Positions 1-40,112 of a stretch of 40,112 nucleotides of DNA are shown piece by piece. The notes under the pieces are model-generated. The model was not told the DNA's origin. It was given only the letters and a program-made list of their open reading frames with translations, and searched no databases. The position numbers were made by a program, and so were the translations under genes. The DNA is taken from the NCBI GenBank assembly GCA_947473045.1, contig CANJCO010000046.1, positions 1 through 40,112 of the forward strand, in the 5' to 3' direction. The first letter of the stretch is position 1; each line of letters opens with the position of its first letter. This stretch comes from Myxococcales bacterium (GTDB taxonomy: Bacteria > Myxococcota_A > Polyangia > Polyangiales > Polyangiaceae).

Positions 1-543
1 CGGAAACACGGTCTTGTCGTAGGGGTAGAGCCACTTGAAGGTGCCGTCGGCGTTGCCGCCGCCCTTGAGCTTGGTCTGGTCGCTCGCGCTGACGTTGCCC
101 GGGTTTTCGGCGAGCTGCAGGTTCACGGTAACCGTGGTGGAGCCCTGCGCGGCGCCGGACTGCGCGGTCACGTTCGAAACGCCGCCGACCGCGCCACTGG
201 CCGTGAAGGTGCCCATGGCGTCGATCGCGCCGAGCGCCACGTTGTCGATCGACCACTTGGCGGGCGACGCGATGCCGCTGACGAACGCTTGAAACGGCTG
301 CACAACGGGGCTTCCGGACGAAACCAGCGTCGGAGCGTGCGGCTTGATTTCGAGGGTCGGAATGGCGTCGATGAGCGCGGCATCGGGAAACGCCGGCTCG
401 CTATTTTCGTCACCCGGGGTCGGGCCCCCGTCGACGCCGCCGTCGCTGAAGGCGTTGACCGGCTCGCCGTCCGAGCCGCAGGCCACGACTGCGGCGCTGA
501 TCGAAACCACGGCGGCAAGGGCGATTGTCCAGGAAGCTCGCAT
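1..543 (-). CDS. Lipoprotein with Ig-like domain, 3' part beyond window
   Basis: The frame runs open from an ATG at 543 to the left edge, giving 181 residues with no stop, so the gene is truncated by the window. The N-terminus is a signal peptide (MRASWTIALAAVVSISAAVVAC) ending in a lipobox-like AVVAC with Cys at about residue 22, followed by a Gly/Asp/Pro-rich linker. Residues of roughly 65-150 read like a bacterial Ig-like (Big_2-type) fold: a P-T-L opening, a W-S-I-D-N strand, an IDAMGTFTASG turn and a V-TAQSG-ST-VTV strand. A GGAGAG ribosome site lies four bases before the ATG. It is inferred to be an outer-membrane or periplasmic lipoprotein; the real function would lie in the missing part. 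Confident it is a gene, moderate on the domain. Confidence 0.8.
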   Translation of the reverse strand, partial: MRASWTIALAAVVSISAAVVACGSDGEPVNAFSDGGVDGGPTPGDENSEPAFPDAALIDAIPTLEIKPHAPTLVSSGSPVVQPFQAFVSGIASPAKWSIDNVALGAIDAMGTFTASGAVGGVSNVTAQSGAAQGSTTVTVNLQLAENPGNVSASDQTKLKGGGNADGTFKWLYPYDKTVFP

Positions 544-899
544 CGGGTCTCTCCGCGCGCCCCTCGGCGCACGCTCCTCTTTCGAAGGACGATACGCCGA
601 CGCGACCGCGTTCACCACTGCGTGCGTGATGCCTGCAATCTGCGCCGACCGCCATCGCGAAGACGCAGACGGCGACTTCGCCGATGCTTCCCCGGAAATG
701 CGCGAGCGCGGTTGTCGGATTCGTCGCCGTCGACGCCAGCCATCACGCAGGCCGGCGAGCCCCGCGTCGCGTTCGGGTGTCTCACGCCACTGTGGCTCGA
801 CGATGCGGTCGGTCGCATCCTGCGCAAACCGCGGAGCGCGTGATGCAAGCGGCCAGCAGCGCTGATGGCGACGGGTCGATTTCGACCGCGGCGCCGCCC
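544..899. other. Intergenic, 356 bp, no supported gene
   Basis: Open frames here are short, Arg-rich and lack ribosome sites, so none is called. The stretch should hold the promoter of the lipoprotein that starts at 543. The only structured element seen is the small inverted repeat at 874-887, just past the stop of the membrane protein gene. No convincing -35/-10 pair was found by eye. Confidence 0.6.
874..887 (-). terminator. Possible stem-loop after small membrane protein gene
   Basis: GGTCGATTTCGACC is a perfect inverted repeat (five pairs with a four-base loop, or six pairs around two bases) starting 12 bases past the stop of the minus-strand gene at 900-1247. There is no T tract, so it could only be a weak intrinsic terminator or a 3' RNA-stabilising hairpin. 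Confidence 0.3.
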
Positions 900-1247
900 T
901 CAAAAATCGGGATCCTTCCAGGTGCGGTAGGCGAAGGCGAAAAAGAGGCAACCGCCGACCCCGAGGCGCCACGCCGCTGTGCCCATCGTGAACGCGGCGA
1001 CCATGCAAGCGACCCCGACAACGGCGAACGCGACGGCCCAGCCCACGCGCGGAGGCCGCCGCTTCGGGGTGATGCGCGCGAGCGCGGCGACGGGATCCTG
1101 CTCCGCCGCGAAGGCGTCGCTGGCGGGTCGATGCACGACGACGGCGGCGCGGGCGGGCGCAGGCGCGGGCGGCTCGCGCGGCGGGTCGTCGGGCTCCCGG
1201 TAGGAGAGTGCCGGCCGTCGCGGCGGCGGAAACTGCTTGTCGGCCAT
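900..1247 (-). CDS. Small two-TM membrane protein, unknown function
   Basis: 115 residues from the ATG at 1247; an in-frame upstream extension to 1352 is possible, but it is low-complexity and the MADKQFPPPRRPA start looks natural. Residues 1-70 are Pro/Ala/Arg-rich and probably disordered and cytoplasmic. Residues of about 70-110 form two hydrophobic segments (VGWAVAFAVVGVACMVAAF and WRLGVGGCLFFAFAY) separated by a short turn, and the protein ends in a charged RTWKDPDF tail. I recognise no family. It lies 295 bases downstream of livF on the same strand, too far to assume the same transcript. A perfect palindrome at 1351-1368 lies about 100 bases upstream and may be its operator. Confidence 0.65.
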   Translation of the reverse strand: MADKQFPPPRRPALSYREPDDPPREPPAPAPARAAVVVHRPASDAFAAEQDPVAALARITPKRRPPRVGWAVAFAVVGVACMVAAFTMGTAAWRLGVGGCLFFAFAYRTWKDPDF

Positions 1248-1350
1248 GCGCGCAACTGTAGTCGCCGAGGCCGCGCGCGACCACGAATGCCGCAGCATTC
1301 CGGCTACATTTGGCGCTGACGTGCAGCCTGCCACGAGCGTCCGCGGAGCC

Positions 1351-1368
1351 AATTCGGAGATCCGAATT
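1351..1368. promoter_or_regulatory. Perfect 18-bp palindrome, candidate operator
   Basis: AATTCGGAgaTCCGAATT has two fully complementary 8-base arms around a 2-base centre. It sits in the 295-bp gap between livF and the small membrane protein gene, 104 bases before the latter's ATG. It is AT-rich against a GC-rich background. A dimeric repressor such as a TetR- or MarR-type protein commonly binds such dyads; no such regulator is encoded nearby. Confidence 0.4.
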
Positions 1369-1459
1369 TCGACGGAGAAGGTGACCCATGAGGGGCCGCG
1401 GAGTGCGTCGCGCCCATCGCGCGAGCCGCCCCCGATGATGCCCCGGCGGCCCCCGCGAC

Positions 1460-1520
1460 CGCTGTTTGGGACAGCGCCGAGTCTCCGGGTAGTCCCATTT
1501 CATCCTGTTTCATCACAGGA
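1460..1520 (-). terminator. Two tandem hairpins after livF
   Basis: Two stem-loops follow the livF stop (1543) in the direction of transcription. The first is TCCTGT/ACAGGA with a six-base loop (1503-1520); the second is CGCTGT/ACAGCG with a five-base loop (1460-1476). Neither is followed by a T run, so Rho-independent termination would be inefficient. They may end the liv transcript or protect its 3' end. No gene is supported in 1248-1542. Confidence 0.35.
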
Positions 1521-1542
1521 GGCGCTCGCCGGAGCGGCGCGC

Positions 1543-2301
1543 TCAGCCTCCCAGGTAGGCGGCTCGGATCTCTTCGTTCTGCGCGAGCTCGGCGCTCGGG
1601 CCTTCCATCGCGATTTCGCCCGTCTTGAGCACATAGGCCCGCTGGCTGCTGGCGAGGGCGATGCGGGTGTTCTGCTCGACGACCAGTATGGTCACGCCTG
1701 CGTTGGCGATCTTCTTGATCGACTCGAAGATCTGCATCACGAGTTTGGGGGCGATGCCGAGGCTCGGCTCGTCGAGCAGCAGCAGGGCGGGGCGGGCCAT
1801 CATCGCGCGGCCAATCGCGAGCATCTGCTGCTCGCCGCCGCTAAGCGTGCCGCCCTCCTGCGTCATGCGCTCGCCGAGGCGCGGAAACAGGGCCACGACG
1901 TCTTCGAGGGTCTCGCGCATCGCCTTGCGATCGCGGTGGAGATACGCGCCGACTTCGAGGTTTTCGCGCACGGTGAGGTTGGGGAAGATCGCGCGGCCTT
2001 CAGGCACGAGCGAGATGCCGGCGGCCACCAGGTCGGCGGTGGCAGTGTCGTTGATGCGCTTGCCCGCGAACGTGATCTCCCCCGCGCCGATCGGCAGCAG
2101 CCGGGCGATCGACTTCAGCGTGGTGGTCTTGCCGGCGCCGTTGGAGCCGATCATCGCGACGACCTCGCCGGGCATCACGTGCAGGTCGACGCCCTTGAGG
2201 GCGCGAATGCCGCCATACGAGACCTGGAGCGATTTTACTTCGAGCAGCGGCTGGCCGGCCGGCAGTTCGAGCTTGCCGCGTGTGGGATGATCGACGCGCA
2301 T
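1543..2301 (-). CDS. livF: LivF-type branched-chain amino acid ABC transporter ATPase
   Basis: 252 residues. One of the two cytoplasmic ATPases that power import of branched-chain amino acids or related amides through the LivHM pore. Walker A is GSNGAGKT at residues 52-59; further on come the signature LSGGEQQ, the Walker B LLLLDEPS with the LivF-typical LGIAPKLV, and the switch His region replaced by VVEQN as usual in LivF. The start at 2301 overlaps the livG stop by one base (TGATG), so the two are translationally coupled; a longer open frame upstream is only the livG antiframe. About 18 residues of extra N-terminus precede the usual start of the fold. Substrate cannot be deduced, since no binding protein is present. 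Confidence 0.95.
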   Translation of the reverse strand: MRVDHPTRGKLELPAGQPLLEVKSLQVSYGGIRALKGVDLHVMPGEVVAMIGSNGAGKTTTLKSIARLLPIGAGEITFAGKRINDTATADLVAAGISLVPEGRAIFPNLTVRENLEVGAYLHRDRKAMRETLEDVVALFPRLGERMTQEGGTLSGGEQQMLAIGRAMMARPALLLLDEPSLGIAPKLVMQIFESIKKIANAGVTILVVEQNTRIALASSQRAYVLKTGEIAMEGPSAELAQNEEIRAAYLGG

Positions 2302-3089
2302 CAGGCGGCTCCCGGGCCCGCTTCGGGCTCCTCTTCGCCGAGGTAGGCGGCGATGACCTTGCGGTCGGCGCGCACGGCCTCGGGCGCTCCGTGGGCGATC
2401 GTCTCTCCGTGATCGAGCACGTGAATCGTCTCGCACACGCCCATGACGACCTGCATGTTGTGCTCCACCAGCACCACCGACAGCGCGAAGGTGTCGCGCA
2501 GCCAGCGGATCTGCTTTTTGAGACCTTCGGCCTCGCCGTAGTTCATGCCGGCCGCGGGCTCGTCGAGCAGCAGCAGCTTCGGCCTGAGCATCATGGCGCG
2601 GGCGATCTCGAGGCGTCGCTGATTGCCGTACGAGAGCGACGTCGAGGCTTCGTCCCGCATCTCGCTCATCTCGAAGACGTCGAGCAGCTGGCGCGCCTGC
2701 GTGTGCATCGCGGCGTCGTCGTCGTAGTGCGCGCGGGTGCGAAACAGGGCCGATCCGAGGTGGGCCTTTTTCTGCAGCTCGCATGCGACGAGCAGGTTTT
2801 CGAGCACGGTGAGCTGGCCGAACAGGCGAATGTTCTGAAAGGTGCGCCCGATGCCCACGGCCGCGATCTGCGCCGGCTGCAGGGGCAGCAGATCGTGATC
2901 GCCGAAGCGAATCGATCCCGCGTCGTGTTTGTAGACGCCGGTGATGAGGTTGAACACCGTCGTCTTGCCGGCGCCGTTGGGACCGATGAGGCCGAAGATG
3001 CTCTTTTCAGGCACCTCGAAGCTCACTCCGCCGACGGCGCGAAGGCCGCCGAAGCTCTTGGATACGCCGCTGAGAACGAGCGCGCTCAT
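2301..3089 (-). CDS. livG: LivG-type branched-chain amino acid ABC transporter ATPase
   Basis: 262 residues, the second ATPase of the transporter. Walker A GPNGAGKT is at residues 36-43. The LivG-type features follow: GIGRTFQNIRLF in the Q-loop region, the signature LSYGNQRRLEIARA, and Walker B LLLLDEPAAGMN, then the switch HNM motif in VVLVEHNMQVVM. The C-terminus IAAYLGEEE matches the family end. It overlaps livM by four bases (ATGA) and livF by one. Identity as LivG rather than LivF rests on the longer inter-motif region and the AAGMN sequence. Confidence 0.95.
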   Translation of the reverse strand: MSALVLSGVSKSFGGLRAVGGVSFEVPEKSIFGLIGPNGAGKTTVFNLITGVYKHDAGSIRFGDHDLLPLQPAQIAAVGIGRTFQNIRLFGQLTVLENLLVACELQKKAHLGSALFRTRAHYDDDAAMHTQARQLLDVFEMSEMRDEASTSLSYGNQRRLEIARAMMLRPKLLLLDEPAAGMNYGEAEGLKKQIRWLRDTFALSVVLVEHNMQVVMGVCETIHVLDHGETIAHGAPEAVRADRKVIAAYLGEEEPEAGPGAA

Positions 3090-4246
3090 GTGACTGCGGG
3101 CTCCGATTTGGGCCTGGGCCCGGGTCTCTTTTGTCCGAGCTCGCGCTCACCCAGCATGCCCTCGGGCCTGCGGATCATCAGCGCGATCAGCACTACCGAG
3201 TAGATGATCATGCGCAGCGCGTTGAGGTCGACCGTGAGCTCGAAGGTGCCCAGCATGTGGGGCCCGCGAATGAGCTGAGCCACGCTCGTGTTTTGCAGCT
3301 GCTCGATCGCCTTGACGGTGACGGTCACGAAAATGCCGCCGATGATCGCGCCGGAGACGCTGCCCGAGCCGCCGATGATGACCATGGTGATGGCGTCGAA
3401 CGAGGCCTGGAAGTTGAAGGTCTCGGGGTTGACGAGGTAGCTCCCGTCGCGCATCTGCGCGATGAGCCCGCCCGCGACGCCGCCGCCGATCGCCGCGATC
3501 ACGAACGAGGTGACCTTGTAGCGCGTCGGATCGACGCCGACTGCCGCCGCGGCGATCTCGTCTTCGCGCAGGGCGCGCAGGGCTCTGCCCCAACCCGAGA
3601 ATTTCAGCCGCCATGCCGCCACGCAGGCCAGCGTGGTGACGCTGAGCACCCAGAACGGGCCGGCATAGAGCGGCAGTCCCTGACCGTCGGGGCCCATGTA
3701 GCCGTTCTGTCCGCCGAGCTTCGATACGGCGACCGAGAGCGCGTGCAGCGCGCCGCCCGACGACATGGCCTGTCCGATCGTTTCGCCGCCCGAGCCGACC
3801 TGCGCGGTGCCGATCACGAGGCGCACGATCTCGGCGAAACCGAGCGTGACGATGGCGAGGTAGTCGCCCTTGAGGCGAAGGCTGGGCAGGCCGACGATGA
3901 AGCCGAAGAGCGCAGCGACCGCCGCCGATGCGAGCAGGCACGCGGGTACCACGATGAAGCTGCGGGCGAGGGTGGCGTCGCCGCCGCCGAGCCACTTGTG
4001 CATGTTGCCGCTGAGCACTGCGCTCGTGTACGCGCCGAGGCTGACGAACCCAGCGTGCCCGATCGAAAATTGCCCGGCCATGCCGTTGATGACGTTGAGC
4101 GACAGGGCCACGACGACGTTGCACGCGGCCAGCATGACGAGCTGCCGGACGGAGCCGTCGGTCACGAGCACCGGCAACGCCCAATCGAGCGCCATCGCCA
4201 CGACGAGCGCGCCCGCAACGAAGATCGCCGTTCGGTACTTGTGCAT
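3086..4246 (-). CDS. livM: LivM-type branched-chain amino acid ABC permease
   Basis: 386 residues with multiple hydrophobic segments from residue 8 onwards. LivM hallmarks are clear: ALSLNVINGMAGQFSIGHAGFVSLGAYTSA near the N-terminus, LRLKGDYLAIVTLGFAEIVRLV in the middle, the cytoplasmic coupling motif GWGRALRALREDEIAAAAVGVDPTRYKVTSFV, and MVIIGGSGSVSGAIIGG near the end. It forms half of an inner-membrane pore. The usual partner permease LivH is not encoded next to it: a patatin gene lies 53 bases upstream. Either LivH is elsewhere in the genome or this set works with another permease. A GAGAAG-like ribosome site is just before the ATG. Confidence 0.95.
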   Translation of the reverse strand: MHKYRTAIFVAGALVVAMALDWALPVLVTDGSVRQLVMLAACNVVVALSLNVINGMAGQFSIGHAGFVSLGAYTSAVLSGNMHKWLGGGDATLARSFIVVPACLLASAAVAALFGFIVGLPSLRLKGDYLAIVTLGFAEIVRLVIGTAQVGSGGETIGQAMSSGGALHALSVAVSKLGGQNGYMGPDGQGLPLYAGPFWVLSVTTLACVAAWRLKFSGWGRALRALREDEIAAAAVGVDPTRYKVTSFVIAAIGGGVAGGLIAQMRDGSYLVNPETFNFQASFDAITMVIIGGSGSVSGAIIGGIFVTVTVKAIEQLQNTSVAQLIRGPHMLGTFELTVDLNALRMIIYSVVLIALMIRRPEGMLGERELGQKRPGPRPKSEPAVT

Positions 4247-4299
4247 CTTCTCTCAGCTCTTATCGGGGTTGCAGCCTCTTTGGAAGGGCGCTGGCCCGG

Positions 4300-5535
4300 T
4301 CACGCGACGCAAGTGGCCATCGCCTCGACGAACGCGCACAGCTCGCCATGGCGCGCTCGCGCGTCGGCGCGGCCGAGCTCGATCAGCTGCCCGGCGAAGC
4401 CGCCGTCGAACAGGAGGTAAGACAGCAGGTCGCTCTCGTTTTTTGCGCCTTCGCGCTCGGCGAGGTGACGCATCACCCGGCCCATCACGCCCTTGACGCG
4501 CGAAAAGTGTGCACTGTGCACGTATTCGGTGGCGAGCTTTCCGATGTCCTGCGTGGAGCGCACGAGCAGGGCGCGCAGCGTGCGGATGCCGTGCCCCCGC
4601 TCGTAGCCGAGCTGCGCGTTGAGCTGATCGACAAAGCCCGGGCCGTAGGCGCGCGAGCCGGCGTCGACGATTCGGTTGATGCTCTCGAGTCGCGCGAGGT
4701 CGGTGTCGATGCGGTCGAGCAGCAGCGCGTTGAGGGTCTTGCCGAGCAGAAAAAACGGACCCGGGAACTGCTCTTCGGTGCTCGGGGTGCCGCTGAGCGC
4801 CTCGCCGCCGATGTGGCGCGGATTGATGACGATGACGCCGTCGGCGCCGAGCCTTCGCGCCGGCGACAGGGGCACGTTCTGGCGGAGTCCGCCGTCGCAG
4901 TGGTATTCACCGCCGAGGCGCACCGCGCGAAAAAGCATCGGCACCGCGGCCGAGGCGAGCGCGTGTTGGGCTGTGATCTGGGCGGCTCTCGGGATGATGG
5001 TCGGATCGCGGCTCCAGCGCGGAATGTCGCCGTCTTTGCGCTGCACGAACACCACAGTTTTTCCGCTGGCGACGTGGGTGGTCGAAACTGTGAGGGCCTC
5101 GAGGTGACCGGCCTCGAGGTTGCGCGCGATGCGCCCGAACGGGATGCGGGTCTCGATGAGCCGTTCGAGCCCGGAGGCGTCGAGCAGGCCGCCCTCGCGG
5201 CGGGCGCCGCTGTCGCTCGGGGCCTTCGACCGACCCAGAAAACGCGCGCCGAGAGCGAGCACGCCGCCGATGTCCGGGGCGATGATCTCGCTCACGTCGA
5301 GCTTCGACCACACGTCGATGAGCCGGCCCACGGCGCCGGGGCCTTCGTCGGCGTGCGCGGACAGTCCGCATGCGTTGAGCGCCCCTACGCTCGTGCCGCA
5401 CAGGATGTCGAAGCGCACCTCGATGCCCGTGTCGCGAGAAACTTCGCGGACGAGGTGGTCGACCACGCCGACTTCGTAGGCCCCGCGAGCCGCTCCTCCC
5501 GCGAGCACGAGAGCGAGCCGCTTTTTGCCTATCAT
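4300..5535 (-). CDS. Patatin-like phospholipase
   Basis: 411 residues. The patatin catalytic dyad is complete: an oxyanion loop GGAARGAYEVG at residues 13-23, nucleophile Ser49 in GTSVG, and Asp214 in the DGG motif (HCDGGLRQNVPLSPA). Such enzymes hydrolyse acyl esters of phospholipids; related proteins act at membranes or as secreted effectors. No signal peptide is visible, so it is probably cytoplasmic or peripheral. The C-terminal 140 residues, after the hydrolase fold, are helical, with no recognised domain. The ATG at 5535 is preferred over one at 5673 because the latter would run into the regulator gene. It sits 43 bases after the regulator and 53 before livM on the same strand, so it could be in the same transcript. 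Confidence 0.9.
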   Translation of the reverse strand: MIGKKRLALVLAGGAARGAYEVGVVDHLVREVSRDTGIEVRFDILCGTSVGALNACGLSAHADEGPGAVGRLIDVWSKLDVSEIIAPDIGGVLALGARFLGRSKAPSDSGARREGGLLDASGLERLIETRIPFGRIARNLEAGHLEALTVSTTHVASGKTVVFVQRKDGDIPRWSRDPTIIPRAAQITAQHALASAAVPMLFRAVRLGGEYHCDGGLRQNVPLSPARRLGADGVIVINPRHIGGEALSGTPSTEEQFPGPFFLLGKTLNALLLDRIDTDLARLESINRIVDAGSRAYGPGFVDQLNAQLGYERGHGIRTLRALLVRSTQDIGKLATEYVHSAHFSRVKGVMGRVMRHLAEREGAKNESDLLSYLLFDGGFAGQLIELGRADARARHGELCAFVEAMATCVA

Positions 5536-5578
5536 CCGATCAATATACGCTGCCCGTCCGGCCGGGCGAAGTGCGGCG

Positions 5579-7000
5579 TCAACCGTCGTCGCCGGGCGCG
5601 GGCTCGGGCTCCCCGAGGCGCCTGTACAGCGTCGCGCGACCGATGCCGAGGAGCTTCGCGGCCTGACCGACATTGCCGCCGGCGACCTTCATGGCGTGGA
5701 TGATCGCGCGTCGCTCGAGCTCGCGGAGCGGGATGACGGGGTGGTCTTCGGGGCGCAGCGTCGGGTGGCCGGAGGGGGGAAGCGCTTCATCGGGAAGCGC
5801 GATGGCGCGCACCTGGGGCGGAAGATGCGCCAGCGCGATCTGATCGCTCTGGCAGGCGAGCATCGCGCGGTGCACCACGTTCTCGAGCTCGCGCACGTTG
5901 CCGGGCCACCGGTAGGCCATGAGCGCCTGCATCGCCTCGTGGCTCACGCGGGCGATCGGGCGACCTACGTCGACCGACAATTTTTGCAGAAAGTGACCGA
6001 CCAGCAGCGGCACGTCGCCTGCCCGCTCGCGCAGCGGCGGCACCCGAATCGGGTAGGCGATCAGGCGAAAATACAGGTCTTCGCGAAACCGCCCGGCGCG
6101 CACATCGGCCTCGAGATCGCGCTGCGTCGCGCACACCACGCGCACGTCGATCGGTACATCAACGGTGGCGCCCGCCCGGCGGATGACCGATTGGCGCAGG
6201 GTGCGAAGTACGGCCGCCTGCGTCCCCTGACTCATGTCGCCGATCTCGTCGAGAAATAGCGTTCCGTGGTGCGCCTGCTCGAACCGGCCGGACCGCCCGA
6301 ACCGCGCGCCGCCGTACGCCCCTTTCTCCTGACCGAACAGCTCGATTTCCTGCTGGCCGGGCGCCAGGGCCGCGCAGTTGATGGCCACGAACGGGCCGTT
6401 TCTGCGCTTGCCGTGATCGTGAATCGCGCGCGCGACGAGCTCCTTGCCGCTGCCGCTCTCTCCCAGAATGCAAACTGTGATGTCACTGTCCATCACACGC
6501 GCCACCTGGTCCATCACCTCGAGCGCCCCGCGGCTCTGACCGATGACCTTGCCGCGCTCGTCCATCTGCGTGGCGAGCGTGCGGAGCCGAACGGCCATCG
6601 CGCGCCGCTCCCACGCGCGCTTGACGGCCGCGGCGAGGCGCTCGCGATCGAGCGGCTTCGTCAAGTAATCGTAGGCTCCGGCGCGCATCGCCGCGACGGC
6701 GACGTCGATGCGCGTCTCGGCGGTGGTGACCACGATCGTGGCGTCCGCGTCGAGGGCGCGCAGATGCGCCAGCACGTCGATGCCGGACACATCGCCGAGG
6801 CCCAGATCGAGGCAGACGACGTCGGCGCGGGCTGCGGCGAGCGCGGAGCGGCCGTCGGCGTAGGTCGACACGTCGTAGCCGAGCGCCACGAGCCAGCGCG
6901 CGAGCAGCGTGCGGGCGATCTCGTCGTCATCGACCACGGCGACGCGGACGCGCGCGTCTGCGGTGGCTGCCTCGGCGCTGAAGTCGGGACCGGCTTCCAT
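5579..7000 (-). CDS. NtrC-type response regulator with altered GAFTGA loop
   Basis: 473 residues in three parts. The receiver domain (about 17-130) has the acidic triad around Asp24-Asp26 and phosphoacceptor Asp65 (VVCLDLGLGD), with the TTAET and TKPL switch residues. The AAA+ domain (about 155-390) has Walker A GESGSGKE at 180-187, Walker B GTLFLDEIGDM, the arginine-finger region and the WPGNVRELENVV sensor II motif. A Fis-type HTH (NVGQAAKLLGIGRATLYRRL) ends the protein. The sigma-54-contacting loop, usually GAFTGA, is GAYGGA (residues 227-232): the Thr that touches sigma-54 is Gly. This may abolish or alter activation. No sensor kinase is encoded alongside. It is the first gene of a same-strand run leading to patatin and livMGF. 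Confidence 0.93.
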   Translation of the reverse strand: MEAGPDFSAEAATADARVRVAVVDDDEIARTLLARWLVALGYDVSTYADGRSALAAARADVVCLDLGLGDVSGIDVLAHLRALDADATIVVTTAETRIDVAVAAMRAGAYDYLTKPLDRERLAAAVKRAWERRAMAVRLRTLATQMDERGKVIGQSRGALEVMDQVARVMDSDITVCILGESGSGKELVARAIHDHGKRRNGPFVAINCAALAPGQQEIELFGQEKGAYGGARFGRSGRFEQAHHGTLFLDEIGDMSQGTQAAVLRTLRQSVIRRAGATVDVPIDVRVVCATQRDLEADVRAGRFREDLYFRLIAYPIRVPPLRERAGDVPLLVGHFLQKLSVDVGRPIARVSHEAMQALMAYRWPGNVRELENVVHRAMLACQSDQIALAHLPPQVRAIALPDEALPPSGHPTLRPEDHPVIPLRELERRAIIHAMKVAGGNVGQAAKLLGIGRATLYRRLGEPEPAPGDDG

Positions 7001-7151
7001 GCTCCGAGTGTATGTACGACCGACGCGCCGCGATGGTTAGCGCCATCTGCATCGCGCGCCCGGAACTTGGCCGCTGCGCGCGCGGCGTCGTAGCCATGCA
7101 GTCACCGCTCGCGAAGCTGATCGCGTGCAAACTGCAATGATGGAGGCAACG
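7001..7151. promoter_or_regulatory. Divergent intergenic region, regulator / exported protein
   Basis: This 151-bp gap separates two divergently read genes and must carry both promoters. A small inverted repeat, GATGG-N6-CCATC, lies at 7032-7047. A ribosome site GGAGG is at about 7142-7146 before the plus-strand gene. No clear sigma-54 (GG-N10-GC) or sigma-70 element was found by eye. Confidence 0.4.
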
Positions 7152-7577
7152 ATGCGCGTAGTGCATCTGCTGGCGCTGACCTGTTTTGCCATTTTCGTGG
7201 CCCAGGACGTGCGCGCGGAAATGAAGACGGTCTCGCTCGGAGAAGTGAGCGTGGTCGGGCGCTCCGACGGCGTGCTCAATCCGCGAATCGTGCTCGTCGC
7301 GCAGGACGAAATCGGTCGACTCGACCTGACCCACGCCCACAAGCAGGCGGTGCTCAGCCTGAGCGTGGTGCGCCTCGACACGGAGCCCCGCCCGGGAGGC
7401 GCTTCGGCGACCTGCGTGGTGTCGGTGGCCCTTCGCAATCCGAAGTCGGGCGCGGTGTTCGCGGTCGTCGAGGGACGCGCCCGCGCAGAGGGCGCGCAAA
7501 TCGTCTCGCTTGAATCGAGCGCGCTGCGGGGCGCGGTTCACGGCGCCGTCGCGCGCATTCCCGACGCCCTGCGCTGA
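7152..7577 (+). CDS. Small exported protein, unknown function
   Basis: 141 residues from the ATG at 7152, chosen because GGAGG lies six bases upstream and because it puts a signal peptide at the very N-terminus (MRVVHLLALTCFAIFVAQDVRA, probable cleavage after ARA-like VRA). Upstream in-frame ATGs at 7125 and 7140 are less likely. The mature part of about 119 residues is beta-rich and has no motif I recognise. It is divergent from the regulator and convergent with the lipoprotein ending at 7582, four bases away. It stands alone on its strand and its role is unknown. Confidence 0.75.
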   Translation: MRVVHLLALTCFAIFVAQDVRAEMKTVSLGEVSVVGRSDGVLNPRIVLVAQDEIGRLDLTHAHKQAVLSLSVVRLDTEPRPGGASATCVVSVALRNPKSGAVFAVVEGRARAEGAQIVSLESSALRGAVHGAVARIPDALR

Positions 7578-7581
7578 AGCG

Positions 7582-8514
7582 CTACTGAACGACTTCGGTC
7601 ATCGTGCGCGGGTAGATCTCGAGGTACTTGGCGACCGATGCGTCGCTCGCTGGTGTGAAGAGGCCGAACACGCCCGAGACGCTCTTGAAGGTCGTCTTCT
7701 TGCCCTGCACGAGGCCCGCAAAAACGCCGCCGGTCAGAAAAAACGGACTCAGGCTCACGATCGCCCCGCCGCCGCCGCCGTCGAAGAACGCGTTGCCGAG
7801 GCCGAAGGTCTCGCCGGGCAAGCCAGGGGTTCCCCTCACGCTCGTGACCTGCACATACAGCGGTCCGGTGGTGTCCTCAATCGCAGCGAGTGTGAGATCG
7901 GACAGCTGGACGCCGCTCACCGGGGTGGTCTTTCCGGTGCCGACCTTGTGCGCGCATCCTGGGAGGGTCTGAAGCACTTCGAGGATGAGCTCGTTTTGGT
8001 TGTTCTGATGGTTGCGGTACGCCCACGCCATCACGTCAATGCGGTCGTCGACGGCGAGAGCGGGGAAGTACATCGAGGTGTTCGGCGAGACGAACAGCTT
8101 GATCGCTTTGTGGGCGCCGGCCGCGAGCGAGGGGTAAGTGACATCCTGCTGGACATACACGTCGCACGCGTTGCCCGCAGTGCACGCGCCCTTCGACAGC
8201 GCGGTGACATAAACGCCGGGAAGCCAGACCTGCAGCGGCTTGGCCGGATTGTCGGACCACACCTCGGCGATCGACTTCGTGGGTACGCCCGCCGGCTGCT
8301 GGGTGCAGTCGGGCCAGACGAAGTGGTCGTCGCCGTGGCCATCGACCGCGGCGTCGAGCGCCGATGCGTCGTCGATCGGCGGGGCAAAGTAGGCATCGGG
8401 CTTTGCCGGATCGGGGGCGGCGTCGGTGATGGGGAGGTCGATCACTGTGTTGCCGGATGAGCAACCGACGGTCGCCGCCAGCGCGATCGGAAGGATGAAG
8501 AGGGAAGCTCGCAT
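7582..8514 (-). CDS. Lipoprotein, unknown function
   Basis: 310 residues from the ATG at 8514. The leader MRASLFILPIALAATVGC ends in a lipobox with Cys18, followed by a Asp/Pro/Ala-rich linker (to about residue 55). The mature domain has six or so Cys, including CTQQPAG, GACTAGNACDVYV and PGCAHKVG, the spacing suggesting disulfides outside the cytoplasm. A Gly stretch (FFDGGGGGAIVSL) and NQNELILEVLQ segments suggest a beta-sandwich domain. Similar lipoproteins of unknown role are common in myxobacteria. The start lies 81 bases after the acyl-CoA ligase stop on the same strand. I do not recognise a named domain. Confidence 0.8.
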   Translation of the reverse strand: MRASLFILPIALAATVGCSSGNTVIDLPITDAAPDPAKPDAYFAPPIDDASALDAAVDGHGDDHFVWPDCTQQPAGVPTKSIAEVWSDNPAKPLQVWLPGVYVTALSKGACTAGNACDVYVQQDVTYPSLAAGAHKAIKLFVSPNTSMYFPALAVDDRIDVMAWAYRNHQNNQNELILEVLQTLPGCAHKVGTGKTTPVSGVQLSDLTLAAIEDTTGPLYVQVTSVRGTPGLPGETFGLGNAFFDGGGGGAIVSLSPFFLTGGVFAGLVQGKKTTFKSVSGVFGLFTPASDASVAKYLEIYPRTMTEVVQ

Positions 8515-8595
8515 AAACCACCGACCGTAGCACAAAGCCTCGTTCGCAGCGACCGCGCGCCAGGGCTGTCGCGGGCTCGCTTCGCTGCGCGGCGG

Positions 8596-10209
8596 CTACC
8601 AGACGTGATTTTTGAAGCGCTCGCGCAGCTCGCTCTTTTGGAACTTTCCGGTGCTCGTCTTCGGAATGGCGTCGATGAAGACGAACGCGTCGGGCACCTG
8701 GTATTTGGCGAGCTTCGCCGCGACGAACGCGCGCAGCGCCTCGGCGGTAACGGTCGCACCTTCTTTGACGACGACCGCCGCGAGCGGGCGCTCGTCCCAC
8801 TTTGGATGCGGCACGGCGATGACCGCGGCCTCTTTGACCGCGGGGTGCCCGATGATCAGGTTTTCGACGTCGACCGAGCTGATCCACTCGCCGCCGCTCT
8901 TGATGAGGTCCTTGGTGCGGTCGGTGATTTTCACGCAACCGCTCGCGTCGAGCGTGACGACGTCGCCGGTGCGAAACCACCCGTCGTCGGTCCACTTGTC
9001 GGCGCCCTCGTCGCACGGCTCGACGTAGCTCGCGGCGACCCAGGCGCCCCGCACTTCGAGCTCGCCCGGCGTCGTGCCGTCGCGCGGGACGGGGCCGCGG
9101 TCGCTCATGGCGCGCAGCTCGATGAACGGCGAGGCGATCCCCTGCTTCGCGCGCTGGGCGTAGCGCTCGTCGTCGCTCCACGCGTCGGCGTCGGGGCCGA
9201 GGTTGCTCACGGTTCCGAGCGGCGCAGTCTCGGTCATTCCCCACGCGTGCACGACGCGCAGTCCGTGCTTGTCAAAGCCGCGGATCATCGACTCAGGTGC
9301 CGCCGCGCCCCCGACTACCATGCGCATCTCGCGGGTCAGCGCGTAGCGCGCAGGCTCGGCGTCGAGGGCCTGCAAAATGCCCAGCCAGATCGTCGGCACG
9401 CCCGCGGCCATCGTCACGCGCTCGCGCTCGAACAGATCGAGCAAATCGGCGGCCCCGAGATGAGGACCGGGGAGCACGATTTTTGCGCCCACCATCACGC
9501 ACGCGAACGGAAGCCCCCACGCGTTTGCATGAAACATGGGCACGACCGGCAGCACGGTGTCGCGCCTCGAAACGCCGAGCGTATCGGCGAGCCCGGCGGC
9601 GAGGGAGTGGAGCGCGATCGCGCGGTGCGAGTAGCACACGCCCTTCGGCTTTCCGGTGGTGCCGCTCGTGTAGCAAACCCCGAGGGCGTCGTCTTCGCTC
9701 AGCGCGGGCAACGGATCGCCCGGATCGCCCGTCGCGATAAACGCCTCGTAGTCTACGGCGCCGCCCGGAAGCGGCTGATCGGCGCTGCGAACCACGATGA
9801 CCTTTTCGAAGTGGGCCTTTGCGCGCACCTTCTCGAACAAGGGCCAAAGCACGCTGTCGACGATGATGAAGCGATCGCGCGCGTGCGTCGCGATGAAGGC
9901 GATCTCATCGGGATGGAGGCGCAAGTTGAGCGTGTGCAGCACGCCTGCCGCGATGGGGATCCCGAAGTAGGCCTCGAGGTGCGCGTGGTGGTTCCAGCAC
10001 AGCGTGGCCACGCGATCGCCCTTGTTCATGCCGGCGCGGCGCAGGGCCGAGGCCAGCTGCCGGGCGCGGCGATCGAAGTCCGCGTACGTCTTGCGATCGA
10101 TGGATTTGTCAGGGTTGCGCGACACGATTTCGGTGCCTGCGTAGAGCTCGCCGGCGCGGCGAAACAGGGACGTCAGCGTGAGCTCGTAGCGCATCATGGT
10201 GGGCTGCAT
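8596..10209 (-). CDS. AMP-forming acyl-CoA ligase (fatty acid CoA synthetase type)
   Basis: 537 residues; activates a carboxylic acid, probably a medium- or long-chain fatty acid, to acyl-AMP and then acyl-CoA. Motifs: P-loop YTSGTTGKPKG at residues 180-190, the A5-type WGMTETAPLG, the ADP-binding GWFRTGDVVTLD, and C-terminal KDLIKSGGEWISSVDVENLI followed by the hinge and the catalytic Lys in SKTSTGKFQKSELRE-like PKTSTGKFQKSELRE. The order and N-terminal RYELTLTSLFRRA resemble AlkK-type medium-chain enzymes. The ATG at 10209 has an AAGGAG ribosome site seven bases upstream. It begins 26 bases after the MopE-type lipoprotein and may share its transcript. Chain-length preference cannot be read from sequence alone. 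Confidence 0.93.
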   Translation of the reverse strand: MQPTMMRYELTLTSLFRRAGELYAGTEIVSRNPDKSIDRKTYADFDRRARQLASALRRAGMNKGDRVATLCWNHHAHLEAYFGIPIAAGVLHTLNLRLHPDEIAFIATHARDRFIIVDSVLWPLFEKVRAKAHFEKVIVVRSADQPLPGGAVDYEAFIATGDPGDPLPALSEDDALGVCYTSGTTGKPKGVCYSHRAIALHSLAAGLADTLGVSRRDTVLPVVPMFHANAWGLPFACVMVGAKIVLPGPHLGAADLLDLFERERVTMAAGVPTIWLGILQALDAEPARYALTREMRMVVGGAAAPESMIRGFDKHGLRVVHAWGMTETAPLGTVSNLGPDADAWSDDERYAQRAKQGIASPFIELRAMSDRGPVPRDGTTPGELEVRGAWVAASYVEPCDEGADKWTDDGWFRTGDVVTLDASGCVKITDRTKDLIKSGGEWISSVDVENLIIGHPAVKEAAVIAVPHPKWDERPLAAVVVKEGATVTAEALRAFVAAKLAKYQVPDAFVFIDAIPKTSTGKFQKSELRERFKNHVW

Positions 10210-10235
10210 CGATTGGCTCCTTGGGGGGCGCGAGG

Positions 10236-11777
10236 CTACAATTTGCAGGCGAGCGTGGTGGCGAACACGGCGGGCGAGGTGCCGCGGTCGTCGCGGAACA
10301 GAACGCCAACGGCGCCCGATCGCGTAAACGCGATGCTGGGCGAGATGCTGTCGCCGCGCGCCTGGGTGACGCGGGTCGGCGGCGCGATCGGGCCCAGATC
10401 GGCCCACATCGTGCGCGCGTACAGCTCGTAACCCTGATTGCCGTCGCGATCGTCGCCGTAGACGAACTCAACGCGGTCGCCGAGCGGCAGCATCGCGATG
10501 TCGCGCGCATCGCTGCCGGGCAGCGCGATCGCCACGGGAGGGATGACCAGGGAGCCGTCGGTCGAGGCGACCGCGGCGTAGACGCCGCGTTTTCCGGCGC
10601 GCGGGTCGGTAAATGCTACCACGTAGCCGGTGCGGTTGAACGCAACCGACGCTGCGACGCCTTGAATCGCGCCGCTGGTGATCGTGATGGGCGCGGTGAG
10701 CGGCGCGAAGTCGAAGCCGATCGTCTGAAAGCGAACGGCGTGCTGGCTCGGCGTGCCCTCGATCCACGACAGCCCGAGCTCTTTGCGCCCGGCGGCGAGC
10801 GCAGGGCCCTGCGCCGTGAGACCGCCGGCCAGACTCGCGATGGGACCGAGCAGCGAGCCGTCGACGCCGAGGCGCTGCCCCTGCAACGCGAAGGTCGCAG
10901 CTCCCACTTCTTCCTGCCAAACGAGGTCGAACTCGTGGCCGTTCCAGACGAGCTTCGGGTAGAGCGAAAAGCCGTCCGAGACGGTGATGCGTTCATCGCC
11001 GGGCGCGAGCTTGCTGCCCTGCGCGTCGAGCGTCGCGAAATAGATTTCGAAGTTGCCGTCGCGCCGGTCGCTCCACGCAATGCCCCAGCGGTCGCCCGTC
11101 CATACCGCGGCGGAGTTGGTGCCGGCAGCGTCCGCGCCCGTCAGCGCAGCGGGCGCGCTCACTGGCGTTCCGGCCGCATCGAGCCGTCGCAGCTCGGTGC
11201 CGAGCTGTCCGCTGCGGGAGGCCGAGTAGGCCGCGAGCGCTCCGGCGCCGCCGCGCGCGAGGAAATCGGGCTCGGCGTAGTCGGCGTCGAGCTCGGAGAT
11301 TCGAAGCTCGTTGCCGACGCTCGCGGGAGCATAGGTGGCGCCGTTGTCGACGATTCCGTCGCAGTCGTTGTCGACCCCGTCGCACACTTCTTTTTTTCCA
11401 GGATAGGCGCTGCTGTCGCTGTCGTCGCAGTCGTCTCCGCACGCACCGGGAGCGCCGGGCTCGAAGCCCTGCAGCGGCGTTGCGTGGCCGTCGCCGTCGA
11501 GATCGACCGACAGCGGGGCGAACGCGCAAGCGCCCGTCTTTCTGTTGCAGCTGTCGGTGGTGCACGCGTTGTTGTCGTTGCAGGTCGTCTGCGAGACGCG
11601 CACGCATCGCTGCTGCTCGCAGGCGAAATGGGTGCACAGGTCGCGGGTGTCGACGCACTCTGCGTTCGTGGTGCACCCGAGGAGCTCGGAGCGCGAGCCG
11701 CAGCCCTCGGTGGCCGCGGCGGACCCGAGCCCGAGCGCCGTGAGCGAGATCGCCGCGCGCAGGCGCATCGCGTTCAC
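10236..11777 (-). CDS. MopE-type metal-binding-motif lipoprotein
   Basis: 513 residues from a GTG at 11777 that overlaps the stop of the upstream lipoprotein by four bases (GTGA); an ATG three codons in is the alternative. A signal peptide ends in ATEGC (Cys26). A Cys-rich stretch follows (CTTNAECVDTRDLCTHFACEQQ), then calcium/metal-binding-like DLDGDGHATP and the MopE hallmark CDDCDDSDSSAYPG and CDGVDNDCDGIVDNG. Residues of about 175 onward are repeats of a beta-propeller-like pattern with Trp/Asp blades (WTGDRWGIAWSDRRDGNFEIYFA, WNGHEFDLVWQE). MopE-type motifs in Methylococcus bind copper; here the metal is unproven. Presumably a surface lipoprotein; ligand unknown. Confidence 0.88.
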   Translation of the reverse strand: MNAMRLRAAISLTALGLGSAAATEGCGSRSELLGCTTNAECVDTRDLCTHFACEQQRCVRVSQTTCNDNNACTTDSCNRKTGACAFAPLSVDLDGDGHATPLQGFEPGAPGACGDDCDDSDSSAYPGKKEVCDGVDNDCDGIVDNGATYAPASVGNELRISELDADYAEPDFLARGGAGALAAYSASRSGQLGTELRRLDAAGTPVSAPAALTGADAAGTNSAAVWTGDRWGIAWSDRRDGNFEIYFATLDAQGSKLAPGDERITVSDGFSLYPKLVWNGHEFDLVWQEEVGAATFALQGQRLGVDGSLLGPIASLAGGLTAQGPALAAGRKELGLSWIEGTPSQHAVRFQTIGFDFAPLTAPITITSGAIQGVAASVAFNRTGYVVAFTDPRAGKRGVYAAVASTDGSLVIPPVAIALPGSDARDIAMLPLGDRVEFVYGDDRDGNQGYELYARTMWADLGPIAPPTRVTQARGDSISPSIAFTRSGAVGVLFRDDRGTSPAVFATTLACKL

Positions 11778-12274
11778 AGACACGCGCCGAATCCCGGGAT
11801 GTCGATCGGACCGCATACAAATCCTGGCGGACAAGACTGCTTTGCGTTGATGTTGCACAGCTTCGCGCATTGCGTGTCGCCGCCCGTAATGAGGCACACG
11901 TAGCCGGGCGCGCAGTTGCCGCCGCTGCCGCAGGCGACGCCCTGGGTTCCGCTGCCCGCGGGGAGGCAGGTGGTGCCGTACGTCTCGCTTTCGCATGCGG
12001 CGGCAGGCGGCATGACGAACGGGTAGCAGCCGGCGTTGGGCCCGGCGCTTTTGCACGAGTTGATCGGATCGGCCGTGTCGCATTCGTTGAGCACGCGGGG
12101 AGGGCCGGCGTCGGGGCAGTTCGGGTCGTGGTAGCCGTTGCCGCCGCTGCCCCCGTCGCGCGCGTGCGCCGGGGCGTCTGCTCCGCCGTCGTCGTATGCG
12201 CCGCTCGCATAGGGATCGACGACGCCGCCGCAGGCCACGAGCGCGAGGATGGGGAGGGCAGAAATGGGTCGCAT
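11774..12274 (-). CDS. Small Cys-rich lipoprotein
   Basis: 166 residues from the ATG at 12274, chosen because it puts the short leader MRPISALPILALVAC at the start, with lipobox LVAC. A Gly/Asp linker (DDGGADAPAHARDGGSGGNG) precedes a Cys-rich domain: Cys pairs lie in NCPDAG, NECDTA, SCKSAG, GCYPF, ACESE, TCLPAG, ACGSGGNCAPGYVC, QCAKLCN, SCPPGFVCG and GACL. The pattern of CxPGYVC and CPPGFVC resembles EGF- or laminin-like short disulfide modules. It is 14 bases after the upstream unknown gene and overlaps the MopE-type gene, so it is part of one operon. Function unknown. Confidence 0.85.
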   Translation of the reverse strand: MRPISALPILALVACGGVVDPYASGAYDDGGADAPAHARDGGSGGNGYHDPNCPDAGPPRVLNECDTADPINSCKSAGPNAGCYPFVMPPAAACESETYGTTCLPAGSGTQGVACGSGGNCAPGYVCLITGGDTQCAKLCNINAKQSCPPGFVCGPIDIPGFGACL

Positions 12275-12288
12275 GCGCCTACAGGGTG

Positions 12289-12942
12289 TCACGTCGCGGC
12301 CTGCCCGCCCACGCGAATCGATGGGTCAGTGCGCAGGCGCAGAACGAGATCGTGCGGCGCGTTTGCACCCTCTTCGGCGAAGCGCGACGCCGAGAGCCGC
12401 GCGACCTCACCGCGCACCCGTGACAGGCTCGCGTCGCTGAGACCCAGCGCGCCTTGCGCGAGCGACAGCCAGTGAAGCGCCGCGGCGTCGCATTGCAGCT
12501 CGGTCCACGCCCGCTGCTCGAACGGGCCGTGGTTGTGAAAATGCGCCCAGTCATGAAGGCCCCAAAAGAGCGCGTTCAGGTTGTCGGCTGCGAGCCAGAG
12601 CAGGGAGCCCGGGGCCACCTTGCGCGCGAAGAGCTCGTCGGTGGCATCGTCGATGGCGTAGGGCGCGAGCGCCAGCTCCTCCGCCAGCCCCATTCCGAAC
12701 GCGTGCATCCGCGCGAGCTCCTTTGGTAAAAACGTGCATTGTGCATGAAATACAAACACCATCCGCGCGGGATCCGAGCCGTCTATCGGCGTGGTGGCGT
12801 CGAACGGCCGGTCGGTTCTGCAGCGCCACTCGACCGATTCGCTCGCGCACCAGCCGAAGGCGTCGAACACGCCGAGGGGCACGCGGAGCGCGATCGGCGG
12901 CGTCTGCAGGGTGGTTGCACGTGAGGTGCGCGAGATGATCAT
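12289..12942 (-). CDS. Unknown protein with HDWAHFHNHGPFE motif
   Basis: 217 residues from the ATG at 12942; a longer open frame to 13047 runs into sspB, so the shorter start is preferred. No family is recognised. No signal peptide or TM is seen, although the N-terminal 30 residues are polar. The most striking part is residues 130-142, HDWAHFHNHGPFE, followed at 148-157 by ELQCDAAALH: four His, two Glu and an Asp/Cys in one helical stretch could bind a metal ion. It is the first gene of a minus-strand run with two lipoproteins and the acyl-CoA ligase, and it diverges from sspB with only 33 bases between start codons. Function unknown; metal binding is inference. Confidence 0.8.
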   Translation of the reverse strand: MIISRTSRATTLQTPPIALRVPLGVFDAFGWCASESVEWRCRTDRPFDATTPIDGSDPARMVFVFHAQCTFLPKELARMHAFGMGLAEELALAPYAIDDATDELFARKVAPGSLLWLAADNLNALFWGLHDWAHFHNHGPFEQRAWTELQCDAAALHWLSLAQGALGLSDASLSRVRGEVARLSASRFAEEGANAPHDLVLRLRTDPSIRVGGQAAT

Positions 12943-12975
12943 GCGCTCGCCAGCGTAATACGGTAGAAGGCCACC
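12943..12975. promoter_or_regulatory. 33-bp divergent gap with sspB ribosome site
   Basis: Two divergent start codons are only 33 bases apart, so promoters must overlap the coding regions. AGAAGG at 12965-12970 is a good ribosome site for sspB, five bases before its ATG. TAATAC at 12956-12961 is the only AT-rich hexamer and could be a -10, but no matching -35 was found. Confidence 0.4.
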
Positions 12976-13650
12976 ATGGCGCTCCCCCTGCCGCCCAAGA
13001 AAGAAGTCGCCCTGGCGCTCCTTGAGCAGACCACGGCTTTCGTGCATCTCGACCCGCGCCTTCAGGGCGTGGTCGTTCCCATGACGTTCAAATCACGCGG
13101 CCAGCTCGTGCTGCAGGTGGGACTCAACATGGCCGTGCCGATCCCTGATCTGCGCGTTGAAGACGACGGTCTGTCGTGCACGCTGAGCTTCAGCGGTCGT
13201 CCGTTCTGGTGCTCAATTCCGTGGAGCGCGGTTTACGCGGTGGTGGGCGAAGACGGTCGCGGAATGGTCTGGCCCGAAGACCTTCCTCCCGAACTCGCGC
13301 AGCAGCAGCAGCAGCAGGCCGCCGCGCCCGCTCCCGCCGAAGACGGCGCGCCCGCGAAGAAGCGGCGCACGCGCACCGCGAAGAAGACAGCAGCCGATCT
13401 CGACGGCGCTCCTCCCAGGGCCCCCCGCGCGCGCAAGAAGCCGCAAGCCCCGGAGGCGGAGCCCGCACCCGCGCCTGCGCTTGCGCCCATGCGTGAACGT
13501 CTCGTCGCCGTACGGGCGCCCTCCCAGGTCGCGTTGCCTCCCGCGCCCGCTCCAGACCACGCTCCAGCGGCAGCGCCCACTCCTGCAGCGCCGCTCGGTC
13601 AACGCAAGCCGAAGCGGGAGCTCCCGCCGTATCTGCGCGTCGTCAAATAA
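12976..13650 (+). CDS. sspB: SspB-type ClpXP specificity-enhancing adaptor
   Basis: 224 residues. SspB binds ssrA-tagged peptides from stalled ribosomes and hands them to the ClpXP protease. Residues 1-107 form the substrate-binding domain with family features: FVHLDPRLQGVVVP, LVLQVGLNMAVPIPDLRVED, and SFSGRPFWCSIPWSAVYAVVGEDG. Residues 108-212 are a long flexible linker of Gln runs, Ala/Pro and Lys/Arg blocks. The last residues PPYLRVVK match the C-terminal ClpX-binding (XB) tail, which ends LRVVK in E. coli. The linker is basic and longer than in E. coli. A strong AGAAGG ribosome site precedes the ATG. tesB follows after nine bases. Confidence 0.9.
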   Translation: MALPLPPKKEVALALLEQTTAFVHLDPRLQGVVVPMTFKSRGQLVLQVGLNMAVPIPDLRVEDDGLSCTLSFSGRPFWCSIPWSAVYAVVGEDGRGMVWPEDLPPELAQQQQQQAAAPAPAEDGAPAKKRRTRTAKKTAADLDGAPPRAPRARKKPQAPEAEPAPAPALAPMRERLVAVRAPSQVALPPAPAPDHAPAAAPTPAAPLGQRKPKRELPPYLRVVK

Positions 13651-13659
13651 CGCGGCGCG

Positions 13660-14520
13660 ATGGCGCTTGTCCTCGATCAGCTCGTCACGCTGCTGGCGCT
13701 CGAGCGCGCCGGTGAAGATCGTTTTCTCGGACAAAGTCAGGACCTCGGCTGGGGTACCGTGTTTGGCGGGCAGGTGCTCGGGCAGGCCCTGTCGGCGGCC
13801 GCCCAAACCGTGGCACCCGATCGCCTGTGTCATTCGCTGCATGCTTATTTTCTGCGTCCCGGAGACGTTTCGAGCCCCGTCGAATACGCAGTCGACCGGC
13901 TTCGCGACGGGGGATCGTTTACGACCCGTCGCGTGGTTGCGTGCCAGAACGGACATCCCATTTTTGAGCTCGCCGCCTCGTTTCAGCTCGAGGAAGCGGG
14001 GCTCGAGCACCAGGACGCGATGCCGGTCCTGCCGCCGCCGGAGGGACTCCCGGGCGAACGTGAGCTGATGGCGCGGTCGCCGGAGCGGCTGCCGTCGTCG
14101 ATGCGCGAGCGCCTGATGGCCGAGCGGCCGTTCGAAGTAAGGCCTGCGTCGGGCGAGCTCATGCCGACCGGACCCCTGCCGCCCTCCCGCGCGGTGTGGC
14201 TGAAGACGGTCGCCGAGCTTCCCGATGACGTTGCGCTCCACCGCTCGCTGCTCGCCTACGCCTCGGACCACGCGTTCCTCACCACTGCGCTGCTGCCGCA
14301 CGGCGTTAGCTGGAGCACCCCGCGAATGCAGGTGGCCAGCCTCGATCACGCGGTGTGGTTTCACCGGCCCTTTCGCGTCGACCAGTGGCTGCTGCACGTG
14401 ATGGAGAGCCCCGCCTCGCACGGCGGGCGGGGGCTCGTGCGCGGGAGCGTTTTTTCGCGCGACGGCGCGCTCGTCGCCTCCACTTCGCAAGAAGGCCTGA
14501 TTCGTCGAAAGAGCAGCTAG
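13660..14520 (+). CDS. tesB: Acyl-CoA thioesterase II
   Basis: 286 residues. Hydrolyses acyl-CoA to free fatty acid and CoA. It shows the double hot-dog layout of TesB: the first fold with GQVLGQALSAAAQTV and LCHSLHAYFLRPGD, the second with LLAYASDHAFLTTALLPHG and VASLDHAVWFHRPFRVDQWLLHVMESP. Catalytic Asp, Thr/Ser and Gln candidates lie in SDHAFL, SLDHAVW and STSQEGLIR, matching the E. coli triad layout. It probably shares a transcript with sspB (nine-base gap) and ends seven bases short of the convergent kinase gene. Link to the acyl-CoA ligase on the other strand is only proximity. Confidence 0.93.
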   Translation: MALVLDQLVTLLALERAGEDRFLGQSQDLGWGTVFGGQVLGQALSAAAQTVAPDRLCHSLHAYFLRPGDVSSPVEYAVDRLRDGGSFTTRRVVACQNGHPIFELAASFQLEEAGLEHQDAMPVLPPPEGLPGERELMARSPERLPSSMRERLMAERPFEVRPASGELMPTGPLPPSRAVWLKTVAELPDDVALHRSLLAYASDHAFLTTALLPHGVSWSTPRMQVASLDHAVWFHRPFRVDQWLLHVMESPASHGGRGLVRGSVFSRDGALVASTSQEGLIRRKSS

Positions 14521-14527
14521 CCGGAGA

Positions 14528-15766
14528 TCAGTGCGTCAGCGCTGCTGCGCCCGCGACCATCGCGGCGAGCACGAGCAGCGCGCCCGCGATCATCCACCCG
14601 ACCGCAAGGCCCGGCGCTTCGGCAGGGGGCTCCGCCGCTGCGGAAACGGGCTTTACCTCGGGCGGTTCGAAGCCGGTCCTCGGCATGGGAGGCAGCTTCG
14701 TCGGTGCGGTGAGCGACAGCTCCGGCACGTCGGCCAGGGGCGCGGGAGGCATCATCGTCGCGCGCGGCAGTGCATTTTCCACGGCGTCGATCAGCCACTC
14801 GGATTGGGCAGCGTGCTCACCGGGAAAGAGTTGCTCCACCCACGTGGCGAGCGCTGTTTGCATGTCGCCCTTGCGACCGTGCTTGCCGAGGAAGCCGCGA
14901 AGGTCGTCGGCCATCGCGGCCGCGGTCGAATAGCGATTTTCACGGTCGCTCTCGAGCGCGCACGAGATGATCTTCCACAACGATTCAGGATACCACCCGT
15001 CGACGATCGTGCGCGGATCTGGGACATCGTGAGCCTGAATCGCGCGAATCGTCTCGACGTCGGTCGCGCGCTTGAACAGCCGCTTCGCAGTTGTGACCTC
15101 CCAGAGCGTCGCGCCGAGCGCATACACGTCTGTGCGGTGATCGAGCGTGGCCTGGGTGATTTGCTCGGGAGCGAAGTACCCCACCTTGCCTTTGACGATG
15201 CCGCGCCCGCTCTCGTGCCTGCGCCCGCGCGCCTTGGCGAGGCCGAAATCGATCAGCTTTACCCGCCCGTCGTACGTAATGAAAATGTTGCTCGGGTTGA
15301 CGTCGCGGTGAATGACGCCCGTGCGCTGCCCATCGCCATCGACGAGCGTGTGCGCATGGTGCAGCGCCTCGGCGATCTGCATCGTGACGAACGCGCCGAG
15401 ATCGATCGGCATTGGCGTTCCGTCTGCGTCGCAGGTCTGCCAGATATCCATGAGCGATCGCCCGAGCACCAGCTCCATGGCGATGTAGGCATGGGAGGCC
15501 GAGTGACCGTAGCCGACGTGGCGAATGATGCCCGGGTGCACGAGGCGCGACAGGATTCGCGCTTCGTCGTCGAACATGGCGCGGTAGGCCTCGTCGGCGA
15601 TCAGGTCGTCGCGGATGACCTTGAGCGCCACCAGTTTGAGACCCTGCGCGGTGTCGTCGGGGTGCCGGCCCAGGTACACCGTCGCCATACCGCCGCCGCC
15701 GATTTTTGCGCCGACAACATAGGGCCCAAGTTGGGGCGGCAGGGGTGCAGGCAGCAGCGAAGACAC
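14528..15766 (-). CDS. Ser/Thr protein kinase with C-terminal TM
   Basis: 412 residues from a GTG at 15766 with no clear ribosome site. Kinase domain at about 16-295: Gly loop GGGGMATVYLG (23-33), Lys49 in VALKVI, Glu68, catalytic loop HRDVNPSN at 153-160, DFG at 173-175, and FAPEQ in the activation segment. The Lys of the standard HRDLKPEN is Asn here. Asp155 and Asn160 are present, so activity is plausible. A Pro/Ala-rich linker leads to a single TM (GWMIAGALLVLAAMVAGAAAL) close to the C-terminus with only a few residues beyond, so the protein would be tail-anchored with no external sensor. It follows rsmA after 40 bases on the same strand. Confidence 0.93.
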   Translation of the reverse strand: MSSLLPAPLPPQLGPYVVGAKIGGGGMATVYLGRHPDDTAQGLKLVALKVIRDDLIADEAYRAMFDDEARILSRLVHPGIIRHVGYGHSASHAYIAMELVLGRSLMDIWQTCDADGTPMPIDLGAFVTMQIAEALHHAHTLVDGDGQRTGVIHRDVNPSNIFITYDGRVKLIDFGLAKARGRRHESGRGIVKGKVGYFAPEQITQATLDHRTDVYALGATLWEVTTAKRLFKRATDVETIRAIQAHDVPDPRTIVDGWYPESLWKIISCALESDRENRYSTAAAMADDLRGFLGKHGRKGDMQTALATWVEQLFPGEHAAQSEWLIDAVENALPRATMMPPAPLADVPELSLTAPTKLPPMPRTGFEPPEVKPVSAAAEPPAEAPGLAVGWMIAGALLVLAAMVAGAAALTH

Positions 15767-15806
15767 GGGATGAAGTCTCGATGTTAGCTGGGCCGATGCC
15801 GGGACT

Positions 15807-16652
15807 TCAGGCTATTTTCAGCGAATCGAGCTCGCTCGCCATGCGCGCGAAGTCGCGGACGCCGAGGGTCTCGCCGCGAGCGTCGAGGGAGATGTCCGCG
15901 ACCGCGGCTGCGCGCTCGATGTCGGCGCGCTCGGCCACACCGCTCCACGCGTTTCGAAGCGTCTTTCGGCGCTGTTCGAACGCGGCTTTGACGAGCGCGC
16001 GAAACGCAGCCGTCTCCTCGACGCGATCGGCGCGCGGCTCGAGCAGAACGACGGCGCTGTCGACGGCAGGCTGCGGGAAGAACGCGCCCCGAGACACCGC
16101 CATCACGCGCGAGACGCGAAACGCGGCCTGCACGAAGACGCTCAGGCCGCCGTACTCCTTGTTGTCGGGCGCTGCGATGAGGCGATCGGCGACCTCGCGC
16201 TGCACCATGAAAACAGCCCGTTCGAAGCTCGCCGCGGCGTGGCATGCGCGCTCGATCAGACGCCCTGTGATTTGATAGGGAAGGTTGCCGGCGAGCACGC
16301 GCGGAGACGCAGCGCCGAGCGCAGCAACGAGGTCGACGCGGGCGGCATCGGCTTCGACGAGCGCGAGCGTTCCGTCGGCGATCGCTTCGGAGAAGGTCGC
16401 GGCGAGGAGCGGAAGCAGGTCGCGATCGCGCTCGATGGCCACCGTGTGGCGCGCGCGCGCGAGGAGCGCTTGGGTGAGGGCGCCTGTGCCGGCGCCGATT
16501 TCGACGACGTGCGCGCGGCCGACGTCGGGCTCGGGGACGCAGGCGGCGGCGATGGCCTCGACGACGCGCGTGTCGGTGAGGAAATTCTGGCCGAAGCTCT
16601 TTTTGGGCTTCAGCCCTGCGCTGTCCAGGATCGATCGCGGACCTCGGCTCAT
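15807..16652 (-). CDS. rsmA: 16S rRNA dimethyladenosine transferase RsmA/KsgA
   Basis: 281 residues. Dimethylates two adjacent adenines near the 3' end of 16S rRNA, using SAM, late in 30S assembly. Family markers are FGQNFL at 20-25, the SAM loop EIGAGTGALT at 51-60, acidic residue in ERDRDLL, and GNLPYQIT containing the catalytic NLPY. The C-terminal small helical domain includes FEQRRKTLRNAW. The start overlaps the DUF58 stop by four bases (ATGA), so it is translated from the same message. Size is normal for the family. Confidence 0.95.
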   Translation of the reverse strand: MSRGPRSILDSAGLKPKKSFGQNFLTDTRVVEAIAAACVPEPDVGRAHVVEIGAGTGALTQALLARARHTVAIERDRDLLPLLAATFSEAIADGTLALVEADAARVDLVAALGAASPRVLAGNLPYQITGRLIERACHAAASFERAVFMVQREVADRLIAAPDNKEYGGLSVFVQAAFRVSRVMAVSRGAFFPQPAVDSAVVLLEPRADRVEETAAFRALVKAAFEQRRKTLRNAWSGVAERADIERAAAVADISLDARGETLGVRDFARMASELDSLKIA

Positions 16653-18214
16653 TCGCTGTCTCCTGACATTCGGCCCGTTCTTACCACGCGCACCCCAAGC
16701 CGCCGCAGCGCCTGCGTGCCGCGCACAACCGCGAGACGCTCGCGCGCTCCGATGGCGGCATCTACGGCCTCGCGCACGGTCTCCGGGGGAGCCTCACGCG
16801 CGGGCGGGGCGGCGGCTGCGAGGCTCCATCGCACGTCGGTGCGCTGGCGCCGAAGTCGTTGCAGGGCAGGCGGAAGCGTCGCCGAACGACCCGGAGGTGG
16901 CGCCCAAATCTGCACGAGTCCGGCCTTTTCGCGCTCGCGCGCGAGTCTGCCCAGCGCGGCGGCGATCGTCTCGGCCGTGCGCGCGCCCTCTCCCTCGGGG
17001 CGCGGCGGGGCCTCGACGCCGAACGAGGAGAGGTAGTGGCGCAGTCTGGCGTCTCTCGGGGTCATCGCGAGCGGTTTGTCGGGAGCGAACGGCGCCCGCG
17101 ATCGCAGCGCTTCGGCGCGCTCCGCGAGGGCATCGAGGTCGCGCGCGCCGAGCTCGCCGAACGCCGCGGGATCGAGCGGCCGCGCGTGCTCGGCAACCCT
17201 GCTCGCGATCTCGTCTTCATCGAGCCCCGAGCGGTCGACGTCGAGCACTTCGGCGGCGCTCGCGAGCGCGCGCGCGATTTTCAGTGCCTGCGCTGGCCCT
17301 GCCGCGGGGGAAAGCCACGCCCGGGGCCGCGCTGCAGCGAGCACGAGACCTACGCGATCGCCGCGCGCCAGGTGCCGGGCGGCGACGGAGCTTACGTCAT
17401 CGACGATCGCATCCAGGGGGGCCTCGCCGGGCTCGCCGGCCCACAGCTCCACCGAAGCAGCGACCACGAGCCACACGAGATCGCGACGCTCCTGCTCGAA
17501 CTCGCGGACCAGGAGCTTGCCGCGTCGCGCGCTTGCCCGCCACGCGATGCGTTTGAAGGCGTCCCCAAATCCGTGATCGCGAAGCTCGCGAAGCTCATCG
17601 CCGTCTCCCGCCGAGCGCACGGCGCGGCCTGCATCGGCGTGGCGACGCGATCGACCTCCTGCCGGCGAGTCGATGAGCCTCGCAAGCGGGCGAGGGAGCA
17701 CCTCCACACCGAGCGGATTTGCAAACAGCAAGGGCACCTCGTACAGGCCCGCGCCGCCGCCCCGAATGGCCCGCACCTCGAGCGCGAGCCCGTGCACGCC
17801 CCAATGCCCCACGCGCCTGCCGCGAACCAACACGCGAACGAAGACGCGGCTGCTGGCGGGCAGATCGACCGTGTCGGGCTCGACCTTCGCGGCGAGCATG
17901 CTCGAGGCGATCGCGCGGAGTGAAACCCCGCGCGCGTCTTCGCCGCTGCGGTTGCGAAGCTCGGCGACGACCTCGACGGTCGAACCGCGCGCTGCGCGAA
18001 GCACGCGCGAATCGCCGCCCCACACCATCTCAAAGCCCGCAGCGCGAAGTCGCGTGACGGACAAAAGCGACAGCGCGCGCCCCGTCGCGATCGCGACGAT
18101 CATCGCCCCACCAAACGCGCATACGGGCCCGATGCGAGCGGCCACGCCGATCGCAACCAAAGCCGCGCCGGCGAGGGCGACGTGGAGCGTCGAGCGTGTC
18201 GGGTGAACTCGCAA
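16649..18214 (-). CDS. DUF58 domain membrane protein
   Basis: 521 residues from a TTG at 18214; no ATG lies near the N-terminus and the TTG allows two hydrophobic segments (about 9-50) to start the protein. A beta-sandwich segment follows, then the DUF58 core: DGDELRELRDHGFGDAFKRIAWRASARRGKLLVREFEQERRD, then a von Willebrand A-like half with LVWLVVAASVELWAG. DUF58 proteins usually sit beside a MoxR AAA+ ATPase and act in envelope or stress functions; no MoxR gene is in this window. The C-terminal 150 residues are Arg/Ala-rich and unlike the usual family. Coupled to rsmA by a four-base overlap. Function not established. Confidence 0.8.
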   Translation of the reverse strand: MRVHPTRSTLHVALAGAALVAIGVAARIGPVCAFGGAMIVAIATGRALSLLSVTRLRAAGFEMVWGGDSRVLRAARGSTVEVVAELRNRSGEDARGVSLRAIASSMLAAKVEPDTVDLPASSRVFVRVLVRGRRVGHWGVHGLALEVRAIRGGGAGLYEVPLLFANPLGVEVLPRPLARLIDSPAGGRSRRHADAGRAVRSAGDGDELRELRDHGFGDAFKRIAWRASARRGKLLVREFEQERRDLVWLVVAASVELWAGEPGEAPLDAIVDDVSSVAARHLARGDRVGLVLAAARPRAWLSPAAGPAQALKIARALASAAEVLDVDRSGLDEDEIASRVAEHARPLDPAAFGELGARDLDALAERAEALRSRAPFAPDKPLAMTPRDARLRHYLSSFGVEAPPRPEGEGARTAETIAAALGRLAREREKAGLVQIWAPPPGRSATLPPALQRLRRQRTDVRWSLAAAAPPAREAPPETVREAVDAAIGARERLAVVRGTQALRRLGVRVVRTGRMSGDSE

Positions 18215-18262
18215 ATCGCCACGCTACCATCTGGCAGCGAGCGCGTGTCGGCCCTCGACGCC

Positions 18263-21200
18263 TTAGGGCGCGCCCAGCTCGCCGAGCGCTCGGACGGCGT
18301 CCCGCCGATCGGGCGAGCTCGTGGGGGCCACCTCGAGGAACTTCTTAAAGCGCTCGATCGCTTCCTTGCGCTGCCCCGTGCGCTTGAAAGCTTCGGCGGT
18401 TTGGAACTGAAGGTCGGAGAACCAGCCCGGCCTGATGTCCATTTTGTCGGCCTGCTGGGCCGCGTACCCGAGGTGCTTGGCGGCTTCGGCTGCGTTTCCG
18501 CGCTCGAGCAGCAGCTTGCCAAAACGGTACCGCCACGACGTGACGCTGTCGTTTCCGCTCACGGCTTTTTGCCACTCGTCGAGCGCAGCGGCGACGTCGT
18601 TCTTGTCTTCGTAGCATTCGGCGAGCGCCGCGTGGGCTTCGATGCGCGACGGCTTGAGCTGAAGGGCGCGCTTCAGGTCGCGCTCGGCGTCCTCGACGGC
18701 TCCCTGCTTGCGCTCGAGCGATCCGCGCTGCCAGAACACGTCGCCGTTGAGCTTGTCGAGCGCGTAGGCTCTCTCGATCTCGTCGCGCGCGATGCCGAGC
18801 GCCTCGCGGTTGTTCGACTCGTTGGCCGCCCACGCCACGTACATGTGATATTCGGCGCGGTTGGAGTCGAGCTCCGTGGCGCGCCTCAGGTACCGCATCG
18901 CTTCGGCGTTGCCGCCGCCGTTTTGTGCGAACAAGGCGCGCCCGAGGTAGTGGTTTGCTTCCGCACTGTTGGCCCGCTTTTCGAGCACTTTGCGGAGCAT
19001 CGGGAGCCCCTCGGTGCCCCGCCCGATGGCGACGTACGCCGCCCCGACGCGCAGCATGAGATCCGGGTCTTCGGGAGCCTTCGCGAGCGCAGCCTTGAAC
19101 TCGTCGAGCGCCTTTTCGGTGTTGCCGCTCTCCTCAAAGAGAAGGCCGCGTTCGAGCGACAGGCCGGGATAATCTTTGTCGGTCGCGCGCACCTGATCGA
19201 ACTGCGCTGCGGCCTCGGTCATGCGCCGCATTCGGCGGTAGGTTACGCCCAGCTTGAAGCGCGTGAGGAGGTCTTGCGGATCGAGCTCGACGGCGCGCGC
19301 GTAGCGCTTCACCGCGGCCTCGTAGTCGCCCTGAGCCGCGAGGAACTCGGCCAGTGCGCGCTCCAGCGCCGGCGTATCGGGCAGCTTTGTGCTCGCCTCT
19401 TCGACGACCGCTTTCGCGGCTGCGTTCTTGTCTTGCGATGCGAGCAGCGTCGCGAGCGCCACGTACGGCATCACCGCGTCGGGGTCGCGCGGGGACGCCA
19501 GCTCGATCGCAGAGCGCAGGGCCTTGTCGGCGTCTTCGCGGTTGCCAAGGGCGCGCTCGGCGTCGGCGAGCGCATACGAGAGCAGCATCGACTTGGGAAA
19601 GCGGGTGCGCGCCGCGATGAGCTGATCTTTTGCGTCCTTGAGGCGCTCGAGGTGCACCTTGGTGAGCGCGTCGTAAGCGATGGCCTGGGTGTCGTTCGGG
19701 TCGCTCTGCAGGGCCGTGTCGAAGCGGGAGAGTGCCTCCGAATAGCGTCCTTCCGACGACAGCATCATTCCCTGGCCGACCAGGGCCGTCACGTGGGTCG
19801 GCACGGTCTTGAGGGCCATGTCGAACGCGGCCCTCGCGTCCGCTGCACGGCCGCGCTTCATGTGGATGAACGCGGCGTGCGCGCGCGCGTCTGCGATCTC
19901 GTTCGGCGAGGCGCCGGCCTTCGCCGGACCTTCGCAGACGGCGTTGAAATCGGCGAGCGCGCCCAGTTCGTCACCGTTTGAATATTTGTATGATCCACGC
20001 AACGTCAGCGCGCCGGCGTGAAGCGGCGACGCCACGAGCGCGGCGTCTATCTCTTTGGTCGCCGCCGTGTCGTCGTCGGCCAGTTTCGCGGCTCTCGCCG
20101 CTCCGAAGTGGGCGCGCGCCGAGCCGCTCGCTGAGAGCGCCTGCGCGAAGGCCGCGCGAGCAGCGGGCGCGTTGCGCGCTTTGAGTTCGACGTCACCGCG
20201 CAGCAGCGCGATTTCTTCTCCGACAGGGTCGCCCGCAGCGCGCCTGGCAGCCGCTTCGAGGCCTGCGCGCGCGCTCTCGGGTGAAGCTCCGATGGCGCCT
20301 TGCGCCGCCGTCGCCAGCGCGAGGTAGCTCGTGTCGGGATAGCGCTCCAGCTCGGCCAGGAGCTGTTTCGCTCGGGTCGAGCGATCGGGATCGGCGCCGA
20401 AGCGCGCCTCGTAGGCAAATTCGGCGAACGCCGCGTAGGCGGTGAGCGCCTTGGCGCGAGGCGTGCGGGCGTGGGCGGCGAAAATTTCGTCTACCGCTCC
20501 CCGCGTGCTCGCGAAGGTGTCGGCCCGCGCTTTGTCGCGCAGGGCCTTGCTGGCCGCCGCAGTCGCAGTGGCGTAATCCGTCGCGTGGAGCTTGTCGATC
20601 ACGACAAACCGGCCAAACGCACCGAATCGCGACAGCTCGAGCGCGCCGCCGCCGACGGCTGCGATCGCCAGAAAAGCGAGCACGACGCGCCCCGCTCCGG
20701 ACTTCTTCCGTGGGGCCTGCGCGCCGTCGCGGCGCGCGCGTGGCGCTTCGGCGGCGGGCAGCGTCAGCTCCGCACCGGCGTTGGCGCTCGGAGGCGGCAC
20801 CGACTGCATGCGGGGCGGGGGTGTTGAGGCGCGCGGGAGCGGTCCAGGCGGACCAGAGCGCCGGATGGGCTCGTCGGAGCCGCCGAGATCGACCTCGCCG
20901 AACGCCATGCCGCCTGCCTGGCGGGCTTCGGCGCGCTCGGGCGCCGGCGGAGGAAGCTGCGGGCGGGCGGGGACGGGCGGCGGCGCCACGTTTGGCCCCC
21001 CCCCTCGTGACTCTGCTCCGCTGCGCATCGGCGAAGGTAGCGCGGCGCCGATCGGGTCGAGCTCACCGAAGTCGCTGATCGCGCCTGGCGCGATGGGCAT
21101 ACGGCTCGAAGGAGGGAGATCGAGCTCGCCGAAGTCTGACAGGTCGGCAGGCGCCGCCGCGGGCGCGAAGCCTCCCGCGCGCGAGGGCAACATGTTCGCG

Positions 21201-22123
21201 GGAGTCGGGTAATCGGCTGTGGCCGTGGGCCGGTCGCCCGCGGCCATGGGAAAATCGATGTCGCCAAAACCGTCGGCGACGTCTGGACGAACGCTCGGCG
21301 GCCTTCGGGCGGCGGCAGGGACGGCGGACCCGCGGGGCGGCGTCGCCGCGAACGGGGATGCGCTGCGCATGGCGGGGAAGTCGGCGGCGGGCGACGGCAG
21401 GTCAAGCTCGTCGAGCGGCCCCGGCGCGCCGGTGGGAAATGCGTTCGCCAGGGGCGTCGCGCGCCTCGCGAGAGGCAGATCGTCGTCGAGCGAGCCGAGC
21501 GCGGCGGGAAGGCCCGAGGACCGATCGTCACGCGGAGACGTTGATTGTCGTGGGTGCGCGGCCGGGACGGGCTTCGTCGCATCTCCGCGCGCGGGGGCAG
21601 GAAGCTCCGCCGCGGGGGCTCCGCCGAAGGGATCGTCGAGCATGGAATCGCCGAAGCTGAAGTCGGGGATTTCCGGCGCAACCGCGGCCTCTTTTGCCGG
21701 TAGCGGCGGCGCCTTCGCCAGCGGCGGTGCCGCCACTCTGCTGGCGGCGGTGATCGCGTTGAGCGCGCCCGGCGGCAGCGTCTTTCGAATGACGGCGGGC
21801 GCGTGACGCTGGAGAGTGCCTTCAGGAGTTCGCGGCAGCGCACCTGCCCCCGGCAGCGCCGGCGGCACGGACGCCCGGCTGGACGGCGGGGGCTCATCGA
21901 GGCCCGGAATTCCGAGGCCCATCATGGTTGCATTCGGCTTGCGCGCGGCCACTTGCGGGGCCGTCGCGTCAGCCGGCTTCGCGGCCTCAGTGGGGGCGAT
22001 GCCGCTCCTGACCATGAAGGTGGTGCCACACTTTGGGCAGCGCATCTTCAGGCCCTGAGCGGGCACGCGACGCTCGTCTACCTGATACGGCGACTTACAC
22101 GATTCGCACTCAACCCTCAGCAT
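18263..22123 (-). CDS. Zinc-ribbon, TM and TPR-repeat protein
   Basis: 1286 residues from the ATG at 22123, which has a GAGAGG ribosome site; an upstream in-frame start at 22171 is less likely. Residues 1-38 form an MJ0042-type zinc ribbon: Cys6/Cys9 (CESC) and Cys29/Cys32 (CPKC). Residues of about 40-470 are Pro/Ala/Gly-rich with repeated D-F-G-E-L/I/V-D-L motifs (for example FGELDLPPS, FGELDPIG, FGEVDLGG). One TM lies at about 477-497 (VVLAFLAIAAVGGGALELS). The remaining about 780 residues are tandem TPR helices. Topology by analogy to similar myxobacterial proteins would place the ribbon in the cytoplasm and TPRs in the periplasm. Partners unknown; scaffold role is inference. Confidence 0.88.
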   Translation of the reverse strand: MLRVECESCKSPYQVDERRVPAQGLKMRCPKCGTTFMVRSGIAPTEAAKPADATAPQVAARKPNATMMGLGIPGLDEPPPSSRASVPPALPGAGALPRTPEGTLQRHAPAVIRKTLPPGALNAITAASRVAAPPLAKAPPLPAKEAAVAPEIPDFSFGDSMLDDPFGGAPAAELPAPARGDATKPVPAAHPRQSTSPRDDRSSGLPAALGSLDDDLPLARRATPLANAFPTGAPGPLDELDLPSPAADFPAMRSASPFAATPPRGSAVPAAARRPPSVRPDVADGFGDIDFPMAAGDRPTATADYPTPANMLPSRAGGFAPAAAPADLSDFGELDLPPSSRMPIAPGAISDFGELDPIGAALPSPMRSGAESRGGGPNVAPPPVPARPQLPPPAPERAEARQAGGMAFGEVDLGGSDEPIRRSGPPGPLPRASTPPPRMQSVPPPSANAGAELTLPAAEAPRARRDGAQAPRKKSGAGRVVLAFLAIAAVGGGALELSRFGAFGRFVVIDKLHATDYATATAAASKALRDKARADTFASTRGAVDEIFAAHARTPRAKALTAYAAFAEFAYEARFGADPDRSTRAKQLLAELERYPDTSYLALATAAQGAIGASPESARAGLEAAARRAAGDPVGEEIALLRGDVELKARNAPAARAAFAQALSASGSARAHFGAARAAKLADDDTAATKEIDAALVASPLHAGALTLRGSYKYSNGDELGALADFNAVCEGPAKAGASPNEIADARAHAAFIHMKRGRAADARAAFDMALKTVPTHVTALVGQGMMLSSEGRYSEALSRFDTALQSDPNDTQAIAYDALTKVHLERLKDAKDQLIAARTRFPKSMLLSYALADAERALGNREDADKALRSAIELASPRDPDAVMPYVALATLLASQDKNAAAKAVVEEASTKLPDTPALERALAEFLAAQGDYEAAVKRYARAVELDPQDLLTRFKLGVTYRRMRRMTEAAAQFDQVRATDKDYPGLSLERGLLFEESGNTEKALDEFKAALAKAPEDPDLMLRVGAAYVAIGRGTEGLPMLRKVLEKRANSAEANHYLGRALFAQNGGGNAEAMRYLRRATELDSNRAEYHMYVAWAANESNNREALGIARDEIERAYALDKLNGDVFWQRGSLERKQGAVEDAERDLKRALQLKPSRIEAHAALAECYEDKNDVAAALDEWQKAVSGNDSVTSWRYRFGKLLLERGNAAEAAKHLGYAAQQADKMDIRPGWFSDLQFQTAEAFKRTGQRKEAIERFKKFLEVAPTSSPDRRDAVRALGELGAP

Positions 22124-22199
22124 TTTTTCCCTCTCGCCACAACGCACAACGCTATCACAGCGACCCCGCAAGATGCGAAATCCGTGGACGCACGCCCTG

Positions 22200-22853
22200 T
22201 CATGCCGGAAAACCTTCGGCCGACAGATCGAAGCGCTCGGCCTCGATCAGCGCCTGTTGCGCGTCAAAATTGAGGAAGGTCACCTCGGCCTTGAGCAGGT
22301 CGAGCACCGCGACGCATGGGCTGTCACCTTGTCGCAGCGTGCCCGGGTTGACGAGCGTAAGGCCGCCTACCCGTCGCACCATTCGCTCGTGCGTGTGTCC
22401 CGACACGATGATGCGCACCTGGTCGGCGAGCACGAGGGCCTGCAGTCCGTCCATCGCTGCGACGGCCGGCTCCTCGTCGGTGGGACGCAGGCCGGTCATG
22501 TCGTCGCGGCCGATGCCGTGACAGAGCAGCAGCGGACCTACGGGCGAGCCGAGCGTGATCGTGGGCGGCAGGGCGCGCAGCCATTCGAGGGATTCCGAGC
22601 ACAGCGCTTCTTCGCGGTGGGCTTCGGGCAGACCGCGCATCTCGCTGTGGATCAGCCACCGATCGTGATTGCCACGCACCGACAGCACGCCGTGGTCGCG
22701 CAGCAGTCGCAGGGTGCGCTCGACGTCGCCGCGCCCGTCGACGAAATCTCCGACGGCGAGCACATGGTCGACGCCCTCGCGCTCGAAGCGCTCAAGTGCG
22801 GCGCTGAGCCGAACGTCTTCTGCGTGCACGTCGCCGAGGAGACCGAGGCGCAT
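22200..22853 (-). CDS. Calcineurin-like metallophosphoesterase
   Basis: 217 residues. The full set of metal-binding motifs of the superfamily is present: GDVHAE (Asp8, His10), GDFVDGRGD (Asp36), GNHD (Asn62, His63), CHG and GHTHE near residue 160. The fold is a small single-domain type. Substrate cannot be told from sequence; members include phosphodiesterases and protein phosphatases. It starts two bases after the tldE stop, so it is co-translated with the TldD/TldE pair. No signal peptide. Confidence 0.9.
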   Translation of the reverse strand: MRLGLLGDVHAEDVRLSAALERFEREGVDHVLAVGDFVDGRGDVERTLRLLRDHGVLSVRGNHDRWLIHSEMRGLPEAHREEALCSESLEWLRALPPTITLGSPVGPLLLCHGIGRDDMTGLRPTDEEPAVAAMDGLQALVLADQVRIIVSGHTHERMVRRVGGLTLVNPGTLRQGDSPCVAVLDLLKAEVTFLNFDAQQALIEAERFDLSAEGFPA

Positions 22854-22855
22854 CG

Positions 22856-24184
22856 CTAGACCGCCGCCGACGCGCTGGCCATGTTGAAGCCTGCGGCTGC
22901 TACGGCCGGCATGCGGACGATGCCGTCGCGCGAGGGCACGCGTGCGCCGCGGGCTGTCATGCCGGCGATGTTCGCGAGCACCCGCGCCGGCGAGTCGTTG
23001 AAGCGAAAGTTGTTCACGGGCGAAGTAACCTCGCCGCGCTCGATCAGAAATACGCCGTCCCGCGTCAGGCCCGTGACCATCAGCGATTTTTCGTCGAGCC
23101 AGCGGCAGTACCAAAAGCGCGTAACGAGCAAGCCCCGCTCGACCTGTTTTACGAGCGCGTCGACCGATGCGGACGTGCCGCCCGACAAGCACCACGTGTT
23201 GGGCTCGCCCGTGGGATCGGCTCCGTTTTTCTTGCCCCAGAACCGGGAAGTTCGCAGCGTCTTGAGTGTGCCGTCTTCGATCCATGTGGTGGGTCGCAGC
23301 GGAGATCCGTGCCTGTCGAAGGTCGCGCTGGCCGTCGCTGCGTCGGTCGGATCGGAGCGCAGCGTCACGCACGGCGAAAAAAGACGCTCCCCAACCGCGC
23401 TTCCGGTTTTGCGCGACAAGAAGCTGCGCCCCTCGTCCGCTGCGCGCGCGTCGAGGGCGTCTGTCAAAAAGCTGACCAGCTCGCCGACCGCGGCGGGCTC
23501 GAGCACGACGTCGTAGCGGCCGGGAGCCAGCGTCGTCGGCCTTCGCGAGCGCAGGCATTTGGCGATCGCCTGCTCGCTCGTGGCGCGCGCGTCGACAACG
23601 CTCGACTTCGTCTCCTCTGCGCCGGCCCAGCCCGATCCGGTGGCGTCGCCGGAGCGCGCGGTCACGGTGAGTCGCGCGACGCTTTGGGAGTGCGAGGCCG
23701 CGAGGCCCGCGCTGGTCGCGAGGTGGGTGTCGTGGCCGCCCGCTTCGTAAAATCCGGCTACGATCACATCGTTCGCCTTCGACAGCGCGATCGCTGTCCG
23801 CGCCACGGCCGCGCGCGCTTGCGGCGGCTGCGCCCGGGTCTGCGGGTCGTGCGCTTGCGGGGAGCTCGGAAATGCCTGCGCGCGGGCGACCGGCACCCAC
23901 TCCGGGTCTTCGGGCGCGAGCCTCGCGACCTCGACGGCCCGCGCGGCGAGCGCGGTGAGCGACGCGTCATCCTGCTGGTTGGTCGTCACCGTCGCGTGTC
24001 TGCGGCCGAGCGCCACTGTCAGCGAGACGGCGTTGACGTCGCTCGCGCCGCTCGTGGTCAGCTCACCCGCCGCGAAGCGCACGTACGCGCTCGCGCCTTC
24101 ACGCACGTGCGCGATCGCCTCGGCATTTTTCGCGAGCCGGGTCACAGCGTCGACGACCTTGCGCGCCGTATCCTGCGCGCTCAT
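22856..24184 (-). CDS. TldE/PmbA-type partner subunit
   Basis: 442 residues of the TldD/PmbA family. The TldE half-enzyme lacks the HExxxH zinc motif and holds the substrate strand in TldD/TldE heterodimers, which trim or process short peptides and modified peptides such as microcin B17 precursors in E. coli. Features are the N-terminal SAYVRFAAGELTTSGASDVNAVSLTVALGRR and the C-terminal LVTRFWYCRWLDEKSLMVTGLTRDGVFLIERGEVTSPVNNFRFNDSPARVLANI, as in the family. No signal peptide is seen, so it should be cytoplasmic, unlike its partner. The start overlaps tldD by four bases. Confidence 0.88.
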   Translation of the reverse strand: MSAQDTARKVVDAVTRLAKNAEAIAHVREGASAYVRFAAGELTTSGASDVNAVSLTVALGRRHATVTTNQQDDASLTALAARAVEVARLAPEDPEWVPVARAQAFPSSPQAHDPQTRAQPPQARAAVARTAIALSKANDVIVAGFYEAGGHDTHLATSAGLAASHSQSVARLTVTARSGDATGSGWAGAEETKSSVVDARATSEQAIAKCLRSRRPTTLAPGRYDVVLEPAAVGELVSFLTDALDARAADEGRSFLSRKTGSAVGERLFSPCVTLRSDPTDAATASATFDRHGSPLRPTTWIEDGTLKTLRTSRFWGKKNGADPTGEPNTWCLSGGTSASVDALVKQVERGLLVTRFWYCRWLDEKSLMVTGLTRDGVFLIERGEVTSPVNNFRFNDSPARVLANIAGMTARGARVPSRDGIVRMPAVAAAGFNMASASAAV

Positions 24185-25731
24185 GCCGCCCCCGCCTTCG
24201 TTGAAATCACGTTGACGCCGCGGAAGCGCGCGGGCGGGCAGCCGTGGCTCACCGCGTTGCTCTGCGTGGGCTCTCCCTTGCCGTCGTTGAGCGCGCCGTG
24301 CAGCTCGAAGCTCTTTGCGTCACCGATGAGGTCGCAGCTGCGCCAGAACTCGAGCGAGCTCGACTGATAGGCGACGTCGCGCAGCGCGCCGGCGATTTTT
24401 CCGCCCTTGATCTCGTGGAACATCTGGCCGCCGAACTGGAAGTTGTAGCGCTGATGATCGATCGACCAGGAGCCGTCACCCGAGATGAGGATGCCGTCGT
24501 CGGTGGCCGCGACGATGTCCGCCAGCGATCGCGGCTCGCGGCCCGGCGCGAGCGAGACGTTGGGCATGCGTTGAAACGCGACCGCGCGGTAGTCTTCGGC
24601 GTAGGCGCAGCCGTTCGAGCGGGGAAGGCCGATCGCGCCTGCCAGCTCGCGCGTGGTCTGATACCCGACGAAGAGGCCGTCCTTGACGAGGTCCCATCGC
24701 TGCGTCCGCTCGCCGTCGTCGTCGTAGCCGCAGGTCGCGAGCCCGCCGCGCGTGGTCTTGTCGGCGTAGAGCGACACGTGCGGAGCCGCGTACCGGAGCG
24801 AGCCGAGCTTGTCCGGCGTGGCGAACGAGGTGCCCGCGAAGTTGGCCTCGTAACCCATCGCGCGGTCGAGCTCTGTGGGATGTCCGACCGACTCGTGGAT
24901 CGTAAGCCACAGGTTCGACGGCGCCAGGACCAGATCGCGCTTGCCGGCCGTGACCGGGGGGGCCGCGAGCTTTGTGCGCGCGTCCTCGGCCATCGCCCTG
25001 GCGTCTGCGCGGAGGCTCGATTCGGCGATGTACTCCCAACCCGCCTGCATCGGCGGCAGCTCGTGCGCGCGCGTCACCGCCAGCCCGCTTGCCGGGTCGA
25101 CGGCCGTCAATTTGTAGCCTGCGCCGACGCGCGTGATCGATTGCGTCAGGAGCGAGCCGCACGTCGATGCGAACGTTTTATCCTCTACGAGCACTTCCGA
25201 AAAACCATTGCAGAATACAACTTTTTCGCCGCGCGCTTCCGCCCAGATCGCACGCAGCAGCTCGGCCTTCTCGGCGAGCGGAACGCTCAGCGGGTCGACC
25301 CGCAGCGGCGTCGACCACGTATCGCGGTACGTGGCGACCGGGGCGAGCGACACGGGGCGGGTGGCGGCTCCGGCGTTGGCGCGCGCGATGGCGATGGCGC
25401 CCTCCGCGGCGCCGACTGCCGCCTCGGGGCTCACGTCTGGCGTTGCGGCGAAGCCCCACGCACCAAAGGCGAGCACGCGCACGCCGATGCCGTACGATTC
25501 GCTGAAGCCGACCTCCGAGACGTGCTCTTCACGCGTGGCCAGATGCTCGCGTCTTCTCCGCACAACGCGGGCGTCGGCGTAGGTCGCGCCCAGGCGGGTC
25601 GCCGCATCGAGGGCGGCCCCGAGCGCCGACTGGGCGTCGTCGTGCGTGCGCGGGGCGTGCGGCGCGGGCATGCGGCAGCCGGCCGCCGCCGCCGCCGATC
25701 CGATCACGAACCCTCTTCGTCCAAGGCGCAT
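24181..25731 (-). CDS. tldD: TldD-type metalloprotease with Tat-lipoprotein leader
   Basis: 516 residues. The zinc motif HESVGH lies at 279-284 and a C-terminal Cys (498, in SHGCPP) could be the third ligand, as in the family. GYEANFAGTSFATPDKLG and DYRAVAFQRMPNVSLAPG are TldD-typical. The N-terminus MRLGRRGFVIGSAAAAAGC has a twin-arginine motif, a hydrophobic run and a lipobox-like end, which would direct it to the periplasm or membrane; E. coli TldD is cytoplasmic. HPTE after the motif differs from the usual HGLEGD. It is divergent from the DUF962 gene (48 bases) and heads a run of tldE and the phosphoesterase. Substrate unknown; no peptide precursor gene was recognised. Confidence 0.88.
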   Translation of the reverse strand: MRLGRRGFVIGSAAAAAGCRMPAPHAPRTHDDAQSALGAALDAATRLGATYADARVVRRRREHLATREEHVSEVGFSESYGIGVRVLAFGAWGFAATPDVSPEAAVGAAEGAIAIARANAGAATRPVSLAPVATYRDTWSTPLRVDPLSVPLAEKAELLRAIWAEARGEKVVFCNGFSEVLVEDKTFASTCGSLLTQSITRVGAGYKLTAVDPASGLAVTRAHELPPMQAGWEYIAESSLRADARAMAEDARTKLAAPPVTAGKRDLVLAPSNLWLTIHESVGHPTELDRAMGYEANFAGTSFATPDKLGSLRYAAPHVSLYADKTTRGGLATCGYDDDGERTQRWDLVKDGLFVGYQTTRELAGAIGLPRSNGCAYAEDYRAVAFQRMPNVSLAPGREPRSLADIVAATDDGILISGDGSWSIDHQRYNFQFGGQMFHEIKGGKIAGALRDVAYQSSSLEFWRSCDLIGDAKSFELHGALNDGKGEPTQSNAVSHGCPPARFRGVNVISTKAGAA

Positions 25732-25779
25732 GCGGCCAGCTTAGAAGAACGCGCGCCGCCGTAGTATGATGAGACGTAC

Positions 25780-26142
25780 ATGAGCCAGAAGATGACCTTC
25801 CACGACTACATGCGCGCATACGGCGACGACCATCAGCATCCGGTCAACAAGGCCACTCACCTCGTGGGAATTCCCCTCATCGTGTGCTCGCTGCCGCTCA
25901 TTCCGGTTGCGCCTCCCGTAGGTCTGACAATGTTTTCTGCTGGCTGGGCGCTGCAGTTTGTGGGGCACTATTTTGAGGGAAAGAAGCCAAGCTTCACCCG
26001 CGACCTTCGCTACCTCGCGATCGGGCCGGTGTGGGTCGCCGTCGAGTGGGTCGAGCTGGTCACCGGCAAGCGCATCTACGAGGCGGCCGAGGCCGTAGCG
26101 CCGGGCCCGGCCGACGACGCCGCGCGTGCGGCAGCCAGCTAA
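25780..26142 (+). CDS. Mpo1/DUF962-family membrane protein
   Basis: 120 residues. Yeast Mpo1 is an Fe(II) dioxygenase for 2-hydroxy fatty acids; bacterial DUF962 members are less studied. Family marks are HQHPVNKATHLVGIP (His18, His20, His27), GWALQFVGHYFEGKKPSF, and LAIGPVWVAVEW. Two to three hydrophobic segments span the protein. It stands alone on the plus strand. Its TAA stop (26140-26142) overlaps the TAG stop of the tamA-like gene (26139-26141), so the genes are convergent with no spacer. Divergent gap to tldD is 48 bases. Confidence 0.85.
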   Translation: MSQKMTFHDYMRAYGDDHQHPVNKATHLVGIPLIVCSLPLIPVAPPVGLTMFSAGWALQFVGHYFEGKKPSFTRDLRYLAIGPVWVAVEWVELVTGKRIYEAAEAVAPGPADDAARAAAS

Positions 26143-29100
26143 AATAGGCCGATTGAGAAGTTCAGCGCGCCGAAATCCTCGTAGGCGGCGACGCGCGTGA
26201 GGTTGATGCCGTAATCGAGCGCGAGCGGTCCGACCGGCGTCTGCAGTCGCAGCCCCGAGCCCGAAGCGACGCGCCAGCGGAAGCCGTGATCGAACGGGTA
26301 ACGAGCATCCTGCCAGAGGTTGCCCAGGTCGACGAAGAGCACCGTCTCGAGCGGTCCGAAGAGCGGCAGGCGCAGCTCTGCGCGCGGATTGATCATCAGG
26401 TTGCCTCCGCGCACCGCGATCGTGCTCGGGTCGATCGGGTGCGCAGTGGACCGCGAGCTCGCGATCGCGTCGACCGCGTCTTGCGGAAACAGGGTGTCCT
26501 GCGCCCAGCCCCGCATCGAATCAAAGCCGCCCATGAAGAAGAACCGATCGGGATAGGTCACCGAGTTTGAAGCCAGCTGGATGATCTCGCCGAGGCGAAG
26601 CGTGGCCGCGAACGAGGCCTTCGGCCCGACAGGTACGTAGGCGCTGAACGTCTGCGCGAGGCGCACGAAGTGCCCGTTCGATGCCTCCTGGGTCGCGAAG
26701 GCGTCATCGTGCTCGACGCTGCCCGCGACGTATGTGCCCTTGCGCGCGTTGTACGGACTGTCTCTGCGATCCCACGCTACCGTGAAGCGCTGCGAGGCCA
26801 CGACGCTGTCGCCGCTCGGCGCCCGCAGCAGCTTCGCCACGTCGTAGTTTCCGCCGGTCGCCGCGATCGCCTCGGCGGGGGTCCTGTCGTTGAACACAAA
26901 CAGGTTGTTGTGCTCGACCCCGAGCCCGACCGACAGCTGCACCTGACGCGCGGGCCTGTAGTAGAGTGTGGGGATCGCGGCCTGCTTGAGGATCGTGAAG
27001 TAGCGCTCCGGATCCTGCAGCACCACGCCGTCGAGCGAGGCGCGCACCAGCGGACCGAGGCCTACCTCCGGAAATGCCATCGTCGCGGTGACGCGCGCCG
27101 CGAGCCGCTCGGCTGCGGAGAGCGTCTTGAAGTTCGCCGCGATCGTGGGATCGAGGATGAGAAAGTCGGGGAGGTACGAAAGCTGGGCCCGCAGCGACGC
27201 GCCGACGGCGCTACCGAACAGGTTCTTGTGTCCGTACTCGAACGCGCCTCGCGCGCCTTCGCCCGTGGAAAAACCGGGGCGGAGCTCGATGTACTGCGGC
27301 TTCACCTCGGTCACCGTGACGACGACGGTTTTGTCGGCCTCCGGCACGAGCGGGTTCGACATCGCCACGTTCACGCTCGAAAAAACGTTGAGCGTCGCGA
27401 CGCGCTCCTGGGTCTTGCGGGCCGCGCTCGTGCGGTAGGGCTGGCCAATTTCGAGGGCCACCCGACGCCGGATGGCCGACTCGCTCGTGAGGTCGTTGCC
27501 GCGAACGTGGATGTGTCGAATGATGACCTGAACGCCCTCGGTGATGTCGAAGCGAACCCGCGCGCGGGTCTGATCGGGCGATTTTTCGAGAGCGAACGCG
27601 ACGTCGGCGTAGGCGAAGCCTTCTTCTTTATAAAGGTCGAGCACGCGTCGCCGCGCCTGATCGAGCGAAACCGAGCTGACGGGCTCTCCGAGCTGCACCG
27701 CCGCGGCAGCCGCGAGCCGCGTCTCGTCGATCGACGCGGCGCCTTTGAACGCGAGATCGTAGACGAAGCTGCGCGGGCCGAGCTTGATCGGGACGCGCAG
27801 CGAGACGCTGGCTTCGCAAAGCAATCCGCGGGCCGGATCAGGTGTGCACGGCGCGAAGGCCGGCGCTGCAGGCGCAGCGAGCGGCAGGCCGGACGCGTCG
27901 TAGGTGCACGCAAAGGCCGGGGCGCTGCGGGGCGGCGCGGCATCGCAGCGTCCCGCGCCCGACTTCGGATCGCAGGGCCGCCTGAGAACTTCGACCGGAC
28001 CGACCATCGCCGCGAGGTATCCCTCTGCGCGGTAGAGCTCCTGCACGTGCGCCACCGCCCGCTCATACGTGCTCGCGGCGTAGACGGTGTTGGGGTCGAG
28101 ATCGATCGGCTCGACGCGGGCTCCGGAAGCGCCCGAGAAGAGCGCGTCGACCCCCTCCTGCGACGGCGACACGAGCAGGTCGGCGCCCGGGAGGTCTTCT
28201 TCGAGGAAGCTGTCGATTTCGCGCCCGACCGCCGCAGCCGTCGCCGGTCCGCCGCCCGTGAGCTTCGCGATTTCTTCGGTCTTGAGGCACGGGTAGCTGC
28301 GCGACGTCACCCGGACGCGCTCGCCCTCCCGCACGTGAAACACGAGCGCACGCGCCTGCTTGTTCGGATCGTCGCGCGTCTCGGTTGTCACGGCCACGTC
28401 GAGGAAGCCGCGAACTTCGTAAAACCGGGCGATGCGCGCTTCGAGCTGCAGGTCTGAGAGGTCTGCGCCGTCGCTTTCGCCGAGCGCGGCGGCGCGGAGC
28501 GCGTCACGATCGTAGTGCTCGTTGCCCACGAACTGCAGCGCGTACTTCGGCCCCGAGTCGATGCGGACGCGCAGGGTGACCATGCCGGATGCGAGCACAA
28601 CGTCGTGAACAACGTCGGCGTCGTGGTATCCGGCGCCGCGCAGGGCCCCGACGAGCTCGTCGTCGGCGCTATCGAGCGCAGGCTCGTCGACGCGGTCGCC
28701 GCGATCCAGCGCGTACCGCGCCGTCAATCGGTGCAGATCCGCCGCCGCGGCGCCAAACGTGTAAAATACACGTCGCTCGATCTTGCGGGGCGCTGCGGGC
28801 GAGACATCGATGAGCACGACCGCCCTCGTCGGCGCATCGGTCGGGCGCGCGGTGACTCGGACGACCGCGTCGGGATAGCCTCTTCGCGCGAGCAGCGCGC
28901 GCATCCGATCGGCGCGCGTGTCGAGCTCGTTGCCGACGAACTCGCTGCCCTCATCAAGGCCCGCCTCCCGGAGCAGATCGTCTACGCCGATCGCTCCGCC
29001 GTGGGTGTCGATGACGAGTCCATCGACGATAAACCTCGGCCGGACGTGCACGCGCACGTGGACGCCGGAGTCGCCCGTGACGACGTTGACCCAGCCGTCG

Positions 29101-29462
29101 CCGAACAGGCCCCACTCGAGCACCTCATCGAGGACCCTCCGGGCGCTGAACGGCGAGAGCGCTTCGCCGGCCCTCACGCTCGTGATGGCGCGCAGCGGGG
29201 GCGGGCGGAGCGGGGAGTCTTCGACCACTACATCGACGCCGAGCACGCGCTGTCCGAGAAATGGGGTCAGGTCGGGTGGCGCCGCCAGCGCCGGAAGTCT
29301 CGGCGCGAGCGGCGGTGACGGTGGCGGCGTAAGCACCGTAAATTCGCTGCTTCCAGCCGCGCCGGCCGAGCCTTCCGGCGCGAACATGAAGGCTGCGACA
29401 AGGCAGCCGATCGGCAAGATCGTCCGCGATGCGGCGTGTCGGGTCGGGCGTCGGGAGCTCAC
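26139..29462 (-). CDS. BamA/TamA-family outer-membrane assembly protein
   Basis: 1107 residues from a GTG at 29462; the signal peptide (TILPIGCLVAAFMFAPEGSAGAA) supports that start. Multiple POTRA-like periplasmic modules occupy about 70-700, with repeated beta-alpha-alpha-beta units such as ALRAAALGESDGADLSDLQLEARIARFYEVRGFLDVAV. The C-terminal barrel is of the BamA type, starting VTEVKPQYIELRPGFSTGEGARGAFEYGHKNLFG, with FFMGGFDSMRGW (the loop 6 RGW-type motif) and a terminal Phe (NFSIGLF). It is longer than usual TamA. Residues 497-549 hold five Cys in a Pro/Ala-rich insert within the POTRA series. It starts 16 bases after tamB. Called TamA-like because of this pairing; a BamA role cannot be excluded. 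Confidence 0.92.
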   Translation of the reverse strand: MSSRRPTRHAASRTILPIGCLVAAFMFAPEGSAGAAGSSEFTVLTPPPSPPLAPRLPALAAPPDLTPFLGQRVLGVDVVVEDSPLRPPPLRAITSVRAGEALSPFSARRVLDEVLEWGLFGDGWVNVVTGDSGVHVRVHVRPRFIVDGLVIDTHGGAIGVDDLLREAGLDEGSEFVGNELDTRADRMRALLARRGYPDAVVRVTARPTDAPTRAVVLIDVSPAAPRKIERRVFYTFGAAAADLHRLTARYALDRGDRVDEPALDSADDELVGALRGAGYHDADVVHDVVLASGMVTLRVRIDSGPKYALQFVGNEHYDRDALRAAALGESDGADLSDLQLEARIARFYEVRGFLDVAVTTETRDDPNKQARALVFHVREGERVRVTSRSYPCLKTEEIAKLTGGGPATAAAVGREIDSFLEEDLPGADLLVSPSQEGVDALFSGASGARVEPIDLDPNTVYAASTYERAVAHVQELYRAEGYLAAMVGPVEVLRRPCDPKSGAGRCDAAPPRSAPAFACTYDASGLPLAAPAAPAFAPCTPDPARGLLCEASVSLRVPIKLGPRSFVYDLAFKGAASIDETRLAAAAAVQLGEPVSSVSLDQARRRVLDLYKEEGFAYADVAFALEKSPDQTRARVRFDITEGVQVIIRHIHVRGNDLTSESAIRRRVALEIGQPYRTSAARKTQERVATLNVFSSVNVAMSNPLVPEADKTVVVTVTEVKPQYIELRPGFSTGEGARGAFEYGHKNLFGSAVGASLRAQLSYLPDFLILDPTIAANFKTLSAAERLAARVTATMAFPEVGLGPLVRASLDGVVLQDPERYFTILKQAAIPTLYYRPARQVQLSVGLGVEHNNLFVFNDRTPAEAIAATGGNYDVAKLLRAPSGDSVVASQRFTVAWDRRDSPYNARKGTYVAGSVEHDDAFATQEASNGHFVRLAQTFSAYVPVGPKASFAATLRLGEIIQLASNSVTYPDRFFFMGGFDSMRGWAQDTLFPQDAVDAIASSRSTAHPIDPSTIAVRGGNLMINPRAELRLPLFGPLETVLFVDLGNLWQDARYPFDHGFRWRVASGSGLRLQTPVGPLALDYGINLTRVAAYEDFGALNFSIGLF

Positions 29463-29478
29463 GCGGATCGCTTCGCTT

Positions 29479-32400
29479 CTACTCGAACTCGAGCCGCCAT
29501 CGCAGGTCGATGCCGAGGTTGCCGACCGATGACGACGAGACGTCGCTCACGTTGTCGTACGAGCCCTGAACGCTGAGACGGTTCGACAGTCGCCACTGCA
29601 CGTTGGCGCGCAAGTCGCGATCTTCCGACAGGCCTGTCGACACGTTGGCGCGGATCTGGTTCGTGATGCGCTTGCCGATGGTGACCTGCGGCTCGGTGCG
29701 ACCGGTGCGGGGCGAATAGGCGCTGCCGAACCGGAAATCGTCGATCACGGGGATCGCTGCCCGGACCGCCGTGGAGGCGCCGCTGACTGCGCTCAGGGCC
29801 TCGAGGGCCGCGCCCGCCCCGAGCGCGCCCGCCTGCAGCTGGTCGATTTCCGCGCGCGTCATCCCGACCGTCAGCAGCAGCACGATGTCTTCCTGCGACA
29901 GCGGCGGATCGCTCGACATGTCGATCTTCAGGTTGTCGGTCTCTCCGTAGGCGTGCAGTCCGATGCGCCAGAGCGAGCCTCCCCGGGCCGTCGAGGAAAG
30001 CGACGATGAGCTGCTGTCGCCGCGCCGGTATTCGGTCTCGGCGAACACATCGACGACCGCTGCGATTCGCGTGGGATCATCGAACCGCAAAAAGGCCTGT
30101 TTTACCTCAAAAACGCTGGCTCCGAAGGGGAGGCGAAAGCGGCCGCCGGGCAGCGATTTCAGGCCTCCGCGCAGCCCCATGCGCTGATTGGTTCCGCTCA
30201 CGGCGAGAAAGTCGGTCTCGCTCAAAAACTGCGCCTCCGCGAGGTTGTTCTTGATGCGCAGCGGCGCCCTCGACCGCACGCGCACGTCGAACGACAGCGC
30301 GTCGAGCGCGGGGTCGTAGCTTTCGACGACCGTGCGCTTGGCCTTGCCTCCGCCGATCGACGACAGGTCGCTCGCGATGCTGATCGGGCGCGTATACTCG
30401 AACGATGTGAGCGTGACGTCGCCAGCGAGGCGCGGCAGGCTCTGGCCTTCGATGTCCCCGCCGCCGGCGGACGTGAGCGCGAGGTCCGCGTCGACGCCAA
30501 CCGAAATGCCGTCTTGCGGCTGCAGGCGCAGGCCGCGCGCGCTCACGTCGAGCTCCGCGCCGGCGAAGGCCAGGCCCTTGATGGGAGCCCGTCCGGTGAA
30601 CGTAACGCTGCCGCCTGCGTAGCGCGCGCTCCCCCGGTCGACGCGCAATTCCTGAGTGTCTGCGATCATGTCGATATCGAGCTCGGTCACGGCGCCAGGG
30701 ACGTCTTTCGCGGTCAGCTCGGCGCCGCGCACGTGAACGTCGCCTTTGACGCTCGGCGCGCGCGCGGGGCCGCTCGCGGAGAGGTGTCCGCTGAGCTGCC
30801 CCTTGGCGCTCGTGAGGCGCGGCACCACTCCCACGAGCACCCCAAGGTCGACAGGCATGAGGTCGGCGTCGAACGCGAGGCGCGGATCGGTGGTCACGTG
30901 GGAGGCCTCGCCCCGAACGCTGACGCTGCCGGTGAGCCCCGTGGGCGTGGCCAAATCAAGCGTGATCGGAGAGACGAAGAGGGTGTCCTTTGCGACCACG
31001 AGCCAGACTCCCGTCGGGCGCAGGGTCACGCGATTTCCGCCTCTTTCGAGGAAGAGCGACGACGGAGCGAAGCGCACCTCCGCCGAATCGAAGGCGCCCT
31101 GAGTCGCCTTCGAGATCACCAGCTCTCCGGACAGCGCCCCCGACGGAGGCGCGCCGTCGAACGCCCCCGTCGCCCTCGCGACCTGCCCAAGGTCGAGATT
31201 GCGGATCGTCATCGCCGCGGAGACTTCGGCGAGCTTGCGTCGCGACAGGCTGAGCGAACGCATCTGAATCTGGCCGCCGAGCAAATCGCCCGACACTTCC
31301 GCGGTCAGACGCGAGGGGCTGTCCCGCAAGGCCGCCTTGCCTACTTCCTGAACGATCGCGCCTCCGCAGCGCGTATGGCCGATAACGGCCCCGGGCGGCG
31401 AGGCGTTGAGCATGGATGCGTGAAGCTTCGACGCGCCGAATTTCGCGCCGCGAAATGAAAGGGGCGAGATGTCGACGTCGGCGTCGGTCGTGAGCGCGCT
31501 CAGCGTTCCGCCAAGCTGCGCGATCCCCGAGACAGCGGCCTCGGCCTCGCTGCCCAGCGCGCCCAGCGTTTGCAAGCGCGAAAGCGGAACGCCCTCGATG
31601 ACAAAGTTGCCGTGCACTGCGCCGCCGATGTCGCTCTTAAACGAGCCCAGAACGGAGCCCACCGCCGTGACGTCGTTGTTTCTGTGCTTGTGCAGGGTGA
31701 TGGCGTGCGCGTCGATCTCGCCTCCTGCGAGGCCGGCTCTGCGATCACGCCAGCGGAAATCGAAGTCGGCGTCCCCGTCTGCGAACTCCTCGCCGAACAA
31801 GAGCAGGTCGGTGAGGTGGGTGGTCGCGTGCACCGAGAGCGCGCCCGTGCCGCAGACGTCGCTCGGGCCGCCGCTCGCGAAGTGGAAGGCGGCGTCGGCG
31901 CGCGCCTTCGCCTCGATTCCCTCGAAGCGAGGGTCGTCGTCCAGATTGAAGATGGCCAGCGCATCGCGCAGCTTGAGGTCGGTCGTGCCGATCGCTCCGT
32001 CGACGGTCAGCCCGGGGCCGTCCGAGCCGAAATCGACGCGGCCCGCAGGCATGGCATAGGTGCTGCTGCCCTTGGTGGCCCTGACTTCGCGAAGATCGAG
32101 CGTGAGGTTCGTGAGCTCGGCGTTTACGTTGGTGATGTCCCCGAGCGCCATCTCCCCGAGGACGTAGTCTTTGATCTGCGCTGTCGCTGTGATGTGCACA
32201 GGCTTGTTGTTCGCTGCGAGGAAGTGAAACGCGCTGAGTCCGACCCGGCCCGCCATCGGCGTGGTCGCGATGGGAGAGATATCTTCGAGGCCGATGCTCG
32301 CGGTCGGCACGTCGACCTGCACTCCTCCCGCGTAATACAGGGCGACGTAGCCGCCTTCGGCGTGTCCGTGCGGCCCGTCGACGAACGCGCTTCTGAATTG

Positions 32401-33897
32401 TACGCCGGTGTCGCGCACCGCGAGCTGTGCGCCGACCTTCGCAGCCGAAACGCTGAGGACCCGCTGGCGATCCGGTCGGTCGAAGCCCCGGTCGTAGACC
32501 GTAAATCCCGTGGTCTGGGCCTCGAAGGCGCCGTCGATCTTGAGGGGGAAGATGGTCCCCGACAGCAGGGGCGCGTGAACCTCGTTGAGGTCCCACGCCA
32601 CCAGCGGATGTTGGGATACTCCCAGATCGACCATGAGCCGCGTGAAGTTGACGCCGCCTGCCTCCAGCGAGCAGCGGAGCGGGATGGCCGGCGCGAGGGG
32701 CGAGACCTCGATGCCGGTCAGCGCGACCTTCCCGCCCGACAGTGCGATCGCGAGCCGCTTGCTCTTGACGACCCCGTCGTGAATCGACACGTCGGCTTCG
32801 ATCGACTCGGCGAGGTGGAAGTCCCGCAGCGCGATGTCGTGGGCCTCCACGCGCCCGTCGAGCTCGGGCAGCTGCATCTCCGGCAAGAAGCGGACGTCGG
32901 CGTCGGCCGCGATCCAGCCGTCGGTCTCCGGCAGTTGCGCCACCCGCTGGGCCAGACCCACCGGGGCCCGCACGTGCGCGTGGCCTTCGAGCGCTGGCCG
33001 CGCGTCCGGGGTTTTGGGCAGCTCGATGCGAAAATGGCTGAGCGCGAGCTCAAGATTTCGCTTGTCGCCGGTCAGCAGGTCGCACCCCACCGTGGCGCCG
33101 CTTCCGCTGTCGAGGTCTACGGCGCCGCTGAGCTTCAAACGCCGCACGAGCACCGCACCGGGCTCGACGCGAACGCGCGCATCCACTCCGCAAATGTCGT
33201 CGTCGTCGAACGCGATCCTGGCTCCTGCGTCGCCCGTCGGTCGGCGGCGGTGCAGCTGGATCGAGGAGCTCCGCAGCGCGACTTCGAGCGTCGACCCCGC
33301 GCGCGCGTCGTCGTCGGCCGAGATGTCGAGGTCGATGCCGTCGGCGCTGGCGGTCAGCGCCTCGCTCGCGAAATCGATGTGCAGGTCGGTGAGACCCACC
33401 ACGTCGAACGGCGCGTGAAAGGGCTCCGAGGAAGCCGATCCTTTCGTCTCCGGAAGGCGCAGGTTCATCAACTTCCCCCCCTGCATCACGACGCGGACCC
33501 GCGGCGCGTCCACGTCGATCTCAGCGATCTTTGGCTTTCCTGCGAGCAGGGCGAAGATGCGCGGGCGAACCGCAGCGCGCGCCGCTGTAAGGAACGGGGC
33601 GCCGCCGTCGCTCGACAGAACGGTCAGGCGCGTGAGCTCGACTCTCGGAGGCCACAGACCGACCCCCGCCGTGAAGCTCGCCTCGATGCCCTGAGCGGCC
33701 AGCAGCCCCTGGGCGTAGGCCTCCGCCTGACGTTGCGCCCAGGGAGAGCGAACCGCGCCCGCCAGCGCGAGGGGCAGCAGGCCGAGCAGCGCGAGCAGGG
33801 CGCAAAGAGCGCGCGCCAGACCGCGCCCGAGCGGAGCGCTGCGCCGCTTTGGCATGCGCGGCAGAGCCAGGCTGGCGGGTGGTTCGGACATCTTCAT
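29479..33897 (-). CDS. tamB: TamB-like translocation and assembly protein
   Basis: 1472 residues. TamB spans the periplasm as a beta-groove linking the inner membrane to TamA and helps insert some outer-membrane proteins or move lipids. A single TM anchor at about 28-49 (ALCALLALLGLLPLALAGAV) is followed by repeated beta-strand units and a C-terminal DUF490 region including TVGMTRAEIDQLQAGALGAGAALEALSAVSG, FRFGSAYSPRTGRTEPQVTIGKRITNQIRANVSTGLSEDRDLRANVQWRLSNRLSVQGSYDNV and an aromatic end (LEFE). Start at 33897; 33891 and 33855 are alternatives. It precedes the tamA-like gene by 16 bases. Size is somewhat above E. coli TamB (1259). Confidence 0.93.
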   Translation of the reverse strand: MKMSEPPASLALPRMPKRRSAPLGRGLARALCALLALLGLLPLALAGAVRSPWAQRQAEAYAQGLLAAQGIEASFTAGVGLWPPRVELTRLTVLSSDGGAPFLTAARAAVRPRIFALLAGKPKIAEIDVDAPRVRVVMQGGKLMNLRLPETKGSASSEPFHAPFDVVGLTDLHIDFASEALTASADGIDLDISADDDARAGSTLEVALRSSSIQLHRRRPTGDAGARIAFDDDDICGVDARVRVEPGAVLVRRLKLSGAVDLDSGSGATVGCDLLTGDKRNLELALSHFRIELPKTPDARPALEGHAHVRAPVGLAQRVAQLPETDGWIAADADVRFLPEMQLPELDGRVEAHDIALRDFHLAESIEADVSIHDGVVKSKRLAIALSGGKVALTGIEVSPLAPAIPLRCSLEAGGVNFTRLMVDLGVSQHPLVAWDLNEVHAPLLSGTIFPLKIDGAFEAQTTGFTVYDRGFDRPDRQRVLSVSAAKVGAQLAVRDTGVQFRSAFVDGPHGHAEGGYVALYYAGGVQVDVPTASIGLEDISPIATTPMAGRVGLSAFHFLAANNKPVHITATAQIKDYVLGEMALGDITNVNAELTNLTLDLREVRATKGSSTYAMPAGRVDFGSDGPGLTVDGAIGTTDLKLRDALAIFNLDDDPRFEGIEAKARADAAFHFASGGPSDVCGTGALSVHATTHLTDLLLFGEEFADGDADFDFRWRDRRAGLAGGEIDAHAITLHKHRNNDVTAVGSVLGSFKSDIGGAVHGNFVIEGVPLSRLQTLGALGSEAEAAVSGIAQLGGTLSALTTDADVDISPLSFRGAKFGASKLHASMLNASPPGAVIGHTRCGGAIVQEVGKAALRDSPSRLTAEVSGDLLGGQIQMRSLSLSRRKLAEVSAAMTIRNLDLGQVARATGAFDGAPPSGALSGELVISKATQGAFDSAEVRFAPSSLFLERGGNRVTLRPTGVWLVVAKDTLFVSPITLDLATPTGLTGSVSVRGEASHVTTDPRLAFDADLMPVDLGVLVGVVPRLTSAKGQLSGHLSASGPARAPSVKGDVHVRGAELTAKDVPGAVTELDIDMIADTQELRVDRGSARYAGGSVTFTGRAPIKGLAFAGAELDVSARGLRLQPQDGISVGVDADLALTSAGGGDIEGQSLPRLAGDVTLTSFEYTRPISIASDLSSIGGGKAKRTVVESYDPALDALSFDVRVRSRAPLRIKNNLAEAQFLSETDFLAVSGTNQRMGLRGGLKSLPGGRFRLPFGASVFEVKQAFLRFDDPTRIAAVVDVFAETEYRRGDSSSSSLSSTARGGSLWRIGLHAYGETDNLKIDMSSDPPLSQEDIVLLLTVGMTRAEIDQLQAGALGAGAALEALSAVSGASTAVRAAIPVIDDFRFGSAYSPRTGRTEPQVTIGKRITNQIRANVSTGLSEDRDLRANVQWRLSNRLSVQGSYDNVSDVSSSSVGNLGIDLRWRLEFE

Positions 33898-34010
33898 GCG
33901 GCGTGGGCGGGCCGGACAACCGGCGTGGCTCGGGCAAATTTAGTGCGTTCCGGCGATTTGGGCGACAAATGCGGCAACGGCGCGCAATTGCGTGCGCTAT
34001 GCAGCGGGTC
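33898..34010. promoter_or_regulatory. Divergent tamB / trmH promoter region
   Basis: 113 bases between divergent starts. It holds a GCCGG-ACAA-CCGGC stem-loop (33911-33924) and a short AT-rich core CAAATTTAG around 33940. The CIRCE inverted repeat expected of HrcA-controlled heat-shock operons was looked for and not found. No confident -35/-10. Confidence 0.35.
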
Positions 34011-34721
34011 ATGCGTCGCCGAACCGAGGGCGTGCTTTCCTCAGACGACCTCGTGCCAAGCGTCATCGAGGCGGCCGATGCCCACGATCCGCGCCGCGTC
34101 ATCGCGATGCTCGAACCGCTGGTGCTCGAACGGCGGCGGCAGCGCATTTTGCAAGTCGCCGGCGCGCGGCTGGGGTCGGTTACGGTCGTGTTCGACGCCC
34201 CGCACGACCCCTTCAACGGCGCCGCGGTGCTGCGCACGTGCGAAGCCTTCGGCGTGCACCGCGTCCACGTTGTCGAGCGGCGTGAGTCGTTTCTGGCGGC
34301 CGGCAGCGTCACGCGGAACGCGCACAAATGGCTCGACGTGCGCGCTCACAAGGGCGCCGCTCCCGCGATCGCTGAGCTGCGCGCGGGCGGCATGCGCCTC
34401 GTGGGGGCCCACCCCGAAGGCAAGCTGCTGCCGGGCGATCTCTCCGCGATCGCGCGCCTCGCGATCGTGGTCGGCAACGAGCGCGACGGAATCACCGACG
34501 ACCTCATGGCGGCGTGCGACGACACCGTGCGCGTGCCGATGCGCGGCATGGTCGAGAGCCTCAACGTGAGCGTGACGTGCGCGGTCCTGCTGTCGCACGC
34601 CACGGTCGGCCGTCCGGGCGATCTCGACGAGGCCGCGCGGACCCAGCTCTATGCCCGCGGCCTCTACTTTTCTGTGCAGCGCGCCCAAGAAGTGCTTAAT
34701 CTGCCGCCACAACAGCCATGA
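34011..34721 (+). CDS. trmH: tRNA (guanosine-2'-O-)-methyltransferase TrmH
   Basis: 236 residues from the ATG at 34011; an ATG at 33999 is equally possible and a longer frame to 33849 would run into tamB. SpoU/TrmH knot motifs: motif 1 DPFNGAAVLRTCEAFGV, motif 2 IVVGNERDGITDDLMAACDD, and motif 3 VPMRGMVESLNVSVTCAVLL. NAHKWLDVRAH matches the TrmH linker and the C-terminus YARGLYFSVQRAQEVL extends the fold. It methylates the 2'-OH of G18 in tRNA using SAM. The last four bases overlap grpE (ATGA), so tRNA modification is coupled to the chaperone genes. Confidence 0.9.
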   Translation: MRRRTEGVLSSDDLVPSVIEAADAHDPRRVIAMLEPLVLERRRQRILQVAGARLGSVTVVFDAPHDPFNGAAVLRTCEAFGVHRVHVVERRESFLAAGSVTRNAHKWLDVRAHKGAAPAIAELRAGGMRLVGAHPEGKLLPGDLSAIARLAIVVGNERDGITDDLMAACDDTVRVPMRGMVESLNVSVTCAVLLSHATVGRPGDLDEAARTQLYARGLYFSVQRAQEVLNLPPQQP

Positions 34722-35305
34722 CCGACGAATCGAACGAGTCCCAAAACGAAGCCGCAGTCGACGCTCCCGAGGCTTCGGCCACCGACCCCGAGGCCCGCGT
34801 GAGCGAAGTGGCCGAGGCGCCCGATGCGCTCGCCGTCGCGAACGCAGAAGTGGCCAAATACAGGGACATGGCGCTCCGCGGAGCCGCCGACTTCGACAAC
34901 TACCGCAAGCGCGCGAGGCGCGAGGTCGACGACGCGCGCAAGGCCGGTCGCGAGGAGCTGCTCAAAGAGTTTCTGCCGGTCTTCGACAACCTCGAGCGCG
35001 GCATCCAGAGCGCGCAGCGGTCGACCGACATCAAGGGCGTGACCGACGGGCTGGGCATGGTGCTCAAGCAGTTCGAGTCCACGCTGGGCCGCGTCGGCGT
35101 CAACAAAGTCCCGACCATTGGCGCCGCGTTCGATCCCTCAGTGCACGAGGCGATTCAGCAGGTCGAGACGAACGACCACGCCCCCGGTACGATCGTGGCC
35201 GAGGTGCAGGCCGGCTACGCTTCCGCCGAGCGCCTCGTTCGCGCGGCGATGGTGGTTGTGGCGAAGCCGAAGGCCGAGACCGACCCGGAAGTTCAGCCCA
35301 GCTGA
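34718..35305 (+). CDS. grpE: Nucleotide exchange factor GrpE
   Basis: 195 residues. Releases ADP from DnaK. An acidic N-terminus (about 1-40) leads to a coiled coil (AEVAKYRDMALRGAADFDNYRKRARREVDDARKAGREELLKEFLPVFDNLERGI), then the C-terminal beta domain FDPSVHEAIQQVETNDHAPGTIVAEVQAGYASAERLVRAAMVVVAK. Every family element is present at about the usual size. Start overlaps trmH by four bases. dnaK follows after 78 bases. Confidence 0.96.
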   Translation: MTDESNESQNEAAVDAPEASATDPEARVSEVAEAPDALAVANAEVAKYRDMALRGAADFDNYRKRARREVDDARKAGREELLKEFLPVFDNLERGIQSAQRSTDIKGVTDGLGMVLKQFESTLGRVGVNKVPTIGAAFDPSVHEAIQQVETNDHAPGTIVAEVQAGYASAERLVRAAMVVVAKPKAETDPEVQPS

Positions 35306-35383
35306 GTCGCCGCAGGCGCTTGTTGCCCGCCGCGGCCGAAGAAATGTAGGAGCGCGCCCGGCGCTGATCTACTCTCAGGAGCG
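35306..35383 (+). promoter_or_regulatory. grpE-dnaK gap with hairpin and ribosome site
   Basis: 78 bases. AGCGC-GCCCG-GCGCT forms a stem-loop at 35351-35365. An AGGAG ribosome site at 35377-35381 is only two bases from the dnaK ATG, closer than usual. A separate dnaK promoter is possible, but I see no clear -35/-10. Confidence 0.35.
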
Positions 35384-37242
<1,859 letters not shown>

Positions 37243-37246
<4 letters not shown>

Positions 37247-37791
37247 ACCCCGCCCGGGCGCCGCTCGGCCTCGCGTATCGCCTGTTTGTCCGCGCCGAAC
37301 GCGATCCCCTCGCGCGCGGCCTCGTCGTGCGGATGGTGCAGCGTTGGTTCTCCGTGCTGGTGGCCGAGCGCGCGCGGGGTGGCCGCAGGCTGTTCGAGCT
37401 CTCGCGGCGCTGGCTGACGCGCTTCGGCGCCTATCGCGGTCCGAGGCTCGCGCAGGCGCTCGGCGTCGACCCGAACCACATGGGCGATCTGGCCCGCATT
37501 CAAGACTTCGAAGACCGCGCTTTTTCCGTGGAAGGTCACTGGACCGCGCGCGAGCGTTCTTCGGCTACGAAGTGCGAGACGGCGTGCCCGTTCGCCGAAA
37601 TCGCGGCTGCGATGCCGGAGCTATGCACCGAACTCGTGCACGGCCTCGAGACCGCGACGTTCCGCGCGATTAACCCGACCTATCGCCTCGTGCCGCTCGA
37701 ACGACTGCTGTCGAAGCGCGACGGGCACTGCGAGTTTTCTCATCACATCGGCGCCCACGCGCCCACGCCGCCGGCGCGCCCTGCGCTATAG
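37243..37791 (+). CDS. Cys-containing protein coupled to dnaK, ATC-hydrolase-like
   Basis: 182 residues from a GTG that overlaps the dnaK stop by four bases (GTGA), so it is translationally coupled. Residues 1-95 are Arg-rich and helical. Residues 105-168 have a pattern of Cys111, Cys115-Pro-Phe-Ala-Glu, Pro-Glu-Leu-Cys128, [22 protein letters not shown] (Cys163), then HH. This CPFAE - PELC - GxxCxF layout resembles the domain of L-2-amino-thiazoline-4-carboxylic acid hydrolases and related V4R-like regulatory or enzymatic domains, but I am not certain. It could be a small Cys-dependent enzyme or redox/metal sensor. No signal peptide. The leuA-like gene starts eight bases later. Confidence 0.75.
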
Positions 37792-37799
37792 TCGGCGCC

Positions 37800-39062
37800 A
37801 TGCCGAACTCTCCCACCGACGCCGCCGCCGATCTCGTATTCGACTGGAACGAGCTGTCGCGCAAGGGGCGCATCATCCCTCAGGGCGTGACCTTCTTCGA
37901 TGAGACGCTGCGCGACGGGCTGCAAAACCCGAGCGTGAAAGACCCCGGCATCGACGACAAACTCAAGCTGCTGCACTTGATGAACGATCTCGGCATTCAC
38001 GAGGCCGACATCGGTCTGCCGGGAAGCTCGCAGCGCGCCTTCGACGACGTGCTGCGCATGTGCCGCGAGGTCGCAGACTGCAAGCTCGACATCAAGATCG
38101 CCTGCGCGGGCCGCACCGTGGTCGGCGACATCACCCCGATGATCGAGATCAGCCAGCGCGCCGGCATTCCGGTCGAAGTCTACGCGTTCATCGGTTCGAG
38201 CCCGATTCGCCAGTACGCCGAGGGCTGGGACGTCGCGCTGATCGCCCAGCGCAGCGCCGAGGCCATCGACGTCGCCGTGAAGGCCGGCCTGCCGGTGGCC
38301 TATGTCACCGAAGACACCACGCGATCGCGCCCCGAGGTGCTCTCGACGCTCTTCAAGACGGCGATCGACCACGGCGCCACGCGCCTGTGCCTGAGCGACA
38401 CCGTGGGGCACGCGACGCCCGACGGCGTGCGCAATCTCGTGCAGTTTACACGGAGTATCATCGCCGGAACCGGGGCCCGGGACATCGGCATCGACTGGCA
38501 CGGTCACAACGACCGCGGCCTCGCCCTCGTGAACGCGATCTGGGCGCTCGAGTGCGGGGCCGATCGCATTCACGGCACCGCGATGGGCATCGGCGAGCGC
38601 GTGGGAAACGCTCAAATGGAGCTCATTTTGCTCAACATGAAGCTGCTGGGGCTGCTCGAAAATCAGGACCTCACCAAGCTCATGGAATACTGCCAGACGG
38701 CGGCGGGCGCGGTCGGCTGGGACATCGCGCTCAACTATCCGCTGGTCGGCGCCGATGCGTTTCGCACCGCCACGGGCGTGCACGCGGCCGCGATCATCAA
38801 GGCGATGAACAAGGGCGACGCGTGGCTCGCAGACCGCATCTACAGCGGCGTTCCGGCGGGCATGTTCGGGCGCAAGCAGGAGATCGTCATCGGCTTCATG
38901 AGCGGCGCTTCGAACGTGAACTACTACCTTCGTGAGCGTGGCATCGAGCCCGACGAGTTGCTCGTCTCCGAGCTGCTCAAAGAGGCAAAGGCGGGCTCCC
39001 ACATTCTCACCGACGCCGAGGTGTCCGCCGTCGTCTCGCGCGTGCGCGGCAGGTCGGCCTAG
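37800..39062 (+). CDS. LeuA-like HMGL-family condensing enzyme, no regulatory domain
   Basis: 420 residues in the HMGL/isopropylmalate synthase superfamily of TIM barrels that condense or cleave acetyl-CoA adducts. Catalytic Arg in FFDETLRDGLQ (residues 32-42), metal-binding His234 and His236 in DWHGHNDRG, and HGTAMGIGERVGNAQMELILL follow the LeuA/homocitrate synthase pattern. The subdomain at 310-385 (GADAFRTATGVHAAAIIKAM) is as in isopropylmalate synthases. The allosteric leucine-binding LeuA dimer domain is absent, so leucine feedback is unlikely by that route. DGLQ replaces the usual DGEQ. Substrate could be 2-oxoisovalerate, pyruvate (citramalate) or another 2-oxo acid. Operon with the dnaK-linked gene and a hydrolase. 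Confidence 0.85.
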   Translation: MPNSPTDAAADLVFDWNELSRKGRIIPQGVTFFDETLRDGLQNPSVKDPGIDDKLKLLHLMNDLGIHEADIGLPGSSQRAFDDVLRMCREVADCKLDIKIACAGRTVVGDITPMIEISQRAGIPVEVYAFIGSSPIRQYAEGWDVALIAQRSAEAIDVAVKAGLPVAYVTEDTTRSRPEVLSTLFKTAIDHGATRLCLSDTVGHATPDGVRNLVQFTRSIIAGTGARDIGIDWHGHNDRGLALVNAIWALECGADRIHGTAMGIGERVGNAQMELILLNMKLLGLLENQDLTKLMEYCQTAAGAVGWDIALNYPLVGADAFRTATGVHAAAIIKAMNKGDAWLADRIYSGVPAGMFGRKQEIVIGFMSGASNVNYYLRERGIEPDELLVSELLKEAKAGSHILTDAEVSAVVSRVRGRSA

Positions 39063-39070
39063 GCGATCGC

Positions 39071-39931
39071 ATGGCTCACGCAGACAGCGGCGGCGTACGC
39101 ATTTTCTACGAGATTACCGAGGGTCGCGGAGACGATCCGCGCACGGTGGTGCTCGTGCAGGGCCTTGGCCTGTCGTCGCGTTTTTGGTTCGAGCAGCCGG
39201 AGCTGCTCGCGGCCGATCCGCGCGGTCCTCGCCGCATTATCGTGCTCGACAACCGCGGCACCGGCCGCAGCGATCGGCCGACTGGCCCCTACAACATGCG
39301 CATGCTCGCGCGTGACGTGGTCGCTGTGCTCGACGCGGCTGGCTGCGAGCGCGCGACGCTCGTCGGCGTGTCGATGGGAGGCATGATCGCGCAGCGCGTG
39401 GCGATGCACCACCCGGACCGCGTCGATGGTCTGGTTCTGCTCGCCACCTTGCCGGGTCTGCCGCACTCGCGCCTGCCCAGCGCGAGAACTCTGGGGCTGC
39501 TCCTGTCGATGCCGCTGCAGAACAAGAGCCGCACGAGCCGCGCTCACAACCGGCTCCTTCTGCCTGAAAAAGAGCTCGATCGCGCCGCCCACCACTTCGC
39601 GAAGTGGCCGGCGGCCATCGCCCACGACCCGCTGCGCGCCCGCACGTTCGCCTCTCAGTTCGCGGCGATCGCCACGAACTGGACGGGCGATCTGCACAAG
39701 CACATCGCGTGTCCGACGATGATCGTCTCGGGCGCCGAAGACATTCTCGTTCCGCCCGACAACGGTCGTCGCCTCGCCGCCCGCATCAAGCACTCCCGCT
39801 ACGAATTGCTCGCCGATGTTGCTCACGCCGTGCCGCTGCTCGATCGCGACGTCGTCGCCCGGTCGCTGCGATCGCTCGCCGAAATGGCGGCGTCGATCGC
39901 CGCGGGCGAAGTGGCGGCGCGCGGCTTGTAG
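39071..39931 (+). CDS. Alpha/beta hydrolase
   Basis: 286 residues. Catalytic triad Ser101 in GVSMGG, Asp224 in [10 protein letters not shown] and His252 in VAHAVP, and the oxyanion region in [10 protein letters not shown] and [11 protein letters not shown]. This is a soluble, leaderless hydrolase of the type that hydrolyses esters, lactones or C-C bonds (for example 3-oxoadipate enol-lactonase-like). Substrate not readable. It starts eight bases after the LeuA-like gene, so likely co-transcribed. purB begins 56 bases later. Confidence 0.88.
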
Positions 39932-39987
39932 CGAAGGCTCGCGTTTCGCGCGGCCCGAGCGAGGGTGGTTGTGATATCCGCGCTCGC

Positions 39988-40112
39988 ATGATCCCGCGCT
40001 ACACGCCCGCCGACTTTGCCGCTCACTGGTCCGACGACGCCCGCTACGCCGTGTGGCTCGAGGTGGAGCTCGCGGCCTGTGAGGCGATGGAGAGCCACGG
40101 GCTCGTTCCGTC
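39988..40112 (+). CDS. purB: Adenylosuccinate lyase, N-terminal part
   Basis: 41 residues from the ATG at 39988 before the window ends. [20 protein letters not shown] followed by [12 protein letters not shown] and HGLVPS is the characteristic first helix and turn of PurB, which splits adenylosuccinate and SAICAR in purine synthesis. The rest of the gene is beyond the right edge. It is 56 bases after the hydrolase stop on the same strand. Confidence 0.85.

Follow-up and report, generated by a model that had tools for sequence, protein, structure and literature searches.

Where does a TldD/TldE peptidase work when one of its subunits begins with an export leader and the other does not? This question is raised by a gene pair in the window, by which we mean the whole stretch of 40,112 nucleotides of Myxococcales DNA that was analysed. 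Its TldD homologue begins with the predicted twin-arginine leader MRLGRRGFVIGSAAAAAGC, and the TldE homologue encoded by the adjoining gene, with which it shares a 4-base overlap, begins MSAQDTARKVVDAVTR and is leaderless (Table 1). TldD of E. coli is known as a leaderless protein. The reading that we prefer, at a probability of about 0.62, is that the window encodes an extra, extracytoplasmic TldD/TldE peptidase, whose TldE hitch-hikes through the Tat translocase on the leader of TldD. If true, a protease familiar from the cytoplasm would have a branch that works outside it.

As in E. coli TldD/TldE (PmbA; PDB 5NJ5 series; PMC5810440), both proteins have the three-domain PmbA_TldD architecture, and HExxxH is confined to TldD, which has HESVGH; the motif is absent from the translation of the window TldE, which resembles the non-catalytic subunit. 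All three Pfam domains of TldD (PF01523, PF19290 and PF19289) pass their cut-offs, with 46.6, 28.6 and 86.5 bits against 20.9, 20.9 and 22. In TldE the first and third domains pass (24.9 and 132.8 bits) and the central one, at 20.4, lies just under 20.9. Unlike E. coli TldD, the window proteins are far below the NCBIfam equivalog cut-offs: TldD scores 44.1 of 513 bits with NF008006 and 93.4 of 635 with NF040952, and TldE scores 29.7 of 438 with the PmbA equivalog NF008268. The AlphaFold2 model of TldE has a mean pLDDT of 92.4, and Foldseek matches it to 3qtd_A and to E. coli TldE (5nj5_B) with TM values of about 0.85 and 0.83, respectively. The model of TldD is poor (mean pLDDT 62.6), though its top Foldseek match is E. 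coli TldD; the body begins at about residue 28, with leader residues 1-27 under 50, and within the catalytic half residues 274-397 and 475-498 also fall under 50. An attempt to derive the geometry of the metal site from this model was abandoned because of these values.

Table 1. Positions of the gene pair, its sequence features and a neighbouring gene in the window
Feature	Position	Strand	Remarks
TldD-like metallopeptidase subunit	24181..25731	minus	516 aa; predicted Tat leader; Pfam PF01523/PF19290/PF19289 above cut-off
Predicted Tat leader MRLGRRGFVIGSAAAAAGC (residues 1-19)	25675..25731	minus	twin Arg and hydrophobic stretch
Twin-arginine codons R5 R6	25714..25719	minus	R6 alignment column
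Lipobox Cys19, candidate lipidation site	25675..25677	minus	strict lipobox pattern
HESVGH metal/catalytic motif, residues 279-284	24880..24897	minus	equals His262/Glu263/His267 of E. coli TldD
Asp483 codon (GAC)	24283..24285	minus	position of E. coli Cys454, the third metal ligand
TldE-like non-catalytic subunit	22856..24184	minus	442 aa; leaderless; start overlaps TldD stop (24181-24184)
YfcE-like calcineurin-type phosphoesterase	22200..22853	minus	leaderless; TIGR00040 just over cut-off, Pfam; starts MRLGLLGDVH

The twin-arginine leader across homologues

The open reading frame of TldD translates at its N-terminus as MRLGRRGFVIGSAAAAAGCRMPAP. An in-frame TAA lies four codons upstream of the ATG, leaving the open frame only three codons longer, and thus a start further up is impossible. 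A homologue with 66% identity has a leader of its own.

Relatives were gathered from 59 close genomes and from a species-level genome collection, which yielded 21 loci (11 labelled Myxococcota, Labilithrix, Myxococcales or Deltaproteobacteria, 56-66%). Of 183 genomes of the order, 11 (among them the window genome) matched at E 1e-90 or better, and of 377 genomes of the phylum 38 matched at 1e-70 or better. Loci carrying two ids (e.g. L006/L035 and L036/L057) were counted once. The window-type set, called Asp-type after its residue at the position of the third metal ligand, consists of 30 different proteins, 29 of them with an N-terminus, as L044 is cut by a contig end. The alignment has 55 rows and excludes L063, L017 (which has a leader but lacks the ligand part) and L012 (N-terminus missing), as well as the archaeal L051, L052, L054 and L055. 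The canonical Cys-type L014, L016 and L019-L034 were scanned for leaders and kept outside the alignment; L015 and L018 are inside. In L063 (G140), an Asp-type TldD gene has two in-frame TAG stops and the TldE gene is intact, which may reflect assembly error or decay.

A twin-arginine leader is present at the same place in all 29 Myxococcota Asp-type TldD homologues that have their N-terminus, the window protein among them. In the 55-row alignment, the fraction of proteins with R6 at its column is 0.97 for the Asp set and 0.04 for the Cys set. A fixed leader test, which called for RRx[FLIVMW] within the first ~12 residues together with an uncharged hydrophobic stretch, was passed by 28 of 30 Asp-type TldDs and by 1 of 22 Cys-type TldDs; the two Asp-type misses are the truncated L044 and L078, which has an Arg inside the stretch. 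Among random sequences 657 in 200,000 pass by chance, and among shuffled N-termini 670 in 58,000 (0.3-1.2%). The leaders of L077, L078, L079, L083 and L085 were read by eye (the scan missed four and misplaced that of L079); L085, a long-branch Myxococcota protein, combines a leader read from a TTG start with Asp. Among 20 canonical TldD loci from close genomes, none was flagged (two also belong to the Cys-type set, and L020 has no N-terminus). The Cys-type relatives in the alignment show no comparable leader save L048. Several of their protein starts are our own choice, and when other starts in the upstream frames were scanned, L048 was the only one flagged among them.

Judged by its sequence, the predicted Tat leader of the window TldD is no accident of start-site choice. 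The upstream stop and the 29 homologues bear out the earlier note, which had read a twin-arginine leader on this protein. The window genome also contains genes for TatC and for TatA/B-type proteins, along with Lgt and LspA.

Transport of one subunit or of two

A TldE reading frame lies directly downstream of TldD in 30 of 30 Asp-type loci, with an overlap of mostly 4 or 1 bases (L078 and L082 were read by eye for this count, and L040 is cut by a contig end). The neighbouring Asp-type TldEs include none with a leader (0/28, fixed test), and the test was negative in 42 of 42 TldEs overall. The earlier note's statement that the adjoining TldE of the window has none holds. Distances among TldDs and among TldEs correlate with r = 0.90 in 27 Asp-type pairs and r = 0.98 in 11 Cys-type pairs, which speaks of co-inheritance of TldD and TldE and not of contact, since species history alone can yield the same r. 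The window genome holds a second, canonical pair, TldD (G000:C6, L002) and PmbA/TldE (G000:C119, L001), both leaderless in the open frames shown. With that pair separate, the window TldE is left without another obvious partner.

According to PMC5810440, the E. coli enzyme shows proteolytic activity only when both subunits are present, and the instability of the TldD homodimer prevents its purification. The same paper describes the heterodimer as a ~65 A hollow sphere into which unfolded peptides pass with their N-terminus ahead. Given this dependence of E. coli TldD on TldE, hitch-hiking of the heterodimer through Tat would be the best explanation of the window pair. Tat exports cargo that is already folded, and hitch-hiking of leaderless subunits through it is established (PMC4273604). 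As described there, E. coli PaoABC, like the window pair, has one leader-bearing subunit; the partners of PaoABC are co-translocated, whereas co-export from the window would follow by analogy. Hitch-hikers of the PaoABC type are redox enzymes, unlike the metallopeptidase of the window. A pair with a single leader, an arrangement shared by a cyanobacterial locus and a Parabacteroides plasmid (see below), fits hitch-hiking. The earlier note had offered two options, TldE carried out with TldD as a folded complex or each subunit working alone. The E. coli enzyme's need for TldE and the instability of its TldD homodimer favour the first.

We infer the following course. TldD would fold and take up metal in the cytoplasm, and would there join the leaderless TldE, the product of the overlapping gene that follows. 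Led by the twin-arginine signal of TldD, the two would then cross by way of the Tat translocase in folded form, with TldE as the hitch-hiker. With the lipobox at the end of the window leader, the complex would here be held at a membrane that faces the periplasm; in other members of the family, whose leader looks cleavable, it would be free. Once exported, the pair would presumably act like its E. coli counterpart and shorten unfolded peptides from their N-terminal end, with a site composed of HExxxH and Asp. Such a Tat-leader branch would locate a TldD/E peptidase, and hence the peptides that it cuts, beyond the cytoplasm; it would also be a non-redox case of Tat hitch-hiking. In the open-access literature searched, which leaves most subscription papers outside, no report of a Tat-exported TldD was found. 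Ghilarov 2017 (PMC5810440) terms the natural function of the conserved TldD/E genes elusive.

It is also conceivable, though unlikely, that TldD is exported alone through Tat, as a homodimer or monomer, and that TldE remains in the cytoplasm, where it would be a chaperone, a storage partner or the companion of the canonical TldD. PMC5810440 cites an archaeal TldD homodimer, that of Sulfolobus, as reported active, which means that TldE need not travel and counts against hitch-hiking. It also reports that both E. coli subunits form homodimers by ultracentrifugation. These points, and the lack of a leader on every TldE tested, suit export of TldD alone; the requirement for both subunits in E. coli, where the TldD homodimer could not be purified, the constant and mostly overlapping TldE gene next door, and the presence of a separate canonical TldE (L001) in the genome all argue against it.

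The end of the leader bears on a further alternative, namely that the leader is recognised by Tat but that its chief use is as an anchor, lipid or membrane, which keeps the enzyme at one membrane; anchoring and not periplasmic export would then be the point. The window stretch VIGSAAAAAGC fits the lipobox pattern. Ten further members have a strict lipobox as well, and L036, which has the Cys but also an Arg in the stretch, is a looser twelfth case. This distribution and the presence of Lgt and LspA agree with anchoring, but 18 of 29 leaders (L036 being borderline) have no strict lipobox, and AxA-like sites occur near the leader end in many Asp-type members, e.g. L072, L073 and L077. The leaders end in two styles, with a lipobox or without, and what they share is the twin-arginine leader as such; as the lipobox is optional, the conserved trait would be export and not lipid anchoring. 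The lipobox noted earlier is thus present in the window TldD and is not kept across the family (strict in 11 of 29 leaders); lipid anchoring as a conserved trait was rejected for this reason, and anchoring as the main role of the leader appears quite improbable. Least probable is that nothing is exported, the N-terminus being an unprocessed cytoplasmic extension or translation starting at one of the in-frame alternatives, GTG codon 9 or ATG codon 21: inspection by eye found no clear ribosome-binding site before the ATG, but the invariable RR leader of the homologues, set against its chance rate, and the lack of a comparable leader in the aligned Cys-type relatives other than L048 make this very hard to sustain.

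Aspartate at the third-ligand position

The metal ligands of E. coli TldD are His262, His267 and Cys454 (PMC5810440). In the alignment, H279, H284 and the catalytic E280 (window numbering) are invariant in 55 of 55 proteins. Glu287, Asp289 and Lys485 are likewise invariant; they are the window counterparts (E287, D289, K485) of the Glu, Asp and Lys that tether the clamp in E. coli TldD, according to PMC5810440. The Cys454 column, however, separates the two sets, with D in 30 of 30 window-type TldDs versus C in 25 of 25 comparison proteins. The window TldD thus differs from E. coli TldD in having Asp483 where the latter has Cys as its third ligand.

Such a replacement has been mentioned before. 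According to Ghilarov 2017 (PMC5810440), Asp may take the place of Cys "e.g., in Gemmatimonas sp.", which would make the site more thermolysin-like; Gemmatimonas TldD, as mentioned there, shares this feature with the window protein. The words periplasm and cytoplasm are absent from the text of Ghilarov 2017 (PMC5810440), and Asp is not tied there to export. What is new, by alignment, is the occurrence of Asp at the predicted third-ligand position in all 30 window-type TldDs, where it would presumably act as a working ligand.

On this pairing of leader and ligand it could be tested in a simple way whether a move of an enzyme to another compartment brings a change of metal ligands. Two proteins, however, rule out that a Tat leader strictly entails Asp. 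In L048, which comes from a cyanobacterium, TldD combines a probable Tat leader with the Cys ligand, and TldE is leaderless. On a Parabacteroides distasonis plasmid, WP_010183233.1 (L101) resembles the window protein in its leader with RR and a lipobox-like end (MNINRRDFIKTGG...LLGSC) and in its leaderless neighbour WP_211744342.1; unlike the window protein, it is a canonical-type TldD that keeps Cys (TCGKDGQ). In a tree of the 55 rows, made with the leader and ligand columns removed and without L008 and L009 (leaderless Cys-type close kin of L007/L093), the ligand need change only twice and the leader three times. The independent pairs number 2-3 (sign test p 0.5 or more), and with so few independent events the link between leader and ligand is suggestive only. 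L065, L096 and L097, the latter two from actinomycete plasmid records, are leaderless Cys-type proteins placed beside or within the Asp clade. At L065 the adjoining TldE (2952-3833) ends early, at 294 aa, and has a very long branch.

That the metal site adapted to an oxidising compartment by way of Asp is accordingly a hypothesis. The full proposal, in which Myxococcota at large would have a Tat-exported TldD/TldE that exchanged its Cys ligand for Asp to suit the oxidising outside and that crosses already folded and paired, TldE being the hitch-hiker, is tentative, and we would sooner doubt than accept it as a whole. The mean number of Cys residues is lower in the Asp-type proteins (1.9 versus 3.4 in TldE and 4.1 versus 5.1 in TldD), in related sequences with overlapping ranges; a lower Cys content of exported proteins was set aside as evidence on that account.

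Surroundings of the gene pair and related loci

The earlier note had also placed the phosphoesterase gene that follows TldE in a periplasmic unit with the pair, and this part did not hold. The protein is leaderless and an ordinary YfcE-like protein, and no match to it was found near TldD in 12 related loci, some of which lack full 6 kb flanks; it was rejected as a member of the unit. After it, on the same strand, a protein of 1302 aa (18263-22171, minus) combines an N-terminal zinc ribbon with many TPR repeats. Just upstream of TldD and divergent from it lies a gene for a small Mpo1-like protein (25780-26142, plus; PF06127, 2-hydroxy-palmitic acid dioxygenase-like). Further on, a TamB-family protein of 1472 aa (29479-33897, minus) is directly followed by a large Omp85/BamA-TamA-like protein with POTRA domains (26139-29462, minus), so that 26139-33897 holds a TamA/TamB-like pair.

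Among the plasmid-borne relatives, L099 (Novosphingobium) and L100 (Sphingomonas) have homologues of TldE and TldD followed by thioredoxin, a hypothetical protein and an M3 peptidase, an arrangement that looks like a peptide-processing cluster. L099 also has an annotated thioredoxin reductase, and L100 has an ABC transporter upstream. In the Parabacteroides locus (L101, 2839-5692), an anaerobic sulfatase-maturation gene lies upstream of the leader-bearing TldD and the leaderless TldE.
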